64,000 nucleotides of DNA. Origin: Bacteroides mediterraneensis. GTDB lineage: Bacteria > Bacteroidota > Bacteroidia > Bacteroidales > Bacteroidaceae. Position numbers and translations under genes: made by a program. Below are positions 1 to 64,000 of this stretch, in pieces. The DNA lies in NCBI RefSeq assembly GCF_900128455.1, contig NZ_LT635783.1, forward strand, positions 3,656,359 through 3,720,358. The letters are read 5' to 3'. Each line of letters starts with the position of its first letter. The first letter of the stretch is position 1. Under the pieces are notes generated by a model, which worked only from the letters and a program-made list of their open reading frames with translations, was not told the DNA's origin and searched no databases.

Positions 1-1
1 T

Positions 2-718
2 TATGCCATTCCTTACAGCTATTATGAGAAATACGGTATCCGCCGCTATGGTTTCCACGGAACTTCTCACCGCTATGTATCCAAGCGCGTATGTGAATTC
101 CTGGGTATCCCGCAGGAAGGTAGCCGTATCATCACCTGCCACATCGGTAACGGTGGTTCCATCGCTGCTGTAAAAGACGGAAAATGCATCGATACCAGCA
201 TGGGACTGACCCCGCTGGAAGGCTTGATGATGGGTACTCGCAGCGGAGACATCGACGGAGGCGCTATCACTTACATTATGAAAAAAGAAGGTCTGACTCC
301 CGACGAAATGTCTACCCTGCTGAACAAGAAGAGTGGTGTGCTGGGTATGTTCGAAAAATCAAGCGATATGCGTGAACTGGAAGATGCCGTAGCCAGAGGC
401 GAAGAACGTGCCATCCTGACTGAAAACATGTATTTCTACCGCATCACCAAATACATCGGTGCATACGCTGCTGCCATGGGAGGTGTCGACGTCATCCTGT
501 TCACAGGTGGTGTAGGTGAAAACCAGGCTACGGCCCGTGCTGGTGTCTGCAAGACTTTGGGCTTCCTGGGCGTAGAAATCGACCCGGAAAGAAACAAAGT
601 ACGCAGCAAAGAAGCTATCATCTCTACTGATAACTCCAAAGTAAAAGTTGTAGTTATCCCGACCGATGAAGAGCTGATGATTGCTACCGATACAGTCAAC
701 ATCCTGAACAACAAATAA
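2..718 (+). CDS. ackA: Acetate kinase, C-terminal part (cut by window start)
   Basis: Acetate kinase interconverts acetyl phosphate plus ADP and acetate plus ATP, the final step of acetate fermentation, in the cytoplasm. The reading frame is open from base 2 and stops at 716-718, so the N-terminal part of this roughly 400-residue family lies outside the window. The visible part holds the family signatures RRYGFHGTSHRYV near its start, CHIGNGGSI (phosphate-binding loop), the MGLTPLEGLMMGTRSGDID segment and FTGGVGEN (adenosine-binding loop). The partner gene pta is presumably upstream, outside the window. The next gene starts 150 bases downstream and probably has its own promoter. Confidence 0.97.
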   Translation, partial: YAIPYSYYEKYGIRRYGFHGTSHRYVSKRVCEFLGIPQEGSRIITCHIGNGGSIAAVKDGKCIDTSMGLTPLEGLMMGTRSGDIDGGAITYIMKKEGLTPDEMSTLLNKKSGVLGMFEKSSDMRELEDAVARGEERAILTENMYFYRITKYIGAYAAAMGGVDVILFTGGVGENQATARAGVCKTLGFLGVEIDPERNKVRSKEAIISTDNSKVKVVVIPTDEELMIATDTVNILNNK

Positions 719-743
719 TCCGCAGGAATCCTAAAAGAGTTAA

Positions 744-834
744 AAGAGGATACCCCCTGACAGGAATTCACTATCTTTGCCGAGGAAACGAAAGCAAGGA
801 AAAGGAACCCTGCAAGGAGTATCCTCTTCTTTTT
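744..834 (+). other. Long-loop inverted repeat between ackA and the sugar kinase gene
   Basis: A 10-bp perfect inverted repeat (AAGAGGATAC at 744-753, GTATCCTCTT at 819-828) is followed by a short T run to 834. The intervening 65 nt contain TATCTTTG (772-779), a good match to the Bacteroidota -7 box TAnnTTTG. The region may be a terminator of ackA, a structured 5' leader of the kinase gene, or both. The long loop makes a simple intrinsic terminator doubtful. Confidence 0.4.
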
Positions 835-868
835 GCTCCGCTTTCAGTTAAAATAAAAACATCCCACT

Positions 869-1909
869 ATGAGCAAAAAGATTGTAACATTTGGAGAAAT
901 CATGCTCCGTCTCACCACCCCCGACAACCTGCGTATTCAACAAAGCCACGACTTCCTCGTCAATTATGGAGGAAGTGAAGCCAACGTAGCCATTTCCATT
1001 GCCAATTTCGGCGGAGAAGTGGAATACATCACACGTCTGCCGGACAACGCATTGGGAGAAACTTGTATTGCAGAACTCCGTTCACATAACATCGGTACGA
1101 AGCACATTCTTTTCGGCGGACACCGACTTGGAACTTATTACATGGAAAAGGCTGCTGCCATGCGTAACTCCAACGTCATCTACGACCGCGAGAATTCGGC
1201 TTTTTCCGAACTGAAACCTGGCATGATTAACTGGCGGGAAATCTTCAAGGATGCCGCCATCTTCCACTGGTCCGGAATCGATGCCGCACTGACTCCAGGT
1301 TTGGCCGACGTTTGCAAAGAAGCCATCGACATTGCCAAAGAAATGGGATTGACCATCTCTTACGACATCAACTACCGCAAAAACCTGTGGAACTACGGAA
1401 AGAGCGCACAAGAAGTACTGCGCCCGCTGATGACCAGCAGCGACATCATGTTCGGAAGTGAAGGCGAATATGCCCTCGTGACCGGCATACCGGCTCCCGG
1501 CTTCAAAGCCACCAAAAGCGGTGAAAAATATGACACGGCTGCCTACGAGAAATTCTGCCAAGGCATCAGCCAGCAAATTCCGAACTGCAAGTACATCTAT
1601 ATTGCCCTGCGCAACGTCATGAGTTCCGAGCACCACACATTTGCCGGTGTACTCTACGCCAACGGTGAAATGAAATACAGTCGTGTATTCGACATCGACA
1701 ATGTCATCGACTGTGTAGGAGTAGGTGACGCCTTCTGCGGCGCCATGCTGTATGCACAGAATGCGTTTGATGACAACCAGAAGCGCGTAGATTTCTCAAC
1801 AGCCGCTTCCGTATTGAAAAATACCATTGCCGGAGACTACAATATGGTCAAGGTATCCGAAGTGGAAGGCCTGCTTGCCCGTCAGGAAAGCGGAGAAGTG
1901 GCCCGATAA
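869..1909 (+). CDS. kdgK: PfkB-family sugar kinase, probably 2-keto-3-deoxygluconate kinase
   Basis: A 346-residue PfkB/ribokinase-family kinase that probably phosphorylates 2-keto-3-deoxygluconate to KDPG in hexuronate catabolism. Visible motifs are the N-terminal GGSEANVAIS (about 34-43, sugar binding), DINYRKNLW (about 166-174) and the C-terminal anion-hole motif DCVGVGDAFCGAML (about 281-294), with Asp287 as the expected catalytic base. The usual GAGD reads GVGD here. Length and overall motifs fit KDG kinases of Bacteroidales, but PfkB substrate assignment from sequence is soft. No aldolase (eda) or uronate gene lies next to it in the window, so the context does not confirm the substrate. 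A strong terminator follows directly. Confidence 0.8.
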   Translation: MSKKIVTFGEIMLRLTTPDNLRIQQSHDFLVNYGGSEANVAISIANFGGEVEYITRLPDNALGETCIAELRSHNIGTKHILFGGHRLGTYYMEKAAAMRNSNVIYDRENSAFSELKPGMINWREIFKDAAIFHWSGIDAALTPGLADVCKEAIDIAKEMGLTISYDINYRKNLWNYGKSAQEVLRPLMTSSDIMFGSEGEYALVTGIPAPGFKATKSGEKYDTAAYEKFCQGISQQIPNCKYIYIALRNVMSSEHHTFAGVLYANGEMKYSRVFDIDNVIDCVGVGDAFCGAMLYAQNAFDDNQKRVDFSTAASVLKNTIAGDYNMVKVSEVEGLLARQESGEVAR

Positions 1910-1929
1910 AAAACATACCGGCCCCTATA

Positions 1930-1986
1930 AGCCACAGGCGGTGACAAGAATATTCTCAGCTCTTGTCACCGCCTGTGGCTTTTTCT
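1930..1986 (+). terminator. Very strong intrinsic terminator
   Basis: A perfect 20-bp stem (1930-1949 pairing with 1961-1980), an 11-nt loop and a T-rich tail TTTTTCTC lie between the convergent kinase gene and lpxH. An A run (1907-1916) before the stem could give a T-rich tail on the minus strand, so it may act on both strands. Confidence 0.93.
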
Positions 1987-1998
1987 CTTCATCGCGAA

Positions 1999-2775
1999 TC
2001 ACTCCACCGAAGTCTCGCCTTCAATATATTGTTCCAGAAACATATTCTCTCCATCGAACACCGCATACGAGAACTCCGTAATCCAGTCGCCCAGAATCAT
2101 CATCCGCGAGGTTCGGCTCAGCATCAAATCCAGCATGATGTGGCGATGCCCATAAATGAAATAATTGATATCCGGATGATTCTTCAGGTATTCTTTTGAG
2201 AATACGACCAACGGTTCCTTGTCCTCTCCCATATAATCCGGCTCCCGCCCGTTTTCTCTTTTCAGACGGCTGTGCTTGGCCCATTCCAGTCCAAACTCTA
2301 CACTCCATCGCGGATGAAGCATCGAAAACAGGCGTTGCAGCGTCTTGCTGTGAAACATCGTCCGCAACAGCTTGAACTTCCGGTCGTTATCGCCCAGTCC
2401 ATCACCGTGTCCCAGGAAAAACTCCTTTCCGTAAATCTCGCACGTCAAGGGCTCACGATGAAGAATCACGCCACACTCTTTTTCCAGATAATCCCCACAC
2501 CAGATGTCGTGGTTCCCGATAAAAAAGTGCACTTCCACCCCCATGTCTGTCAGCTCGGAAATTTTTCCCAGGAAACGGGTATAACCCTTCGGAACCACCA
2601 GCTTGAACTCATACCAGAAATCAAACATATCGCCCAGCAAATACACCGCCGCCGCCTGATGCTTGATGCTGTCCAGAAAGTTCACCAGCCGACGTTCTTG
2701 CGTACGACCGTGCGCAATGGCCCTTGAACCCAAATGAGCATCCGAAAGGAAATATACACTTTTCATCGTATCCAT
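1999..2775 (-). CDS. lpxH: UDP-2,3-diacylglucosamine pyrophosphatase, LpxH-type
   Basis: A 258-residue calcineurin-like metallophosphoesterase. LpxH hydrolyses UDP-2,3-diacylglucosamine to lipid X, the fourth step of lipid A synthesis, at the inner face of the cytoplasmic membrane. The dinuclear-metal motifs are all present in order: SDAHLG (about 11-16), GDMFDFW (about 48-54), GNHD, GHGDG and YGHRHI. The start may be Met1 or Met4 (2766). It lies 10 bp downstream of the SufT-like gene and is the last gene of the minus-strand series, ending just before the strong bidirectional terminator. Only the LpxH assignment within the broader phosphoesterase family is inferred. Confidence 0.85.
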   Translation of the reverse strand: MDTMKSVYFLSDAHLGSRAIAHGRTQERRLVNFLDSIKHQAAAVYLLGDMFDFWYEFKLVVPKGYTRFLGKISELTDMGVEVHFFIGNHDIWCGDYLEKECGVILHREPLTCEIYGKEFFLGHGDGLGDNDRKFKLLRTMFHSKTLQRLFSMLHPRWSVEFGLEWAKHSRLKRENGREPDYMGEDKEPLVVFSKEYLKNHPDINYFIYGHRHIMLDLMLSRTSRMMILGDWITEFSYAVFDGENMFLEQYIEGETSVE

Positions 2776-2785
2776 AAGTATTTGT

Positions 2786-3112
2786 TTACATAAATCCCAA
2801 TTCCAGTTTCGCCTCTTCCGTCATCATGTCCTTGTCCCATTCCGGCTCAAAGACCAGATTGATTTGCGCAGATTTCACTCCTTCCACCGACTCCAGTTTC
2901 TGACGTACATCCTCCATGATAAAATCGGCCGCCGGACAGTTGGGAGCCGTCAAAGTCATGTCGACAGTCAGCTCACCGTCATCCTGAAGGTCTATCTTAT
3001 AAATCAAGCCCAAATCGTACACGTTCACCGGGATTTCCGGGTCGTACACCGTTTTCAGCATATCCACAATCTTTTCCTCAATTTTCAACTTCTTATCGTT
3101 GTCCATAATCAT
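2786..3112 (-). CDS. MIP18/DUF59 family iron-sulfur assembly factor (SufT-like)
   Basis: A 108-residue single-domain protein of the DUF59/MIP18 family, whose bacterial members (SufT) help mature iron-sulfur proteins. Recognisable segments are the DPEIPVNVYDLGLIY motif (about 25-39) and LTAPNCPAADFI with the conserved cysteine (about 57-68). There is no fused domain. A TATGTTTG -7 box sits just upstream on this strand, so it may start its own transcript with lpxH. No suf genes are adjacent, so the specific target is unknown. Confidence 0.85.
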   Translation of the reverse strand: MIMDNDKKLKIEEKIVDMLKTVYDPEIPVNVYDLGLIYKIDLQDDGELTVDMTLTAPNCPAADFIMEDVRQKLESVEGVKSAQINLVFEPEWDKDMMTEEAKLELGFM

Positions 3113-3132
3113 TCAATCTTTATTCTTTGTTG

Positions 3133-3140
3133 CAAACATA
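3133..3140 (-). promoter_or_regulatory. Candidate -7 box for the sufT-like gene
   Basis: TATGTTTG on the minus strand matches TAnnTTTG and lies 21 bp upstream of the start codon. No clear -33 element is visible. Confidence 0.4.
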
Positions 3141-3186
3141 GGCAAAAATCTCCATTTTTTCATCCTTAGCCTGCAAAAAAACGAAC

Positions 3187-3876
3187 TTAAAGACGTCCTT
3201 CATCCCCGTAACTGTAGTAATCCCCATCCGAAACGACCAGATGGTCCAGCAGACGGATATTCATGGTGCGGCCAGCTTCCAGTAAAGCATGAGTCAGGCG
3301 GTCATCGTCCTGGCTCGGCCGGGTATTACCCGAAGGATGGTTATGACAGAGAATCATGGAAGTAGCCCGTTTCAACAGTGCCTCCCGCAAGATACAACGC
3401 ACGTCCACCTGCGTGGAGGCCAGTCCTCCCTGACTGATTTTCAGGGTATCGATTACCTTGGCTGCCTGATTGAGCAGCATCACCCAGCACTCTTCTACCG
3501 GCAAATCACACATCAACGGATGAAAGAAAGCATACACGTCCTGCGAACTGGTGATACGTTTGCGTTCGGAAGGCTCTTCCTCCCTTCTGCGCTTTCCCAG
3601 TTCCGAGGCTGCCAGAATCGTGACCGCTTTTGCCGGACCGATACCTTTGTAGCGACAGAGGTCGTCCACCGTACACTTCCCCAGTTCACTCAACCGATTA
3701 TGACAATCATCCAGCACTTTCCGCATCAATCCTACAGCCGTATCCTCCGCATTGCCGGAACCAATCAAAATGGCCAGCAATTCTGCATTACTCAGTGCCG
3801 CAGGCCCATGCAGCATCATTTTCTCCCGAGGCCGGTCCTCTTCCGCCCACTGGTTGATATTCAATTTTTCATTCAT
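3187..3876 (-). CDS. radC: RadC/JAB-domain protein
   Basis: A 229-residue UPF0758/RadC protein. It has N-terminal helix-hairpin-helix-like segments (YKGIGPAKAVTILAA, about 76-90) and a C-terminal JAB/MPN metalloprotease-like domain with the JAMM residues CHNHPSGNTRPSQDD (about 177-191: His178, His180, Asp190/191). Despite the gene name, a direct role in DNA repair is not established for the family. The gene lies 56 bp downstream of the glycosyltransferase gene on the same strand and is full length. Confidence 0.93.
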   Translation of the reverse strand: MNEKLNINQWAEEDRPREKMMLHGPAALSNAELLAILIGSGNAEDTAVGLMRKVLDDCHNRLSELGKCTVDDLCRYKGIGPAKAVTILAASELGKRRREEEPSERKRITSSQDVYAFFHPLMCDLPVEECWVMLLNQAAKVIDTLKISQGGLASTQVDVRCILREALLKRATSMILCHNHPSGNTRPSQDDDRLTHALLEAGRTMNIRLLDHLVVSDGDYYSYGDEGRL

Positions 3877-3932
3877 GGTTCTTCCTCTTCAAAAGTGACT
3901 GACGGAACCATCGGACCGGGAAAAAAATTCTT

Positions 3933-4928
3933 CTATTTATAGAAAGTTTTTTCGAAAGCAGAGAATGACTTTCCTCCGCACACGCAGCGTTTCCACCACG
4001 CCCGTAAAAAACCGGAACCATAGCCTGTCAATTGTATAAACGCAGCAAGGACGGACAGTCCTCCAATTTTAACACTTTTATTACGCAGGGAAGCATCTGT
4101 AAAAATAACGACGGCAAACAAAGCCAACAGGAGCAAGCTCCACGGACAGATAAAGGCGGCCAGCAAGACCAGTACCACACCGACCGTAAATACAGCCGGC
4201 AACAGATGTACCACTTTCAACGATTCCGGATATTTCTTGTACAGGTCAATCCGGGCAATACCGGAATTGTGTACCTGCTTGAAAAATTTCTTCAGGTCCG
4301 TACGACGCTTGTGCCATACCCACGCTTCCGGAAACAACCGACAGCGATATCCTCCTTTGAAGATACGGATACTAAAGTCAATATCCTCACCGAAACGCAT
4401 CCGGGAGAATCCACCCAGTGCCTTATACACATCAGCCCGGACTCCCATATTGAAACTGCGGGGATAGAACTTATCCATTTTCTTTTTTCCCCCACGGATT
4501 CCTCCGGTAGTGAAGAAAGAAGTCATGGCGTAATTGATGGCTTTCTGCACATCGGTAAACGAATCGTGCGCACGGTCAGGCCCTCCGAACGCATCCGCCG
4601 GTTCCCGCTGCAGTTCGATTTCTACCGCCGCCAGGTAAGTAGCGGGCAAAATGCAATCGGAATCCAGAATCAGCAGATACTCTCCACGACTCCGTTCCGC
4701 TGCATAGTTCCGCGTCTGCCCCGGACCGGAATTCGGCTTCTCAAAATAATGGACATCCAGTTTTCCTTCATACTTTTCCACTACCTGCTTGCATGGAATG
4801 GAAGAACCGTCTTCCACCACCACTACCTCGAAGTCCTTATAAGTCTGTCCGGTCAGGCTCTGCAACAGTTCATCCACCTCATCCGGGCGGTTATACACCG
4901 GTATGACCACTGAATATTTCGGATTCAT
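3933..4928 (-). CDS. Family 2 glycosyltransferase with C-terminal membrane segments
   Basis: A 331-residue GT-A fold transferase. The N-terminal domain begins SVVIPVYNRPDEVDELL, with the acidic metal/nucleotide motif VEDGSS (about 39-44), LILDSDCILP with DSD at 89-91, and a later FGEDIDFSIR segment matching the catalytic-base region. Residues after about 245 are strongly hydrophobic and suggest two or three membrane segments, so the enzyme is probably anchored at the cytoplasmic membrane face. The acceptor cannot be read from sequence, and no polysaccharide cluster surrounds it. It lies 15 bp downstream of ispF, in the rex-to-lpxH series. Confidence 0.88.
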   Translation of the reverse strand: MNPKYSVVIPVYNRPDEVDELLQSLTGQTYKDFEVVVVEDGSSIPCKQVVEKYEGKLDVHYFEKPNSGPGQTRNYAAERSRGEYLLILDSDCILPATYLAAVEIELQREPADAFGGPDRAHDSFTDVQKAINYAMTSFFTTGGIRGGKKKMDKFYPRSFNMGVRADVYKALGGFSRMRFGEDIDFSIRIFKGGYRCRLFPEAWVWHKRRTDLKKFFKQVHNSGIARIDLYKKYPESLKVVHLLPAVFTVGVVLVLLAAFICPWSLLLLALFAVVIFTDASLRNKSVKIGGLSVLAAFIQLTGYGSGFLRAWWKRCVCGGKSFSAFEKTFYK

Positions 4929-4943
4929 CGTTTATCCTCCCCG

Positions 4944-5423
4944 TCAGTCCTTTTCAATTAACACCGTAGCATACGCCGAGATACCTTCTTCCCGTCCGGT
5001 AAATCCCAGCTTTTCAGTCGTGGTTGCCTTGATGGAAACATCGTCTGCTTCTACGCCCATCACCTTTGCCAGTACCTCCTGCATTTCCGGAATACGGTTT
5101 TTCAGTTTTGGACGTTCGGCACACACCGTCGCATCGATATTCCCTACCCGATAGCCTTTCCCGGCAATCAGTTTCACAGTTTTTGCCAGCAGAATCTTGC
5201 TGTCGATATTCTTGAATTCCGCCGAATTGTCGGGGAAATGATAACCAATGTCACGCAGATTGGCCGCTCCCAGCAGTGCATCACAGATGGCATGAATCAG
5301 CACGTCGGCATCCGAATGCCCCAACAAGCCCAATTCATGTTCCAGACGGATTCCACCCAGCCACAATTCACGTCCCGGCACCAGACGGTGCACATCGAAC
5401 CCAAATCCTACTCTTATCTTCAT
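4944..5423 (-). CDS. ispF: 2-C-methyl-D-erythritol 2,4-cyclodiphosphate synthase
   Basis: A 159-residue IspF, which converts CDP-methylerythritol 2-phosphate to the cyclic diphosphate in the MEP isoprenoid pathway. The zinc ligands Asp10 and His12 (GFDVHRL) and His44 (SDADVLIHAICDALLGA) are visible, as is the C-terminal IKATTTEKLGFTGREEGI signature. The start ATG overlaps the stop of the upstream FAH-family gene by 4 bp (5420-5423), implying translational coupling. Length matches the family. Confidence 0.97.
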   Translation of the reverse strand: MKIRVGFGFDVHRLVPGRELWLGGIRLEHELGLLGHSDADVLIHAICDALLGAANLRDIGYHFPDNSAEFKNIDSKILLAKTVKLIAGKGYRVGNIDATVCAERPKLKNRIPEMQEVLAKVMGVEADDVSIKATTTEKLGFTGREEGISAYATVLIEKD

Positions 5424-6037
5424 CGTATGTAAAAATCAAGAAGTTTTTCATTTTCCAAATATCCCTCCAGATGATTGCCTATCTGCACAGGGCCTACCCC
5501 GACCGGCGTACCTGTAAACAGCATATCTCCAATCTTCAAAGTGCAGAAACGGCTGACGTAAGCAATAATCTGGTCTACGGTAAACAACATGTCGCCCGTA
5601 TTTCCCTGCTGTACCGTCTTTCCATCGATATCCAAATGGAAGTTTACGTGCTGAATGTCACCTACCTTTTCTACCGGTACCCAGTCACCGATAGCAGCCG
5701 AATTGTCAAATCCCTTACACAACTCCCAAGGCTTTCCCTCAGCACGGAACTTACGCTGCAAGTCGCGGGCCGTAAAATCAATACCTACGGTCACGGCATC
5801 ATAGTAGCGATGGGCAAAACGTTCGGAAATATTCTTTCCCAAACGGCAGATGCGCACCACCATCTCCGTTTCGTAATCCACCTGTTCACAAAAATCAGGA
5901 ATAAAAAAAGGCTTGCTGTCTTTCAGCAAGGCAGAATCCGGTTTCATAAAGATGACCGGCTCTTGGGGCAAGGCTTCTCCTGCATGCAACTCATGGCAAT
6001 GCAAGCTGTAGTTCATGCCTATAGCAATAATTTTCAT
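5420..6037 (-). CDS. Fumarylacetoacetate hydrolase family protein
   Basis: A 205-residue FAH-fold enzyme. Family motifs are IFMKPDSALL, the metal-binding region VDYETEMVVRI (conserved acidic residues), YYDAVTVGIDFTARDLQ and the C-terminal LFTGTPVGVGPV. Such proteins hydrolyse or decarboxylate 2-keto acids (for example oxaloacetate or acylpyruvates) in the cytoplasm. The true substrate is not deducible here. It sits 4 bp downstream of rex and overlaps ispF by 4 bp, so all three are likely co-transcribed. Confidence 0.88.
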   Translation of the reverse strand: MKIIAIGMNYSLHCHELHAGEALPQEPVIFMKPDSALLKDSKPFFIPDFCEQVDYETEMVVRICRLGKNISERFAHRYYDAVTVGIDFTARDLQRKFRAEGKPWELCKGFDNSAAIGDWVPVEKVGDIQHVNFHLDIDGKTVQQGNTGDMLFTVDQIIAYVSRFCTLKIGDMLFTGTPVGVGPVQIGNHLEGYLENEKLLDFYIR

Positions 6038-6041
6038 GGAG

Positions 6042-6695
6042 TTATTTCTTTATAATTTCATTCAAACGATTGAACATCACGGCCAGATGGGCATACAGTG
6101 ACGTGTTCTGCACCACGATGGTTTCTGGCACACGGATACGGAACGGCGTAAAATTCCACACGGCCTTGATTCCTCCGGCCACCATTTTGTCTGTAATGTC
6201 TTGTGCAATGTTGATGGGCACAGTCAGCACTCCGATTCTCACCCCGTCCTTTGTCATACGCTGCTCAAACTCATCGGTATGATAGATGGGAATCCCTTCG
6301 ATAGTAGTACCTACCAGATTCGGGTTGATGTCGAATGCACCCACAATCTTCAATCCGAAATGCGACAGACCGGAGTCTCTCAGCAAGGCGCCTCCCAAAC
6401 TACCAACCCCGAACAGGTAGGCCTTGTGTATGTTCGTAAACCCTAGGAAATCTTCCAGCACCCGAATCAGCAAATCTACTTCATACCCCACCCGCGTACG
6501 TCCGGAGATATCCACATACGAAAGGTCTTTCGCTATCTGCGAGGCATCAATGTTTATCTGTCTGGAAATCTGGGTAGAAGACACATATTTTTCCCCTTTC
6601 TCTTTCATCAGCTTCGCATTCGAAAGATACCAAGGGAGTCTGCGTAAAGTAGGCTCAGGAATCTTGTCCATAATTTTACGACTTCGTACAGCCAT
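6042..6695 (-). CDS. rex: Redox-sensing transcriptional repressor Rex
   Basis: A 217-residue Rex protein, a repressor that senses the NADH/NAD+ ratio and controls fermentation and respiration genes. The N-terminal winged helix includes IPEPTLRRLPWYLSNAKLM and SSTQISRQINIDASQIAKDLSY. The Rossmann domain carries the NAD(H) signature AYLFGVGSLGGALL, followed by FDINPNLVG. Met1 or Met9 (6671) could be the start. It heads the minus-strand gene series, and a TAATTTTG box lies 29 bp upstream. I saw no obvious Rex operator (TTGTGAAN4TTCACAA) beside it. Confidence 0.95.
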   Translation of the reverse strand: MAVRSRKIMDKIPEPTLRRLPWYLSNAKLMKEKGEKYVSSTQISRQINIDASQIAKDLSYVDISGRTRVGYEVDLLIRVLEDFLGFTNIHKAYLFGVGSLGGALLRDSGLSHFGLKIVGAFDINPNLVGTTIEGIPIYHTDEFEQRMTKDGVRIGVLTVPINIAQDITDKMVAGGIKAVWNFTPFRIRVPETIVVQNTSLYAHLAVMFNRLNEIIKK

Positions 6696-6723
6696 CCAGA
6701 TTGTGCTCTATTAATCAGTAATG

Positions 6724-6731
6724 CAAAATTA
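6724..6731 (-). promoter_or_regulatory. Candidate -7 box for rex
   Basis: TAATTTTG on the minus strand, in the short divergent region between rex and the SUI1 gene. Confidence 0.4.
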
Positions 6732-6775
6732 AACTATTTCTCGCAAACCTTAGACACGATTTCTGAAAAATGTCA

Positions 6776-6783
6776 TACCTTTG
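6776..6783 (+). promoter_or_regulatory. Candidate -7 box for the SUI1-family gene
   Basis: TACCTTTG matches TAnnTTTG and lies 22 bp upstream of the ATG at 6806. Confidence 0.5.
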
Positions 6784-6805
6784 AGGCGGATTAAATTAAA
6801 TTCAC

Positions 6806-7144
6806 ATGAAAAAGAACGACTGGAAAGATCGCCTGAATATTGTATATTCCACCAACCCTGATTTCAACTATCACGTAGAAGAAGAGGAAGAAACAGAAAC
6901 CATCGACCCGAAACAGCAGAAGCTGAGAGTCAATATTGAGAAGAAAGGACGAGGCGGAAAAACTGTTACCGCCATTTCTGGTTTTGTGGGTACAGAAGAA
7001 GACTTGAAGGAACTAGGCCGAAAGCTCAAGACAAAATGCGGCGTGGGAGGTTCCGTGAAGGATGGAGAAATTCTCATCCAAGGAGAATTCAAGCAACGTA
7101 TCATTGATTTACTGAAAGCAGAAGGATACAGCCAGACCAAATAA
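6806..7144 (+). CDS. SUI1/YciH-family translation initiation factor homologue
   Basis: A 112-residue SUI1-domain protein, the bacterial homologue of eukaryotic initiation factor eIF1. The C-terminal half holds the family core: VNIEKKGRGGKTVTAISGF, LKELGRKLKTKCGVGGSVKDGEILIQG and FKQRIIDLLKAEGY. The N-terminal 40 residues are acidic and not conserved in the domain. It is transcribed alone, with its own -7 box and terminator. A role in start-codon fidelity is family-level inference. Confidence 0.93.
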   Translation: MKKNDWKDRLNIVYSTNPDFNYHVEEEEETETIDPKQQKLRVNIEKKGRGGKTVTAISGFVGTEEDLKELGRKLKTKCGVGGSVKDGEILIQGEFKQRIIDLLKAEGYSQTK

Positions 7145-7175
7145 AAAATCCGGACTTGCAAGTCCGGATTTTTTG
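7145..7175 (+). terminator. Intrinsic terminator, probably bidirectional
   Basis: The stem AAATCCGGACT/AGTCCGGATTT is separated by a 4-nt TGCA loop and flanked by A and T runs, directly after the SUI1 gene and facing the convergent gene at 7194. Confidence 0.92.
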
Positions 7176-7193
7176 TTCATAATAGAATACTTT

Positions 7194-7529
7194 TTATTCC
7201 ACTTGTCCTAACTGGTTGCCATACTCCATTTCGCCCTGTACGACAAAGAAGATTGCATCCGGATCAAACGGTCCCATGCCATCCTTCGTAGACTCCTTGA
7301 CGATGTAGTTCACAATCTCATCCTGATCGATGTTGATATAACCTTCGTCGTCCGGCTGTGCATCCAGACAACCGCTTGTGGTATAGTAATCCACAATCAA
7401 ATCCAGAATGTAGTACAAGTCATCGTCCGAGAAAGCCTCTTTCATGTCCTGAGGCAAATAGTTCTTAATGAACTCGATGGTTTTCTCATCGTCCTCGTCT
7501 TCCAACAAGAAATCGTCTTCCATTCCCAT
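7194..7529 (-). CDS. Acidic conserved protein of unknown function
   Basis: A 111-residue, very acidic protein that begins MGMEDDFLLEDEDDEKTIEFIKNYLPQDMKEAF. I do not recognise a named family. It is predicted soluble, with no signal peptide or membrane segment, and looks mostly alpha-helical. It lies 18 bp downstream of trxA on the same strand and ends at the shared bidirectional terminator, so it is probably translated from the trxA transcript. Codon use and composition resemble its neighbours, which supports a real gene. Confidence 0.75.
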   Translation of the reverse strand: MGMEDDFLLEDEDDEKTIEFIKNYLPQDMKEAFSDDDLYYILDLIVDYYTTSGCLDAQPDDEGYINIDQDEIVNYIVKESTKDGMGPFDPDAIFFVVQGEMEYGNQLGQVE

Positions 7530-7547
7530 AACTTATCTGATTTTGAA

Positions 7548-7865
7548 TTATTTCAACAAAGCTTCCACTTTTGCCTGCAAAGCAGCCTTGGTAGTAGCAC
7601 CTACCTGCTTGTCAACCACTTCTCCATTCTTGATGAACAGCACGGTAGGAATACTGCGAACGCCGAACTGTACAGGAAGATCTGCATTGTCGTCCACATC
7701 GCACTTGCCGATATTTACCTTATCCTTATATTCCTCTGCCAGTTCTTCAATATATGGAGCGATTTGTTTACAAGGTCCACACCATGTAGCCCAAAAATCC
7801 AACACTATCGGTTTACCTTCAGCTACAACAGCTTCAAAATTGTCATCTTTAATGTTCAATGCCAT
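7548..7865 (-). CDS. trxA: Thioredoxin
   Basis: A 105-residue classical thioredoxin that reduces protein disulfides in the cytoplasm. The active site WCGPC is at 28-32 (cysteines 29 and 32), preceded by VLDFWATW. The cis-proline segment VRSIPTVLFIKNGE is present. There is no signal peptide. A TATATTTG -7 box (7891-7898) lies 25 bp upstream, in the short gap after dnaE. Confidence 0.97.
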   Translation of the reverse strand: MALNIKDDNFEAVVAEGKPIVLDFWATWCGPCKQIAPYIEELAEEYKDKVNIGKCDVDDNADLPVQFGVRSIPTVLFIKNGEVVDKQVGATTKAALQAKVEALLK

Positions 7866-7890
7866 AATCGTTTATGTTTTAAGTTCTACG

Positions 7891-7898
7891 CAAATATA
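7891..7898 (-). promoter_or_regulatory. Candidate -7 box for trxA
   Basis: TATATTTG on the minus strand, with a TTG about 21 nt further upstream inside the dnaE 3' end. Confidence 0.5.
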
Positions 7899-7900
7899 TA

Positions 7901-10900
7901 CTAATTTATTTTATAGTCCAACAATGGCTGGTTTTTTAAATAATTCACCAGGTCTTTCTGTACGGAAATCTTCATCGTGCGTGACATCAGGTTGACATAC
8001 ATCTGTCCATCCTCATCGCGTACCAGGAAGTGCAGCTCCGCATTTCCCGGACAATCCTTCACCAAAGACGAGAATTCCATAATCATCTGGTCGTCGATTG
8101 CCGACAAAGGAGCAGTCACAGTCAGTTTCTCGATGACCTTTTCCTTCACCTCGGGCAGCAGCTCAATGGAATTGACTTTCACCTCCCATTCTTCCTGCCG
8201 CCATTGCTTGGGCTGGCACTTTCCCCGCATGAACAGGAACATACCTTCCATGAAGAAATTCTTCTTTTCCACCCACTCGTTACCGAAGAAGGCAAATTCC
8301 GCCGTACCCGAATAGTCTTCCACCTTGGCGATGCCGTAGGGCTTTCCGGTCTTGGTGTACCCTTCGCGTACCCCAGTCACAATTCCTCCCATCACCAGGT
8401 CGTGATTCTGCAACGGAGTCAGGTCGGCCAGTTCTGCCATGTGCACGTTGCACACATTTTCCAGAATCACTGCAAACTCATCCAGCGGATGAGCCGACAA
8501 GTAAATACCCACCAAATCACGTTCCTTATTCAGTCGCTCCAAGTCGCTCCAAGCCGGTGCCGGCACAATTTCCGGAGTGGCCACCTCTACCTCATGTTCA
8601 CCACCGAACAGGGAATTGGCAGCGGCAGCCTTGTCCAGCTGGTATTTGTTGCCGTAGCGGACCAATATATCCGAGAAGGATTCATCCTTGGCATTTTTTA
8701 CAAAGAAGTCTTCCCGTTTGATACCCGAAAAGCTGTCAAATCCCCCGGCCAGTGCCAGGTTTTCAATGTTCTTCCGGTTGCAGGCCGACAGATTGACCCG
8801 CTGTACAAAATCAAATATGTTTTTGAATTCTCCATTTTTCCGGCGTTCATCCAAAATACTCTGTACCGCCGATTCCCCCACGCCTTTTATCGCTCCCAGT
8901 CCGAAGCGGATATCCCCGTGGTAATTGACAGAGAATTTCAGGTTACTTTCATTCACATCCGGGCCCAACACCTTGACACCCATCGCCTTGCATTCGTCCA
9001 TAAGTTTTGTGATTTCGGTAATGTTCGAAATGTTCCGGCTCATCGTGGCCGCCATGTATTCCGAAGGATAGTTGGCTTTCAGATACGCTGTCTGATAAGC
9101 CACCCACGAATAACAGGTGGCATGCGATTTGTTGAACGCGTACGACGCAAACTTTTCCCAGTCAGCCCAAATCTTTTCAAGTACCTTCGGGTCGTGTCCG
9201 TTCTTCTTTCCACCCTCAATGAATTTCGGCTTCATGTGGTCCAGCTTGTCACGCAGTTTCTTACCCATAGCCTTACGCAAGGCATCCGATTCGCCTCGGG
9301 TAAAGTCGGCCAGCAAACGCGACAACAACATCACCTGCTCCTGATACACCGTAATGCCATACGTATCCTTCAGGTATTTCTCCATCACCGGGATATCATA
9401 CTCAATCGGTTTCCGGCCATGCTTACGGTCGATAAAGTCCGGAATGTAATCCATCGGCCCCGGACGATAGAGCGCATTCATGGCAATCAAGTCCTCGAAC
9501 GTACTCGGTTGGAGTTCACGCAAGTACTTCTGCATACCCGCCGATTCAAACTGGAACGTACCGATGGTGCGCCCTTCACTATACAAGCGGTAAGTAGCCG
9601 GATCGTCAATCGGCACTTCATCAATATTCAATACAATGCCCTTGCTCTGACGGATATTCTCGATGGCCTCCTTGATGATGGACAGCGTCTTCAGTCCCAG
9701 GAAGTCCATCTTGATCAGTCCGGTATCTTCAATCACCGAACCTTCATACTGAGTCACCAGCATCTTCTCACCAGTTTCCTTGTCGTCGGCCGTACTTACC
9801 GGTACCCAGTCAGTAATATCGTCACGGCAGATAATCGTACCACAGGCATGCACGCCCGTATTGCGCACGTTACCCTCCAGCATCTTGGCATACTTGATGG
9901 TATCACGCAAAATCGGATTCGGCGACACTTCCGCTTCCTGCAACTCCGGCACATACGCTATGGCATTCGGCAAATTCAGTTTCTTATCGGGAATCTTATC
10001 CGGAATCAGTTTACACAAGCGGTCAGATTCCGAAAGCGGAAGTTTCTGCACACGAGCCACATCCTTGATAGCCAGTTTTGTAGCCATGGTACCATACGTA
10101 ATGATATGGGCCACCTTCTCCTGTCCGTACTTTTCCGTCACCCAGTTCAACACGCGGCCTCGACCATCATCATCGAAGTCCACATCGATATCCGGCAAGG
10201 AGATACGGTCGGGATTCAAGAAACGCTCGAACAGCAAGTCATACTGAATCGGGTCAATCTGCGTGATACCCAAACAGTAGGCCACTGCCGAACCGGCTGC
10301 CGAACCACGTCCCGGTCCAACCGACACATCCAGCTGGTTACGCGCCGCATTGATAAAGTCCTGCACAATCAAGAAGTATCCAGGGAAACCCATGGTCTTC
10401 ATGATATGCAGCTCAAACTTGATACGTTCCTGCACTTCTTCCGACAGATGCTCACCATAACGTCTTTTCGCTCCATCGTAGGCCAGTTTTGCCAGATAAT
10501 CCGCTTCCAGTTTGATACGGTACAATTTCTCATATCCCCCCAGACGCTCAATCTTCGCTTTGGCCGCAGCCTCATCCATCACCACATTGCCGTTTTCGTC
10601 ACGGGTAAACTCATCAAACAAGTCTTTCTCCGTGAACTTCTTGCGGTAGTCCTCTTCCGTACCAAAGTCCTCCGGAATGGCAAATGTCGGCATGATGGGC
10701 GCATGGTCAATGGAATAAAATTCCACCTTGTCGCACACCTCCACCGTATTGCTCAACGCTTCCGGCACATCGGCGAAAATCTCGTTCATCTCCTCCCGCG
10801 TCTTCATCCACTCCTGTTTGGTATAAAGCATACGGTTGGGGTCGTCCAGGTCTTTTCCGGTACTCAGACAGATAAGCCGGTCGTGGGCTTCGGCATTTTC

Positions 10901-11698
10901 CTCGTCCACAAAGTGTACGTCGTTCGTACACACCAGCTTGATATTGTATTTCTTGGCATATTCAATCAGTTTCTCATTCACCACCTGTTGCATGGGATAC
11001 ACCTCATGATTGGCGCGAGGCACAGTAGCCTTATGGCGCTGCAACTCCAGGTAATAATCATCCCCAAACAGATTCTTATACCAGCGGATTGCCTCCTCGG
11101 CCTCCTCAAACTGTCCGGCCGTAATACGTCGGGGTACCTCCCCTCCCAAACAAGCAGAGCACACAATCAAACCTTCGTGGTATTTTTCCAGTTCCGTACG
11201 GTCTGTACGCGGACGCATGTAGAATCCCTTGGTCCATGCCTTCGACACCAACTTAATCAGGTTATGATAACCTTTCAGGTTCTTGGCCAGTACCACCAGG
11301 TGATATCCGCTCTGGTCGGGCTTTCCTTCCTTGTCTTCCAGCCGACGGCGCGCCACGTACATCTCGCAACCGAAAATCGGTTTGAACAGTTTCTTTTTCG
11401 CTGCCTCCAGCTGTTCCTTGCAAGCCGCAATCTCCGCTTCGGGGTCTTCCGATTCTTCCTTGCCGCTTTCGAGGGCGGCAATTTTCTTCTTCAAATCCTT
11501 AATCTCCCCGTTCGTACCCCCATTCTTCTTGTTGACATAGTTGAAAAACTCCTTGATACCGAACATATCTCCGTGGTCGGTCACTGCGATACCCCGCATG
11601 CCGTTGGCCATCGCCTTGTCTACCAGGCGGGGAATAGAAGCCTGTCCGTCAAGAATAGAATACTGCGTATGAACGTGCAAATGAACAAAATCCTGCAT
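7901..11698 (-). CDS. dnaE: DNA polymerase III alpha subunit
   Basis: The replicative DNA polymerase catalytic subunit, about 1265 residues and full length. The N-terminal PHP domain begins HLHVHTQYSILDG. A lysine/glutamate-rich, probably coiled-coil insertion follows at about 57-106. The polymerase palm carries VGPGRGSAAGSAVAYCLG (about 460) and the catalytic aspartates in PDIDVDFDDDGRG (about 500-510). The fingers segment ESDALRKAMGKK, the helix-hairpin-helix region and a C-terminal OB fold (PLQNHDLVMGGIVTGVREGYTKTGKPYG) follow. The frame could open at a TTG (11707), but the ATG at 11698 fits the family better. A promoter lies just upstream. Confidence 0.97.
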   Translation of the reverse strand: MQDFVHLHVHTQYSILDGQASIPRLVDKAMANGMRGIAVTDHGDMFGIKEFFNYVNKKNGGTNGEIKDLKKKIAALESGKEESEDPEAEIAACKEQLEAAKKKLFKPIFGCEMYVARRRLEDKEGKPDQSGYHLVVLAKNLKGYHNLIKLVSKAWTKGFYMRPRTDRTELEKYHEGLIVCSACLGGEVPRRITAGQFEEAEEAIRWYKNLFGDDYYLELQRHKATVPRANHEVYPMQQVVNEKLIEYAKKYNIKLVCTNDVHFVDEENAEAHDRLICLSTGKDLDDPNRMLYTKQEWMKTREEMNEIFADVPEALSNTVEVCDKVEFYSIDHAPIMPTFAIPEDFGTEEDYRKKFTEKDLFDEFTRDENGNVVMDEAAAKAKIERLGGYEKLYRIKLEADYLAKLAYDGAKRRYGEHLSEEVQERIKFELHIMKTMGFPGYFLIVQDFINAARNQLDVSVGPGRGSAAGSAVAYCLGITQIDPIQYDLLFERFLNPDRISLPDIDVDFDDDGRGRVLNWVTEKYGQEKVAHIITYGTMATKLAIKDVARVQKLPLSESDRLCKLIPDKIPDKKLNLPNAIAYVPELQEAEVSPNPILRDTIKYAKMLEGNVRNTGVHACGTIICRDDITDWVPVSTADDKETGEKMLVTQYEGSVIEDTGLIKMDFLGLKTLSIIKEAIENIRQSKGIVLNIDEVPIDDPATYRLYSEGRTIGTFQFESAGMQKYLRELQPSTFEDLIAMNALYRPGPMDYIPDFIDRKHGRKPIEYDIPVMEKYLKDTYGITVYQEQVMLLSRLLADFTRGESDALRKAMGKKLRDKLDHMKPKFIEGGKKNGHDPKVLEKIWADWEKFASYAFNKSHATCYSWVAYQTAYLKANYPSEYMAATMSRNISNITEITKLMDECKAMGVKVLGPDVNESNLKFSVNYHGDIRFGLGAIKGVGESAVQSILDERRKNGEFKNIFDFVQRVNLSACNRKNIENLALAGGFDSFSGIKREDFFVKNAKDESFSDILVRYGNKYQLDKAAAANSLFGGEHEVEVATPEIVPAPAWSDLERLNKERDLVGIYLSAHPLDEFAVILENVCNVHMAELADLTPLQNHDLVMGGIVTGVREGYTKTGKPYGIAKVEDYSGTAEFAFFGNEWVEKKNFFMEGMFLFMRGKCQPKQWRQEEWEVKVNSIELLPEVKEKVIEKLTVTAPLSAIDDQMIMEFSSLVKDCPGNAELHFLVRDEDGQMYVNLMSRTMKISVQKDLVNYLKNQPLLDYKIN

Positions 11699-11726
11699 GA
11701 GTGTCAATGTTAAATGAAAAACGAGT

Positions 11727-11758
11727 CAAAGATACCCATCTTTTAGGGAAGAGACAAG
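11727..11758 (-). promoter_or_regulatory. Promoter of dnaE
   Basis: On the minus strand CTTG (11755-11758) lies 20 nt upstream of TATCTTTG (11727-11734), matching the Bacteroidota -33/-7 pattern. The -7 box is 28 bp from the dnaE ATG. Confidence 0.7.
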
Positions 11759-11927
11759 ACAGCTCAAAAATTTTAAAGAAAAATTTCCTTCCCTTTACAG
11801 CGCAAAACGGGATTACAATATGACACCCCACGAGGTCTACCAATTTTTCCGGCCCCTCAATCCACAAATGCAAATCGCCGACAGCGAATATGCCCGAACG
11901 GCTGTTTGCATCTTTTCTCTCAGTTTT

Positions 11928-13145
11928 TTATTCCTGCTTTGATTCGATATAGTCAATAGCATATTCCAATTGATTGTCTGTCTGCTCTTGTAACAATTTG
12001 TCCACATCAAGCGGCACTTCGATAGTCGGCTTTATTCCCTTACCTTCGTACGAAATTCCTTTTGAATCTACCAGGCTGGACATGCATGTGTATACATTCA
12101 GTATATTATTTTCAAACTGTCCTCCATAAGTCCCGTCAAAATCAGAACTAAGATTACCGGTACCGCCCCAAGTTTGTTCTCCAATAAAGACTCCGTTACC
12201 TTTAGGCAAGGCCAGGACAGCCATTGTAGTCATTTCGGCCATGCTTATAGAATGCATATCTGCCAGTATGACAACTGGAATATCCAGTTCGCGCTTATAA
12301 TTATAGGGCTCAAGGTATTCGGGCGTATATGGAGTATAATCCAAACGACCTACACCACTTTTCTTCCGGGTATAGAAAACCTTTAACGGCTTGTCTACAA
12401 ATTTTCCAAGTACATACTTAAAATCGTTCAAAGACCCACCAGAATTACCTCTCACATCAATGATAACTCCTTTTAAGTCGGGATTATCGTCTAAGTTATC
12501 ATAATAGATATTGAGAATAGATTCCATAGTTTCCCCGTTTTCAGGACTAGCTAAATCTGCAGTGATGGAAAATCTGGAAAAACTCAAATATAAAATGTTC
12601 GAATCTGTCAACGCTGAAATGAAAAAACGTGCAACCAGAGAAGAAGTAGAAGGAAAGATATCGAAACGACCTGTAACAAATCTACCATCATCAATCATTT
12701 TTTGTAAGGCTTTGATTCTTTCATTAAGATAATTATCATGGTAGCCTTTCCTTTTTTTCAGATTTTCAAAGGAAGGATTATAGGTATAGAGACAATTGGC
12801 ATTATCACATGGAATGGTAGCAGTCAAATTAAAATGATTATCAATCAGAGTAGACGACATTTCCTTGAGCCATTCGAAAGCCTTGTCATTTACTTCCTTG
12901 TTATCGAAGCCCTCTTTGGCAATTCCCTCAAATTTGGGTTTGTAAACCTCATACATTTTATCCCAGTCTGTAGGGTCTATGTCCCAAAATACATAATTAT
13001 AATTCATTCCGTTCCAGTATGATTCAAATAGCTGGTCCCAGTTATAAATGGTTTCTGTACGCGGATTTTGCATGTCCGGCATATCTTTTCTGCACGAAAT
13101 CAGTCCCAGAACGAAGACTAATGCAAGTATTATTTTTGATTTCAT
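11928..13145 (-). CDS. S41-family peptidase lipoprotein
   Basis: A 405-residue exported protease of the tail-specific/S41 family. Residues 1-18 are a lipoprotein signal with lipobox cysteine (VLGLISC), so the mature protein should be lipid-anchored in the envelope. The S41 core is recognisable: KGVIIDVRGNSGGSLNDF (oxyanion/strand region), the probable nucleophile serine in MHSISMAEM, and IGEQTWGGTGN after it. I see no PDZ domain of the usual kind. It follows the barrel gene by 27 bp and is probably co-transcribed with it. The substrate is unknown. A self-processing or envelope peptide-trimming role is only a guess. Confidence 0.85.
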   Translation of the reverse strand: MKSKIILALVFVLGLISCRKDMPDMQNPRTETIYNWDQLFESYWNGMNYNYVFWDIDPTDWDKMYEVYKPKFEGIAKEGFDNKEVNDKAFEWLKEMSSTLIDNHFNLTATIPCDNANCLYTYNPSFENLKKRKGYHDNYLNERIKALQKMIDDGRFVTGRFDIFPSTSSLVARFFISALTDSNILYLSFSRFSITADLASPENGETMESILNIYYDNLDDNPDLKGVIIDVRGNSGGSLNDFKYVLGKFVDKPLKVFYTRKKSGVGRLDYTPYTPEYLEPYNYKRELDIPVVILADMHSISMAEMTTMAVLALPKGNGVFIGEQTWGGTGNLSSDFDGTYGGQFENNILNVYTCMSSLVDSKGISYEGKGIKPTIEVPLDVDKLLQEQTDNQLEYAIDYIESKQE

Positions 13146-13172
13146 AGTTACACTTCCCGTATTAATTATAGA

Positions 13173-13907
13173 TTATTTACCAAAATAGAACATCACACCA
13201 GCCTGAAAAGCAAACGTGTTATTATAACGTGGAACCTGCTTCCTCATATAGGCTTTCTGCATATCGGTAAGACTATGATAATAGCGACATTCTCCGAAAA
13301 TCTCCAAGTTGGATACCAGCTGATACGAAATACCTGCACCTACCATAGCTCCCGCTTCGAAACGGTTATCTCTTCTTGAATCGAATTCCACTTTCTCGTC
13401 ATAATGATAAATAGTCTTTATGTCTTCCAAACCGAAAATGGATTCTGAGTCTAAATTACTAAAATTCTCATAAACAGTTCCTTTCCGGTAGCTTGACAGC
13501 CAGCCACCCAGGTATCCGCCGGCATTGACGAATCCGCGCAGCCGTGTACCTCCGAAAGAGAAACGGGCATACAATGGAACGGACAGATAGTTGTTTGATA
13601 CATCATCGTGCAGGATATCATAAAATCCGGAACGGCGGGCATCATAACCTTTCTGCACAAAGGTGGCTTCTGCCCCTAGTGCAAACCAGTCGGTAAATGT
13701 ATATTTTACGGGTATACCGATGGTGAATCCTCCTTGTGGGTGATACACCCGGTCGTAAAAATAACCGGACGATGTGGTGAGTGAATTGTGGGTATAACCA
13801 GCTTGTAAACCTACAGACCACTGCGCCCTTGACGAAAAGGCGATACATTGTAATGCAATGAGCAATGTAAAGCGTAAACTGCTCAAGTTTAATTTTTTTA
13901 TTTGCAT
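13173..13907 (-). CDS. Outer-membrane beta-barrel protein (porin family-like)
   Basis: A 244-residue predicted outer-membrane barrel. I chose the ATG at 13907 because it gives a signal peptide (MQIKKLNLSSLRFTLLIALQCIAFSSRAQ, cleaved after about 29); the frame extends further upstream without features. The mature part alternates aromatic and polar residues (SVGLQAGYTHNSL, GIPVKYTFTDWFALGAEATFVQKGY) and ends in aromatic-rich strands closing with FQAGVMFYFGK, typical of small 8-stranded barrels. It is followed 27 bp later by the S41 peptidase gene. The alternative hairpins upstream (14033-14102) may influence its expression. Confidence 0.78.
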   Translation of the reverse strand: MQIKKLNLSSLRFTLLIALQCIAFSSRAQWSVGLQAGYTHNSLTTSSGYFYDRVYHPQGGFTIGIPVKYTFTDWFALGAEATFVQKGYDARRSGFYDILHDDVSNNYLSVPLYARFSFGGTRLRGFVNAGGYLGGWLSSYRKGTVYENFSNLDSESIFGLEDIKTIYHYDEKVEFDSRRDNRFEAGAMVGAGISYQLVSNLEIFGECRYYHSLTDMQKAYMRKQVPRYNNTFAFQAGVMFYFGK

Positions 13908-14032
13908 ACTATTTTTGTTTGTAAATTTCCTCGGAATTTTATCATTGGGATTTATGGATTTCTTACGAAAACGGACTGCGGAAAACGGTGAATGCGAGGA
14001 CATGAAGAATGTCTGTTTCGTTATTGGTTGTG

Positions 14033-14102
14033 TGGGGCTTTATTTCCCCAATAAATAAAGTCCCAATCCAAAAGTTCATTCGTTTCAGACTGGGGCTTTA
14101 TT
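14033..14102 (-). terminator. Terminator with two alternative hairpin arms
   Basis: The segment 14054-14065 can pair (12 bp, one G-T) with either of two identical 12-nt arms, TGGGGCTTTATT at 14033-14044 or 14091-14102. The site lies between the lipoprotein stop (14126) and the barrel start (13907), so it probably ends the lipoprotein transcript. Confidence 0.55.
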
Positions 14103-14125
14103 GATTATGGTAATGACTTGTGTAA

Positions 14126-15049
14126 TTATTGCTTTGGAGTATAAATATGCTGACAATTGATTGCGTAACCAGTCGGACTTTCTGACTTTTCAACTATCGC
14201 TGCACTAATTGCAAGTTCAGTATTATTGTTATGACCGTAGATGATAATCTGACCTTGGTTTTGCAAGATAGATTCAGCGACTTCACCTAAATAAGTATTA
14301 TCTGTTGAATCGTATGCGTATTCCTTCGAAATCTCCTCAGATAAACTAATATACGATTGGTCAATGGTAATTCTATAGTAGTCCATAGTACTTTTAATCA
14401 ATCCATTAAAAGTCTTTAGATATGAATACCATTGTACATTTGATATTGCTGGAATTATTGCACGCCTTTCTTCGACTCTAGCCAGTTTATTATCTGTAAA
14501 ACTGTATTGACAAACAACGTTTAAAGAATTATTGCGTAAATAGTCTTTTAGTGTTGCATAATAATCATTGTTAACCTCTCCAAGACCGGGTACATTCTTT
14601 ATTGTTAACTCCTGACTGTCTCCAAAAAACGAAAGATAAACATCTGGACGCTGAACTTTGATGGTAGCTGTAGCAGTAGCAGGTAGTTTTGCTTCCGTAT
14701 AACTGGTACTTGCTTTTAATTCAACTTTATAATCTGCTTCATTCGTATTGGTATCAAGAGACGGAACGATAAACGTAAAATAACTGATACCATTTTCCAC
14801 TTTGGTACTGCCAAGTTCATTACCGTTTACCGACCACGTGTAAACTAAATCCGAAATATCGCTGCTGGTAGATGGCAGTTGGCAGGATGCCGTAACAGTT
14901 TGTCCTGCACCAAATTTTTCTCTGTCGAACTTAATTTCACCAAAGTTACCTACTTCAGGAATTGCCGGTGTGTTATCGCTACTGCAAGAGGATATCAAAA
15001 GCATGAACGAGCACAAAGAAAATAATGCTAACTTAAAAGTTCTAGTCAT
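14126..15049 (-). CDS. Exported lipoprotein of unknown function
   Basis: A 307-residue lipoprotein with lipobox cysteine at about 22 (MLLISSCSSDN). Residues 30-135 look like an immunoglobulin/PKD-like beta domain (GQTVTASCQLPS, DLVYTWSVNGNELGS, ADYKVELKAST, ATATATIKVQRPDVY). The C-terminal half (about 140-307) is mixed alpha/beta, and I do not recognise it. It stands upstream of the barrel and S41 genes and divergent from the transmembrane AraC regulator, suggesting an exported set under that regulator. A -7 box TACTTTTG lies 56 bp upstream. The C-terminal domain could be a fold specific to Bacteroidales. Confidence 0.7.
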   Translation of the reverse strand: MTRTFKLALFSLCSFMLLISSCSSDNTPAIPEVGNFGEIKFDREKFGAGQTVTASCQLPSTSSDISDLVYTWSVNGNELGSTKVENGISYFTFIVPSLDTNTNEADYKVELKASTSYTEAKLPATATATIKVQRPDVYLSFFGDSQELTIKNVPGLGEVNNDYYATLKDYLRNNSLNVVCQYSFTDNKLARVEERRAIIPAISNVQWYSYLKTFNGLIKSTMDYYRITIDQSYISLSEEISKEYAYDSTDNTYLGEVAESILQNQGQIIIYGHNNNTELAISAAIVEKSESPTGYAINCQHIYTPKQ

Positions 15050-15474
15050 AATTTTTAATGTTTTAAATTATTTGTTTATCATTAAATATCCTAAATTTTC
15101 ATCGCAAAAGTATAGAAATCATTAAATACCTCGATTATTTTAATGAGTAGATATTGTGTCAGATTGTCTTATATATTGTTTCACATCTTATTAACATATT
15201 GATATATAATAACTTATAATTGATTCATTTTTCTTTGGAATGTGTTTTATTTCTGAAATGAAAAAGATTGTTTCGAAGAGCAGAAAATATCTTATCAAAG
15301 AAAGTAATTTATTGAGAGGTTATTTGTACATTTACCCAAAGAAAAAAAACTGTTTGTATTTGCGTCACAATATTAATCTTTGATTTGGCTAATGGGAAGT
15401 AATGTCTTGCTGCTTGGGGTTTTGTGCTTATGTGTTTTGAAAGATGACAGAAATAATAATAAAATCAATTCATA
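15050..15474. other. AT-rich divergent intergenic region
   Basis: These 425 bp separate the divergent lipoprotein and regulator genes and are much richer in A and T than the flanking coding DNA. I see one convincing minus-strand -7 box (TACTTTTG, 15105-15112) and no clear plus-strand one. There is no small reading frame I would support. Its length suggests several regulator-binding sites. Confidence 0.6.
15105..15112 (-). promoter_or_regulatory. Candidate -7 box for the 14126-15049 lipoprotein gene
   Basis: TACTTTTG on the minus strand matches TAnnTTTG. It lies 56 bp upstream of the start codon. Confidence 0.45.
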
Positions 15475-17178
15475 ATGAAGTGTCATTTTATTGTAATATT
15501 GTTATTGGCTGTGTTTGGTAACACATTGCTTTGTTCTTTCAAAACAGATAGTCTGGCCTTAGAAAAGGCCGTAAAAGAATATTATATGACCCGTCCTGAC
15601 AGCATTCTAGACTTGTTGGATGACGCAGAACATCATAAGGTTATGGCAAGTGCCCGTATAGATATACTACGGGCCATGGTCTACGGAAACATGAGTATGC
15701 CTGTTTTGGAGGAATCCTGTTTGCGCCGTGTCTTGTCTGTTCCGAAAACAACCTCCAATCCTAATCTTCACTTAAAAGCACTATCTATGATGGTAGACGC
15801 CTTGCAAGAACAGGGTAAGTATAGTGAATGTATTCCAATGGCTATGCAAGGCATGAATCTGGCAAAAAAATTGAATAACAGAGTCGTCGAATATAGCTTG
15901 TTGAGTACATTGGCGATGGCATCATTTAGGTTAGAACAGTATCAGGACGGATATGAATACCTGCAGCAGATTATAAAAGGTGGAAGCAAGTCAGATGATG
16001 TGCGCGTGTTGTCGCATGTCTCGTATGCGTACGGCATGCTGATAAATCAGTTGGTATCAGATACACGTTATGAAGAAGCCCTGAAGGCTGTATATGCGCG
16101 TCGTGACTTATTGGAACGGATGAAAGATATGCCAGGACCTCCATCCGGGTATATAGACCAGCAGAAGGCTTATCTTTATTCAAAGATGGCTAATCTGTAT
16201 CTGTCAATGGGAAAAACCGCACAAGCTGAAGAAGCTTATAGGGCTTTTATGCAGACGGAAGAAGCTAAGCGTGTGGAAAGCGGTTACACCATATTACCCT
16301 ATCTTCAGAAGGCAGGACGTCATAAGGATGTGTTGGATAGAATACGTGAATTGCATACCTTGTGGCAGGGATGTGATACGGTAAACATGCAATATCGTCT
16401 TTTACTGGAGTATGAAGCTAAATCAGAAGGTGCATTGGGAAACTATCAACGCATGGCCGAACTAAACAGATGTGCATTGGCATTGACAGACAGTATTTAT
16501 ATGCGTAAGCTCAACAGTCGCGCACAGGAATTTGCCACCATTTTCAAGGTAAATGAAAAGGAAAAGCAGCTGCAGGAAGAGCAGGCCAAGTCGGAACGCA
16601 GTTCCCTTATGTTGATTGGAAGCGTTGTGGTATTGGTATTGCTTGCAACTTTGGTGATTGTGGTTTGCCTGAATCTTCGCCGTATGAAACGACGTAACCG
16701 GATAGCCGCGCGCCAAATAGAAGAATTATTAGCGCAACGTGAAGAATTTCGTCGATGCCTCACTTGTAATGACATGCAGAAGGATGTTCCTCCAATGGAA
16801 AAGAAAGCCGGACAGGAAGAAAAGACGAGTGGGACTTCAAATCAGTCTTATGAGACTTTCTTGCGTATGGAACAACTGATAATGGAGCAACAACTGTTCT
16901 TGCAACCCCGCTTCGGACGTGACGAACTGTTGCGTACGACCGGCATTCACAAGAATGATTTAAGCAGTTTACTTAAGCGTTATGCCGGAGTTCCCAATCT
17001 TAACAGTTATCTGAATCGTCTACGGGTGGAATATTCTGTGAAACTGATAAAAGAAAAACGTAATTTTTCAATTGAAGCGATAGCCGAAGAGGCTGGTTTT
17101 AACAGCCGGTCTACGTTCTATCGTGCATTTTACAAGCAATACGGCATGACACCAACCGAATATATTGATACCTTATAA
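15475..17178 (+). CDS. Transmembrane regulator: periplasmic TPR domain plus cytoplasmic AraC-type HTH
   Basis: A 567-residue one-component membrane regulator. Residues 1-22 form a signal or signal-anchor (FIVILLLAVFGNTLLC). Residues 25-370 are helical repeats of TPR type that should lie in the periplasm. A single membrane helix follows (SLMLIGSVVVLVLLATLVIVVCLNL, about 377-401). After a short charged linker, the last 100 residues form an AraC/XylS helix-turn-helix pair, with FSIEAIAEEAGFNSRSTFYRAFYKQYGMTPTEY as the second HTH. The layout resembles the sensory architecture of Bacteroidota hybrid regulators but without kinase or receiver domains. The exported genes on the divergent strand (11928-15049) are the obvious candidate targets. 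Confidence 0.85.
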   Translation: MKCHFIVILLLAVFGNTLLCSFKTDSLALEKAVKEYYMTRPDSILDLLDDAEHHKVMASARIDILRAMVYGNMSMPVLEESCLRRVLSVPKTTSNPNLHLKALSMMVDALQEQGKYSECIPMAMQGMNLAKKLNNRVVEYSLLSTLAMASFRLEQYQDGYEYLQQIIKGGSKSDDVRVLSHVSYAYGMLINQLVSDTRYEEALKAVYARRDLLERMKDMPGPPSGYIDQQKAYLYSKMANLYLSMGKTAQAEEAYRAFMQTEEAKRVESGYTILPYLQKAGRHKDVLDRIRELHTLWQGCDTVNMQYRLLLEYEAKSEGALGNYQRMAELNRCALALTDSIYMRKLNSRAQEFATIFKVNEKEKQLQEEQAKSERSSLMLIGSVVVLVLLATLVIVVCLNLRRMKRRNRIAARQIEELLAQREEFRRCLTCNDMQKDVPPMEKKAGQEEKTSGTSNQSYETFLRMEQLIMEQQLFLQPRFGRDELLRTTGIHKNDLSSLLKRYAGVPNLNSYLNRLRVEYSVKLIKEKRNFSIEAIAEEAGFNSRSTFYRAFYKQYGMTPTEYIDTL

Positions 17179-17227
17179 CCTTTTTACCAAGGAGTCGATT
17201 GTTTTATTATTAAATTCCCCTCCGATT

Positions 17228-17872
17228 TCAGTTGGTAATCAATATCCAAGGGAAACAAGGACCTGTATAAGATGAAGGAGTCTGAGACTGACAGTCAAAC
17301 GATTCAGGCAGTTTTTTCTCTTCTTTTTTCTCCCAGACCTTCCAACGGTCAATCTCCCGGATGAGCCGTGTCACCGCCTGCGCGCAATTCTCCGGATAAG
17401 TGAGAATCTGCACAAACCAGAGTTTCTGACACTTCACGTACTTGGCATAAAAGCGATGCCCTGCCACTTCTCCGTCTTCCAGATGAAGCGGTCCGGAAAG
17501 GATAAAGCAATCATCTTCCTCACGTTGATAAGTGGCATGAAGTTCCCGGGCAAAACGAGCCATTCCCTGCGCCACCGTCAGGCTGTCCAGATTGGGAAGC
17601 ACAAACGCGGTCTGTACAATCTGCTCCACATTCCAAAAACGGAACTGGCAATATCCTTTTTCTTTCACCTGCGGATTGGAGACCTGCTCGAAAAAGGACG
17701 GATAATGTATCACATAACCATAAAAAGGGTCCCGATAGATATTCATCCGCGTGGTACGCATCACCTTCTCCAGCTTCTCGGGAAGCGGAGTTTCGTCTTT
17801 CTCCTTCTTCTGCGTGATAAAAAGGGAACCTGCCACGAGAGCCAATATAAATAAAACTAAAAACCGCCGCAT
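17228..17872 (-). CDS. Membrane-anchored protein of unknown function
   Basis: About 214 residues if started at MRRFLVLFILALVAG; the frame extends 9 codons further to 17899. One N-terminal membrane anchor (about 3-20) is followed by a soluble, probably periplasmic domain with segments DPFYGYVIHYPSFFEQV, CQFRFWNVEQIVQTAFVLPNLDSL and HRFYAKYVKCQKLWFVQILTYPE. The alternation of YxxxxYP-type and FVQ/ILTYP segments is reminiscent of small lipoprotein beta folds of PsbP/LolA size, but I do not recognise a family. It is monocistronic, converges on the AraC-type regulator gene, and is separated from tatA by the repeat-bearing 17900-18323 region. Confidence 0.65.
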   Translation of the reverse strand: MRRFLVLFILALVAGSLFITQKKEKDETPLPEKLEKVMRTTRMNIYRDPFYGYVIHYPSFFEQVSNPQVKEKGYCQFRFWNVEQIVQTAFVLPNLDSLTVAQGMARFARELHATYQREEDDCFILSGPLHLEDGEVAGHRFYAKYVKCQKLWFVQILTYPENCAQAVTRLIREIDRWKVWEKKEEKKLPESFDCQSQTPSSYTGPCFPWILITN

Positions 17873-18060
17873 TCCTGCATAATGCACCTTTGCCTCCATA
17901 TTCTCATGATTTTAGTCACAAATCTACTTTCCTTCACTCATCCAACCGAAAAAACTGACTGACATCTTCCTGACATTTCAGTTGAACCCCCTGTTTCAGC
18001 TCCTACCCTTCCATATTTTCCCTACCTCTCCCGCAAATTCTTCCAAACTCCAAGGCAAAT

Positions 18061-18150
18061 TCTCTGTTTCACACTGTGGGATACAAAAACCACAGTGTGG
18101 GATACATATCTCACACTGTGAAATACAAATCCCGCCATGCGGTACAGAGA
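18061..18150 (+). repeat. 90-bp dispersed palindromic element, copy 1
   Basis: Terminal inverted repeats TCTCTGT (18061-18067) and ACAGAGA (18144-18150) enclose four 9-bp cores starting exactly 21 bp apart. These are CACACTGTG (18070), CACAGTGTG (18091), CACACTGTG (18112) and a degenerate CGCCATGCG (18133). The 12-nt spacers are of the GGATACANAAAC type. The same architecture recurs at 44620-44709. The element is flanked by AAAT on both sides (18057-18060, 18151-18154), a possible but very short target duplication. Confidence 0.9.
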
Positions 18151-18248
18151 AAATAAAAGGACAAAGAAAACTTATGACAAGGGGAATCGAAAGAATACCT
18201 TCCGGAGAACTCTTTTTTCCTTAAAAACAGAAATGCCAAAGAGTTACA

Positions 18249-18280
18249 TTTGCGCAAATAAAAAACAATCCATATTTTTG
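18249..18280 (+). promoter_or_regulatory. Promoter of tatAC
   Basis: TTTG (18249-18252), 20 nt, then TATTTTTG (18273-18280): a full match to the Bacteroidota -33/-7 consensus, 43 bp upstream of the tatA ATG. Confidence 0.8.
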
Positions 18281-18323
18281 CGTAGAAATCAATAACAGAC
18301 AAACCATTATTTAACAGAACTAC

Positions 18324-18548
18324 ATGAATACGACCTTATTGCTTATGGGTATCGGTACCCAGGAATTTTTATTTATCATCCTGATTATCCTGATACTGTT
18401 CGGTGGAAAGAAGATTCCGGAACTGATGAAAGGTCTCGGAAAAGGAGTAAAAAGCTTCAAAGAGGGCATGAACGAAGTGGAAGAAAACCTGAAAGAAACT
18501 GACAGCAAAAAAGAGGAAGTTTCTTCTACTGACCATAAAGAAAAATAA
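18324..18548 (+). CDS. tatA: Twin-arginine translocase subunit TatA
   Basis: A 74-residue TatA/E-type subunit, the pore-forming partner of the Tat exporter of folded proteins in the cytoplasmic membrane. One short N-terminal membrane helix ([19 protein letters not shown]) is followed by the [24 protein letters not shown] amphipathic helix and a charged tail ([18 protein letters not shown]). No separate TatB is present, so the protein probably serves both roles as in other TatAC systems. tatC starts 5 bp after its stop. Confidence 0.96.
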
Positions 18549-18553
18549 TTGCC

Positions 18554-19366
18554 GTGAAGCCGAACGAACCAACGGAACTCACCTTTTGGGACCACCTGGA
18601 CGCACTCCGCCAAACGATTATCCACATTGCCTGCGCGGTAGTGGTACTCATGTTGCTGGCTTTCTGCTTCAAGGACGAACTTTTTGGCGTGATTCTGGCA
18701 CCCAAGGAGGGGAATTTTTGCACCTACCGTTTTTTCGCATGGCTGGGACAAGTGCTTCATATTTCCGGTCTGGAAGCGCAGACACTTCCGGTCAAACTCA
18801 TCAATACCCAGCTCTCCGGACAGTTCCTCACCCACATGAGCGTTTCGTTTTATGCAGGCATTCTACTGGCTTCTCCTTACATTCTTTACCAGCTTTTTCA
18901 TTTCGTATCCCCTGCCCTCTACCAGAACGAGAAGAAATATTCCCGTCGCCTGATATTCTGGAGTTACCTGCTGTTCCTCACAGGGGTATTGTTCAGCTAT
19001 TTCCTGATTTTTCCTTTTACCTTCCGTTTCCTGTCTACCTACCAGGTGAGTCCGGAGGTAGAGAACACCATCGTACTCAGCTCTTATATCGATACACTGA
19101 ACATGCTGAGCCTGATGATGGGCATCACATTCGAAATACCGGTACTGACCTGGCTGTTAGCCAAATTCGGTATTCTGTCGGCCGACTTTATGGCTAAATA
19201 CAGAAAACACGCCTGGGTCCTCGCAATGATGATTGCAGCCATCATCACTCCTACCTCAGACGTGTTTACCATGCTGATTGTCACCTTCCCCATCGTCCTC
19301 CTATACGAAATCAGCATCGGAGTGGTGCGTCATACCGTAAAGAGGAAGCGACTAAAAGGAAACTGA
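18554..19366 (+). CDS. tatC: Twin-arginine translocase subunit TatC
   Basis: A 270-residue polytopic membrane protein that recognises twin-arginine signal peptides. The start is a GTG at 18554, 5 bp after tatA, and gives the canonical N-terminus ELTFWDHLDALRQTI. About six membrane helices are visible, with the family segment VSPALYQNEKKYSRRLIFWS and the conserved C-terminal region KYRKHAWVLAMMIAAIITPTSDVFTML. It forms a two-gene operon with tatA. Confidence 0.96.
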   Translation: MKPNEPTELTFWDHLDALRQTIIHIACAVVVLMLLAFCFKDELFGVILAPKEGNFCTYRFFAWLGQVLHISGLEAQTLPVKLINTQLSGQFLTHMSVSFYAGILLASPYILYQLFHFVSPALYQNEKKYSRRLIFWSYLLFLTGVLFSYFLIFPFTFRFLSTYQVSPEVENTIVLSSYIDTLNMLSLMMGITFEIPVLTWLLAKFGILSADFMAKYRKHAWVLAMMIAAIITPTSDVFTMLIVTFPIVLLYEISIGVVRHTVKRKRLKGN

Positions 19367-19375
19367 TTCCATTTC

Positions 19376-21604
19376 TTATTTATAGAAAGTCAGGGTACCG
19401 GCTTTCACCAGGTCGTTGTGGTGGATACGATAGCCCGTCTTCTTGCCTCCGAGTTCAATCTTCTGGATGTATCCTTCTGCTGAACCGTTGCCTTTCTTTT
19501 CAATGATCAGTTGGTCTTTCCCGTAGAACTCCGGGTTCAGACGGATGGTAATCCGGTCGAAAGTCGGGTCGGTCAGCGTGTATTCCGGCACTCCCGGACA
19601 GTCGGGATAAAGACCCATCATGCTGAATACGGCCCAGGCCGACATGGTACCGGCATCGTCGTTTCCGGGAATGCCGTCGGGCTTGGGAGTGAAATACTTG
19701 GCCAACAGTTCACGCACCGTTTTCTGGGTACGCCATTCTTCGCCCTTGAAGTAGCTGAACAGGTAAGGATAAGCAATGTCCGGTTCATTGGCCGGGTCGT
19801 AATAGCCTTTGTCGAACACCATCTGCAGCTTGTCGACAAACTTTTTCTGTCCGCCCATCAGACGGGCCAGTCCTTTTACATCGTGAGGCACATAGAAAGT
19901 GTAGTTCCAGGAGTTTCCTTCATGGAAGCCCGGGCTAGGTTCAAAGTTCTGTCCTTGCAGCGGGTCGAACGGAGAATAGAACGTACCATCCGGCAAGATG
20001 GGGCGAAGGGTACCGAACTCCTTGCAATAGTAATGCTTATAGCCCATAGAGCGCTTGTAGAACAAGTCGGCATCGGCTTTCTTTCCCAGGCTCTTGGCCA
20101 GCGTATACAGGGCATAGTCGGCAATGTAATATTCCAGCGCATGCGACACGGAATTGTCGAACTGTTCCATCAAAGGCACATAACCCTTGTTCATATAGTC
20201 ATCGTTGTCCGGACGCATCAGGTTGTCTTTTCCGGGCAGGGTGGCCGACTTCCGCATGGCTTCGTAAGCAGTTTCCATGTCGAAATCACGCAAGCCTTTC
20301 ATCCATGTGTCCACAATGACCGGCAGACTGGGGTCACCTTCCATGGTGAGGGTTTCCCGTCCGTAGAGTTCCCACTTGGGCAGCCATCCATGCTCTTTGT
20401 ACATGTCAATCATGGTACGCACCATATCAATCTGACGCTCCGGATACACCAATGTCATCAGCTGATGCAGGTTGCGGTACGTGTCCCACAACGAATACAC
20501 CGTATAGCGGTTGTTTTTCGTGGTCTTGGTTTCTCCCGTTTCCATTGCCGGATATTCTCCGTTCACATCCTGCAAGAGGTTCGGATGAATCAAGGTATGA
20601 TACAAGGCCGTGTAAAACACGGTTTTCTGTGCCTTCGTACCCCCTTCCACAGTGATGCGGCTCAGGTCGTCGTTCCACTTGCTGCGGGCACTGGCATGAA
20701 TTTCATCGAAACCGGCTCCATGCTGCTCGGCTTCCAGGTTCTGGCGGGCATTCTCCATGCTGACAAAAGAAACACCCACGGCCACTTCGATCTGTTCATT
20801 TTCTTCCGTATCGAAGGTGAACCAGGCACCTATGTCATCACCGGCCAAATCGCGGTCGTACTGCGTGTACAACTTGTATTTCCCGTTGTCTTTATCCCAT
20901 TCGGCCTCTATGCCATTCATCTTGCGCTGGAATTTCCAATACCCCGTCTGTTGCGGAACCTTGTTGATTCTCATCACGAAATAAATGGGAAAGACAGCCT
21001 GCGGATTATAACAGAACGTACCCAACAGTTTCATACCTTCTATCTCCCGGTCGTTCACCCGGCGCAGATAGGCTCCCGACTCATTGGTCAGTCCCTCTCC
21101 CAGGTTCATCAGGATATGGCTCTTTCCTCTCGGGAAAGTGAAACGGGTCAATCCTGTCCGCAGGGTAGAAGTAGCTTCCACTTTCACGTTGTATTTCGTC
21201 AGTTGCAGGCTGTAGTATCCCGGTGAGGCGGTTTCCTTCCCATACTTGCTGCCATAGTGATGATAATCCACATCCAGTTCCCCGGTGGTAGGCATCAACA
21301 GCAAAGACCCCAGTTCGGGACATCCCACCCCACTCAGGTTGACATGAGACAGTCCCGTAAAATAGCTGTTCGTATAGTCGTAAGGTGTAGACCACCAACG
21401 GGCATCCTTGTCATACTTGTTGTCTGCCGAACCCATCACATTGAATGGAACAACCGACATCAAGCCGTTCGGACACACAGCTCCCGGATTACACGTACCG
21501 AAATTGGTGGTCCCGATAAACGGGTCGACATAATCTACTGGTTCTTGGGCATGCAGGCACACCCCAACGAACAAAAAATTCAGACATGCAATTAGTTTTT
21601 TCAT
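19376..21604 (-). CDS. GH92 alpha-mannosidase, exported
   Basis: A 742-residue glycoside hydrolase family 92 enzyme. Family members are calcium-dependent exo-alpha-mannosidases that trim host N-glycans. A signal peptide (MKKLIACLNFLFVGVCLHAQ) has no lipobox, so the enzyme is probably periplasmic. Family segments in order are YVDPFIGTTNFGTCNPGAVCP at the mature N-terminus, GLSHVNLSGVGCPELGSLLLMPTTG, LWDTYRNLHQLMTLVYPE, FHEGNSWNYTFYVPHDVKGL and GNDDAGTMSAWAVFSMMGLYPDCPG. Linkage specificity (1,2/1,3/1,4/1,6) cannot be read from this. It is the third gene of the MFS-GH130-GH92 set, separated from GH130 by a hairpin that may lower its expression. Confidence 0.95.
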   Translation of the reverse strand: MKKLIACLNFLFVGVCLHAQEPVDYVDPFIGTTNFGTCNPGAVCPNGLMSVVPFNVMGSADNKYDKDARWWSTPYDYTNSYFTGLSHVNLSGVGCPELGSLLLMPTTGELDVDYHHYGSKYGKETASPGYYSLQLTKYNVKVEATSTLRTGLTRFTFPRGKSHILMNLGEGLTNESGAYLRRVNDREIEGMKLLGTFCYNPQAVFPIYFVMRINKVPQQTGYWKFQRKMNGIEAEWDKDNGKYKLYTQYDRDLAGDDIGAWFTFDTEENEQIEVAVGVSFVSMENARQNLEAEQHGAGFDEIHASARSKWNDDLSRITVEGGTKAQKTVFYTALYHTLIHPNLLQDVNGEYPAMETGETKTTKNNRYTVYSLWDTYRNLHQLMTLVYPERQIDMVRTMIDMYKEHGWLPKWELYGRETLTMEGDPSLPVIVDTWMKGLRDFDMETAYEAMRKSATLPGKDNLMRPDNDDYMNKGYVPLMEQFDNSVSHALEYYIADYALYTLAKSLGKKADADLFYKRSMGYKHYYCKEFGTLRPILPDGTFYSPFDPLQGQNFEPSPGFHEGNSWNYTFYVPHDVKGLARLMGGQKKFVDKLQMVFDKGYYDPANEPDIAYPYLFSYFKGEEWRTQKTVRELLAKYFTPKPDGIPGNDDAGTMSAWAVFSMMGLYPDCPGVPEYTLTDPTFDRITIRLNPEFYGKDQLIIEKKGNGSAEGYIQKIELGGKKTGYRIHHNDLVKAGTLTFYK

Positions 21605-21612
21605 AGGCTTAA

Positions 21613-21657
21613 AATAAAAAGGACCCCTCCCACAGCCTCAACCATGGGAACGGTCCT
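21613..21657 (-). terminator. Hairpin between GH130 and GH92 (attenuator or terminator)
   Basis: On the minus strand a stem AGGACC..GGTCCT, extended by an inner CCCA/TGGG pairing, is followed by TTTTTATTTT. It sits in the 68-bp gap between GH130 and GH92. Confidence 0.7.
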
Positions 21658-21672
21658 ATAAAATATTCATTC

Positions 21673-22644
21673 TTATAAAATAGAAGTACGTTTCACGAAA
21701 TCAACGATTTCGGAAATGTAGCCGAAAGCCATTCCGACCACGGTATCGGCCGCACCGTAATACACTGCCACTCTTTCCCCGTCCTGAAGGGCAGCACACG
21801 GGAACACCACATTGGGCACGTCGCCCTGCAGTTCATAAGGCGCTGCAGGAGCCAGCAGATAATCGCGGGTACGATAAAGCACCTTTTCCGGATGGTCCTT
21901 ATCCAGAATAGCAGCTCCCATGGAGTAACGGAAACCGTTGCAGGTGGTGATAACACCATGATAGAACATCAACCAGCCCTCTTCTGTCAGGAAAGGCACG
22001 GAACCGGCTCCAATCTTCGTACACTGCCAGGCACTCTCCGGGAAGGGTGTTACTTTCATCACGCAGCGGTGCTCGCCCCAGTATTTCATGTCGGGACTGT
22101 AGCTGATATAAATATCCCCGAAAGGAGTATGCCCGTTGTCGCTCGGACGGCTCAGCATGGCATATTTGCCGTTGATTTTCTGCGGGAAAAGCACACCGTT
22201 GCGGTTGAAAGGCAAGAAAGCATTCTCACACTGATAAAATTCCTTGAAATCAAAGGTATAGCCGATGCCGATAGTAGGACCGTGATAACCGTTACACCAT
22301 GTAATCCAGTAACGGTCTTCAATCCACGTGACACGAGGGTCGTATTTATATTCCGACTCAATCATATCGGTGTTCCCGGGTTGGAACTTAATCGGTTCGT
22401 GATTGATTTCCCAATGGATGCCGTCCTTGCTGAAACCTGCAAAGATATTCATCTGCACGGCCCTGTTGTCACAACGGAACACGCCGGCAAACCCATCCTT
22501 GAAAGGTACCACCGCACTATTGAAAATGCTGTTCGACGTAGGTATCTGATACCGCCCGATGACGGGATTCTTGGAATACCGCCACATCACCTCCTTACAA
22601 TCTGCCGGGCGTTCTTCCCACGGCATTACAAATTTGTCATTCAT
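21673..22644 (-). CDS. GH130 beta-mannoside phosphorylase (mannosyl-chitobiose type)
   Basis: About 323 residues from the ATG at 22644 ([13 protein letters not shown]); the frame reads on upstream to 22686, overlapping the transporter gene. GH130 enzymes phosphorolyse beta-1,4-mannosides to mannose 1-phosphate. Visible motifs include [84 protein letters not shown] and MFYHGV. From memory, the N-terminus and these blocks closely follow the human-gut metagenomic phosphorylase UhgbMP that acts on mannosyl-N,N'-diacetylchitobiose. No signal peptide, so it acts in the cytoplasm on sugars imported by the adjacent transporter. Confidence 0.9.
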
Positions 22645-22666
22645 ATTCAGTTTGTTTTTATTTAGA

Positions 22667-24013
22667 TTAGACATATTCTCGTTCACCCTCTATAAGTTTT
22701 CCTTCATTATCATACTTAAACGGGATGAAATACGTAATCAGAAAAGCCGGAATCGTGGCTATCAGCACAAAGATAAAGAAGGGTTCATAGCCTCCCGGTT
22801 TGTCAAACCATTCTCCAAGACTTTCGCACACCCAGCCACTCAGCATGCCGGGAATCATCACTCCCAGATTCATGATACCCGAAGCAAAGGCATAATGCGC
22901 CATCTGGTGCTTGCCGGGAGCCACCTGCTGCATCATGAACAAGGAAAGGCCGACGAAGCCAAAACCGTATCCGAAATATTCAAATACGATGCCGCTGCAA
23001 ATAATCCAACCGCTTTCCGGCTGCAGATACGCAAACAAGGCATATACCACAAACGGGAAGTTAAAGATGCAACACAAAGTGAACAGTGTGTTCTTCAGTC
23101 CGCGCCGGGCGATGTAGTATCCGGCCAGCAAAGACCCCAGCACAAAAGCCGCCGCTCCATACGTTCCGTAATAAAGTCCGATTTCCTTTTCATTCAGTCC
23201 CAGTCCTCCTACCTCACGGCCAGCTTTCAGGAACAAAGGCACAATTTTCATCACAAATCCTTCGGCAAAACGATACAGAATGATGAAGCAGATATAATAT
23301 ACAATGTGAGTCTTCCGGAAAAAATCAAGCAACACCTCTCCCAGTTCTTTCAACACCTCCCGACTGGTCATGGCTTCCTCCTTTTTTCTCTTTGCCTGTG
23401 TGGAAGGCAAGGCAAAGTAATGATAAAGTCCCAAAAGCAGCATCGTGGCAGAGAGGATGAGCAGAATAATCATCCAAGCCCGTTTGGTAGCCCCCAGCAT
23501 GCCGGCCTCGGCATTCATTTCAATGAGATAACCAGCCAGATATACCAGTCCTCCCGTCGCCAGAATCTTGGCAATATTATAGAATGCGCCCTGCCATCCG
23601 ATAAACTTGGCTTGCTCTTCATTGGACAGTTCACTCATATACACTCCATCGCAGGCAATGTCGTGAGTGGCTCCGCTGAAGGCAACAATGGCCAGCAAGG
23701 CTATGGAAATGCTGAAGAAATGCGGAAGGTTCAGCGAAAAGGCTACCAGACCGAAAGTGACTCCCGTAACCAGCTGGGTCGCAATGACAAAGAATTTCTT
23801 GGTCCGAAACAATTCCAGAAAAGGACTCCATAAAGGCTTCAACGTCCAGGGAAGGAGGATTAACGAGGTCCAAAAGGTAATCAGCTTATCATCGACTTCC
23901 AACCCTTTGAACATCAATACGGTGACCATATTCAGTACAACAAAAGGCAGGCCCATGGCAAAATATGCCGTAGGAACCCATGTAATTGGTGATTTCTTTC
24001 TTATACGATTCAT
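22667..24013 (-). CDS. AmpG/PAT-like MFS transporter, probably for mannosyl oligosaccharides
   Basis: A 448-residue major facilitator with about 12 membrane helices. I chose the ATG at 24013 ([21 protein letters not shown]); the frame also opens at 24061 and 24037. The N-terminal segment [29 protein letters not shown] and [25 protein letters not shown] resemble AmpG-type permeases that carry sugar-peptide or disaccharide ligands. It is the first gene after the promoter at 24066-24096 and precedes GH130 and GH92. I infer uptake of the mannosyl-chitobiose core left by GH92 trimming. Confidence 0.85.
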
Positions 24014-24065
24014 AGTTAAACTTTTATGCAAGGCCATTTTTCCCGGCCTTGTACAAAACATGTAT

Positions 24066-24096
24066 CAAAGATACGCGAAAAAATCTATAAGACAAA
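24066..24096 (-). promoter_or_regulatory. Promoter of the MFS-GH130-GH92 operon
   Basis: On the minus strand TTTG (24093-24096), 19 nt, then TATCTTTG (24066-24073): a full consensus match, 52 bp upstream of the chosen start. Confidence 0.8.
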
Positions 24097-24170
24097 CAAA
24101 TACGGGCTTATAGACTCACAAAAGATATAAAGAAAACAAAAGTAAGGGCTTCATCTACAGATATTTGTCT

Positions 24171-24222
24171 TAAAAACAAAAAAGGAGTTAAAGCCTATCC
24201 ACATTCAAGGCCCTAACTCCTT
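24171..24222 (-). terminator. Terminator of the second MFS gene
   Basis: On the minus strand AAGGAGTTA pairs with TAACTCCTT (24182-24190 with 24214-24222) with further inner pairing, followed by a long T run. Confidence 0.85.
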
Positions 24223-24244
24223 ATTCTATTATTTTAAAGAATAC

Positions 24245-25822
24245 TTATTTCTTCATGTTGGCTTCTTCCAGTCCATAATGTTTCTTGGCGTCTTCCGCAC
24301 GCAGCAGCATGGCTATCACAATGGCACATACGCCAAAGACTGCAAAAATCACCATCGGTGCCGTATAATCGTAACCCGTAATGACACCGGCTTCATTACG
24401 CAGCGTAGCAAAATGTTCAATCACCCAACCAATCAGCCAAGGCACCATGGTGAGGCCGATGTTCTGGATATAGAAGATAATGGCATACGCAGAGCCCAAC
24501 TGTTTCATCGGGATAATCTTAGGTACGGAAGGCCACATGGCACTCGGTACCAAAGAGAAAGCGATTCCCAGTACAATCATTACCACTACGGCAAACCACC
24601 AGTAGTTCATAATGGGGAGTGCAAAAAGCACATGTACGGCTGTCAGCATGAAAGACCCGATAATCATCAGGGTAGCTCCACGGCCAATACGGTCATACAA
24701 GATACCGAACACCGGGGTAAGCAGGATGGTACCAAACGGCAAGAGGGCCGGAATCCACCCTGCAAACAATTCGGGCACGTCGTATTTATAAATCATCAAC
24801 TTTGTGGCAAATTTCAGGAAGGGGAACACGCCCGCATAGAACATCAGACAAAGCAGGTTGATCAGCCAGAATCCTCTGCTGCAGAAAATCTGCTTCAAAT
24901 CGGACATCTTGAATCCTTCTTCCTCCTTTTGACCGCTCTCCTTGCGTACAGCCTCGGCAGACGCATCTTCCTTGCGGTCCATCATACAATATACCAAATA
25001 GGAAGCAAATCCTGCACACAAAGCAATGGCACCGAACAATACAGGATAGGACACGTTACCCATCATACGGGCCACCGGCAGACTGACCCCCAACGCGAGG
25101 GCCGTACCGATACGGGCCATTGCTACCTGAAGTCCCATGGCCAATGCAAGCTCCTTACCTGCAAACCATTTGACAATAACTTTCGACACGGTGATACCAG
25201 TAATCTCAGCGCCCATACCAAAGATGGCAAAGCCGATAGAGGTCAGTGCCACCTGCATGTTCATGCCAAACAGCTGGGCATCGCCAAAATCAGTAGAAAG
25301 GGCATACCACTTTATCAACGCACCGACCAGCATCAATCCAGAAGACATGGTACCGGTGAAACGGATACCCATCTTATCCAAAATCACGCCTCCGAAGAAG
25401 AGCATCAGCAAGAAAACATTAATCAAGCCATAAGCACCGGAGAAAAAGCCATACTCCGTACTTGACCAACCTTCTCCACGAGCCACTGAACTAATGGTCT
25501 TTTCCACCGTAACCTGTTGCCCGTTTACCATCTCACGATACTGCATCTTCACCCCTGCTCCCAGCTTTTCTACCGTCAAATCGGGTTCAGAAAGCATGTT
25601 GGCAGCGGAAAACAACCGCACCTTGGCTACCAGCGTATCAGCCGGCATGGAAGTGTCATCCGTAAAATATACCACCTTACCTTTCGTCGTCAACAAATTT
25701 TCCAAAGGTGACATCACATCGGTCAGGAAATATCCACACATCATTGTAAACGATACGATAAACAACGCTGTCCAGCGTGCCGCCTTCGAATCACTCAATC
25801 TCTTCTGAATTTTTTCTTTCAT
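24245..25822 (-). CDS. MFS transporter with a large extracytoplasmic loop
   Basis: A 525-residue major facilitator. Membrane helix 1 (WTALFIVSFTMMCGYFLTDVMSPL) is followed by an unusually long polar loop (about residues 42-120, containing VVYFTDDTSMPADTLVAKVRLF) before helix 2 (FFSGAYGLINVFLLMLFFGGVILDKMG). The remaining 11 or so helices are normal, with a charged central cytoplasmic loop (DRKEDASAEAVRKESGQKEEEGF). It has its own -7 box (25867-25874) and terminator, so it is independent of the mannoside operon. I cannot name the substrate. Confidence 0.8.
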   Translation of the reverse strand: MKEKIQKRLSDSKAARWTALFIVSFTMMCGYFLTDVMSPLENLLTTKGKVVYFTDDTSMPADTLVAKVRLFSAANMLSEPDLTVEKLGAGVKMQYREMVNGQQVTVEKTISSVARGEGWSSTEYGFFSGAYGLINVFLLMLFFGGVILDKMGIRFTGTMSSGLMLVGALIKWYALSTDFGDAQLFGMNMQVALTSIGFAIFGMGAEITGITVSKVIVKWFAGKELALAMGLQVAMARIGTALALGVSLPVARMMGNVSYPVLFGAIALCAGFASYLVYCMMDRKEDASAEAVRKESGQKEEEGFKMSDLKQIFCSRGFWLINLLCLMFYAGVFPFLKFATKLMIYKYDVPELFAGWIPALLPFGTILLTPVFGILYDRIGRGATLMIIGSFMLTAVHVLFALPIMNYWWFAVVVMIVLGIAFSLVPSAMWPSVPKIIPMKQLGSAYAIIFYIQNIGLTMVPWLIGWVIEHFATLRNEAGVITGYDYTAPMVIFAVFGVCAIVIAMLLRAEDAKKHYGLEEANMKK

Positions 25823-25866
25823 GCTATTGTCTTATTTTAACCATTAATTTCTTACAAAAAACGACG

Positions 25867-25874
25867 CAAAGATA
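25867..25874 (-). promoter_or_regulatory. Candidate -7 box for the 24245-25822 MFS gene
   Basis: TATCTTTG on the minus strand, 44 bp upstream of the start; the -33 element is not clear. Confidence 0.5.
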
Positions 25875-25915
25875 CGATTTTTTTATATTTCTCTTTCATA
25901 ATCAAAAATAACTTC

Positions 25916-25923
25916 TAACTTTG
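25916..25923 (+). promoter_or_regulatory. Candidate -7 box for the DUF3332 gene
   Basis: TAACTTTG matches TAnnTTTG, 61 bp upstream of the ATG at 25985. Confidence 0.5.
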
Positions 25924-25984
25924 TAGTAATTTGTTAGGACAAAAACAATACTTACTTAAATATTAACCCAAAACTAAAGCAGAT

Positions 25985-26539
25985 ATGAGAAAATTAAAAC
26001 TTTCCGCTGCATGCCTCATCTTAAGCGGCAGCCTTATATGCTCTTCATGCATTGGCTCCTTCGGATTATGGAGCAGTTTGAAAGACTGGAACAATAACAT
26101 CGGCAACAAGTTTGTCAATGAAATCGTATTCTTAGCTTTCCACATCGTACCTGTCTATGAAGTTGCCTATCTGGCCGACATCATTGTACTGAATTCCATT
26201 GAATTCTGGTCTGGTTCAAATCCTTTGGCTGAAAACATCGGAACTGTAAAAACAATAAAAGGTGAGAATGGAGAATACCTGGTACGTACGAACGAAGACG
26301 GTTATACCATCACAAAGAAAGGGGAAGAAGACAAGCCTCTGAACTTGGTATATAACAAAGAAAAAAACACTTGGAATGCTTCTGCGGAAGGACAGACCTT
26401 TGAACTGATTACTATGAATGAAGACGGAACTATCACCTTCAAGCAGGAAGACGGTACTCCGATGACCGTTTCTCCAGATTTGCAAGGAATGATTTCTGCA
26501 CGTCAGTCTAACAGCCAGTCATTGTTTGTGGCACGGTAA
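25985..26539 (+). CDS. DUF3332-family lipoprotein
   Basis: A 184-residue protein with a lipoprotein-type N-terminus (LILSGSLICSSC). The DUF3332 features are the N-terminal block CIGSFGLWSSLKDWNNNIGNKFVNEIVFLAFHIVPVYEVAYLADIIVLNSIEFWSG, including one hydrophobic helix, and a C-terminal beta-rich half rich in Asp, Glu and Thr. Function is unknown for the family. It is monocistronic, closed by a terminator at 26565-26593. Confidence 0.88.
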   Translation: MRKLKLSAACLILSGSLICSSCIGSFGLWSSLKDWNNNIGNKFVNEIVFLAFHIVPVYEVAYLADIIVLNSIEFWSGSNPLAENIGTVKTIKGENGEYLVRTNEDGYTITKKGEEDKPLNLVYNKEKNTWNASAEGQTFELITMNEDGTITFKQEDGTPMTVSPDLQGMISARQSNSQSLFVAR

Positions 26540-26564
26540 GAATTTACATCCTATCATAAGAAGG

Positions 26565-26593
26565 GCCGTTACGGATTCGTAACGGCTTTTTTT
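26565..26593 (+). terminator. Terminator of the DUF3332 gene
   Basis: A 9-bp perfect stem GCCGTTACG/CGTAACGGC with a 4-nt loop and seven Ts. Confidence 0.93.
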
Positions 26594-26647
26594 CTGTCAT
26601 TCTGTTTCCTTTCTGGCCATAAAATGAAAGTTTGGCAGTTCTTTTTC

Positions 26648-26660
26648 TGTCAGTCTGACA
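26648..26660 (+). promoter_or_regulatory. Palindrome upstream of hsp20 (candidate operator)
   Basis: TGTCAGTCTGACA is a 6-1-6 inverted repeat about 215 bp upstream of the hsp20 ATG. It is part of a direct repeat with 26589-26603. Confidence 0.4.
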
Positions 26661-26874
26661 AAAGAGGAGATTCCTACGAAACACCAATGTTTGCTTTAGT
26701 TTAAAAACAAGGAGGATAGTTAAACAGGTTTTAAAACAGATGTTCATTTTGGCATACCCCAATCAAAGAGGCACAGGTTTTGCAATCTCATAGGCGGATC
26801 GCGGAAGCGAAAGCAGAAACCCTCCAGCAAGAAAATTGATAATAAAAACAACTCAAATATAGGAGATTACAACT

Positions 26875-27306
26875 ATGATGCCGACTAGAAAAAATTACAA
26901 TCAGAACTGGTTACCGAGTATCTTTAATGATTTCTTTGATAACGATTGGATGGTAAAGGCCAACTCTACAGCTCCTGCAATCAATGTAATTGAAAGCGAT
27001 AAAGAGTATAAAGTGGAATTGGCAGCTCCCGGCATGACGAAAGACGACTTTCACGTTCAACTGGCTGATGACAATACGCTTACCATTTCAATGGAAAAGA
27101 AGAGCGAAAACAAGGAGGAGAACGACAAGAAGTACTTGCGTCGCGAATTCTCTTACAGCAAATTCGAACAATCCATGATTATCCCTGATGACGTGGAGAA
27201 AGAAAAAATCAATGCTTCCGTCAATGACGGTGTATTGACCATCGATTTGCCGAAAAAGACAAATGAAGAAAAAGTTCAGGCTCGTAAGGTTATTGAAGTC
27301 AAATAA
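26875..27306 (+). CDS. Hsp20-family small heat-shock protein
   Basis: A 143-residue holdase chaperone that binds unfolding proteins and forms oligomers. The alpha-crystallin domain spans about 37-140 (PAINVIESDKEYKVELAAPGMTKDDFHVQL, then ASVNDGVLTIDLPKK) with the family's GVLTI core. The short N-terminal arm is MPTRKNYNQNWLPSIFNDFFDNDW. Two ATGs are adjacent (26875 and 26878), preceded by AGGAGA. Monocistronic, ending at a bidirectional terminator. Confidence 0.95.
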   Translation: MMPTRKNYNQNWLPSIFNDFFDNDWMVKANSTAPAINVIESDKEYKVELAAPGMTKDDFHVQLADDNTLTISMEKKSENKEENDKKYLRREFSYSKFEQSMIIPDDVEKEKINASVNDGVLTIDLPKKTNEEKVQARKVIEVK

Positions 27307-27321
27307 ATAAAGACCTCCTAA

Positions 27322-27361
27322 AAAGGAAGCCCCGCTCCTGCATGGGAACGGGGCTTTTTTT
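27322..27361 (+). terminator. Bidirectional terminator between hsp20 and the NCS2 permease
   Basis: The stem AAGCCCCG/CGGGGCTT (27327-27334 with 27349-27356) is followed by a T run; a short A run precedes it. Confidence 0.9.
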
Positions 27362-27375
27362 ATGCCTGAAGAAAA

Positions 27376-28707
27376 TTATTCCTTTATCTGAATCAACAGG
27401 TTAGCCAGAATGGCTGTCAAACCTCCTGTGGTAATTCCGGATGAGAAAATGTTTCGCAATGTTTCCGGAAGCTGACATAAGATATCTGGCACGAGCTCCA
27501 CACTCAAGCCAAAAGAAAAGCTCAGCGCCATCACCAACGTAGCTTTACGGTCAATCTTTTGTGAAGAAATGATACGAATACCGGCCGCAGCCACTGTTCC
27601 GAACATCAACAAGGTAGCTCCTCCGAGCACAGGTTCCGGCATCAACGAGAACACCAACCCCACAGCCGGAAAAAGGCCCAATAAAATCAGAAAACCGGCA
27701 ATGAAGTAACCTACGTAACGGCTGGCCACTCCCGTCAGCTGAATCATGCCATTGTTTTGAGCAAAGATGGAATTAGGGAAAGAATTGAAGAAACCGGCCA
27801 GCATGGAGTTAAATCCATCTGCCAGAATACCTCCGGAAGCTCGTTTGACAAAAGTTTCTCCTTCCACGGGCTCACCCGAAATCAAAGAATTGGCCGTAAT
27901 ATCTCCGTATGCCTCGATGGCTGTAATCAGGTAAACCAATGCCAATCCGATAATGGCCGAGATGTCAAACGACACACCGTAACGGAAAGGTATCGGAATA
28001 TTGAATCCTCCATAGCTCTGTACAGCCGAGAAATCGACCATTCCCAAAGCCCAGGCCAGCACATAACCTACCACCAACCCAATCACAATCGAACTCATTC
28101 GCAGATAGCGGTTGGAACTACGGTTAAAGAAAATAATCAGTACCAGTACCAATGCGGCCAGTCCGATATGCTGAAAAGCACCAAACGAGCCGTCTGCCTG
28201 TGCGGTTGCTCCTCCTCCACAGGCGGAAATGCCGACCTTAATCAAACTCATACCTATCAAGGTGACCACAATACCGGATACTAAAGGAGTTATGATACGC
28301 CGCGTGTACTTCAACACCCTACTTATCAGCATTTCCACGGATGAAGCTACAATACATGCACCAAATATGCTGCTCAATCCTCCGGTCAATCCGGCCGAGA
28401 TTATCGGTCCGATAAAAGAAAAGCTCGTGCCTTGAATGCACAACAGCCCGCAGCCAATAGGCCCCACACGACGACATTGGATAAAAGTAGAAATTCCTGA
28501 AGCAAAAAGGGCCATGGAAACCAGGAAACCCGTCGTTTCCAAATCCAGCTTCAACGCTCCGGCAATAATCAGCGGAGGAGTGATGATGGCCACAAATATG
28601 GCCAGCAGATGTTGCAACGCTGCAAAAATCGTATCTTTCAAAGGAGGACGGTCGTTCAAACCGTAGATAAGCCCGGCACTCTGGGCTGTTTGTTGTTCTT
28701 TTTCCAT
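27376..28707 (-). CDS. NCS2-family purine (xanthine/uric acid) permease
   Basis: A 443-residue nucleobase:cation symporter with 12-14 membrane helices. The ATG at 28707 is preferred over a TTG one codon earlier. Family features are QHLLAIFVAIITPPLIIAGAL in helix 1, FIQCRRVGPIGCGLLCIQGTSFSF, the helix-8 segment VYLITAIEAYGDITANSLISGEP and the NCS2 signature region around SFPNSIFAQNNGMIQLTGVASR. The latter matches the xanthine/urate branch rather than the uracil branch. It lies 7 bp downstream of xpt, supporting xanthine as substrate. Confidence 0.9.
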   Translation of the reverse strand: MEKEQQTAQSAGLIYGLNDRPPLKDTIFAALQHLLAIFVAIITPPLIIAGALKLDLETTGFLVSMALFASGISTFIQCRRVGPIGCGLLCIQGTSFSFIGPIISAGLTGGLSSIFGACIVASSVEMLISRVLKYTRRIITPLVSGIVVTLIGMSLIKVGISACGGGATAQADGSFGAFQHIGLAALVLVLIIFFNRSSNRYLRMSSIVIGLVVGYVLAWALGMVDFSAVQSYGGFNIPIPFRYGVSFDISAIIGLALVYLITAIEAYGDITANSLISGEPVEGETFVKRASGGILADGFNSMLAGFFNSFPNSIFAQNNGMIQLTGVASRYVGYFIAGFLILLGLFPAVGLVFSLMPEPVLGGATLLMFGTVAAAGIRIISSQKIDRKATLVMALSFSFGLSVELVPDILCQLPETLRNIFSSGITTGGLTAILANLLIQIKE

Positions 28708-28714
28708 CAAAGAT

Positions 28715-29284
28715 TTACTCTTTTATTTTAATTTGACAATTATCCAGACTTTCTATGATAGCCAACGACTCTACGTGGATACCTTTCTCACGCAGGTAAT
28801 CTCCTCCATGCTGGAAGGACTTCTCTATCAAGAAACCCATGCCGACCAGTTCTGCTCCCGCCTTCTGTACCAAATCAATGATTCCTTTTGCTGCGTTTCC
28901 ATTTGCCAGGAAATCGTCAATAAACAACACCTTGTCGCCCGGACACAGATAATCCTTACTTACACACACATCATACGTACGGTCTTTCGTAAAAGAATAC
29001 ACCGTGGTGGTCAGCATGTTTTCCATCGTACTCGGTTTCTTCTTCTTGGCAAAAACCACCGGAAGTTCCAGTAAATAGCCCACCATGATGGCAGGAGCGA
29101 TTCCGCTGGCCTCAATGGTCATCACCTTGTTGATTTTTGTACTGGCAAATCTCCGTACGAACTCTACTGCCATCGACTTCATCAGAATCGGGTCCATCTG
29201 ATGATTGATAAAATTATCCACTTTAAGGATTCCTCCTTCAAAGCATTTTCCATCCCGAATGATGCGTTCTTTCAGTGCTTTCAT
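28715..29284 (-). CDS. xpt: Xanthine phosphoribosyltransferase
   Basis: A 189-residue purine salvage enzyme that makes XMP from xanthine and PRPP in the cytoplasm. The N-terminus [32 protein letters not shown] and the PRPP loop [14 protein letters not shown] are characteristic of Xpt, as is [30 protein letters not shown]. It forms a two-gene operon with the permease. I see no purine riboswitch in the short leader. Confidence 0.96.
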
Positions 29285-29329
29285 TGCTTATAATGAACTA
29301 AGAATTGATTATTCTTTTATTTGAGAGCA

Positions 29330-29337
29330 CAAAGTTA
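29330..29337 (-). promoter_or_regulatory. Candidate -7 box for xpt and the permease
   Basis: TAACTTTG on the minus strand, 45 bp upstream of the xpt ATG. Confidence 0.5.
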
Positions 29338-29404
29338 CATGTTTTTTCTGAGAATTAAGGCAACTTTGCATACAGATAACAATTGCTTCATCCGCTGTCT
29401 GTAT

Positions 29405-29448
29405 AGAAAAATCACCCCCATCACAAATGACTGCAATGAAGGTGATTT
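29405..29448 (-). terminator. Terminator of the fimbrillin-like gene
   Basis: On the minus strand AAATCACC (29441-29448) pairs with GGTGATTT (29409-29416), followed by a short T run; it lies 20 bp after the stop. Confidence 0.75.
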
Positions 29449-29467
29449 CATAGAAGGAATCCTACTC

Positions 29468-30448
29468 TTATTGCTTTCCGGTGACTTTTTCCGGATTCTC
29501 ATCAATCGTAATCTCGGGAAGCTCTTCTGAAATCCAGTCGGTCACTTCACCACCTTCCAACACCAATTCTTCCTTGGTCAGTTTAAGCGTAAACTGGTAA
29601 AACTTTCCTGCTAAGAACTGTTTTCCCAGTTTGTTAGTAGAAGCCGTATAAGAAAGCCCGTCACGCTGATAGGATATGGTGAATTCTGTATCTCCGGTCA
29701 AATCAGATGGATTACATAAGAAATACAACGTATAGCCGGATTCTTCTGTCACAGACACAGGTTCTTCAAAATTGAAGGTCAGCACATCGGACTTGGAAGC
29801 GTCTACATAAGAAAGTCCATCCTCTTCTTCCGACTCTCCAAAATGATAAGTGCTGCATCCAAACAAGTTATCACCTTGAAAACTGACCCGCTTCAATAAG
29901 ACCTCTCCACCAGGAAGGGCATTTTTAATTTTTACAGAGAGGAAGCTGTATGCGTGCTTAAAAGAGGACGCACCAGTAAAAGAAACCGTGCCATTGTCCG
30001 TTTCTCCATAACTTTGCCGACAACGGGCTGTCAGGAAATCAAAATCACCTATTCCAGAAAGTGTTCCAGGCTGCCGACTTAAATCAGGCATGGGTACACT
30101 GGTACGGGTTGTCGCCTCTTCCGAATAAGGATAATATGCACAAAACGAAAAACTGCTTACCTTATCCTTCCATGCCAAAGGAGATTCTGCCACCCACTGA
30201 CTTCCAATCAAAGTCCATTTTACAGGCTCATCGTCTTCCGGCATAAAAAATCCCAATTCATCCTTTTCTACAAAGACAGAACCTCCCGACTCATCCGTCT
30301 GGGTCCTAGTCCCTTGTTCAGGTGTACCGACAGAAGCCTTCAGAGAAAGGACCGGTTCCTCATTCAGGTGTTGTAAAAACTCTTTTTGCTGGCAGGAGGC
30401 CAACATGGACAGCAACAGACATGCTCCTATTAATCGCTCTTTTTTCAT
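29468..30448 (-). CDS. Fimbrillin-like lipoprotein
   Basis: A 326-residue predicted lipoprotein. The ATG at 30448 gives a clear signal (MKKERLIGACLLLSMLASC, lipobox Cys19); the frame extends further upstream without sense. The mature part is beta-rich with the fimbrillin-family blocks DELGFFMPED, FCAYYPYSE, DFDFLTARCRQ, FKHAYSFLSVKIKN and the C-terminal strand LAGKFYQFTLKLT...TDWISE. Members are pilin-like or anchor subunits of Mfa/Fim fimbriae in Bacteroidales. No other fimbrial gene is nearby, so it may be a solitary surface protein. It is divergent from phoA across 143 bp holding a perfect dyad. Confidence 0.8.
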   Translation of the reverse strand: MKKERLIGACLLLSMLASCQQKEFLQHLNEEPVLSLKASVGTPEQGTRTQTDESGGSVFVEKDELGFFMPEDDEPVKWTLIGSQWVAESPLAWKDKVSSFSFCAYYPYSEEATTRTSVPMPDLSRQPGTLSGIGDFDFLTARCRQSYGETDNGTVSFTGASSFKHAYSFLSVKIKNALPGGEVLLKRVSFQGDNLFGCSTYHFGESEEEDGLSYVDASKSDVLTFNFEEPVSVTEESGYTLYFLCNPSDLTGDTEFTISYQRDGLSYTASTNKLGKQFLAGKFYQFTLKLTKEELVLEGGEVTDWISEELPEITIDENPEKVTGKQ

Positions 30449-30508
30449 AATAAAAATGTAATATAGTTCAATAAATACAATGACAAGACTCCAAAACGTC
30501 CACCCTTT

Positions 30509-30543
30509 TTCATCATCTTTTTTATCCAAAAAGATGATGAAAC
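30509..30543. repeat. Perfect 15-bp dyad between divergent genes
   Basis: TTTCATCATCTTTTT (30509-30523), loop TATCC, and AAAAAGATGATGAAA (30529-30543). It lies in the 143-bp divergent region just upstream of the phoA -7-like sequence TATTTTCG (30555-30562). Confidence 0.8.
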
Positions 30544-30591
30544 CACAATTTTCCGTATTTTCGCAAAAACAATCATCCAACACAGAACTTT

Positions 30592-32010
30592 ATGAAGAAA
30601 TTATCAATCGTCGTTATGTTCATCCTGCTGGCCTTCTGTCAAATCAATGCACAACAGGCCAAATATGTATTCTACTTCATCGGGGATGGAATGGGAGTCA
30701 ATCAAGTACAAGGTACAGAACTGTATCTTGGTGAATTAGAAGGGAAAATCGGAATTACTCCTTTGCAATTCACCCAATTCCCTTACACTACTGTAGCCAC
30801 CACTTTTTCGGCCACAAACGGAGTGACAGATTCTGCCGCAGCAGGAACCGCCTTGGCTACCGGCAGCAAGACTAAGAATGGGGCGATTGGGGTATTGAAA
30901 GATTTACAAACACCTGTATACAGTGTGGCTACGTGGGCTAAGGATAACGGATGCCGAGTAGGAGTGGCCACCAGCGTGAGTGTAGACCATGCTACTCCCG
31001 CAGCCTTTTACGCACATGCGGCCGGCAGAGGAAGTTATTATGGTATAGGAAAAGACTTGTACACCACTGGATTCGACTTTTATGCAGGTTCAGACTTCCT
31101 GCAGCCGGAAGACAAACACAATCCTCAGGCCGAGAACCTCTACTCAATGGCCCCCCAATATGGCTATACCATTGCCAGAGGATATAAAGACTATCTCAAG
31201 AAAAGCAAGAAAGCCGATAAAATAATCCTCTTCCAGTCAGAGGTTTCTTCCACAAAGGACAGAAACTCTATTCCTTATGCGATTGACCGGGAAAAAGGAG
31301 ACTTGACCTTACAGGAAATTACCCGTTCAGCCATCAATTTCCTTTCTAAAGACTTATCTAAAGGATTTTTCCTGATGGTAGAAGGAGGAAAAATAGACTG
31401 GGCCTGCCACAGCAACGATGCGGCAACCGTCTTTCATGAAATTATAGATTTTGACAACGCCATAAAAGTGGCCTATGAATTTTATTCACAGCACCCGGAC
31501 GAAACGTTGATTGTTGTCACTGCCGACCATGAAACAGGAGGTTTCGTATTAGGGAAAGGCCCGTACGAACTGAACCTGCAAGTACTCAAGAACCAAAAGG
31601 TAAGCGAAAGCGGATTTACCAAAATCATCAACCAGCTTCGTGCCAAAACCGACAATAACGTATCTTGGGAAGCTGTGCAGCAAGCCTTAAAGGACAATTT
31701 CGGTTTTTGGGACAAAGTAAAACTAAACGATAAACAGGAAGCTCGCTTGAAAGCCGTCTACGAACAGAGCCTCAAGAACCAACAGATGAAGATGGAAAAA
31801 AGCGAATATGCACAAGATGAGCCTATTGCTGCAGAAGCCAAACGAATCATCGATGAAATTGCCTTGACCGGATGGACCAGTGGAGGGCATTCTGCGGGCT
31901 ACGTACCTGTATTTGCCATCGGCGTGGGAGCAGAAAAGTTCCAAAATCGTATCGACAATACGGAGATTCCGGTAAAAATTGCAGAAGCAGCAGGCTACAC
32001 GCGAAAATAA
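30592..32010 (+). CDS. phoA: Alkaline phosphatase, exported
   Basis: A 472-residue alkaline phosphatase that releases phosphate from monoesters in the periplasm. A signal peptide (MKKLSIVVMFILLAFCQINAQ) is present. Metal and catalytic motifs are FIGDGMG (Asp32), VTDSAAAGTALATG with the nucleophile Ser81, the VEGGKIDWACHSND metal site (Glu, Asp, His) and VTADHETGG. The His in SGGHSAGYVP near the C-terminus is the third zinc-ligand region. The length suits the bacterial family. The T-D-S-A core is conserved, so it should be active. A TATTTTCG box (one mismatch from TAnnTTTG) lies 30 bp upstream. Confidence 0.94.
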   Translation: MKKLSIVVMFILLAFCQINAQQAKYVFYFIGDGMGVNQVQGTELYLGELEGKIGITPLQFTQFPYTTVATTFSATNGVTDSAAAGTALATGSKTKNGAIGVLKDLQTPVYSVATWAKDNGCRVGVATSVSVDHATPAAFYAHAAGRGSYYGIGKDLYTTGFDFYAGSDFLQPEDKHNPQAENLYSMAPQYGYTIARGYKDYLKKSKKADKIILFQSEVSSTKDRNSIPYAIDREKGDLTLQEITRSAINFLSKDLSKGFFLMVEGGKIDWACHSNDAATVFHEIIDFDNAIKVAYEFYSQHPDETLIVVTADHETGGFVLGKGPYELNLQVLKNQKVSESGFTKIINQLRAKTDNNVSWEAVQQALKDNFGFWDKVKLNDKQEARLKAVYEQSLKNQQMKMEKSEYAQDEPIAAEAKRIIDEIALTGWTSGGHSAGYVPVFAIGVGAEKFQNRIDNTEIPVKIAEAAGYTRK

Positions 32011-32011
32011 A

Positions 32012-32923
32012 TCACTCGAAAGACAAATAAGGAGACAAACGCTGAAGGTCTTTTTCGGAAAACTCTTCAAACAGAGAGAGCCGGGAAAGACCTTTAATAT
32101 ATCCCCGTTTACGACGGTATTCCAAAATAGCCTTTGCCTTGTAGAAGTCCATGTAAGGGTGATTACGCAACTTATCCAACCCATCCTTATTCACCCTGAT
32201 TCTCCTAAACGGAACTCCTTTCGCCACAAACCATTTATTCAGACAAGTATCCACATGGGGAATCTCCTGCAGCTGCTCCACATGCGTGAAACCTCCCAAG
32301 CGGTTCCGATAAGCCACTATCATCCTCGCAATTCCACTTCCAATTCCCGGGACACGCTTCAGCTCAGCCGTATCGGCCTCATTCAATGAGACCAGCGTCC
32401 CTTCAGGATACTTTTCTATCCGTTGTACCGACGCAGGAAAGAGCTTTTCCTCCTGAGCCTGCGGAAATCCACTTCTGTTGTCCACTTCCTGAATCCGGAT
32501 ATAAGGCCTCAACAAAAGATACTGTTTTTCTTCCAGCCCATAGATTTTGGCAAATGCTTCCGGCGTACGAAACCGCCCACCTTTCTCCCGGTAACGAAGA
32601 ATGTTTCGAACCACAAAAGATGGCAGTCCCAGTTTACGCAGCTGAAAAGAATCAGCCGTATTGGGGTCAAAAGCAGCAAGAACCGCCTCCGGTTGTTCCT
32701 TGCCTCTCACCTTCGTATATCTCCGCTTCGTATAGTCTAACTCACGCTGCTTCACAGAAGCCAAAAAAGAATCTATTTCCGCACTGTCCTCCTGATAGGT
32801 CTGTCCCGGTGGTTCCGTAATCCGGCATACAGCCCAAAAGGTGGCTAAAACCACCAAAAGACCCAACAACAGCAGAATGACCCTCCGCTCCGACCGCGAG
32901 TAATAGAAAAAATCTTTCCACAT
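32012..32923 (-). CDS. Membrane-anchored helix-hairpin-helix (ComEA-like) protein
   Basis: A 303-residue protein with an N-terminal membrane anchor (RRVILLLLGLLVVLATFWAVC, about 13-33). Several helix-hairpin-helix motifs follow: FDPNTADSFQLRKLGLPSFVVRNILRYREKGGRF and VSLNEADTAELKRVPGIGSGIARMIVAYRNRLGGF, with further related repeats toward the C-terminus. HhH motifs bind DNA backbone; ComEA relatives pull DNA into the periplasm. A DNA-uptake role is inference, since no other competence gene is present. Its ATG overlaps the stop of the upstream NSS transporter gene (TAATG), so translation is coupled. Confidence 0.85.
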   Translation of the reverse strand: MWKDFFYYSRSERRVILLLLGLLVVLATFWAVCRITEPPGQTYQEDSAEIDSFLASVKQRELDYTKRRYTKVRGKEQPEAVLAAFDPNTADSFQLRKLGLPSFVVRNILRYREKGGRFRTPEAFAKIYGLEEKQYLLLRPYIRIQEVDNRSGFPQAQEEKLFPASVQRIEKYPEGTLVSLNEADTAELKRVPGIGSGIARMIVAYRNRLGGFTHVEQLQEIPHVDTCLNKWFVAKGVPFRRIRVNKDGLDKLRNHPYMDFYKAKAILEYRRKRGYIKGLSRLSLFEEFSEKDLQRLSPYLSFE

Positions 32924-34296
32924 TACCAGTTCAATAAGCCCAGTTCATTCATAAATATAGCCAGAATACCAACGGGCGCCACAAATCGCAAAACCAGCAG
33001 ATACACCGGATAATAAGGGGCTTTCAAACTGCCATAATTCGTCACTTCGCCTTTTACGATTTTCTTATCCAGTACCCAGCCTACAAAGATTGCCGCAAAC
33101 ATGCCGCAAACCGGAAGCATAATCTTGGCTGTCAGGTAATCCAACGCATCGAACATGTTCAAGCCGCCAACCTTGACGCTGCTCCACACGCCCAATGCCA
33201 GTGAAGAGACAACTCCGATAACCAAACAGCCTGCTGTCACAATACAAGCGGCACGTCCCCGCGTGAAATGGAACTTCTCGTGCAAAAAGGCTGTCGACAC
33301 CTCATGCAAGGAGATGGTAGAAGTCAAGGCCGCCAGTGCCAACAACACATAAAAAGCAATCGAACATACATAAGCCAGCCACGGCACATTGGCAAAAGCC
33401 TGCTGGAATACGTTGGGCAACGTGATGAATATCAATGAAGGGCCTGCATCCGGTTGGATACCGACAGAGAAGGCTGCCGGAAAAATAATCAATCCAGCCA
33501 ATACTGCCACACAGGTATCAATGATTCCCACGCTCAACGCCGTATGCCCCAAGCGGGTATCCTTTCCAAAATAAGAGGCGTATGTCGACAAGCACCCCAT
33601 GCCCAAGCTGAGAGAGAAAAAGGCCTGTCCCATGGCTCCTAGAAAGACGTCCGGAGTCACCTTGCTAAAGTCCGGATGCAAAAGGAACTTCACTCCTTTC
33701 TCCGCCCCCGGTAACATCACTGAGCAAACAGCCAGCAGAATTACCAGAATAAACAAAATCGGCATCATGATTTTGGACGATTTCTCTATCCCTTCCTTCA
33801 CTCCTTTCACTATGACGAAATGCGTGGCAAACATAAACAGGAACAACCAAAGCAACGGGCGAAAAGGCTGCTGCGAAAAATCCTGAAACATCGTCACGTA
33901 TTCTCCGGAAGTCTTACCCGACAATCCAAAAGTCGCCGCCTGCCAAACATATTCCAAAGTCCATCCCGCCACCACGGAATAGTATCCTAATATCAGAAAA
34001 CCGGTCAGAACTCCGGCATATCCGACCCATTTCCAGTGCGAACCCGGTGCCAAGGTCTCATAAGCCCCTCCCGTACATGCCTTTGCACGACGCCCAATAG
34101 TAAACTCTGCAATCATAATGGGAAGTCCGAACACAATCACACATCCCAAGTATATCAATATAAACGCAGCTCCGCCATGGTTTCCTGTCTCATAAGGAAA
34201 ACGCCAAATGTTACCCAAACCTACCGCAGAACCGGCGGCAGCAAGAATCGCTCCCAACTTACTTCCGAAATTTGCTCGTTCATTTTTGTGCTGCAT
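32923..34296 (-). CDS. Sodium-dependent NSS/SNF-family transporter
   Basis: A 457-residue neurotransmitter:sodium symporter-family protein, typically an amino-acid importer with 11-12 membrane helices in bacteria. The N-terminus FGSKLGAILAAAGSAVGLGNIWRFPYETGNHGG is the helix-1 sodium/substrate-binding signature of the family. Other segments are YYSVVAGWTLEYV, AFFSLSLGMGCLSTYASYF (helix 6-7 region) and FYVLLALAALTSTISLHEV (helix 8). The substrate is unknown. A TACTTTTG -7 box lies 36 bp upstream. Confidence 0.93.
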   Translation of the reverse strand: MQHKNERANFGSKLGAILAAAGSAVGLGNIWRFPYETGNHGGAAFILIYLGCVIVFGLPIMIAEFTIGRRAKACTGGAYETLAPGSHWKWVGYAGVLTGFLILGYYSVVAGWTLEYVWQAATFGLSGKTSGEYVTMFQDFSQQPFRPLLWLFLFMFATHFVIVKGVKEGIEKSSKIMMPILFILVILLAVCSVMLPGAEKGVKFLLHPDFSKVTPDVFLGAMGQAFFSLSLGMGCLSTYASYFGKDTRLGHTALSVGIIDTCVAVLAGLIIFPAAFSVGIQPDAGPSLIFITLPNVFQQAFANVPWLAYVCSIAFYVLLALAALTSTISLHEVSTAFLHEKFHFTRGRAACIVTAGCLVIGVVSSLALGVWSSVKVGGLNMFDALDYLTAKIMLPVCGMFAAIFVGWVLDKKIVKGEVTNYGSLKAPYYPVYLLVLRFVAPVGILAIFMNELGLLNW

Positions 34297-34332
34297 AAAT
34301 CATTTTATTATAATTACACTTCAAACAGAAAA

Positions 34333-34340
34333 CAAAAGTA
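34333..34340 (-). promoter_or_regulatory. Candidate -7 box for the NSS transporter
   Basis: TACTTTTG on the minus strand, back-to-back with the plus-strand box at 34353-34360. Confidence 0.5.
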
Positions 34341-34352
34341 TAAAAAATATCG

Positions 34353-34360
34353 TATTTTTG
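34353..34360 (+). promoter_or_regulatory. Candidate -7 box for the VanZ-like gene
   Basis: TATTTTTG, 26 bp upstream of the ATG at 34387. Confidence 0.55.
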
Positions 34361-34386
34361 CACGAAAATTTAAAGTTTTACGCAAA

Positions 34387-34788
34387 ATGCAATTTTTAAG
34401 ACATTACCCATTTTCTATTCTGACGACGTTGGTGATTTGGTACCTATCCTTTTTTACCCCTCCTCAGACCCCACTGGAAGAGATTACAAACTTCGACAAA
34501 CTGGTCCACCTCTGCATGTATGGAGGGCTTAGTTCCGTGTTATGGATAGAATACCTGATTCATCATGCAATCATCAAAAAGTGGAAGCTGGCCATCGAAT
34601 GTATCCTGTTTCCCATCCTGATGAGCGGATGCATCGAAATCCTGCAAGCCTATTGCACCGACAACCGGAGCGGGGACTGGATGGACTTTGCCGCCAACAG
34701 TGTGGGTGCGTTACTGGCTTCTCTAGCCGGCCATTTTATCTATCGTCCCTTTATCAGAAAAAGATTCCATAACCCACAATCAGAATAA
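34387..34788 (+). CDS. VanZ-like membrane protein
   Basis: A 133-residue membrane protein with four hydrophobic segments. I start it at the ATG at 34387, downstream of a -7 box; the longer open frame upstream overlaps the divergent transporter gene. The VanZ-family features are the short loop DKLVHLCMYGGLSSVLWIEY and the C-terminal EILQAYCTDNRSGDWMDFAANSVGALLASLAG (the GDWMDFAANSVG box). Function is unknown outside teicoplanin-resistance VanZ. It converges on the ECF sigma gene. Confidence 0.88.
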   Translation: MQFLRHYPFSILTTLVIWYLSFFTPPQTPLEEITNFDKLVHLCMYGGLSSVLWIEYLIHHAIIKKWKLAIECILFPILMSGCIEILQAYCTDNRSGDWMDFAANSVGALLASLAGHFIYRPFIRKRFHNPQSE

Positions 34789-34789
34789 A

Positions 34790-34824
34790 AGAAAAACGTC
34801 GGGTGCTCTCACAGCAACCGACGT
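34790..34824 (-). terminator. Terminator of the ECF sigma gene
   Basis: The ACGTCGG/CCGACGT stem is extended by a GCT/AGC pairing and followed on the minus strand by TTTTTTCTTTT. Confidence 0.85.
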
Positions 34825-34868
34825 CCATTAAATATATTATTTTTAAAGATAGAGAGTTATCAAACTGC

Positions 34869-35372
34869 TCAACGGAAATCTTTCAAATCTTCCTGCAATC
34901 TCTGCCGGGTGAAATAAATCCGACTCTTCACGGTACCCAAAGGAAGATTCAGTTTATCTGCGATTTCACGATATTTGAATCCAGACACATACATCGCAAA
35001 AGGTACACGATATTCTTTAGGTAATGCATTTACGATGCGGCGCATCTCTTTCAGGTCATACGAACCCTGCATGGAATCATCTTCAATATCTACTCCCAGA
35101 TTCAAGAAAAACTGGTTGTCGGTATTATCCACATACGTCTGGTCGCGCAAAGTCTTGCGGTAATTATTAATGAATATATTACGCATGATGGTATAAATCC
35201 ATCCCTTGAAGTTCGTTTCAGCTACATACTTTTCCTCATTGTCCAAAGCCTTCAATGAAGTCTCCTGGAGAAGGTCATTCGCTTCTTCACGGTCAGCCGT
35301 CAGTTTATAAGCGAAATGAAGTAGTTCTGTCTGCATGCTCAGCAGATTCTGAGCAAAAGTTGCCGTTTTCAT
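34869..35372 (-). CDS. ECF-type RNA polymerase sigma factor
   Basis: A 167-residue sigma-70 factor of the extracytoplasmic-function type. Region 2 (LLHFAYKLTADREEANDLLQETSLKALD and FKGWIYTIMRNIFINNYRK) and region 4 (LPKEYRVPFAMYVSGFKYREIADKLNLPLGTVKSRIYFTRQRLQEDL) are clear. No anti-sigma gene is adjacent, unlike the FecI-FecR pairs common in this group, so it is an orphan factor. A TAATATTG -7-like box lies at 35432-35439 on the same strand. Confidence 0.95.
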   Translation of the reverse strand: MKTATFAQNLLSMQTELLHFAYKLTADREEANDLLQETSLKALDNEEKYVAETNFKGWIYTIMRNIFINNYRKTLRDQTYVDNTDNQFFLNLGVDIEDDSMQGSYDLKEMRRIVNALPKEYRVPFAMYVSGFKYREIADKLNLPLGTVKSRIYFTRQRLQEDLKDFR

Positions 35373-35431
35373 AATTCTTTAGTCTTTCTTTTCTTTAATT
35401 GAAATAATGTCTGCTTTTTCGTTTTGACACT

Positions 35432-35439
35432 GCAATATT
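35432..35439 (-). promoter_or_regulatory. Candidate -7 box for the ECF sigma gene
   Basis: TAATATTG on the minus strand, one mismatch from TAnnTTTG, 59 bp upstream of the start. Confidence 0.35.
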
Positions 35440-35484
35440 AGCAGAAAAAGAAAGATCACTCTTCACAAAAACTGATAATCAAAC

Positions 35485-35515
35485 GGGTAAAAACTATCAA
35501 CTGAGAGTTTTTACC
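35485..35515 (-). terminator. Hairpin overlapping the CYTH gene stop codon
   Basis: GGGTAAAAACT and AGTTTTTACCC form a perfect 11-bp stem with a short loop, overlapping the stop codon at 35511-35513. The tail is not T-rich, so it may stabilise the 3' end rather than terminate. Confidence 0.5.
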
Positions 35516-36017
35516 CCTTTCCCTGACAGTTTTCAGGAAGGTTTTCAGCCCATTTCCGATAGGGAGACTTCATCAAGAATGAATTATAGTACTTCACTTG
35601 TCCGGTTACTTCCTCCCCTAAAAACGGAGGCCGGTCAAAAGCTTCATCCTCACTGCCCAGTTCGACTTCTGCCACAACCAGTCCCTGATTGTCGCCATAA
35701 AACTCGTCCACCTCAAACACGTGTGTGCCACATCGCACCAAATAACGGGTCTTGTCAATCATTCCCGGCTCACACAGTTTCATCAGTTCTTCTGCCTCCT
35801 GCAAGGAGAGTGCATGTTCCCACTCATACCGACTCATACCTGCCGCATCCGAAGGTCCTTTAATGGTCAGGTACCCCTCTTCATTCTGAATACGTACCCG
35901 CACCGTCCGTCCTCTTTCACTGCAGATATACCCCTGCTTGATACGCTTTTTCCCACAAGCCATCGACTTATAAGAATCATCGCACACCAAGAATTTCCGT
36001 TCTATTTCCTGTGACAT
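35511..36017 (-). CDS. CYTH-domain protein (triphosphate tunnel metalloenzyme)
   Basis: A 168-residue single CYTH domain, started at the ATG at 36017 so that the protein begins MSQEIERKFLV. The diagnostic ExExK (Glu4, Glu6, Lys8) is at the N-terminus. Further tunnel residues are in RTVRVRIQNEEGYLTIKGP, SRYEWEHAL, DKTRYLV and FEVDEFYGDNQGLVVAEVEL. Such proteins hydrolyse inorganic triphosphate or related substrates with a divalent metal. It follows a 46-residue membrane-protein gene by 14 bp, downstream of prfB. Confidence 0.92.
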   Translation of the reverse strand: MSQEIERKFLVCDDSYKSMACGKKRIKQGYICSERGRTVRVRIQNEEGYLTIKGPSDAAGMSRYEWEHALSLQEAEELMKLCEPGMIDKTRYLVRCGTHVFEVDEFYGDNQGLVVAEVELGSEDEAFDRPPFLGEEVTGQVKYYNSFLMKSPYRKWAENLPENCQGKG

Positions 36018-36031
36018 ATCACATTCAGGTA

Positions 36032-36172
36032 TCAGGAAGCCAATGTATAACCTACAATCATTAAAATAGCCAATAGAATCAAGACAATACAAATCATCTT
36101 GAACAGTCTATTGGCTTTCTCTTCTTCACGTTTCTCAAAATTCTGTCTTTTCACAGTTCTGTTGCGTCCCAT
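36032..36172 (-). CDS. Small single-pass membrane protein, 46 residues
   Basis: A short reading frame in the gap between prfB and the CYTH gene. It has a basic and acidic N-terminal half (MGRNRTVKRQ..., EKREEEKANRLFK) followed by one strongly hydrophobic helix (MICIVLILLAILMIVGYTLA, about 26-45) and ends GYTLAS. By the positive-inside rule, the N-terminus should be cytoplasmic. The ATG (36170-36172) is preceded by an A-rich stretch. Codon use looks coding-like, and it sits between two co-oriented genes with 14 bp to the next start, which supports a real gene. Function is unknown. Confidence 0.65.
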   Translation of the reverse strand: MGRNRTVKRQNFEKREEEKANRLFKMICIVLILLAILMIVGYTLAS

Positions 36173-36258
36173 AAGTTTTCATTTTTAGATTTAGCTCCCT
36201 AAAATTACAACTTATCCGCAAAAAGACAAACAAAAAAACGCGTTTTTCCGTAAAGTTA

Positions 36259-37374
36259 TCAGTTTTCGCTATCTGAAAACTCCATCAGATAGGCTTTGAT
36301 GAAACCATCTATCTTTCCATCCATCACTCCGTTCACATCGGAAGTCTGGTAATTGGTACGATGGTCTTTCACACGACGGTCATCAAACACGTAGCTTCGT
36401 ATCTGAGAACCCCATTCAATCTTCTTCTTTCCAGCTTCCACCTTGGCCTGTTCCTCCATACGGTGTTTCAGTTCCTTGTCATACAAGATAGAGCGCAACT
36501 GACGCATGGCATTCTCCTTGTTCTTCGGCTGGTCACGGGTTTCGGTATTTTCAATCAAGATTTCTTCTTCTTCACCGGTATAAGGGTCTTTGTATTGGTA
36601 ACGCAAGCGGACACCCGATTCTACTTTATTGACGTTCTGTCCACCGGCACCCCCGCTTCGGAACGTATCCCATGACAAACGGGCCGGTTCTACCGTCACT
36701 TCAATCGAGTCATCAACCAACGGAGTCACAAATACGGAAGCAAATGAGGTCATTCGTTTCCCCTGTGCATTATAAGGCGACACACGAACCAGACGGTGTA
36801 CGCCGTTCTCTCCTTTCAGATAACCATACGCGTAGGCTCCCTCTATGTTCATCGTCACCGTCTTGATGCCAGCTTCATCTCCTTCCTGAAGGTTGGCAAC
36901 CGACAGTTTATATCCGTTGCTTTCCGCCCAGCGCATATACATACGCATCAGCATGGAAGCCCAGTCCTGACTCTCTGTACCTCCGGCACCTGAATTGATT
37001 TTCAGCACGCAGTCCATCTGGTCGGCCTCCGAACGAAGCATATTCTTCAGCTCCAGTGCTTCCACAGCCGAGAGTGCCTTTGCATAAGCCTCATCCACTT
37101 CTTCTTCCGTCACCAGTTCATCTTTATAAAAATCGAAAGACAGCTGCAATTCATCTGCCAGCGTCTTCACCTCCTGATAACCGGTAATCCACTGCTGCAA
37201 AGCCTTCACTTTCTTCATCTGCGCTTCGGCAGCCTTCTGGTCATCCCAGAAACCGGGAGCCTGTGTACGAAGCTGTTCTTCTTCCACCTGTATCTTCTTC
37301 CCGTCAATATCCAAATAACGGTGTAAGGCTTCCGTACGTTCCTTTATGTCTTTCAGTTGCTCTATGGTAATCAT
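36259..37374 (-). CDS. prfB: Peptide chain release factor 2
   Basis: A 371-residue RF2 that terminates translation at UGA and UAA. I start it at the ATG at 37374 (MITIEQLKDIKERT), just downstream of a full-consensus promoter. The GGQ hydrolysis motif is in FRSGGAGGQNVNKVESGVRLR. The region matching the classical frameshift site reads RYLDIDGKK in one continuous frame, with no internal UGA, so the autoregulatory +1 frameshift is absent. The rest of the protein matches RF2 in length and order. Confidence 0.96.
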   Translation of the reverse strand: MITIEQLKDIKERTEALHRYLDIDGKKIQVEEEQLRTQAPGFWDDQKAAEAQMKKVKALQQWITGYQEVKTLADELQLSFDFYKDELVTEEEVDEAYAKALSAVEALELKNMLRSEADQMDCVLKINSGAGGTESQDWASMLMRMYMRWAESNGYKLSVANLQEGDEAGIKTVTMNIEGAYAYGYLKGENGVHRLVRVSPYNAQGKRMTSFASVFVTPLVDDSIEVTVEPARLSWDTFRSGGAGGQNVNKVESGVRLRYQYKDPYTGEEEEILIENTETRDQPKNKENAMRQLRSILYDKELKHRMEEQAKVEAGKKKIEWGSQIRSYVFDDRRVKDHRTNYQTSDVNGVMDGKIDGFIKAYLMEFSDSEN

Positions 37375-37412
37375 AAAAATACGATAAATTAGTCCGTTTA
37401 TATTTTCTCGCT

Positions 37413-37445
37413 GCAAAGATAATCAAAGCCGAGCGCAGAGGCAAA
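37413..37445 (-). promoter_or_regulatory. Promoter of prfB
   Basis: On the minus strand TTTG (37442-37445), 20 nt, TATCTTTG (37413-37420): a full consensus match, 39 bp upstream of the ATG. Confidence 0.8.
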
Positions 37446-37503
37446 TAGAAAACGCAGTTTTCTAAATTTGACTATGCCAAGGCGCATCCTATCTTCTCTA
37501 AAG

Positions 37504-37538
37504 ATAGAAAAACAGGCACCCCTGAAAGAGTGCCTGTA
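37504..37538 (-). terminator. Terminator of the acyl-CoA ligase gene
   Basis: ACAGGCAC pairs with GTGCCTGT (37513-37520 with 37531-37538), followed on the minus strand by TTTTTC. Confidence 0.88.
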
Positions 37539-37554
37539 GATAAAAGTCAGCTAT

Positions 37555-39369
37555 TTAACCGACATTTTCTTCATACATTTTGTCGATGATATCCTTGTAG
37601 TTCCGGGCCACCACCGCACGTTTCAGCTTCAAAGTGTTCGTCAGTTCCCCCCGTTCCATACTGAAAGGTTCGGGCAGCAACGTGAAACGTTTCACCTGCT
37701 CATAATGGGCAAATTCCTGCTGGAGAGTATCAATCCGAAGCCTGAACAGTTCCACAATTTGCGGATTTTCCAGCAGGTCCTTTCGACTGGTAAAAGCGAT
37801 GTGATGTTCCCGAGCGAATTTCTCCACCTGTGCATATTCCGGTACTATCAAAGCAGACACAAACTTGCGCTGGTCGGCGATGATGGTTACCTGGTCAATG
37901 TAACGGTCTACCACCAGTTTCGTCTCGATGGCCTGTGGAGCAATGTATTTTCCATTGGAAGTCTTGAAGAGGTCCTTGATACGGTCTGTCAGATACAGGA
38001 ATCCATCCTTCATGTATCCGGCATCTCCCGTCCGGAACCAGCCGTCTTCCGTAAAAGCCTGCTTAGTGATTGCTTCTTTCTTGTAATATCCTTTTGTAAC
38101 AGTCCCCCCATGAAGTTGGATTTCATTATTTTCACCGATACGGACCTCCACGCCCGGCAATACCCGCCCGACGCTTCCTATCCGGAAATCTCCCTTCCAT
38201 TCACAGGAAACCGTAGCGGTACTTTCCGTCAATCCATATCCGGCAATCATGTTGATTCCCACGGAGTGCACAAATTCCTCTACCTTTTCCGGTATGGCTG
38301 CCCCAGCTGTAGGAAAGAAATTACCATTCTCAATCCCAATGGTTTTCTTCAAAAGGCTGTAGATAGTCCGTTCATAGAATTTATATCGCATGTGCAACAC
38401 GGCCGGAGGAGTCTTTCCATTCATCAGATACGTGATATTATGCTCCTTGCCCACCCGCAGTGCATCCAGCATCAGTGCTTTCTTCAACCCGGTGGTCTCA
38501 TTGATTTTTTCCTGTACGCCGGCATACACCTTTTCCCAGAAACGCGGCACACTGCACATCGCGGTAGGCCGGATTTCCTTGATGGTTTTCTGGATATCCT
38601 GAGGTTTCAAGTTGATGCACAACGTACATCCTCTGTACAGACAATAGAAAGCCCATCCCCGTTCAAAAATATGCGTAAACGGCAGAAAGTTCATCACCAC
38701 ATCATTTTCTCCCAGCTCGGTGAGACGCGCATTATGTCCTTTGAAAGCCGCCTCGTAATTGGAATGATGCAACATCACTCCCTTGGAGTCGCCCGTAGTG
38801 CCCGAAGTGTATAAAATATTGGCCAAATCGTCGGAAGAAGAGGCCGACGTACGTTCCTCCACTTCACTTTGCCACTTTTCCTCTTTTGCCAGTTTCAGAA
38901 AATCGGAAAAATAAATCGAGTTACAATCTCCGTCAGCCCGTTTTACCTCCGGATCGAAAATGATAATCTGCTTCAGGGAGCGGCACAGGCTCTGTACCCG
39001 ATAGGCCACATCATACTGATACTGTTCGCCGACAAACAAGAAACGGATACCGGCATCCTCCACAATGTAATGCACCTGTGCCTCCGAACTGGTGGCATAC
39101 AAAGGAACCGTCACGACCCGGCTTCTGAAAGCTCCGAAATCTACATAAAAACATTCTGGCTTATTTTGCGAAAAGACTCCTACATTCTCCTGTACCTCTA
39201 CCCCTGCAGCCACCAAAGCCCTGGCTACCTCGTCAACCAAATTCGCGAATCCGTTCCAAGTCACAGGAATCCATGTAGAAGTGGTGTAATCACGGTATTT
39301 TAAGGCAACTTTATCCCCATATTTTTCTGCTTGTCGCCGCACAAGCCGGGACAAATATGAATTAACCAT
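37555..39369 (-). CDS. Long-chain fatty-acid-CoA ligase (AMP-forming)
   Basis: A 604-residue ANL-superfamily enzyme that activates long-chain fatty acids to acyl-CoA via acyl-AMP. The P-loop-like motif is ILYTSGTTGDSKGVMLHHSN, the A5 motif is GYGLTESTATVSC, and the A7/A8 region is WFRTGDAGYMKDGFLYLTDRIKDLFKTSNGKYIAPQAIE. The sequence resembles the FAA1/ACSL type (FadD15-like) with the SVPRFWEKVYAGV segment. A TATATTTG box lies 30 bp upstream, and a terminator follows. Confidence 0.93.
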   Translation of the reverse strand: MVNSYLSRLVRRQAEKYGDKVALKYRDYTTSTWIPVTWNGFANLVDEVARALVAAGVEVQENVGVFSQNKPECFYVDFGAFRSRVVTVPLYATSSEAQVHYIVEDAGIRFLFVGEQYQYDVAYRVQSLCRSLKQIIIFDPEVKRADGDCNSIYFSDFLKLAKEEKWQSEVEERTSASSSDDLANILYTSGTTGDSKGVMLHHSNYEAAFKGHNARLTELGENDVVMNFLPFTHIFERGWAFYCLYRGCTLCINLKPQDIQKTIKEIRPTAMCSVPRFWEKVYAGVQEKINETTGLKKALMLDALRVGKEHNITYLMNGKTPPAVLHMRYKFYERTIYSLLKKTIGIENGNFFPTAGAAIPEKVEEFVHSVGINMIAGYGLTESTATVSCEWKGDFRIGSVGRVLPGVEVRIGENNEIQLHGGTVTKGYYKKEAITKQAFTEDGWFRTGDAGYMKDGFLYLTDRIKDLFKTSNGKYIAPQAIETKLVVDRYIDQVTIIADQRKFVSALIVPEYAQVEKFAREHHIAFTSRKDLLENPQIVELFRLRIDTLQQEFAHYEQVKRFTLLPEPFSMERGELTNTLKLKRAVVARNYKDIIDKMYEENVG

Positions 39370-39399
39370 CTATTTTTCTTTATTTTATTATTTCTTTTG

Positions 39400-39407
39400 C
39401 AAATATA
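39400..39407 (-). promoter_or_regulatory. Candidate -7 box for the acyl-CoA ligase gene
   Basis: TATATTTG on the minus strand, 30 bp upstream of the start. Confidence 0.45.
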
Positions 39408-39459
39408 GGATTTTATTTGGAATGTCTTGACAATCTAAATTTTTTCTCACAAAAAAGAG

Positions 39460-39467
39460 TATCTTTG
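39460..39467 (+). promoter_or_regulatory. Candidate -7 box for the M20 deacetylase gene
   Basis: TATCTTTG, 26 bp upstream of the ATG at 39494. Confidence 0.55.
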
Positions 39468-39493
39468 CAGGGAATCTAAAACAGGTAATATTT

Positions 39494-40558
39494 ATGATAG
39501 ATACAGGTTACTACACATCTGAAGCACTGACTCTGCTGCATTCACTGATTGGAATTCCTTCTATCAGCCGGGAAGAAGAGGCAGCAGCCGACTTCCTGCA
39601 AAATTACATAGAAGAAACCGGCATTATGACCGGACGTTCCGGCAACAACATCTGGTGCATCAGCCCCATGTTCGATATCCAAAAGCCTACCATCCTGCTA
39701 AATTCACACATTGATACCGTCAAACCGGTGAGTGGATGGAGAAAACAGCCGTTTACCCCCAAAAATGAGAACGGGAAACTCTACGGACTGGGAAGCAACG
39801 ATGCCGGAGCAAGCTTGGTATCGCTTTTTCAGGTATATCGCTATCTCAGCATGACCACACAAAGCTATAACCTGATTTATCTGGCATCGTGTGAAGAAGA
39901 AGTGTCTGGGAAAAACGGAATTGAAAGCGTGCTCCACCAGCTTCCTCCCATTGCCTTGGGCGTGGTGGGAGAACCTACGGAAATGCACCCGGCCATCGCC
40001 GAAAAAGGATTGATGGTACTCGACGTGACGGCCCGCGGAAAATCCGGACATGCCGCCCGCAACGAGGGAGAAAATGCCATCTACAAAATCCTGCCGGACA
40101 TCGAATGGTTCCGTACCTACCAGTTTCCCAAAGAATCTCCTTTACTGGGACCCGTCAAGATGAGCGTGACTCAGATTAATGCCGGCACACAGCACAATGT
40201 GATTCCAGACTTATGCAGCATGGTAGTCGACATCCGCAGCAACGAATGCTATTCCAATGAAGAACTGTTTGCCGAAATAGGGAAACACGTGCAAAGCGAA
40301 GTGAAAGCCCGCTCTTTCCGCCTCAACTCTTCCAGCATTCCGGCCGACCATCCTTTCGTGAAACGGGCCATCGAACTGGGAAAAACACCATTCGGTTCTC
40401 CCACTCTGTCGGATCAGGCACTGATGCCTTTCCCCTCCGTCAAAATCGGTCCGGGAAAATCCTCCCGCTCACATACGGCCGACGAATATGTGCTGGTCAG
40501 CGAAATTGAAGAAGCAATTTCCATTTATGTGCAAATTCTGGATGGACTGAAGATTTAA
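39494..40558 (+). CDS. M20-family deacetylase, ArgE-like (acyl-ornithine/acyl-citrulline)
   Basis: A 354-residue M20 metallopeptidase. The zinc site motifs are ILLNSHIDTVKPVSGW (first ligand His and catalytic Asp), YGLGSNDAGASL (bridging Asp), ASCEEEVSGKNGIE (catalytic Glu pair), VGEPTEM and the C-terminal KIGPGKSSRSHTADEYV (last His). A bacterial-exopeptidase dimerisation domain lies in the middle (VTARGKSGHAARNEGENAIY). In Bacteroides, arginine synthesis uses N-succinyl or N-acetyl-citrulline intermediates, and an enzyme of this kind removes the acyl group; assignment to that step is inferred. It is not in an arg cluster. Confidence 0.85.
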   Translation: MIDTGYYTSEALTLLHSLIGIPSISREEEAAADFLQNYIEETGIMTGRSGNNIWCISPMFDIQKPTILLNSHIDTVKPVSGWRKQPFTPKNENGKLYGLGSNDAGASLVSLFQVYRYLSMTTQSYNLIYLASCEEEVSGKNGIESVLHQLPPIALGVVGEPTEMHPAIAEKGLMVLDVTARGKSGHAARNEGENAIYKILPDIEWFRTYQFPKESPLLGPVKMSVTQINAGTQHNVIPDLCSMVVDIRSNECYSNEELFAEIGKHVQSEVKARSFRLNSSSIPADHPFVKRAIELGKTPFGSPTLSDQALMPFPSVKIGPGKSSRSHTADEYVLVSEIEEAISIYVQILDGLKI

Positions 40559-40572
40559 GTTCCATACTCTCT

Positions 40573-40619
40573 ATAAAAAAAGTGATTCTTTCCACAACTG
40601 AAAAGAATCACTTTTTTTA
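40573..40619 (+). terminator. Bidirectional terminator between the M20 gene and GH31
   Basis: AAAGTGATTCTTT and AAAGAATCACTTT form a stem with A and T runs extending the pairing, between convergent genes. Confidence 0.92.
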
Positions 40620-40624
40620 TGGCA

Positions 40625-43600
40625 TCAGAACTTCACGGTATTCATGTACTTGTCTACCAACATGCCGTCCAAGACCTTCAAATCCAGTTTTTGTTTACGC
40701 TTTGCCTTAAACTTGATGGTCATCAGTTCTGCATCCCCTTCCAGGTAAGGCTTTTCTCCCATATTTACGAACGTAGGATACAAGGCCTTCGTCCCGCTGG
40801 TGTGCAGACGGTCGTTGGTCAGGTTCCGCATTTCCTTCATGCCTGTACCCTCTATCCCCACATACTCCAACAGCTGCGGGTCATAAGGCAGTGCGAAACT
40901 GAGGGTATTGACAGAACGCAGTCCTTTACCGGATACCCGGATTTCCACTGTCTCCCCTTCATTGTACACTTTCTTTGAAGGAACTATCTGAATCTCTCCG
41001 GCCACTGCTGGTACCTGACGGCTGCTGACGCCAGTCTCCAGTCGTACAGCTACGGCAGAAATGTCATACGCATCAATCAGACCGTTATCGTTCAGGTCAC
41101 CCTTGCTGATATATCCCTCAAAATCGGAATCGCCCCGGCGCAGACCTGTATAATTCATATAAGAAGTCAGGTCATTCTCGTCCACCAGTTTATCCTGGTT
41201 GATGTCGCCCGGAATATAGCTTTCCGAGCCCGGCACCTTGAATACATACAATTCACGACCGGAGCCATATTTACCTACGGCCGAGGTTACCGACAGCTTG
41301 AGATAGCGTGCGGTCGGATGTTCGGTAAAGACAAAGGTCTTCACGTCACTGCCCTTCCAGTCGAACGTACCGGCTTCGTGCCAGTTCGATTTGTCCATAC
41401 TATAATATACCGTACCCTTACCCAGCGTACCGTTTCCGGCATCCAGACGAGGCAGGTATTCAAACCTGTCGAGCTGGTTCACACTGTTCAAATCCACAAT
41501 CAAATCGAATGGAACGGCCTGGGCACTCCATTGCGTATGCCATGCATCCCCTTCATCAAAATTGAAGAGTTTGTTCACTTCCTGACCTTCCTGGTTCGGA
41601 CAAGTCGTTTCACCCGTAATACCCCGGATGGCAAATTCCAGCGGGTCGGACTTCGTGGTGGCAGTGACAGTTGCCCAGTCGGACACACCCGCAGCATTCA
41701 CCGCACGCACCTTAAATGTACAGGTCGTTTCCGGACGGAGGTCTTCAAACAACAGTCGGGTATCCCGGATGGTACTATACAACATACCGTTGTACTCTAT
41801 CTCATAATAATCGGCATGGTCCACCTTCTTCCAGGAAGGAGTCAGCGTATAAGCCCCGGTATTCTCTTCCGTGACCTGTGGTTCCGGAGTGGCCAATGCC
41901 CCCTGGCTGACCCGCAGTTTTTCTGCTGGAGCAAACACATAACCTTTCACTTCCAACGTCACTTCATTCCGTGTCACATCCACTGCCGCCAGCTTGACAT
42001 GCATCACCGGATTCTTCACCACCTGCACACGGGCCATCTCACTGCCCGGAGTGGCAAAACGGTTCAACTCCGGAGCGGCTTCATAATAATATACATTTTC
42101 TCCCTTCTGCAATGCCTCCAAAGAAGACACCGGAGCCAGTTTCACTTTCTTCCCTCCGATATATGCCGTCAGTTTCTTCGGCTGTGCCGTCACATTGAGG
42201 CGGAAATAAGTAGCCTTTTCTGTCACCATTCCTTCAAAATAACCTTGCGAAGGTGCCACACTGACTTTCAGGTCTTCCCCTTCCAGCATCGAACGGATAA
42301 GAGTCGTCGCATACTGTCCGTCACGATAGGCTTCAGAGATACCATCGTCATCGTATTCCGTAAATTCCGTGTTTCCAGCCGGATACAGTTCATACGTACG
42401 GATGTTTTTCGCCATCTGGGCCACCTGATTATGTGCGGCCGTCATGGGCAGAATGGCTCCCTGCTTCACGAACAACGGGAGTTTCCACAAGGGGGCGTCA
42501 AAACAGTTGATGACCCGTCCGCCTGCATACAAGTCGCCGGTGAAAAAATCAATCCAGTTGCCTTCGGGCAGATAAATGCCGTGACGCACATCGTTACCCT
42601 TCTCGTCGGCCTGTGTCTTCTGGTACACAGGAGCCACCAGAATAGAAGGTCCGTAAAGGAACTGATAACGAGTGGCTGTTCCCAGCGTATAGTCATTCGG
42701 ATAATCCAGGAACATCGCCCGAATCATCGGCTTGCCATCCACCGCCTCATGCGCAATGCTATAGGTATAGGGCATGAACTCCGATTTCAGTTTAAGGTAC
42801 CAGCGGTTAATGGAAGTGGCCGGTTCACCCAAAGCCTGCGGATATTTGGGGTTCGCTCCCCATCCGTCCATGTTCAGCTGCATCGGCGTAAACGCTTTCC
42901 ACTCGAAGTCACGCACGTTGACCGGAATGTTCTTCCCGCCGAAAATACCATCCATGTCGGAAGTGATGTTCGGCTGTCCCGACAGTCCGGAACCGATATA
43001 AGTCGGGATATGGAAACGGATGTATTCCCACTCTCCTCCGGTCTGATCGCCCGACCAGATACCGGCATAACGCTGTGTTCCGGCCCATCCGTCGAGTGAG
43101 ATAATGAACGGACGTGCATTGTTGCCATAATAAGGCATGATACGGGCCACATCGGCCACCCCGTTCAAGCCGAACGAATAGCCGGCACCGACCCATGCCA
43201 CATCGGTTTTCAACACTCGCACGCCGGCGTCACGCACTTCCTTGACAATGTCACGCTGCAACAGCGGTTCCACTCCTTCCTTGGGATGCAAATCCGACTG
43301 GGTCCACAAACCAATTTCTACTCCCTTCGCACGGGCATAGTCGCCCAGTTCCTTCAGGTTCTGGATGTTTCCGTCCAGTGTGGAAGTCTGTCCGTACCCG
43401 GCCCCATAGCCATCATTCGGCAGAATCCATCCCAACGGCATATCGGCTGCCTCATAACGGTCGATGACCGCACGTGCAGAAAACTGATAGTTATTCTTCT
43501 CGCCATTCAGCGATTCCTTGATACCGCCATTGCCTTTTTGGCTTTCCTTGTATTTCTTGCCATCCTCGAAAAGAATCCCTTTTTCGTCTTCTTTCCAATA

Positions 43601-44440
43601 GTCACGGTTGTAGGCATTCAAATGTCCTTCATAAAATCCAAACTTAGGCAGGAGCACCGGATTACCCGTCAGCTGATAAAAATCATTCAGCAGAGCGACC
43701 GGAGTTTCATCCACCATGAAAAACACATCCAAGTAATTTCCCTCGTGACTCAACGCCACCACACCTTTATCGGTTGCCCCGAAATCATATACTCCGGGAC
43801 AGAAAGTATGCCACATCACTCCATAACCTTCCGTCGACCAATAAAAAGGTGTGGGAGAAGCCACCCCGCCGTCTGTCCATTGGTTCGTATTCAAGATATG
43901 AATCTTCTTGCCTTTATGGGAGAAGCGGCCGTTCTGCACCCCTCCGCCGTAAAAATACTCTCCCTCCTGCGCTTTCAGGAAAAGGCTGACCTGTTTCTCT
44001 GCGAAATCTGCCGGGCGAACAGCTTCTGCCACCACTTTCTGGCGCGCTTTATCCGTAATCTTGAACAGCATGGTGCGCTTGTCCATCTCTACCTCAATCC
44101 GGCTGGTAGCCACTGTAATAACTCCATCCTTGTCTGTCAAGGAAAGTTTTCCTACCTCCTGACGCGGGTTATTCACCAAAATCTGGGCTTCGGGTACAGC
44201 TTCCGGATTGCGGACAATGCCTCCTTTATTGTCCTGAAACAAGCGAAAAATATTTTCGCCATAAAAATCGAGTGTCATACGCTGCTGATTGGAAAAAACA
44301 ATCTCTACAGCCGTCGGATTCAACACACTGGCACTGCAAATGGTCACTTCAGTTTGCGGACCAGCCCACATGGGAAAAGGTGCAGTAAGCAAACTGCCGA
44401 ACATGCAGAAAGTCAAAACAGAATAATGCTTCAGTTTCAT
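40625..44440 (-). CDS. Multi-modular GH31 glycosidase with F5/8C, dockerin and cohesin-like modules
   Basis: A 1271-residue exported enzyme. A signal peptide (about 1-26) is followed by an N-terminal beta-sandwich and the GH31 TIM barrel. The barrel includes MPLGWILPNDGYGAGYGQ and VGAGYSFGLNG after the likely nucleophile aspartate of VLKTDVAW (about residue 415); GH31 members are alpha-glucosidases, alpha-xylosidases or alpha-galactosidases. An FN3-like unit lies at about 845-934 (PETTCTFKVRAVNAAGVSDW), an F5/8-type C domain at about 935-1073 (ARYLKLSVTSAVGKYGSGREL) and a dockerin-like pair of calcium loops at about 1074-1140 (GDINQDKLVDENDL and GDLNDNGLIDAYDI). The C-terminal 123 residues look like a cohesin/CBM-type beta-sandwich (GETVEIRVSGKGLRSVNTLSFALPYDP). 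No polysaccharide locus flanks it. Substrate undetermined. Confidence 0.9.
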   Translation of the reverse strand: MKLKHYSVLTFCMFGSLLTAPFPMWAGPQTEVTICSASVLNPTAVEIVFSNQQRMTLDFYGENIFRLFQDNKGGIVRNPEAVPEAQILVNNPRQEVGKLSLTDKDGVITVATSRIEVEMDKRTMLFKITDKARQKVVAEAVRPADFAEKQVSLFLKAQEGEYFYGGGVQNGRFSHKGKKIHILNTNQWTDGGVASPTPFYWSTEGYGVMWHTFCPGVYDFGATDKGVVALSHEGNYLDVFFMVDETPVALLNDFYQLTGNPVLLPKFGFYEGHLNAYNRDYWKEDEKGILFEDGKKYKESQKGNGGIKESLNGEKNNYQFSARAVIDRYEAADMPLGWILPNDGYGAGYGQTSTLDGNIQNLKELGDYARAKGVEIGLWTQSDLHPKEGVEPLLQRDIVKEVRDAGVRVLKTDVAWVGAGYSFGLNGVADVARIMPYYGNNARPFIISLDGWAGTQRYAGIWSGDQTGGEWEYIRFHIPTYIGSGLSGQPNITSDMDGIFGGKNIPVNVRDFEWKAFTPMQLNMDGWGANPKYPQALGEPATSINRWYLKLKSEFMPYTYSIAHEAVDGKPMIRAMFLDYPNDYTLGTATRYQFLYGPSILVAPVYQKTQADEKGNDVRHGIYLPEGNWIDFFTGDLYAGGRVINCFDAPLWKLPLFVKQGAILPMTAAHNQVAQMAKNIRTYELYPAGNTEFTEYDDDGISEAYRDGQYATTLIRSMLEGEDLKVSVAPSQGYFEGMVTEKATYFRLNVTAQPKKLTAYIGGKKVKLAPVSSLEALQKGENVYYYEAAPELNRFATPGSEMARVQVVKNPVMHVKLAAVDVTRNEVTLEVKGYVFAPAEKLRVSQGALATPEPQVTEENTGAYTLTPSWKKVDHADYYEIEYNGMLYSTIRDTRLLFEDLRPETTCTFKVRAVNAAGVSDWATVTATTKSDPLEFAIRGITGETTCPNQEGQEVNKLFNFDEGDAWHTQWSAQAVPFDLIVDLNSVNQLDRFEYLPRLDAGNGTLGKGTVYYSMDKSNWHEAGTFDWKGSDVKTFVFTEHPTARYLKLSVTSAVGKYGSGRELYVFKVPGSESYIPGDINQDKLVDENDLTSYMNYTGLRRGDSDFEGYISKGDLNDNGLIDAYDISAVAVRLETGVSSRQVPAVAGEIQIVPSKKVYNEGETVEIRVSGKGLRSVNTLSFALPYDPQLLEYVGIEGTGMKEMRNLTNDRLHTSGTKALYPTFVNMGEKPYLEGDAELMTIKFKAKRKQKLDLKVLDGMLVDKYMNTVKF

Positions 44441-44619
44441 AATATGAATGCGGTTAATGATTTTCAGATTCTTTCCACCGTCTTTCTCAGACTCGCAATG
44501 AAAAGCGTACGAAAGAATAACTATTTATTGAAGTAAAAAAGTAAATCCCTCAAACTTTTTTTCATTTTATTATTTTCCCCATAATGAAAATGAATATAAT
44601 TTATTATATAAGCACAATT

Positions 44620-44709
44620 TCTCTGTCCCACAGTGTGGGATACATAAACCACACTGTGAAATACATAAACCACAGTGTGGGATATAAATACCAAAGTGTG
44701 AAACAGAGA
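44620..44709 (+). repeat. 90-bp dispersed palindromic element, copy 2
   Basis: Same architecture and length as 18061-18150: TCTCTGT (44620-44626) and ACAGAGA (44703-44709) enclose cores CACAGTGTG (44629), CACACTGTG (44650), CACAGTGTG (44671) and CAAAGTGTG (44692), exactly 21 bp apart, with 12-nt spacers such as GGATACATAAAC. It lies about 180 bp upstream of the GH31 start and 60 bp from the terminator of the next operon. Confidence 0.9.
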
Positions 44710-44772
44710 TATTATCAGGGAAAAGGAAGGAATTCGTACTTGTCCTGAAAACTTTGTGGCACTGTATTCCAC

Positions 44773-44807
44773 AAAAAAGGCCTCAGGCAGCATAACCACC
44801 TGAAGCC
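44773..44807 (-). terminator. Terminator of the dut-TPR-DUF4292-EnvC operon
   Basis: On the minus strand GGCTTCAGG pairs with CCTGAGGCC (one G-T pair), followed by six or more Ts. It lies 30 bp after the EnvC-like stop. Confidence 0.88.
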
Positions 44808-44836
44808 CTTTCTTATAAATCAAAACAGGAATACTT

Positions 44837-46144
44837 TTAGCGATGTAGCCAAAGTTCCGGATTCAGTTTCACCGTCTCCTTTCGGAGCTGGAAGTGCAGA
44901 ATGGTTTCTCCTTCAGCATTGGTATGCACTTCGCCCAGCACATCACGGGCACGTACCAGACTCCCTTTCTTCACGCGTACCGTCGACAGGTTGCAATACA
45001 CCGAAATATAACTTCCATGGCGTACCAGCACATTGGTCAGCCCGTTGTATTGGAAGACAGCCGACACCTCACCATCAAAAATGGCCCGCGCATTGGCACC
45101 TGCTTTCCCCTTGATATCGATTCCTTTATTGTCCAGTTTCACATTGCGGAGCCCTTTCACCTGATATTGGCCGTAATGTCCGACCACTACATAAGGGCCG
45201 GTAATCGGTACCGGAAGAATACCTTTGTTTCGCTCAAAAACACCGGACAACCGCCGGTCTTCCGAATCCACTTTATAGGCTTCCAGTTTCTCTACAGGTG
45301 TCTTGACCGTTTTCGTTTCCGTGGAAGACGCTTCAGACGTGCCTTTTGCTGCTTCCGCTTGTTTCCGGGCTTCCTCTGCTTTCCGTCGTGCTTCCTCTTC
45401 CGCACGTTTACGGGCCTTTTCTATTTCCTCCTCAATCAAACGGTCAATCTGGGCATTCAGCTTATCGGCCGAACGGCGTTGTTTGGCCAGCTCCGACTGG
45501 ATGCTGCGCTGCTTCTTCTGCAAACCCGAGAGAATTTGTTTGCGTTCCTGCTCCTGCGCTACCAGCTTGGCCTTTTCAGCCTCTCCCTGCTTCAGCAAGT
45601 CCTCTTTGGCTTTCCGGCTGTTTCTCAACGAAGTAGCCTTATCCGTCACCTGTTTCTGCTTCCGCTGTACCTGAATACCCTGCACACGCTGGTAGTCCGC
45701 ATATTCACGTACATACCGCATGCGACGGTACATCTGCCCGAAATTCTCGGCCGAAAAAATGAACATCAGCTTGTCCTGTATGGATTTGTTCCGGTAAAGA
45801 TATTTCACAGACTGCTCATACTTCTGGCGTTTCTCAGACAGTTCTTTCTGAAGCCGTTTCAAGTCCTGCTCCAGCCGATTGATTTCCTGCTGGATACTGT
45901 TTACATCATTTTCAATGGTCTGGATATATTTCTGACGCTCCTCTATCTGTCCGGAAATCAGTGCCAGATTACCCAACTGGCTTTTCACGTCCTTCTTGGT
46001 GGACTGCAACAGCGTTTCCGACTCGGCAATCTGCCGCTTCAGCTCATTCCGCTGCTGCTCCAACTGCCGAATCTTTCGCGTAGTCTGTGCAAAAAGCGAA
46101 CAGGTGCTCAGACAAATACAGAATATGACTATCAGACGCTTCAT
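44837..46144 (-). CDS. EnvC-like murein hydrolase activator (degenerate LytM domain)
   Basis: A 435-residue exported coiled-coil protein with a C-terminal M23/LytM domain. I start it at the ATG at 46144, which overlaps the DUF4292 stop (ATGA). A signal peptide (MKRLIVIFCICLSTCSLFAQ) is followed by a long coiled coil (about 21-290, ending in a Lys/Glu/Ala-rich stretch with EEEARRKAEEARKQAEAAKG) and the LytM domain (about 325-435). The zinc-site positions look altered: the first histidine is replaced in NKGIDIKGKAG, and the usual HxH reads HFQ in ILHFQLRKE. This matches non-enzymatic EnvC-type activators that switch on amidases at the division septum. Confidence 0.88.
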   Translation of the reverse strand: MKRLIVIFCICLSTCSLFAQTTRKIRQLEQQRNELKRQIAESETLLQSTKKDVKSQLGNLALISGQIEERQKYIQTIENDVNSIQQEINRLEQDLKRLQKELSEKRQKYEQSVKYLYRNKSIQDKLMFIFSAENFGQMYRRMRYVREYADYQRVQGIQVQRKQKQVTDKATSLRNSRKAKEDLLKQGEAEKAKLVAQEQERKQILSGLQKKQRSIQSELAKQRRSADKLNAQIDRLIEEEIEKARKRAEEEARRKAEEARKQAEAAKGTSEASSTETKTVKTPVEKLEAYKVDSEDRRLSGVFERNKGILPVPITGPYVVVGHYGQYQVKGLRNVKLDNKGIDIKGKAGANARAIFDGEVSAVFQYNGLTNVLVRHGSYISVYCNLSTVRVKKGSLVRARDVLGEVHTNAEGETILHFQLRKETVKLNPELWLHR

Positions 46145-46974
46145 TTTCCTAACCACATTTTCAACAACGTTGCCAGTTCCATCTTCTTATACTTGGAAGA
46201 TAACTCCGTACGGGTCTCCCAGTCTTCATTGACAGACATCCGCGAAAGGCGCATGTCCAGACTGTATCCTTTCCCGGCACCCTGCAGTTCCGCCAGAATA
46301 TGTTGAGGGAAATATCCCGGCCCCAGCTTGCCAAAATCTCCATACGTCCATTTCAAGGCATAAGCCGTACCCTGCAGAGATACGGAAGTGGTTTCCAGCC
46401 AACCTTTGTCGACCGTAGTCCAGAAGCGATAAGCCAGCCGCTTGCTGTCCTTCACTTCCCACAGTGCATGTGTTCCCTCTGCGGTCATCCGGAAACGGGA
46501 CAAATCGGCCACTTCCACCTGTTCTTTTCCAGGCAGGAAAATCTCATTCAAGAACAGCGACTGCAACACATTAAAACTCAAATTCAGGTCGGTCATCCGG
46601 TTCAATTCAACGAAAGAAAGTTCCACATACTGCTTGTGAAGGCGGTCGACCGCCAGAATACGTTCGGGAGAAATCTCCAGCCGCGCCACTTCAATGCCCA
46701 GCAGAGGAGCCACCGACAGTTGTATCACCTCCCCTTTCTTCATCCGGAGCGTAGCCGACAGTTTCGTATTCTTGCTACCTCCTGTCTGCAAATTCAAGGC
46801 TACTTTTCCGGTCACACAGTTCCAATGGGGAAAATTAGAGACCACTTTTTCCTGGTATTCCTCTCCTTTCAGTCCTCCAATCATCGGACTCCGTTCCGCA
46901 TGACGTGAGGCACTACACGCCGAGAGTATCCCTACCAGGCATATCACATATAACCAATGCACCAACCGTTTCAT
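46141..46974 (-). CDS. DUF4292 lipoprotein
   Basis: A 277-residue lipoprotein (signal plus lipobox, ICLVGILSAC) of the DUF4292 family, conserved in Bacteroidales. Recognisable blocks are VTGKVALNLQTGGSKNTKLSATLRMKKGEVIQLSVAPLLGIEVARLEISPERI, repeated beta strands, and a C-terminal FPQHILAELQGAGKGYSLDMRLSRMSVNEDWET. The fold class looks like the LolA/LolB-type lipoprotein half-barrel, but function is not established. It overlaps the TPR gene upstream by 4 bp and the EnvC gene downstream by 4 bp, so all three are coupled. Confidence 0.85.
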   Translation of the reverse strand: MKRLVHWLYVICLVGILSACSASRHAERSPMIGGLKGEEYQEKVVSNFPHWNCVTGKVALNLQTGGSKNTKLSATLRMKKGEVIQLSVAPLLGIEVARLEISPERILAVDRLHKQYVELSFVELNRMTDLNLSFNVLQSLFLNEIFLPGKEQVEVADLSRFRMTAEGTHALWEVKDSKRLAYRFWTTVDKGWLETTSVSLQGTAYALKWTYGDFGKLGPGYFPQHILAELQGAGKGYSLDMRLSRMSVNEDWETRTELSSKYKKMELATLLKMWLGK

Positions 46975-48758
46975 TCCTCAATGTATTTTTTCAATGCGAT
47001 TTTACGTTTCAAGCGTTTCAACTCGGCTTCCGTACGGGGAGTAGCCCCGTCCTCTTCTTTATTCTCCATGCTGTCGGCCTTCTTCCAGTACTCCAGCGCC
47101 TTGTCTTTCTCGCCCAACATATAGTAAATATCTCCGCAATGCTCCACAATGACCTGGCTGCTGTCTCCTCCGTTCTTCATGGCCTGATCTATATAAATCC
47201 GGGCCTCGGTATAACGCTTCTTTTCAAACAAAATCCAAGCGTAGGTATCCAGGTAAGTGGAATTTTCCGGTTCCGCCTTCACCGTCTTGTAGCTCATTTC
47301 CTCCGCCTTGTCCAAGTGCGTCCGCTCCACAGACAAGTAATAAGCATAATTGTTGAGCGTACCGATGTTGTTCGGGTTGTAGACCAATGAAGAGTCATAA
47401 GCCGCATACGCTTCTGCCTTCATCTCCTTGGAATGATACAAATCACCCAAAATGGCATAGAAATCGGATACGATACTCTTGTCACTCTTTTCGTTGACCT
47501 GTTTCAAGCCTTTCTGAAATATTTCCATCGCCTTGTCCGTCTCTTCTTTCTGATAATGAGCCAGACCGAGATAATAATAGAACTCCATCGCATCCGGATT
47601 ATACTGAAGAGCCGGAGTTGCCACACGAATCACCTCATCCAGGTCATTGTCACGGATGGCGTAACTCAACAGCTGCAGACGGGCCGGTTTGTTTTCCGGG
47701 TCGAGCGACAGTACCTGATTCAGCACCGGTACAGACTCCTTCTCCATGTGCTTGGTAATCAAATATTGTGCACAGAGCATTGACAAGTCGGCATTCTGTT
47801 GCGGACGGGCCAGGATATTCTTAAACAAAGCCACAATCTGCGTACTGTCCTTCGTGGTCTGTTCAGACTGCAGAATCAGCTGACGCATGATGCTCATCTT
47901 GGTATCCGACTCCACATCGTCGTTCAGCAGAATCGTATCAAGCTGCTGCTGGTACAGGCTGTCCTGTCCCAGCTGTTTATAGTAAGAAGCCATAGACAAC
48001 AGCGCCGGCGCATAGCCCGGTTCTTCCTTCAAAATCTGCTGATAAACCGCATACGCCTCATCGGGCTTGTTGTTGTTCAGGTACACATCCCCCAGAATCG
48101 TCTGGTAACGCAAGTCATAGGGATACTCTTTCGAGAGGCTCTCAATCTCGTTAAAAGCCTGCTCCTGATTGTCCATCAGCAAGTACATCCGGAACTTCTC
48201 CATACTGATTTGCTCGGACTTTCCATCCAGTTCTTCCAGACGGTTCAATACCGTAATTGCCTGGTCATAACTCTTAGTCTGATTATACAAATCCACCAGC
48301 GCCATAAGCGGTTCCAGGCGGGAAGGGAACTGATGTGCCATATCGTCGTACACGGCAATGGCCTTGGGCCAGTCGCGTTTCTGCTGATAATAGGCAGCCA
48401 GCGTCTGCTTGTACCAGAAATTCGATTCATCCGCGCGAACCGCCTTTTTCAAGGCCTCTTCTCCCTTTTTCTCCTGTCCCAGCACCATATAAAACCGAGA
48501 AATGTCATACAAGGCCGGGGCCGAATTAGGATAAATGTCCAGACAATGTTTATAGAGTTCGAAGGCCGCGTCGTAATCGCCCTTCTGTTTCAGGCGTACC
48601 GCCTCCAAAAAGAAATAATCATACTTCCTACGCTGTTCGTAAGACAAAGTATCCTGTTCTTCATCTGCCAGATTCCGCTTGGCCGCATGCTGTCTCCCTG
48701 TCGTCCCACAGGCGACAAGCAACAAAACCATTCCGATGACTCCTATTATCTTTTTCAT
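46971..48758 (-). CDS. Tetratricopeptide-repeat lipoprotein
   Basis: A 595-residue lipoprotein. I start it at the ATG at 48758 (MKKIIGVIGMVLLLVACGTTGR, lipobox Cys); the frame extends further upstream. About a dozen TPR units follow, for example GDYDAAFELYKHCLDIYPNSAPALYDISR, PDEAYAVYQQILKEEPGYAPALLSMA and DKAMEIFQKGLKQVNEKSDKSIVSDFYAILGDLYH. TPR proteins scaffold other envelope proteins. It is followed by DUF4292 with a 4-bp overlap, and lies 13 bp after dut. Conserved linkage to an EnvC-like gene suggests an envelope or septum role. Confidence 0.88.
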   Translation of the reverse strand: MKKIIGVIGMVLLLVACGTTGRQHAAKRNLADEEQDTLSYEQRRKYDYFFLEAVRLKQKGDYDAAFELYKHCLDIYPNSAPALYDISRFYMVLGQEKKGEEALKKAVRADESNFWYKQTLAAYYQQKRDWPKAIAVYDDMAHQFPSRLEPLMALVDLYNQTKSYDQAITVLNRLEELDGKSEQISMEKFRMYLLMDNQEQAFNEIESLSKEYPYDLRYQTILGDVYLNNNKPDEAYAVYQQILKEEPGYAPALLSMASYYKQLGQDSLYQQQLDTILLNDDVESDTKMSIMRQLILQSEQTTKDSTQIVALFKNILARPQQNADLSMLCAQYLITKHMEKESVPVLNQVLSLDPENKPARLQLLSYAIRDNDLDEVIRVATPALQYNPDAMEFYYYLGLAHYQKEETDKAMEIFQKGLKQVNEKSDKSIVSDFYAILGDLYHSKEMKAEAYAAYDSSLVYNPNNIGTLNNYAYYLSVERTHLDKAEEMSYKTVKAEPENSTYLDTYAWILFEKKRYTEARIYIDQAMKNGGDSSQVIVEHCGDIYYMLGEKDKALEYWKKADSMENKEEDGATPRTEAELKRLKRKIALKKYIEE

Positions 48759-48771
48759 AATCACCCAAGGT

Positions 48772-49206
48772 TTATACCGTTCCCGTGTGGCCAAATCCCC
48801 CTGCCCCACGTTCTGTTTCATCCAATACTTCCACTTCTTCCCACTCGGCCTGTTCATGCCGGGCAATGACCATCTGGGCGATACGCTCCCCGTCTTCTAT
48901 CACGAACTCTTCGGACGACAGGTTCACCAGTATCACATTGATTTCTCCCCGATAGTCGGCATCAATCGTCCCCGGGGAATTCAACACAGTGATTCCTTTC
49001 TTGATAGCCAGTCCGCTACGTGGACGCACTTGTGCCTCATATCCTTTCGGCAAAGCGAGAAACAAGCCGGTCGGTACCAGGCAACGCTGCAAAGGTTTCA
49101 ACACGATAGGTGTACTCAGATTGGCACGAAGGTCCACGCCCGCCGACTGTGGGGTGGCATATTGCGGCAACGGATGCCGTGAAGTATTTATAATCTGTAT
49201 TTTCAT
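48772..49206 (-). CDS. dut: Deoxyuridine triphosphatase
   Basis: A 144-residue trimeric dUTPase that hydrolyses dUTP to dUMP, keeping uracil out of DNA. All five family motifs are visible: [45 protein letters not shown] and the C-terminal [10 protein letters not shown] that closes over the active site. First gene of the operon with the TPR, DUF4292 and EnvC-like genes. A TAACTTCG box (49233-49240, one mismatch from TAnnTTTG) lies 27 bp upstream, divergent from dgt. Confidence 0.97.
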
Positions 49207-49232
49207 CTTATTCTATACCCTTTATGAAGTTG

Positions 49233-49240
49233 CGAAGTTA
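49233..49240 (-). promoter_or_regulatory. Candidate -7 box for the dut operon
   Basis: TAACTTCG on the minus strand, one mismatch from TAnnTTTG. Confidence 0.35.
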
Positions 49241-49281
49241 CACAATCCACCGAATTAATAGTTACGTTTACCATTTTTTTA

Positions 49282-49289
49282 TATTTTTG
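49282..49289 (+). promoter_or_regulatory. Candidate -7 box for the dGTPase gene
   Basis: TATTTTTG, 57 bp upstream of the chosen ATG at 49347. Confidence 0.5.
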
Positions 49290-49346
49290 CACTTAACTTT
49301 TAGAGCTTCTTTAAAATTAAATATCACACCACAAAGGAGTTACACC

Positions 49347-50678
49347 ATGAACTGGGAACAATTGCTATCCAATAAAAGATTCGGACTGGAGAACCTCCAC
49401 GAACACCGGAAAGAAGACCGGACAGAATTCCAACGCGACTACGACCGTCTGATTTTCTCCGCTCCCTTCCGCCGGCTGCAGAACAAGACACAGGTATTCC
49501 CGCTTCCGGGAAGTATCTTCGTACATAACCGACTGACCCACAGTCTGGAAGTATCCTGCGTAGGCCGTTCCTTGGGAAACAAGATTTCAACGGAACTGCT
49601 GAAGCTTCATCCGGAATTGCATCATACCCACATTTCAGAAATAGGGTCTATCGTAGCCGCGGCCTGCCTGGCACACGACCTGGGAAATCCTCCCTTCGGC
49701 CATTCCGGAGAAAAAGCCATCGGTACTTATTTTTCGGAAGGAAAGGGACGCATGCTGCAAAATGCATTTTCCCCTCAGGAATGGGATGACTTCACCCACT
49801 TTGAAGGCAATGCCAATGCCTTCCGCCTGCTGACCCACCAGTTCCAAGGAAGACGTCCCGGAGGTTTTGTCCTGACATACGCCACACTGGCCTCTATCGT
49901 GAAATATCCGTTCTCCTCCCAACTGGCCGGAAACAAGCAGAAATTCGGATTTTTTCTTAGTGAAGAAGCCGGTTTCTGTAAAATCGCACACGAACTGGGG
50001 CTCAAGCAAATAAGCCGGAAGGGAGAACCTCTGAGATTCTGCCGTCACCCGCTGGTTTATCTGGTGGAAGCCGCCGACGACATCTGCTACCAGATGATGG
50101 ACATCGAAGACGCACACAAGCTGAAGATTCTGACGACCCAGGAAACCAAAGATTTGTACCTCCGGTTCTTCGCACCTGAAAAAATGGAGCATATACAGTC
50201 CATCTGCAAAATGGTGGACGACACCAATGAACAAATCGCCTACCTGCGTTCATCGGCCATCGGAGTGTTAATCAACGAGTGCGTACAGACATTCATTAAA
50301 AATGAAAAAATGATTTTGGAGGGAACTTTTCAGGGAACGCTGATTCAACAGCTGAGTCCACGAGTCAGAGATGCATACAAGAACTGTTCGCGTACGGCCT
50401 TCGGAAAAATCTATTGTTCCAAAGACGTAGTAGACATCGAGCTGGCCGGTTATCAGGTCATTACCACCCTCATCGACCTGATGATTGAAGCCGTACGCTA
50501 CCCGGAAAAAGCCTACTCGCAACTCCTTATCAACCGCGTGTCCAGCCAATATTATATCCAGGCACCGACCCTATACGAAAAAATACAGGCTGTACTCGAT
50601 TACATTTCCGGAATGACCGACGTCTATGCCCTCGACCTTTACCGAAAAATAAACGGGAACAGCCTGCCTGCTTTATAA
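49347..50678 (+). CDS. dgt: Deoxyguanosinetriphosphate triphosphohydrolase (dGTPase)
   Basis: A 443-residue HD-domain dNTPase that cuts dGTP to deoxyguanosine and triphosphate in the cytoplasm. I start it at the ATG at 49347 (MNWEQLLSNKRFGLENL), after an AGGAG-like stretch; the frame extends upstream through non-coding DNA. The HD site is VHNRLTHSLEV (His65) and AAACLAHDLGNPPFGHSGE (His110, Asp111), with a further Asp in VYLVEAADDICYQMMD. It is divergent from dut, so the two nucleotide-pool enzymes share an intergenic region. Confidence 0.95.
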   Translation: MNWEQLLSNKRFGLENLHEHRKEDRTEFQRDYDRLIFSAPFRRLQNKTQVFPLPGSIFVHNRLTHSLEVSCVGRSLGNKISTELLKLHPELHHTHISEIGSIVAAACLAHDLGNPPFGHSGEKAIGTYFSEGKGRMLQNAFSPQEWDDFTHFEGNANAFRLLTHQFQGRRPGGFVLTYATLASIVKYPFSSQLAGNKQKFGFFLSEEAGFCKIAHELGLKQISRKGEPLRFCRHPLVYLVEAADDICYQMMDIEDAHKLKILTTQETKDLYLRFFAPEKMEHIQSICKMVDDTNEQIAYLRSSAIGVLINECVQTFIKNEKMILEGTFQGTLIQQLSPRVRDAYKNCSRTAFGKIYCSKDVVDIELAGYQVITTLIDLMIEAVRYPEKAYSQLLINRVSSQYYIQAPTLYEKIQAVLDYISGMTDVYALDLYRKINGNSLPAL

Positions 50679-50683
50679 GAAAT

Positions 50684-51673
50684 TTATTTATGTATCTTGC
50701 TGACTACCGGATTGGCTCCAGAGGTTATCTGCAGGGCTTCCGGATGCTCACGCAAGTAAGATTCAATGTGACGGACACGCTTTTCCTCCAGAATCTCATC
50801 AACCGCAATCAGAATACCGGTTTCTTCCACGTCGCCAAAACCGTCGTTGATAGCCGTACCAAACATACGCATGGTAGGCGACAGACTCATATAAGCATTG
50901 ACCAGCGGCGGAATATTGTAACCAAGCTTGCGCACTTCCGTGTTCAAAACCTTATAGTCTTCTTTGAAAGTATCGTAACAGAATATCTTTTCAAGCACTT
51001 TCGGGTCCGTATCAATCTGCAACGGCTGCATCGGCGTAATCAACTGGTCTTTGTCACTGAAATGTTTTTTCAGGAAATAGAGAATCATGTCGCGGCCCAG
51101 ACGGTTGTAGCTGGGATACATGGTCATCTTGCCAAAGAAATATTTTACCTGCGGCATGATTACCGTCAAGGCTCCCAGTCCATCCCATAAGTTGTCCAAC
51201 GCAAACAACCCTTTTGAGCCTGCACGGGTAGACTGATACTCCAACGTCACAAAGGAACGTCCCAATTCAATCGTCGTAGGCAAGTAGTCTTTCAAGAACT
51301 TTTCTGAGAAGTTAAACATGTGGGCAGTGGCCAGCACCGGCTTTCCTTCCGCATCAAACTCCACTTCATCCCCCAACAGGTAACGGTAGCCTCCCAAAAT
51401 TTCCTCGGCCTCCGGATTCCAGACAATCAGCTGCTGGTAAGGATTTTCCATCAAGTCATATTCATCAAGGTCCATCGATTTTCCCGTACCACCACCGGCT
51501 GCCCGGAAAGCGATTTCACGTAAACGACCGATTTCTTTCAATACGTTCGGAGCGTTTTTCCAAGTAATAATATAAATCTCGTTGTTGCTCTTATTCGTGA
51601 ATCTCAAGCGCTTGTCTTCCGTCAGTTCCGATTTGAGAACTTCTTTATCAATCGGAGCAATAATATCTTCCAT
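50684..51673 (-). CDS. glsB: GlsB-like glycine N-acyltransferase (glycine-lipid synthesis)
   Basis: A 329-residue acyltransferase of the OlsB-related/hemolysin-type GNAT group (PF13444-like). In Bacteroides the GlsB/GlsA pair makes glycine lipids: GlsB N-acylates glycine to form commendamide-type N-acyl glycine. Segments typical of the group are EIGRLREIAFRAAGGGTGKSMDLDEYDL, GGYRYLLGDE, ELGRSFVTLEYQSTRAGSKGLFALDNLWDGLGAL and the MTMYPSYNRLGRDMILYFL block. It lies 43 bp downstream of the PlsC-like gene, matching the known glsA-glsB pairing. Likely co-transcribed. Confidence 0.85.
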   Translation of the reverse strand: MEDIIAPIDKEVLKSELTEDKRLRFTNKSNNEIYIITWKNAPNVLKEIGRLREIAFRAAGGGTGKSMDLDEYDLMENPYQQLIVWNPEAEEILGGYRYLLGDEVEFDAEGKPVLATAHMFNFSEKFLKDYLPTTIELGRSFVTLEYQSTRAGSKGLFALDNLWDGLGALTVIMPQVKYFFGKMTMYPSYNRLGRDMILYFLKKHFSDKDQLITPMQPLQIDTDPKVLEKIFCYDTFKEDYKVLNTEVRKLGYNIPPLVNAYMSLSPTMRMFGTAINDGFGDVEETGILIAVDEILEEKRVRHIESYLREHPEALQITSGANPVVSKIHK

Positions 51674-51697
51674 AATCTCTATGATTAAATCGTATTT

Positions 51698-52516
51698 TCA
51701 CAGTTTATAAACTAACTCTCTTACATAATCCGCCCACTCTGCCGGCGACATCGACTTATCGAACGTCTGCCATGGAATAGGTTTTCCTATTGTCACTTTA
51801 AATGTCTTATGACGATTCTTGAACATTTCATCTGCCAGATACAGCATGGCTATATTAAACTTAATCCCCAGAAATTTACATGCATTGGCCAGATTGTAAA
51901 AGAAATTGGAATTGCGCCCTTCAAAATGAACAGGCACTACATCCCGATGTGTTTCCACGCTCTTGGTAACAAACGTCTTTTTCCATGGCAAATCTTTGAT
52001 AACTCCTTTCTGCCTTCTGGAACAAATCCCGGCCGGGAACATGATGATGTGGGAATCTGAATGGAAACCGGCTTCCACCATCCGAGGGAAATCACGCGAC
52101 TGGGCACCGGTCTTATTGATAGGAATACATAAAGGAGCCAAACCGTGAAGATTCATCAGCAAATCATTCACCAGGTATTTGATATGGCCATCGTAATGTT
52201 TTCCCAAGATATATCCTAACGCAATGCCGTCTTGCCCTCCCAACGGATGGTTGGAAACAAACGTACACAAGCGATCGGACGGAAGATTTTCCATTCCGCT
52301 CACTTCCAGCTTAATATCCAGGAATTCCATGCAAGCCTCCAGAAAATCCACTCCAGTCTTATCGGATACGCTTTTCAAGAAAGGATTAATCTCATCCTGA
52401 TGCACGATACGCTTCAGATACGACACCAGAAAACGCGGTATTCTGTCGGCTTTCTTGCCAGCCTTATCCCTTAATACTTTATCAATGTCAATTAAAAATA
52501 TGGAATTTTCACCCAT
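51698..52516 (-). CDS. glsA: GlsA-like PlsC-family O-acyltransferase (glycine-lipid synthesis)
   Basis: A 272-residue membrane-associated acyltransferase, started at the ATG at 52516 (MGENSIFLIDIDKVLRD); the frame extends 16 codons upstream. The catalytic motif is FVSNHPLGGQDGIAL: His90 and Asp96 with five residues between, the HX5D variant rather than the common HX4D. The glycerol-phosphate-like pocket motif MFPAGICSRRQKG follows. In Bacteroides, GlsA adds the second acyl chain to N-acyl glycine to give glycine lipid. First gene of the pair with glsB. Confidence 0.85.
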   Translation of the reverse strand: MGENSIFLIDIDKVLRDKAGKKADRIPRFLVSYLKRIVHQDEINPFLKSVSDKTGVDFLEACMEFLDIKLEVSGMENLPSDRLCTFVSNHPLGGQDGIALGYILGKHYDGHIKYLVNDLLMNLHGLAPLCIPINKTGAQSRDFPRMVEAGFHSDSHIIMFPAGICSRRQKGVIKDLPWKKTFVTKSVETHRDVVPVHFEGRNSNFFYNLANACKFLGIKFNIAMLYLADEMFKNRHKTFKVTIGKPIPWQTFDKSMSPAEWADYVRELVYKL

Positions 52517-52587
52517 TCTACAAAAGTTTACCTTGCAAAAGTAACGTATCTTTTGAAACGACATTCATTTTACCACAAAAAATACAC

Positions 52588-52681
52588 TTATCCACACAAA
52601 AAAAAATTTCTTCCGCCCCAATCTGCATACAAAATGGAAACACTTCTGAAAAATATCCGGCCTTAAACAACCTGTTGATAA
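52588..52681. promoter_or_regulatory. Two candidate DnaA boxes upstream of the division cluster
   Basis: TTATCCACA (52588-52596, plus strand) is a perfect match to the DnaA-box consensus TTATNCACA. TGTTGATAA (52673-52681) is TTATCAACA on the minus strand, one mismatch. Both lie in the AT-rich 266-bp gap between glsA and rsmH. Confidence 0.45.
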
Positions 52682-52782
52682 CTTCTTTAAATTTTCTCTT
52701 GGAAACATAGTGCTCGATTCTATGGAAATATCTAATTTTACAGCTTGAATATATAATAAGGTGAATTCATAAATTAAACCGC

Positions 52783-53697
52783 ATGGAACAGACTGAACAG
52801 ACATATCATATTCCTGTATTGTTGCACGAAAGTATTGAAGGCATGCATATCCATCCCAAAGGTATTTACGTGGACGTAACCTTCGGAGGAGGAGGACACT
52901 CCAAAGAAATCTTACGCCAGATGGACGGCGACAGCAAGCTGTTCAGTTTTGACCAAGACCCGGATGCAGAAAAGAATATAGTCAACGACCAGCGGTTTAC
53001 CTTCGTCAGAAGCAATTTCCGTTATCTGCACAATTTCCTCCGTTACTACGGTGTAGAGAAGGTGGATGCCATTTTAGCGGATTTAGGCGTTTCTTCACAT
53101 CATTTTGACGACTCGGAAAGGGGCTTTTCCTTCCGCTTCGACGGGAAACTGGACATGCGCATGAACAAACGGGCCGGAATCACAGCCGCCGATATTGTCA
53201 ACACTTATGAAGAGGAAAGACTGGCCAACGTATTCTACTTGTACGGCGAGCTGAAAAACAGCAGAAAACTGGCCTCCGTACTTGTAAAGGCCAGAGCCGC
53301 CAAACCTATAGAAACCATTGGAGAGTTCATTGACACCATCAAACCCTTGTATGGGAAAGAAAGGGAAAAGAAAGAACTGGCCAAGGTATTTCAGGCTCTC
53401 CGCATAGAAGTGAACCAGGAAATGGAAGCTTTGAAAGAAATGCTTTATGCCGCCACCGAGGCGCTGAAACCCGGGGGACGGCTTGTGGTAATCACGTATC
53501 ATTCACTGGAAGACCGCATGGTGAAAAACATCATGAAAACAGGCAATGTGGAAGGCAAAGCAGAACAAGACTTCTTCGGAAACGTACAAACCCCATTCAA
53601 GCTCATCAACAACAAAGTAATCACTCCCTGCGAAGACGAGGTACAACGCAATCCGCGTTCACGCAGTGCCAAACTAAGAATTGCAGAAAAGAAATGA
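52783..53697 (+). CDS. rsmH: 16S rRNA (cytosine-1402 N4) methyltransferase
   Basis: A 304-residue SAM-dependent methyltransferase (MraW/RsmH) that modifies C1402 in the ribosomal P site. Motifs are HIPVLLHESIEGMHIHPKGIYVDVTFGGGGHSKEIL (SAM loop), FDQDPDAE, DAILADLGVSSHHFDDSERGFSFRFDGKLDMRM and LVVITYHSLEDRMVKNIMK. First gene of the division/cell-wall cluster. No mraZ precedes it. Its stop overlaps the ftsL-like start by 4 bp (ATGA). Confidence 0.96.
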   Translation: MEQTEQTYHIPVLLHESIEGMHIHPKGIYVDVTFGGGGHSKEILRQMDGDSKLFSFDQDPDAEKNIVNDQRFTFVRSNFRYLHNFLRYYGVEKVDAILADLGVSSHHFDDSERGFSFRFDGKLDMRMNKRAGITAADIVNTYEEERLANVFYLYGELKNSRKLASVLVKARAAKPIETIGEFIDTIKPLYGKEREKKELAKVFQALRIEVNQEMEALKEMLYAATEALKPGGRLVVITYHSLEDRMVKNIMKTGNVEGKAEQDFFGNVQTPFKLINNKVITPCEDEVQRNPRSRSAKLRIAEKK

Positions 53698-54059
53698 CAA
53701 TGGAACCGCAAGAAAATAACATACCGAAAGAAACTCCGCATATCACGTGGAGAAGCATCTTGGGAGGAGAAGTACTGGTGCACTTGATGAAAAAGCAGGC
53801 CAACCTGATTATCCTGATTGTGATTCTGGTTATCCTGTACATAGACAACCGCTACTCAAGTCAGCAGGAAATGATTGAAATAGACCGTCTCAAAAAAGAA
53901 CTGATTGACACCAAATACGATGCACTGACCATTTCTTCGGAACTGACGGAAAAGAGTCGCCAGTCACGCATCGAAGAATATATTTCTTCAGAGGGTACTC
54001 CTCTGGAGACGGCTTCTACTCCACCCTATTTAATCAAAAAGGAGGATATTGAAAAATGA
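53694..54059 (+). CDS. FtsL-like division protein
   Basis: A 121-residue bitopic protein with one membrane helix (ANLIILIVILVILYIDNRYSS, about 36-56) followed by a short periplasmic coiled coil (EMIEIDRLKKELIDTKYDALTISSELTEKSRQSRIEEYI). Size, topology and its place between rsmH and ftsI fit FtsL, which scaffolds FtsI and FtsW at the septum. Sequence identity is low, as usual for FtsL, so context carries the call. It overlaps rsmH and ftsI by 4 bp each. Confidence 0.82.
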   Translation: MTMEPQENNIPKETPHITWRSILGGEVLVHLMKKQANLIILIVILVILYIDNRYSSQQEMIEIDRLKKELIDTKYDALTISSELTEKSRQSRIEEYISSEGTPLETASTPPYLIKKEDIEK

Positions 54060-56179
54060 TACCCGGACAGAAAAATATCATTTTACGCTATACGCTCATT
54101 GTTTTTATCATGGCACTGCTCGCCATTGCAATCATTGCAAAGGCTGCCATCATCATGTTTGCAGAGCGGCAATACTGGAAAGATGTAGCCGACCGTTTTG
54201 TGAAAGAAAACGTCGTAGTACATCCCACGAGAGGAAACATCATCTCGGCCGACGGCAAACTTATGGCCAGTAGTCTGCCTGAATACAAGATTTACATGGA
54301 CTTCAAGGCCGGAGGAGAAAGGAAGGATACCATGCTGATGAATCACCTGACAGAAATCTGCGAAGGCCTGCATCAGATATTTCCGGACAAAAGCGTAAAG
54401 GAGTTTCGCCAGCACATTTTAAAAGGAAGACGACTGAAAAGCCGAAATTACCTTCTTTACCCACGCCGTATTTCTTACATAGAATATAAAGAAGCAAAAC
54501 AGCTGCCGGTATTCAACCTCAGCAAATATAAAGGAGGATTCCATGAGCTGGCATTCAACCAACGGAAGAAACCATTCGGTTCACTGGCGGCACGTACCTT
54601 GGGCGACATGTATCCCGACATGGAATTAGGTGCCAAAAATGGCCTTGAACTTACATACGATTCCATCCTTCGCGGACAAGACGGTATCACTCATCGCCAA
54701 AAAGTGATGAACAAGTATCTGAATATCATTGACAAACCGGCCGTAGACGGTTGTGATGTCATCACCACCATCGATGTCGATATGCAGGATATTGCAGAAA
54801 AGGCCCTCGTAGACCAATTAAAGACCCTCAACGCAGTGTTCGGGGTAGCCATCGTGATGGATGTAGCTACCGGAGAGGTAAAAGCCAACGTAAATATGAC
54901 ACGGGCTGGCGACGGCAATTATTATGAAATGAGAAATACGGCAGTCAGCAACTTGATGGAACCGGGATCTACTTTCAAGACCGCTTCTATCATGGTAGCC
55001 TTGGAAGATAAATATATCACTCCAGACTATATGGTGGATACGGGCAACGGTGTGGTCAACATGCACGGAAGCAACATGAAGGACTGGAACTGGTACAAAG
55101 GCGGATACGGAGAAATAGATGTGACCCGCATCATGGAAGTTTCATCCAACGTAGGCGTTTCGACCATCATCGATAAATTCTACGGTCAGAATCCCCAGAA
55201 ATTCATCGATGGGCTGAGAAGAATGAGCATCGACAAACCTCTAAACCTGGGGTTTGCGGGAGAAGCCAGTCCGCGCATACTGGGACCTAAAGAGCGGTAT
55301 TTTGCCAAGACAACCCTCCCGTGGATGAGCATAGGCTACGAAACAATGATTCCTCCTATTTATATATTGAACTTTTACAATGCCATTGCCAATAACGGAA
55401 CCATGGTAAAACCCAAATTTGTAAAAGCAATCTCGAAGAACGGCGAAATCATCAAAGAATATCCGACAGAAATAGTAAACCCTAAAATCTGTTCCGATAC
55501 CACACTTACCATGATTCAGGGTATTTTACGTAAAGTGGTTTCAGAAGGACTGGCCAAACCGGCCGGAAGCAAACAATTCAATGTTTCTGGTAAGACAGGT
55601 ACGGCCCAGATTTCCCAGGGAAAAGCAGGATACAAGGCAGGAGGCGTAAGCTATCTGGTCAGCTTCTGCGGATATTTCCCCTCGGAGGCTCCCAAGTACA
55701 GCTGCCTGGTATCCATACAGATTCCGCACGGTCCTGCATCCGGCGGTTTACAGGCGGGTAGTGTGTTCAGCCGGATAGCCGAACGTATTTATGCCAAGCA
55801 TCTGTATCAAAATCTGGCTTCGGCCAAAGATTCCACCTCTATATTCGTCCCTCATGTGAAAAACGGGGATTTACGAGAGGCTTCATACGTACTGCAAAGT
55901 CTGGACATCAAAAGCAACAGCGCCAGCATTCCCATTGGCAATTCACCCATTTGGGGAAGAGCCAACTGTAGCGACACTTATGCAGAACTGAAAAAGACAC
56001 ATACGGATAAAAGCCTGGTTCCCAATGTAAGAGGAATGGGAGCCAAAGATGCCGTATATCTGTTGGAAAGCAAAGGGCTCAGGGTTCGCTTATCCGGTAC
56101 AGGAAAAGTAATAAAGCAAAGCCTCAACGCAGGCTCTTATTTACATAAAGGACAAACAATTACATTAACATTAGACTAA
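54056..56179 (+). CDS. ftsI: Penicillin-binding transpeptidase FtsI (PBP3-type) with a PASTA domain
   Basis: A 707-residue division transpeptidase that cross-links septal peptidoglycan. One membrane anchor (about 11-34) is followed by the dimerisation domain and the transpeptidase domain with SxxK in EPGSTFKTAS (Ser305, Lys308), SxN in MEVSSNVGVSTI, and KTG in SGKTGTAQ (Lys513). A single PASTA module closes the protein (about 650-707, LVPNVRGMGAKDAVYLLESKGLRVRL), less usual for Gram-negative FtsI but common in Bacteroidota. It overlaps ftsL by 4 bp and precedes murE by 6 bp. Confidence 0.96.
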   Translation: MIPGQKNIILRYTLIVFIMALLAIAIIAKAAIIMFAERQYWKDVADRFVKENVVVHPTRGNIISADGKLMASSLPEYKIYMDFKAGGERKDTMLMNHLTEICEGLHQIFPDKSVKEFRQHILKGRRLKSRNYLLYPRRISYIEYKEAKQLPVFNLSKYKGGFHELAFNQRKKPFGSLAARTLGDMYPDMELGAKNGLELTYDSILRGQDGITHRQKVMNKYLNIIDKPAVDGCDVITTIDVDMQDIAEKALVDQLKTLNAVFGVAIVMDVATGEVKANVNMTRAGDGNYYEMRNTAVSNLMEPGSTFKTASIMVALEDKYITPDYMVDTGNGVVNMHGSNMKDWNWYKGGYGEIDVTRIMEVSSNVGVSTIIDKFYGQNPQKFIDGLRRMSIDKPLNLGFAGEASPRILGPKERYFAKTTLPWMSIGYETMIPPIYILNFYNAIANNGTMVKPKFVKAISKNGEIIKEYPTEIVNPKICSDTTLTMIQGILRKVVSEGLAKPAGSKQFNVSGKTGTAQISQGKAGYKAGGVSYLVSFCGYFPSEAPKYSCLVSIQIPHGPASGGLQAGSVFSRIAERIYAKHLYQNLASAKDSTSIFVPHVKNGDLREASYVLQSLDIKSNSASIPIGNSPIWGRANCSDTYAELKKTHTDKSLVPNVRGMGAKDAVYLLESKGLRVRLSGTGKVIKQSLNAGSYLHKGQTITLTLD

Positions 56180-56185
56180 AAAGAG

Positions 56186-57643
56186 ATGAGATTAGAAAAT
56201 ATCCTGAAAGCGGTCAATCCGCTCCAAATCATAGGTGAGACCAACTTGGAAGTTTCTGGAATCCACATGGATTCACGAATGGTGAAGAATGACTTCATGT
56301 TTGTGGCTGTAAAAGGCACACAAGCCGATGGACATAACTATATTCCAAAAGCCATTGAAAACGGGGCTACGGTCATTGTCTGCGAGCAACTGCCCGAAAA
56401 GCAGGAAGCTCACGTCACCTACATACAACTGGCAGACACGGAAGAGGCCGTAGGTAAACTGGCTACTACCTTCTACGGAGACCCGACCTCCAAACTGGAT
56501 TTAATCGGTGTAACCGGGACCAATGGAAAAACGACCATTGCCACCTTATTATATACTATGTTCCGTTCGTTCGGATACAAGACCGGACTGGTATCTACCG
56601 TATGTAACTACATCGACGGAGAAGCTATCCCCACAGAACATACAACCCCCGACCCCATCACGCTCAACCAGCTATTGGGCCGCATGGCAGATGAAGGATG
56701 CAAATATGCCTTCATGGAAGTCAGTTCGCACTCCATGGTGCAGAAGCGCATCAGCGGCTTGCGATTTGCCGGAGGTATCTTTACCAATATTACCCGTGAC
56801 CACTTGGACTATCACAAAACTTTCGAAAATTATCTGAAGGCTAAAAAGGCGTTTTTTGACGGCCTTCCTAAACAGGCGTTTGCCTTAACCAATGCGGATG
56901 ACAAAAACGGATTGGTAATGACGCAGAACACCAAGGCCAAGGTGTCAACCTACTCCCTGCATTCATTGTGCGACTTCAAGGGGAAAGTACTGGAAGACAG
57001 CTTTGACGGTATGCTACTGGACATCAACAACCGGGAAGTAAACGTACAATTCATCGGACGCTTCAATGCCTCCAATCTGCTGGCCGTATATGGAGCTGCT
57101 TGCTTGTTAGGGAAAAAGCCGGAAGATGTATTGCTAAAACTCAGCATGCTACGCCCGGTTTGCGGACGTTTCGATGCCAAACGTTCTCCTAAAGGATACA
57201 CCGCCATTGTCGATTATGCCCATACTCCAGATGCGTTGGTAAATGTATTGGACACCATTCACGAGGTACTGAGAGGAAGAGGCCATGTAATCACGGTGGT
57301 AGGTGCAGGTGGAAACCGCGACAAAGGAAAACGGCCGTTGATGGCACAAGAATCGGTAAAACGCAGCGATAAAGTCATCATTACATCAGATAATCCCCGG
57401 TTCGAAGAACCACAGGACATCATCAATGACATGCTGAGCGGGCTGAACAAAGAAGACATGAAAAAGGTAATCAGCATTGTAGACCGTAAAGAGGCTATCC
57501 GCACGGCCTGTATGCTGGCACAGCCACAAGACGTGATTCTGATTGCCGGAAAAGGACACGAAACCTACCAAGATGTCAAAGGTGTCAAATCACATTTCGA
57601 TGACAAAGAAGTTTTGGACGAGATTTTTAAAGGAGAAGAATAA
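56186..57643 (+). CDS. murE: UDP-MurNAc-L-Ala-D-Glu:meso-DAP ligase
   Basis: A 485-residue Mur ligase that adds meso-diaminopimelate to the peptidoglycan precursor. Motifs are the ATP loop [16 protein letters not shown], the [13 protein letters not shown] segment and the amino-acid-selecting DNPR of [14 protein letters not shown], which indicates meso-DAP rather than lysine. The C-terminal domain contains [15 protein letters not shown]. Position between ftsI and mraY is standard except that murF is missing. Confidence 0.97.
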
Positions 57644-57661
57644 AAAAACGACGAAAAGACA

Positions 57662-58930
57662 ATGTTATATTATCTATTTCAATATTTGGAGCAATTTGGT
57701 TTCCCGGGTGCACGAATGTTCGGCTATGTATCGTTCCGTTCGCTGATGGCTGTAATTCTGTCTCTACTGATATCTGCCATTTTCGGAGAATATTTTATCA
57801 ATCTGCTCAAGAGAAAACAGATTACGGAAACGCAGCGTGATGCCTCTGTCGACCCTTTCAATGTAAAGAAGGTAGGCGTACCCACCATGGGAGGTATCAT
57901 TATCATTGTAGCCATTCTGATTCCCTGCCTGCTGTTGGGCAAATTGCACAACATCTACATGATTCTGATGTTGGTCACAACCTTATGGCTGGGTACATTA
58001 GGCTTTTTGGACGATTACATCAAAGTGTTCCGGAAAGACAAGGAAGGGCTTCATGGGAAGTTTAAAATAATTGGTCAGGTAGGACTCGGACTCATTGTAG
58101 GACTGGCTCTCTACCTAAGTCCGGATGTCGTGATTCGGGAAAACATTGAAATCCAGCAAGACGGACGAGTGGTAGATGTGGTTCATAAACCTGTGAACGA
58201 GAAATCCACCAAAACCACCATTCCTTTCTTCAAGAACAACAACTTGGATTATGCTGATTTTGTGGGATTCTTGGGAGACCATGCACAAAAGGCGGGATGG
58301 ATTGTATTTGTGCTGGTAACCATTTTTGTCGTGACAGCCGTATCCAACGGTGCCAACTTGAACGACGGCATGGATGGAATGGCAGCAGGAAACTCGGCTA
58401 TCATAGGGGTGACCCTCGGCATATTAGCCTACGTGTCCAGCCACATAGAATATGCCGAGTACCTGAACATCATGTACATTCCTGGCAGTGAAGAGCTGGT
58501 AATCTTCATCTGTGCCTTCATCGGAGCCTTGATTGGTTTCCTTTGGTACAATGCCTTTCCGGCACAAGTGTTCATGGGCGATACGGGCAGTCTTACCATC
58601 GGAGGACTGATAGCCGTATTTGCCATTATCATACACAAGGAATTACTTATCCCTATTTTATGCGGTGTATTTCTGGTAGAAAACCTATCGGTTATCCTAC
58701 AAGTCAAGTATTTCCAACGCGGCAAAAAGAAAGGTGTCAAGCAGCGTATCTTCAAACGTACGCCGATACATGACCATTTCCGCACCACATTGGCACAGCT
58801 TGACCCGAATTGTACGTATCTGGTCACACGCCCTCACAGCGTATTTCATGAATCCAAAATTACAGTCCGTTTTTGGATTGTAACCATTGTACTGGCAGCA
58901 ATTACGATAATCACACTTAAAATCAGATAA
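57662..58930 (+). CDS. mraY: Phospho-N-acetylmuramoyl-pentapeptide transferase
   Basis: A 422-residue membrane transferase that forms lipid I from undecaprenyl phosphate. About ten helices are visible. Family motifs are TPTMGG-like VGVPTMGGIIII, LDDYIKVFRKDKEGLHGKFKI, NLNDGMDGMAAGNSAI and the C-terminal FKRTPIHDHF. A polar insertion (about 155-195, RENIEIQQDGRVVDVVHKP) makes it longer than the 360-residue E. coli protein; this is seen in Bacteroidota. Confidence 0.96.
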   Translation: MLYYLFQYLEQFGFPGARMFGYVSFRSLMAVILSLLISAIFGEYFINLLKRKQITETQRDASVDPFNVKKVGVPTMGGIIIIVAILIPCLLLGKLHNIYMILMLVTTLWLGTLGFLDDYIKVFRKDKEGLHGKFKIIGQVGLGLIVGLALYLSPDVVIRENIEIQQDGRVVDVVHKPVNEKSTKTTIPFFKNNNLDYADFVGFLGDHAQKAGWIVFVLVTIFVVTAVSNGANLNDGMDGMAAGNSAIIGVTLGILAYVSSHIEYAEYLNIMYIPGSEELVIFICAFIGALIGFLWYNAFPAQVFMGDTGSLTIGGLIAVFAIIIHKELLIPILCGVFLVENLSVILQVKYFQRGKKKGVKQRIFKRTPIHDHFRTTLAQLDPNCTYLVTRPHSVFHESKITVRFWIVTIVLAAITIITLKIR

Positions 58931-58934
58931 AGCA

Positions 58935-60266
58935 ATGGCAAGAATTGTCATCTTAGGAGCAGGAGAAAGCGGAACAGGTGCCGCTGTCCTGGCACAGAAA
59001 AAAGGTTTTGACACATTCGTTTCAGACATGTCCACCATCAAGGACAAGTATAAAACGATGTTGAACGAAAGAGGTATTCAGTGGGAAGAAGGTAAACACA
59101 CAGAAGAGTTGATTCTGAATGCGGACGAAGTGATTAAAAGTCCGGGAATTCCGAATGACGCACCCATCATCTTAAAATTGAAGGATCAGGGTACTCCCGT
59201 CATTTCGGAAATTGAATTTGCAGGACGTTATACGAATGCAAAAATGATTTGCATCACCGGAAGTAATGGAAAGACAACTACCACTTCCCTGATTTACCAT
59301 ATCTTTAAGAAAGCAGGACTGAACGTGGGATTGGCCGGAAACATCGGACAAAGCTTGGCATATCAGGTAGCTGAATGTAATTTTGACTACTATGTCATCG
59401 AACTCAGCAGTTTCCAGCTCGACAACATGTATAAATTTCATGCCAACATCGCTGTACTGATGAACATCACTCCCGACCATCTGGACCGTTACGGCTATGA
59501 AATGCAGAATTACGTGGACGCCAAGTTCCGGATTATCCAGAACCAGACCAACGATGACGCTTTCATCTTCTGGAACGATGACCCCATCATACAAAGAGAA
59601 CTCCACAAGTATGGCATTCACGGACAATATTTCCCGTTTGCCGAGAAGAACGAAGAAGGAGTAGCAGCGTTCACAGAAAAGGATAAGGTGTATTTCACCC
59701 GACCTATCGCCTTCAATATGGAAGAGGAAGAACTGGCCTTGACAGGAACCCATAATCTGTTCAATTCCATGGCAGCCGGCATATCGGCCAACATTGCAGG
59801 CATACGCAAAGAATGTATCCGGGAAGCATTGCACGATTTCAAAGGGGTGGAACACCGCTTGGAGAAAGTAACCCGCGTAAAAGGGGTAGACTATATCAAC
59901 GATTCTAAGGCGACCAACGTCAACTCCTGCTGGTATGCCTTGCAAAGCATGAAAACCAAGACCGTCCTGATTCTGGGTGGAAAGGATAAAGGAAACGATT
60001 ACAACGAAATCGCCGACCTGGTAAGAGAAAAATGCAGCGGTCTGATTTTCCTGGGACTTCACAATGAGAAACTGCATGCCTTTTTCGACAGCTTCGGTCT
60101 TCCCATCGCCGACGTGCAAAGCATGAAGGATGCGGTGGATGCCGCTTATAAAATGGCCCAAAAAGGAGAAACCGTTTTGCTCAGCCCTTGCTGTGCCAGC
60201 TTCGACTTGTTCAAAAGTTATGAAGACCGTGGCGACCAGTTCAAGGAATGTGTAAGAAACTTATAA
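58935..60266 (+). CDS. murD: UDP-MurNAc-L-alanine:D-glutamate ligase
   Basis: A 443-residue Mur ligase that adds D-glutamate. The N-terminal Rossmann-like GAGESGTGAAVLAQ, the ATP loop ITGSNGKTTTTSLIYH, the VIELSSFQLD segment and the C-terminal VDYINDSKATNVNS and CCASFDLF blocks are diagnostic. It starts 4 bp after mraY and is followed by ftsW. Confidence 0.97.
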   Translation: MARIVILGAGESGTGAAVLAQKKGFDTFVSDMSTIKDKYKTMLNERGIQWEEGKHTEELILNADEVIKSPGIPNDAPIILKLKDQGTPVISEIEFAGRYTNAKMICITGSNGKTTTTSLIYHIFKKAGLNVGLAGNIGQSLAYQVAECNFDYYVIELSSFQLDNMYKFHANIAVLMNITPDHLDRYGYEMQNYVDAKFRIIQNQTNDDAFIFWNDDPIIQRELHKYGIHGQYFPFAEKNEEGVAAFTEKDKVYFTRPIAFNMEEEELALTGTHNLFNSMAAGISANIAGIRKECIREALHDFKGVEHRLEKVTRVKGVDYINDSKATNVNSCWYALQSMKTKTVLILGGKDKGNDYNEIADLVREKCSGLIFLGLHNEKLHAFFDSFGLPIADVQSMKDAVDAAYKMAQKGETVLLSPCCASFDLFKSYEDRGDQFKECVRNL

Positions 60267-60296
60267 TATAACCAAGGAGTTAGAAACAACAAGTTT

Positions 60297-61547
60297 ATGG
60301 ATTTGCTAAAAAACTTTTTTAAAGGCGACAAGGCAATCTGGATTATTTACCTTTTCCTCTGCCTGATATCCATCGTAGAAGTATTCAGTGCGTCCAGTAC
60401 CCTGACTTACAAGAGTGGGGATCATTGGGGACCTATCACCAACCACCTGACTTTGTTGATGGTAGGCACCATTGCGGTTTGGATTGTACACAATATTCCC
60501 TGCCGTTGGTTCAAGACATTCATAGTCTTGTTGCCTATCTCCTGGGTATTGCTGGCAGCCGTTTTCATTCTGGGCTCACTCACCAACGGCGCCAAACGAT
60601 GGATTGACTTGGGATTTATCCAGTTCCAACCCTCGGAAGTAGCCAAGATGGGAACCATCATCACGGTTGCCTTCATCTTATCGCGCATGCAAGAAGAGAA
60701 TGGAGCTAACAAGAAGGCTTTCAAATACATCTGTATCATCACCATTCTTACTTGCGGAATGATTGTCAGTGAAAACTTGTCCACCGCAGTGCTTCTGGCT
60801 GGAAGTGTATTCCTGCTGATGTTTGTCGGTAGAGTTCCTTTCAAACAACTTGGCATATTGGCCGGTATCGGCATAGCCTGTATTCTCATCGGAGTAGGAA
60901 CCATCAAATACGTGCCTGGCGAAGCTTGGGATAAAATAGGGCTTCACCGTATGGTGACTTGGCAAAGCCGTCTGAACAACCATTTTGATGAAGCTGAGAT
61001 TCCAGCTGCCAAGTTCGACATTGACAACGACGCCCAAATTGCTCATGCCAACATTGCTATCGCCAGCAGTAACATTGTGGGAAAAGGACCTGGAAACAGC
61101 GTACAGCGAGATTTCTTGTCACAGGCATTTTCGGACTTCATCTACGCCATCATCATTGAGGAATTGGGCCTCGTAGGAGGCGCCTTTGTCGCCGCCCTTT
61201 ACATTCTCCTGTTGATGAGAATCGCAAAGATTGCCCGAAACTGCGACAAGTCGTACTACGTGTTTCTCATCACTGGAATCGGGATACTTCTTGTCATGCA
61301 GGCCACATTCAACATGCTGGTGGCCGTGGGTATCATGCCTGTCACCGGGCAACCTCTTCCCCTTATCAGCAAGGGAGGAACTGCCACATTGATAAACAGT
61401 GTGTATATCGGCATCATCCTCAGTATCAGCCGTTACGTCAATGACCTGAAGCAACGTCAAGAGGCAGAAGCACGGCTACAACAAGCCAGCCAGACACAAG
61501 AGGTTACACCAGCCAGCAATATCACTACACAAGAAGAGTCTGTTTAA
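60297..61547 (+). CDS. ftsW: Septal peptidoglycan glycosyltransferase FtsW
   Basis: A 416-residue SEDS protein with about ten membrane helices. SEDS glycosyltransferases polymerise lipid II, and FtsW partners with FtsI at the septum. Blocks include VFSASSTLTYKSGDHWGP, LTNGAKRWIDLGFIQFQPSEVAKMG, NNHFDEAEIPA and the C-terminal ATFNMLVAVGIMPVTGQPLPLISKGGTATLINSVYIGI. The cytoplasmic tail is rich in Gln and Ala. Confidence 0.96.
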   Translation: MDLLKNFFKGDKAIWIIYLFLCLISIVEVFSASSTLTYKSGDHWGPITNHLTLLMVGTIAVWIVHNIPCRWFKTFIVLLPISWVLLAAVFILGSLTNGAKRWIDLGFIQFQPSEVAKMGTIITVAFILSRMQEENGANKKAFKYICIITILTCGMIVSENLSTAVLLAGSVFLLMFVGRVPFKQLGILAGIGIACILIGVGTIKYVPGEAWDKIGLHRMVTWQSRLNNHFDEAEIPAAKFDIDNDAQIAHANIAIASSNIVGKGPGNSVQRDFLSQAFSDFIYAIIIEELGLVGGAFVAALYILLLMRIAKIARNCDKSYYVFLITGIGILLVMQATFNMLVAVGIMPVTGQPLPLISKGGTATLINSVYIGIILSISRYVNDLKQRQEAEARLQQASQTQEVTPASNITTQEESV

Positions 61548-61558
61548 AAGTTTATTTA

Positions 61559-61566
61559 TAACTTTG
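61559..61566 (+). promoter_or_regulatory. Candidate internal -7 box before murG
   Basis: TAACTTTG in the ftsW-murG gap matches TAnnTTTG, 18 bp upstream of the murG ATG. No clear -33 element, so weak. Confidence 0.3.
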
Positions 61567-61584
61567 CAGGAAATACTACAAAAT

Positions 61585-62715
61585 ATGGAAGAAAATTTAC
61601 GCATCATAGTAAGTGGCGGTGGTACAGGAGGACATATCTTCCCGGCCATTTCCATTGCCAACGCAATCAAAGAACTACACCCCGAAGCTGAGATTCTGTT
61701 TATCGGAGCAGAGGGACGCATGGAAATGCAGCGTGTACCGGCTGCCGGATACAAAATTATCGGACTTCCGGTGGCTGGATTTGACAGAAAACATTTGCTG
61801 AAAAACGTCAGCGTACTCATCAAGCTGTTCAGAAGCCAGCTGATGGCAAGAAAAATCATCAAGAACTTCAAGCCTCACGCAGCTGTAGGAGTAGGTGGTT
61901 ACGCCAGCGGACCGACATTGAAAGTGGCCGGCATGATGGGAATCCCTACCCTGATACAGGAACAGAATTCCTATGCAGGGGTAACGAACAAGCTACTGGC
62001 ACAGAAAGCAGAAAAGATTTGCGTGGCCTACGAAGGGATGGAACGTTTTTTTGACAAGGACAAAATCATTCTTACAGGAAACCCAGTCCGCCAAGGATTG
62101 CTAAAGGAAAATATTTCACGGGAAGAGGCCATCCGTTCATTCGGCTTAGACCCGAACAAAAAAACCATCCTGATTATCGGAGGCAGTCTGGGAGCGCGTA
62201 CCATCAACAACTGCATGATGCAAGGATTCAACAAAATGAAAGCATCCGGTGTACAATTCATTTGGCAGACGGGTAAAATCTATATCAATGAAGCCCGACA
62301 GGCCGTTAAGGCCTATGGCAGCCTGCCTATGCTGTACACGACAGACTTCATTTCAGATATGGCTGCAGCTTACAGCGCCGCCGATTTGGTAATCAGCCGT
62401 GCCGGAGCTGGCTCTATCTCAGAATTCTGCCTGCTGGGAAAACCAGTCATATTGGTTCCTTCACCCAACGTGGCAGAAGACCATCAGACCAAAAATGCTT
62501 TGGCTCTCGTGAACAAACAAGCAGCTCTTTATGTCAAAGATAGTGAAGCCACACAAACATTGGTCGATACAGCCATCGATACGGTAAGTAAACCGGACGT
62601 ATTGGAAAACTTAAGCAAGAATATCAAAAAACTGGCTATCAAGGACTCTGCAAACATCATTGCACAAGAAGTCTGCAAGCTGGCATTAAAATACAAAGAA
62701 AGTCATGAACATTAA
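61585..62715 (+). CDS. murG: UDP-GlcNAc:lipid I N-acetylglucosamine transferase
   Basis: A 376-residue glycosyltransferase that makes lipid II. The ATG at 61585 (MEENLRIIVSGGGTGGH) is preferred over an ATG 7 codons upstream. GGGTGGHIFPAISIANAI (lipid/diphosphate loop), GVGGYASGPTLKVAG, QEQNSYAGVTNKLLA, IGGSLGARTINN and ISRAGAGSISEFCLLGKPVILVP are all present. Its stop overlaps the murC start by 11 bp. Confidence 0.97.
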   Translation: MEENLRIIVSGGGTGGHIFPAISIANAIKELHPEAEILFIGAEGRMEMQRVPAAGYKIIGLPVAGFDRKHLLKNVSVLIKLFRSQLMARKIIKNFKPHAAVGVGGYASGPTLKVAGMMGIPTLIQEQNSYAGVTNKLLAQKAEKICVAYEGMERFFDKDKIILTGNPVRQGLLKENISREEAIRSFGLDPNKKTILIIGGSLGARTINNCMMQGFNKMKASGVQFIWQTGKIYINEARQAVKAYGSLPMLYTTDFISDMAAAYSAADLVISRAGAGSISEFCLLGKPVILVPSPNVAEDHQTKNALALVNKQAALYVKDSEATQTLVDTAIDTVSKPDVLENLSKNIKKLAIKDSANIIAQEVCKLALKYKESHEH

Positions 62716-64000
62716 TACTATACAAGCCGTCTATTTCATCGGAGCCGGAGGTATCGGAATGAGCGCTCTGGTACGTTATTTCCTTTCAAAAGGGAAAAAA
62801 GTAGGCGGTTACGACCGTACTCCAAGTGAGCTGACGGAAAGATTAATCCAAGAAGGAGCACAGATTCACTATGAGGAAAATGTAGCGTTAATTCCGGAAG
62901 CGTTCCTTCATCCGGAAACAACCTTAGTGGTATTTACTCCTGCCATACCAGCTACTCATAAAGAGTTGGTCTATTTTCAGGAACATCACTTTGAAATCCA
63001 CAAACGTGCACAGGTATTGGGTATGCTGACTCAGACAGAAAAAGGTTTATGCGTAGCTGGAACGCATGGAAAGACTACCACCTCTACCATGGCTGCCTTC
63101 TTACTGGATCATTCCCACGTGGGCTGTAATGCCTTCCTGGGAGGAATTTCCAAAAATTATCAGACCAACCTGCTCCTGTCGGATAAGAGTGACTATGTAG
63201 TGATTGAAGCGGATGAGTTCGACCGTTCGTTCCATTGGCTCACTCCGTATGCCACTGTCATTACGGCTACCGATTCAGACCATCTGGACATTTACGGCAC
63301 CCATGAGGCTTATCTGGAAAGTTTCCGTAAATATACCTCCCTCATCCGTCCGGACGGATACCTTATCATGAAGGAAGGTCTGGAGCTGCAACCAGACGTC
63401 AAACCCGGAGTCACAGTCTATACCTATTCCGCAGACAAAGGTGATTTCCACGCGGAAAATATCCGTATTAAGGACGGAGAAATCTATTTCGACTACATCT
63501 CTCCGTTAGGGAATATCGCCGACATCCAGTTAGGAGTACCTGTTTATGTCAACATTGAGAATGGAATTGCCGCCATGGCACTGGCACAAATAGGAGGAGC
63601 TACGACAGAAGAAATAAAGGCTGCCATGCCACAGTTCCGGGGAGTAGACCGTCGGTTTGACTTTAAGATAAAAAACGCACACATTGTCTTCCTGAGCGAC
63701 TATGCGCATCATCCGGAAGAAATCCGTCAAAGTGTGACTTCTATCCGCCGTCTGTATCCCGACCGTAAAATCACCGCAGTGTTCCAGCCTCACCTCTACA
63801 CACGCACCCGCGATTTCTACCAAGATTTTGCCCGCAGTTTATCTCTACTGGATGAGGTCATTCTGCTGGATATCTATCCGGCTCGTGAGGCCCCTATCCC
63901 CGGAGTCACCAGCCAACTCATTTATGACAATCTGCGGCCAAACATTGAAAAATGCATGTGTACCAAGGAAGAGCTGCTGGACGTACTGAAGCAGAAAAAG
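62705..64000 (+). CDS. murC: UDP-MurNAc:L-alanine ligase, N-terminal part (cut by window end)
   Basis: 432 codons are open to the window edge; the family is about 460 residues, so only the C-terminus is missing. MurC adds L-alanine to UDP-MurNAc. The N-terminal AVYFIGAGGIGMSALVRYFLSKGKKVGGYDRTPS, the ATP loop GTHGKTTTSTMAAFLLD, EADEFDRSFHWL and FLSDYAHHPEEIRQSV are diagnostic. It begins inside the murG 3' end, so translation is coupled. Confidence 0.97.
   Translation, partial: MNINTIQAVYFIGAGGIGMSALVRYFLSKGKKVGGYDRTPSELTERLIQEGAQIHYEENVALIPEAFLHPETTLVVFTPAIPATHKELVYFQEHHFEIHKRAQVLGMLTQTEKGLCVAGTHGKTTTSTMAAFLLDHSHVGCNAFLGGISKNYQTNLLLSDKSDYVVIEADEFDRSFHWLTPYATVITATDSDHLDIYGTHEAYLESFRKYTSLIRPDGYLIMKEGLELQPDVKPGVTVYTYSADKGDFHAENIRIKDGEIYFDYISPLGNIADIQLGVPVYVNIENGIAAMALAQIGGATTEEIKAAMPQFRGVDRRFDFKIKNAHIVFLSDYAHHPEEIRQSVTSIRRLYPDRKITAVFQPHLYTRTRDFYQDFARSLSLLDEVILLDIYPAREAPIPGVTSQLIYDNLRPNIEKCMCTKEELLDVLKQKK

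Follow-up and report, generated by a model that had tools for sequence, protein, structure and literature searches.

In this study, we followed a 90-bp element from the window analysed here, a stretch of 64,000 nucleotides, through the genome that holds it (G000; 4.08 Mb, 99.98% complete, 18 contigs) and through the genomes of its relatives. Our findings establish that the element belongs to a genuine family of phased dyad arrays, shaped by selection and comprising more than one type: the architecture is a defined one, the cores, ends and spacing are under selection, the places are conserved, several types occur in one genome, and type A in one species faces type B or D at the same place in another. 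Their anatomy is best read as a row of dyads each of which would bind a symmetric, putative protein, and the arrays of Phocaeicola look like a chromosomal set of docking stations for proteins that seems to be undescribed. That they are operator-like docking arrays acting on the DNA, in chromosome structure or maintenance, with types replaced in place, is a reading to which we give about an even chance. If it is true, common gut bacteria possess chromosomal docking sites with turnover of binding specificity; the reading is directly testable, since the arrays are short, numerous and known to the nucleotide and two species differ in type at the same places. Beyond a preliminary description of this DNA, the present analysis adds the count of 21 copies, the existence of several more types of array and the finding that a relative has other sequences at the corresponding places.

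The array under study is composed of TCTCTGT, four 9-base cores at a 21-bp period and ACAGAGA (table 1). A pattern of two cores (12-bp spacing, up to three mismatches) matches six times in the window against 0.29 expected from shuffles, and a tandem repeat finder detects both window copies. The preliminary description had given the second copy the same 90-bp length, terminal repeats and core spacing as the first, with CACAGTGTG instead of CACACTGTG as first core and CAAAGTGTG as last, all of which is correct on reading the sequence. It had also taken the fourth core to be the most degenerate and both copies to point the same way: the former turned out to be general (a mean of 1.42 bits against 1.91-2.00 in cores 1-3, over 20 copies), and the latter is right for the window, the strands of the 21 copies genome-wide being 16 plus, four minus and one undecidable. 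Frames of at least 100 aa cross the arrays of L010, L019 and L023 as well as that of the window, where the 7-residue repeats that the same description had called spurious are carried by a 100-aa frame (44521-44823, minus strand) free of Pfam matches. None of five array-crossing frames matches Pfam at E 0.1; we take them as by-products of the 21-bp period and reject a coding repeat. Peptidase_M23 was matched by one of 20 flanking proteins (Pfam), probably the one following the array. On the other side, 3' of the glycoside hydrolase gene, an AT-rich inverted repeat (40573-40620; 22-nt arms, 95% complementary) looks like a bidirectional terminator.

Table 1. Positions, in the window, of the array, its parts, its second copy and its neighbours.
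Feature	Position	Strand	Remarks
Type A array, copy 2 (the element under study)	44620..44709	+	four dyads at 21 bp, inverted ends flanking
Left end TCTCTGT	44620..44626	+	same in 20/20 long copies
Right end ACAGAGA	44703..44709	+	inverted repeat of TCTCTGT
Core 1 CACAGTGTG	44629..44637	.	
Core 2 CACACTGTG	44650..44658	.	
Core 3 CACAGTGTG	44671..44679	.	
Core 4 CAAAGTGTG	44692..44700	.	degenerate core
Type A array, copy 1	18061..18150	+	architecture as copy 2
Neighbour: glycoside hydrolase family 31 (GH31) protein	40625..44440	-	start 179 bp from array, array upstream
Neighbour: probable peptidase M23 (EnvC-like) protein	44837..46156	-	array downstream of stop

A sequence-only covariance model built from 20 copies (A1, R1) finds 21 type A loci in G000. 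Twenty measure exactly 90 bp from TCTCTGT to ACAGAGA; the remaining one, with two cores in 48 bp, has probably lost two units, for four cores are present in the B. mediterraneensis orthologue. We judged all 21 to be intergenic, in divergent, tandem and convergent contexts alike (frames from a simple script). Of 40 flanking frames of at least 90 aa, 38 were compared with Pfam, the two of L016 being excluded. Among the families listed (25 of 42 and 25 of 46), each occurs in one protein; they include RecA, topoisomerase, cytidylate kinase, malate dehydrogenase, GH31 and TonB, as well as one HU-like DNA-binding protein (HU-HIG) and one response regulator. With each neighbouring family in a single protein, the arrays do not mark one regulon, and we rejected that candidate. 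Three adjoining genes may be mentioned: one that probably encodes the HU-HIG protein (L018:5102-5737), a short one probably for a YoeB-like toxin (L021:5190-5462) and a long one, probably for an AAA-ATPase/PDDEXK_9 protein (L013:5292-6850), which stands at the array in G000 and is absent from the corresponding place in P. plebeius.

Conservation was compared within and between genomes. Across 20 paralogues of G000 the cores hold 1.82 bits and the spacers 1.54 (Mann-Whitney p 0.0006), spacer 1 being also well kept (1.68). An array lies at the orthologous place in the sister species B. mediterraneensis An793 (G022) for 18 of the 21 copies, on which ground we rejected recent duplication, in line with the preliminary description. 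Leaving aside the two-core pair L027/L065, all 17 pairs align without gaps from end to end with 77-88 identities of 90 (91.7%), against 81.4% identity and 558 gap columns in their 120-bp flanks; as paralogues within G000 are 84.1% identical, the orthologues have a common history. Substitutions in these pairs avoid cores 1-3 without their centres (7/408, 0.017 per site) and the ends (7/238, 0.029), and fall on the spacers (54/612, 0.088) and core 4 (15/136). The centres of cores 1-3 changed in 14 of 51 cases, all 14 between C and G, and every one of the 20 long copies of G000 has C or G at these positions. Cores and ends are better kept than spacers in both comparisons, and the selection on dyads and geometry suggested earlier from two copies is supported by the gapless pairs, by the 20 of 21 copies of exact length and by the placing of substitutions; the alignment of all copies, carried out as that description had proposed, gave no uniform divergence, the outcome it had named as contrary. 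R1 finds 22 type A loci in G022, 18 with a partner in G000; 19 were also found by a search for three exact perfect cores, and the bias of that pattern in the whole orthologue set is small. Three loci (L125, L127, L286) were fetched without the core pattern and are, by that choice, arrays with a damaged core; their pairs have cores 1-3 no better kept than spacers (5/72 against 8/108). Spacers are well kept within G000 too, as copies from one source would be, and the likeness of its arrays is owed in part to descent. Within some type A arrays (L025:4963-5052, L012, L016) spacers occur in changed order and orientation, as recombination between palindromic cores would produce. These inversions, the swaps of C and G at the centres and the two-core copy together point to frequent inversion and slippage between palindromes.

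Type A (CACASTGTG, 21 bp) is one of several. Type B (GTTTC-N8-GAAAC, 22 bp) is carried by P. plebeius and has 43 loci in G000, found by a second model (R2) with 150 of 796 candidates scored; two of them are partial and weak and one lies on a small contig. Type C (TTCCA-N5-TGGAA, 21 bp) has 11 loci in G016, and in G059 four dyads at 21 bp are kept with drifted cores; in both genomes most arrays stand elsewhere than at the orthologues of the G000 places. A dyad-array detector, its threshold set above 20 triplet-shuffled controls, found types D (AAACGCAAGTGCGTTT), E (CAGTACT) and F in a 400-kb sample of G000, and further types in 400-kb samples of G016 and of the vulgatus-like G010, some single matches being probably due to chance. 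In the G000 sample 13 matches exceeded the threshold, three of them apparently by chance; extrapolation from the ten arrays left would give about a hundred per genome. Counts of arrays rest on models from 20, 6 and 6 arrays, which miss other types. Among 60 genomes of the genus, R1 finds type A in 19, G000 included, and R2 finds type B in 16. Arrays with cores like CGATTASTAATCG at 23 bp (L227:8284, L232:11642, L239:1776) belong to a further type in G016.

Ten type A places of G000 could be traced to P. plebeius, those of L009, L012 and L021 by one flank only. At seven of the ten, a four-dyad array of another sequence occupies the place: type B at the same intergenic position in six (L017, L022, L023, L027, L013, L021) and type D in one (L011, score 22.0). 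The regions of L009, L012 and L019 are without an array. At L017 the array starts 11 bp past the left aligned flank in G000 and 10 bp past it in P. plebeius, with about 88 bp to the right flank in both. The plebeius genome has at least 34 type B loci (at least 69 two-strand matches), and with six of ten type A places holding type B, chance hardly explains the agreement; R2 itself was built from these six plebeius arrays and finds them by construction. Places of the other types were followed in the same way: of 19, B3, B8 and F1 were not traceable in P. plebeius, and 12 of the remaining 16 keep their type (eight B, three D, one E). B9 has another type about 110 bp off, and B1, B2 and B5 have none. 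The plebeius types of B6, B10, B11 and B12 come from model matches beside the aligned flank and the others from fetched sequence; B4 and B7 lie just over the detector threshold, and B13 and B14, under it, were judged by eye. A single type A array is retained in P. plebeius and has its orthologue in B. mediterraneensis; close to a type B place of G000, P. plebeius also has an array of another type (GACACGTWCGTG, 22 bp; L275:474). This distribution suggests that in the lineage of G000 and B. mediterraneensis type A replaced older arrays of types B and D, the direction of the change being our inference. The vulgatus-like G010 has arrays in none of nine regions read for the type A loci, and from this and the patchy occurrence over the genus the function of the arrays, in their present form, is not essential.

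How might such arrays work? Four symmetric sites two helical turns apart would seat four dimers of one sequence-specific protein next to each other along the same face of the duplex. The arrays, of several specificities (A, B, C, D, E and others) and scattered between genes over the chromosome, would then act at the level of DNA, in chromosome structure or maintenance, and not as the switches of one regulon. Places would be kept by descent, and a new type would spread mainly by replacing existing arrays, as gene conversion between them would do; what is observed is only the outcome, different types at one place. The outer ends are alike in some A and B copies (TTCTMTGTTTC and GAAACAKAGAA) and could serve for it. 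A wider view, which we offer tentatively and think somewhat less probable than its opposite, is that Bacteroidales have a lasting grid of intergenic docking places, where a new specificity converts arrays in place and the places outlive the motif; each place would be a phased dyad array, mostly of four, and several specificities would coexist in a genome. We know of no bacterium for which a chromosome-organising system with such turnover of specificity has been described. A literature search that covered full texts, few of them from subscription journals, gave no title or opening of an abstract describing such arrays in Bacteroides or Phocaeicola.

Among other explanations, mobility survives best, though we think it unlikely. 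The arrays would be non-autonomous, MITE-like elements, moved in trans by a transposase that binds the dyads, with the inverted ends as transposon ends. Terminal inverted repeats are indeed present (TCTCTGT/ACAGAGA) on a set of 21 similar dispersed copies, the expansions in G016 and G059 are mostly at other places, and sequence types differ by lineage. Yet none of three aligned array-free sites shows a target duplication (D2 in G022, which is fairly clean, and B1 and L019 in P. plebeius, both ragged), 18 of the 21 places are common to two species, insertion by chance hardly puts A and B at one place in six of ten loci, and the arrays have no plasmid or phage match. The nearest described element of the order that we found is BrickBuilt, a MITE of Porphyromonas gingivalis; in the parts of the source consulted it has 19 intergenic copies in one strain, with tandem 23-nt units (AGAYCATARTATCCTCTCRTRTG) between small inverted ends that resemble those of P. 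gingivalis IS elements (PMC4596501). It shares with our arrays the order Bacteroidales, the intergenic setting, short tandem units and small inverted ends, but the unit AGAYCATARTATCCTCTCRTRTG is unrelated, the text consulted contains no word starting with 'palindrom' (PMC4596501), and by eye the arrays do not match its 23-nt unit and terminal repeats (GAGACCTTTGCA-like). Even if the arrays are mobile, different types at one place, with no transposase found in the search for Y1 enzymes, would need explaining.

A second rival is that the arrays mark a chromosome domain, in the manner of parS clusters or of the Noc or SlmA sites of nucleoid occlusion, and that type A is confined to the origin half; this we consider improbable. 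The sites of parS/ParB, Noc and SlmA are dispersed palindromes, mostly single, independent of local genes; those of Noc and SlmA keep out of the terminus region, and the Noc or SlmA protein acts on the divisome. The arrays are likewise dispersed, palindromic and independent of local genes, and the TTTCAC half-site of some type A dyads resembles the parS half-site; unlike those sites, they come in fours, with several specificities per genome and differences of type at shared places. With origin and terminus placed by GC skew (20 samples per genome), all 21 type A copies of G000 lie between 2.73 and 1.04 Mb, on the side that includes the GC-skew origin (near 0.13 Mb). The A-free 1.69 Mb from 1.04 to 2.73 Mb contains the GC-skew terminus (p 0.0005 against a uniform distribution; p 0.006 for the same gap when A and B labels are permuted). 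On average, type A copies lie closer to the origin than uniform placing would give (p 0.006), as do type B loci by a slight margin (p 0.045), but the two types do not differ in this mean distance (label permutation p 0.14). Near-complete G016 gives no origin bias, with means of 1.249 Mb for type C (11 loci) and 1.185 Mb for type B (15 loci, six weak matches excluded) against 1.061 Mb expected. Terminus avoidance is thus seen for type A in G000 and not for C or B in G016; a consistent origin bias, such as would liken the arrays to these sites, is lacking. The clustering in G000 is suggestive and not repeated, and we put aside a nucleoid occlusion or origin mark as improbable and build no conclusion on the clustering. 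The best DnaA-family match in G000 (L049, G000:C1:3211729) lies about 0.95 Mb from the GC-skew origin.

Still less probable is an action as transcribed RNA hairpins, be they terminators or mRNA stabilisers. Single-strand folding is strong: z is -6.0 and -7.2 for the two strands of the window array, -9.2 and -8.1 for two other type A copies, -3.0 to -6.5 for three type B arrays and -8.2 for one of type C. The long-hairpin fold joins the outer cores, 1 and 4, to each other, and likewise the inner ones, 2 and 3. The covariation test that the preliminary description had proposed was run on 45 arrays, 20 from G000 and 25 from relatives; the latter are mostly pattern-chosen loci, a choice that leaves the independence test unaffected, while the statement that centres are C or G rests on the 20 rows of G000 only. 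The centres at 14 and 77 are complementary in 19 rows and not in 24 (two further rows have A or T), and those at 35 and 56 in 23 and not in 22. As the centres of hairpin partners vary independently, every dyad stands as a unit by itself, which speaks for separate dyads bound by protein and against one long RNA hairpin, a candidate we rejected. Nor do the arrays prefer 3' ends, their neighbours, as machine-called frames, being divergent, tandem and convergent. Rfam has nothing at gathering score at the locus, its best weak match to the array being a plant-like miRNA model (23.3 of 171 bits, E 0.055).

REP and BIME elements are tied to Y1 transposases, a link taken partly from the abbreviations and a reference title in the source of the description given below. 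A REP/BIME identity for the arrays, with a RAYT (Y1) transposase as their mover, is very improbable: they too are dispersed intergenic palindromes with several sequence classes per genome, and type B has RTAG-like linkers, but they are phased fours of dyads with inverted ends, and a search with Y1_Tnp (PF01797) found no Y1 gene in G000, on which ground we rejected the candidate. The same search, for Y1 transposases only, found none in G022, G058, G010 and G041 either; three of 11 genomes were positive, as were five of 14 control genomes. In the parts of the source consulted, the GTAG and CGTC families are 20-40 bp palindromes bearing those tags (PMC3733652), a trait, with the tag at one end, that is absent from our 90-bp four-dyad arrays, type A having no tag.

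Further afield, the exact two-core pattern occurs in 2 of 393 genomes of the order, G000 included. The exact three-core pattern, sought in 84,980 species genomes, gives 57 stretches: 19 in B. mediterraneensis, 21 in an Alloprevotella MAG, seven in an uncultured Bacteroides MAG and ten in eight others; the matches in Acidobacteria and Lachnospiraceae look like unrelated minisatellites. In viral contigs, seven stretches have two cores at array spacing (exact pattern), none with TCTCTGT ends, and no plasmid or phage match to the array was found; a viral or plasmid origin was rejected on these grounds. One of the viral stretches, on a 359-kb IMG/VR contig (L111:2436-2732), shows a longer row of CACAGTGTGAT cores clustered every 20-21 bp and lacks TCTCTGT ends. 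A Parabacteroides MAG has four cores with ends unlike those of G000, and the Alloprevotella MAG has three such dyads at 21 bp with spacers unlike those of G000. In the latter, all 21 rows have TT preceding and AA following the searched core, both outside the search pattern, and the dyads are bordered at one further period on either side by a degenerate CATWATG palindrome.
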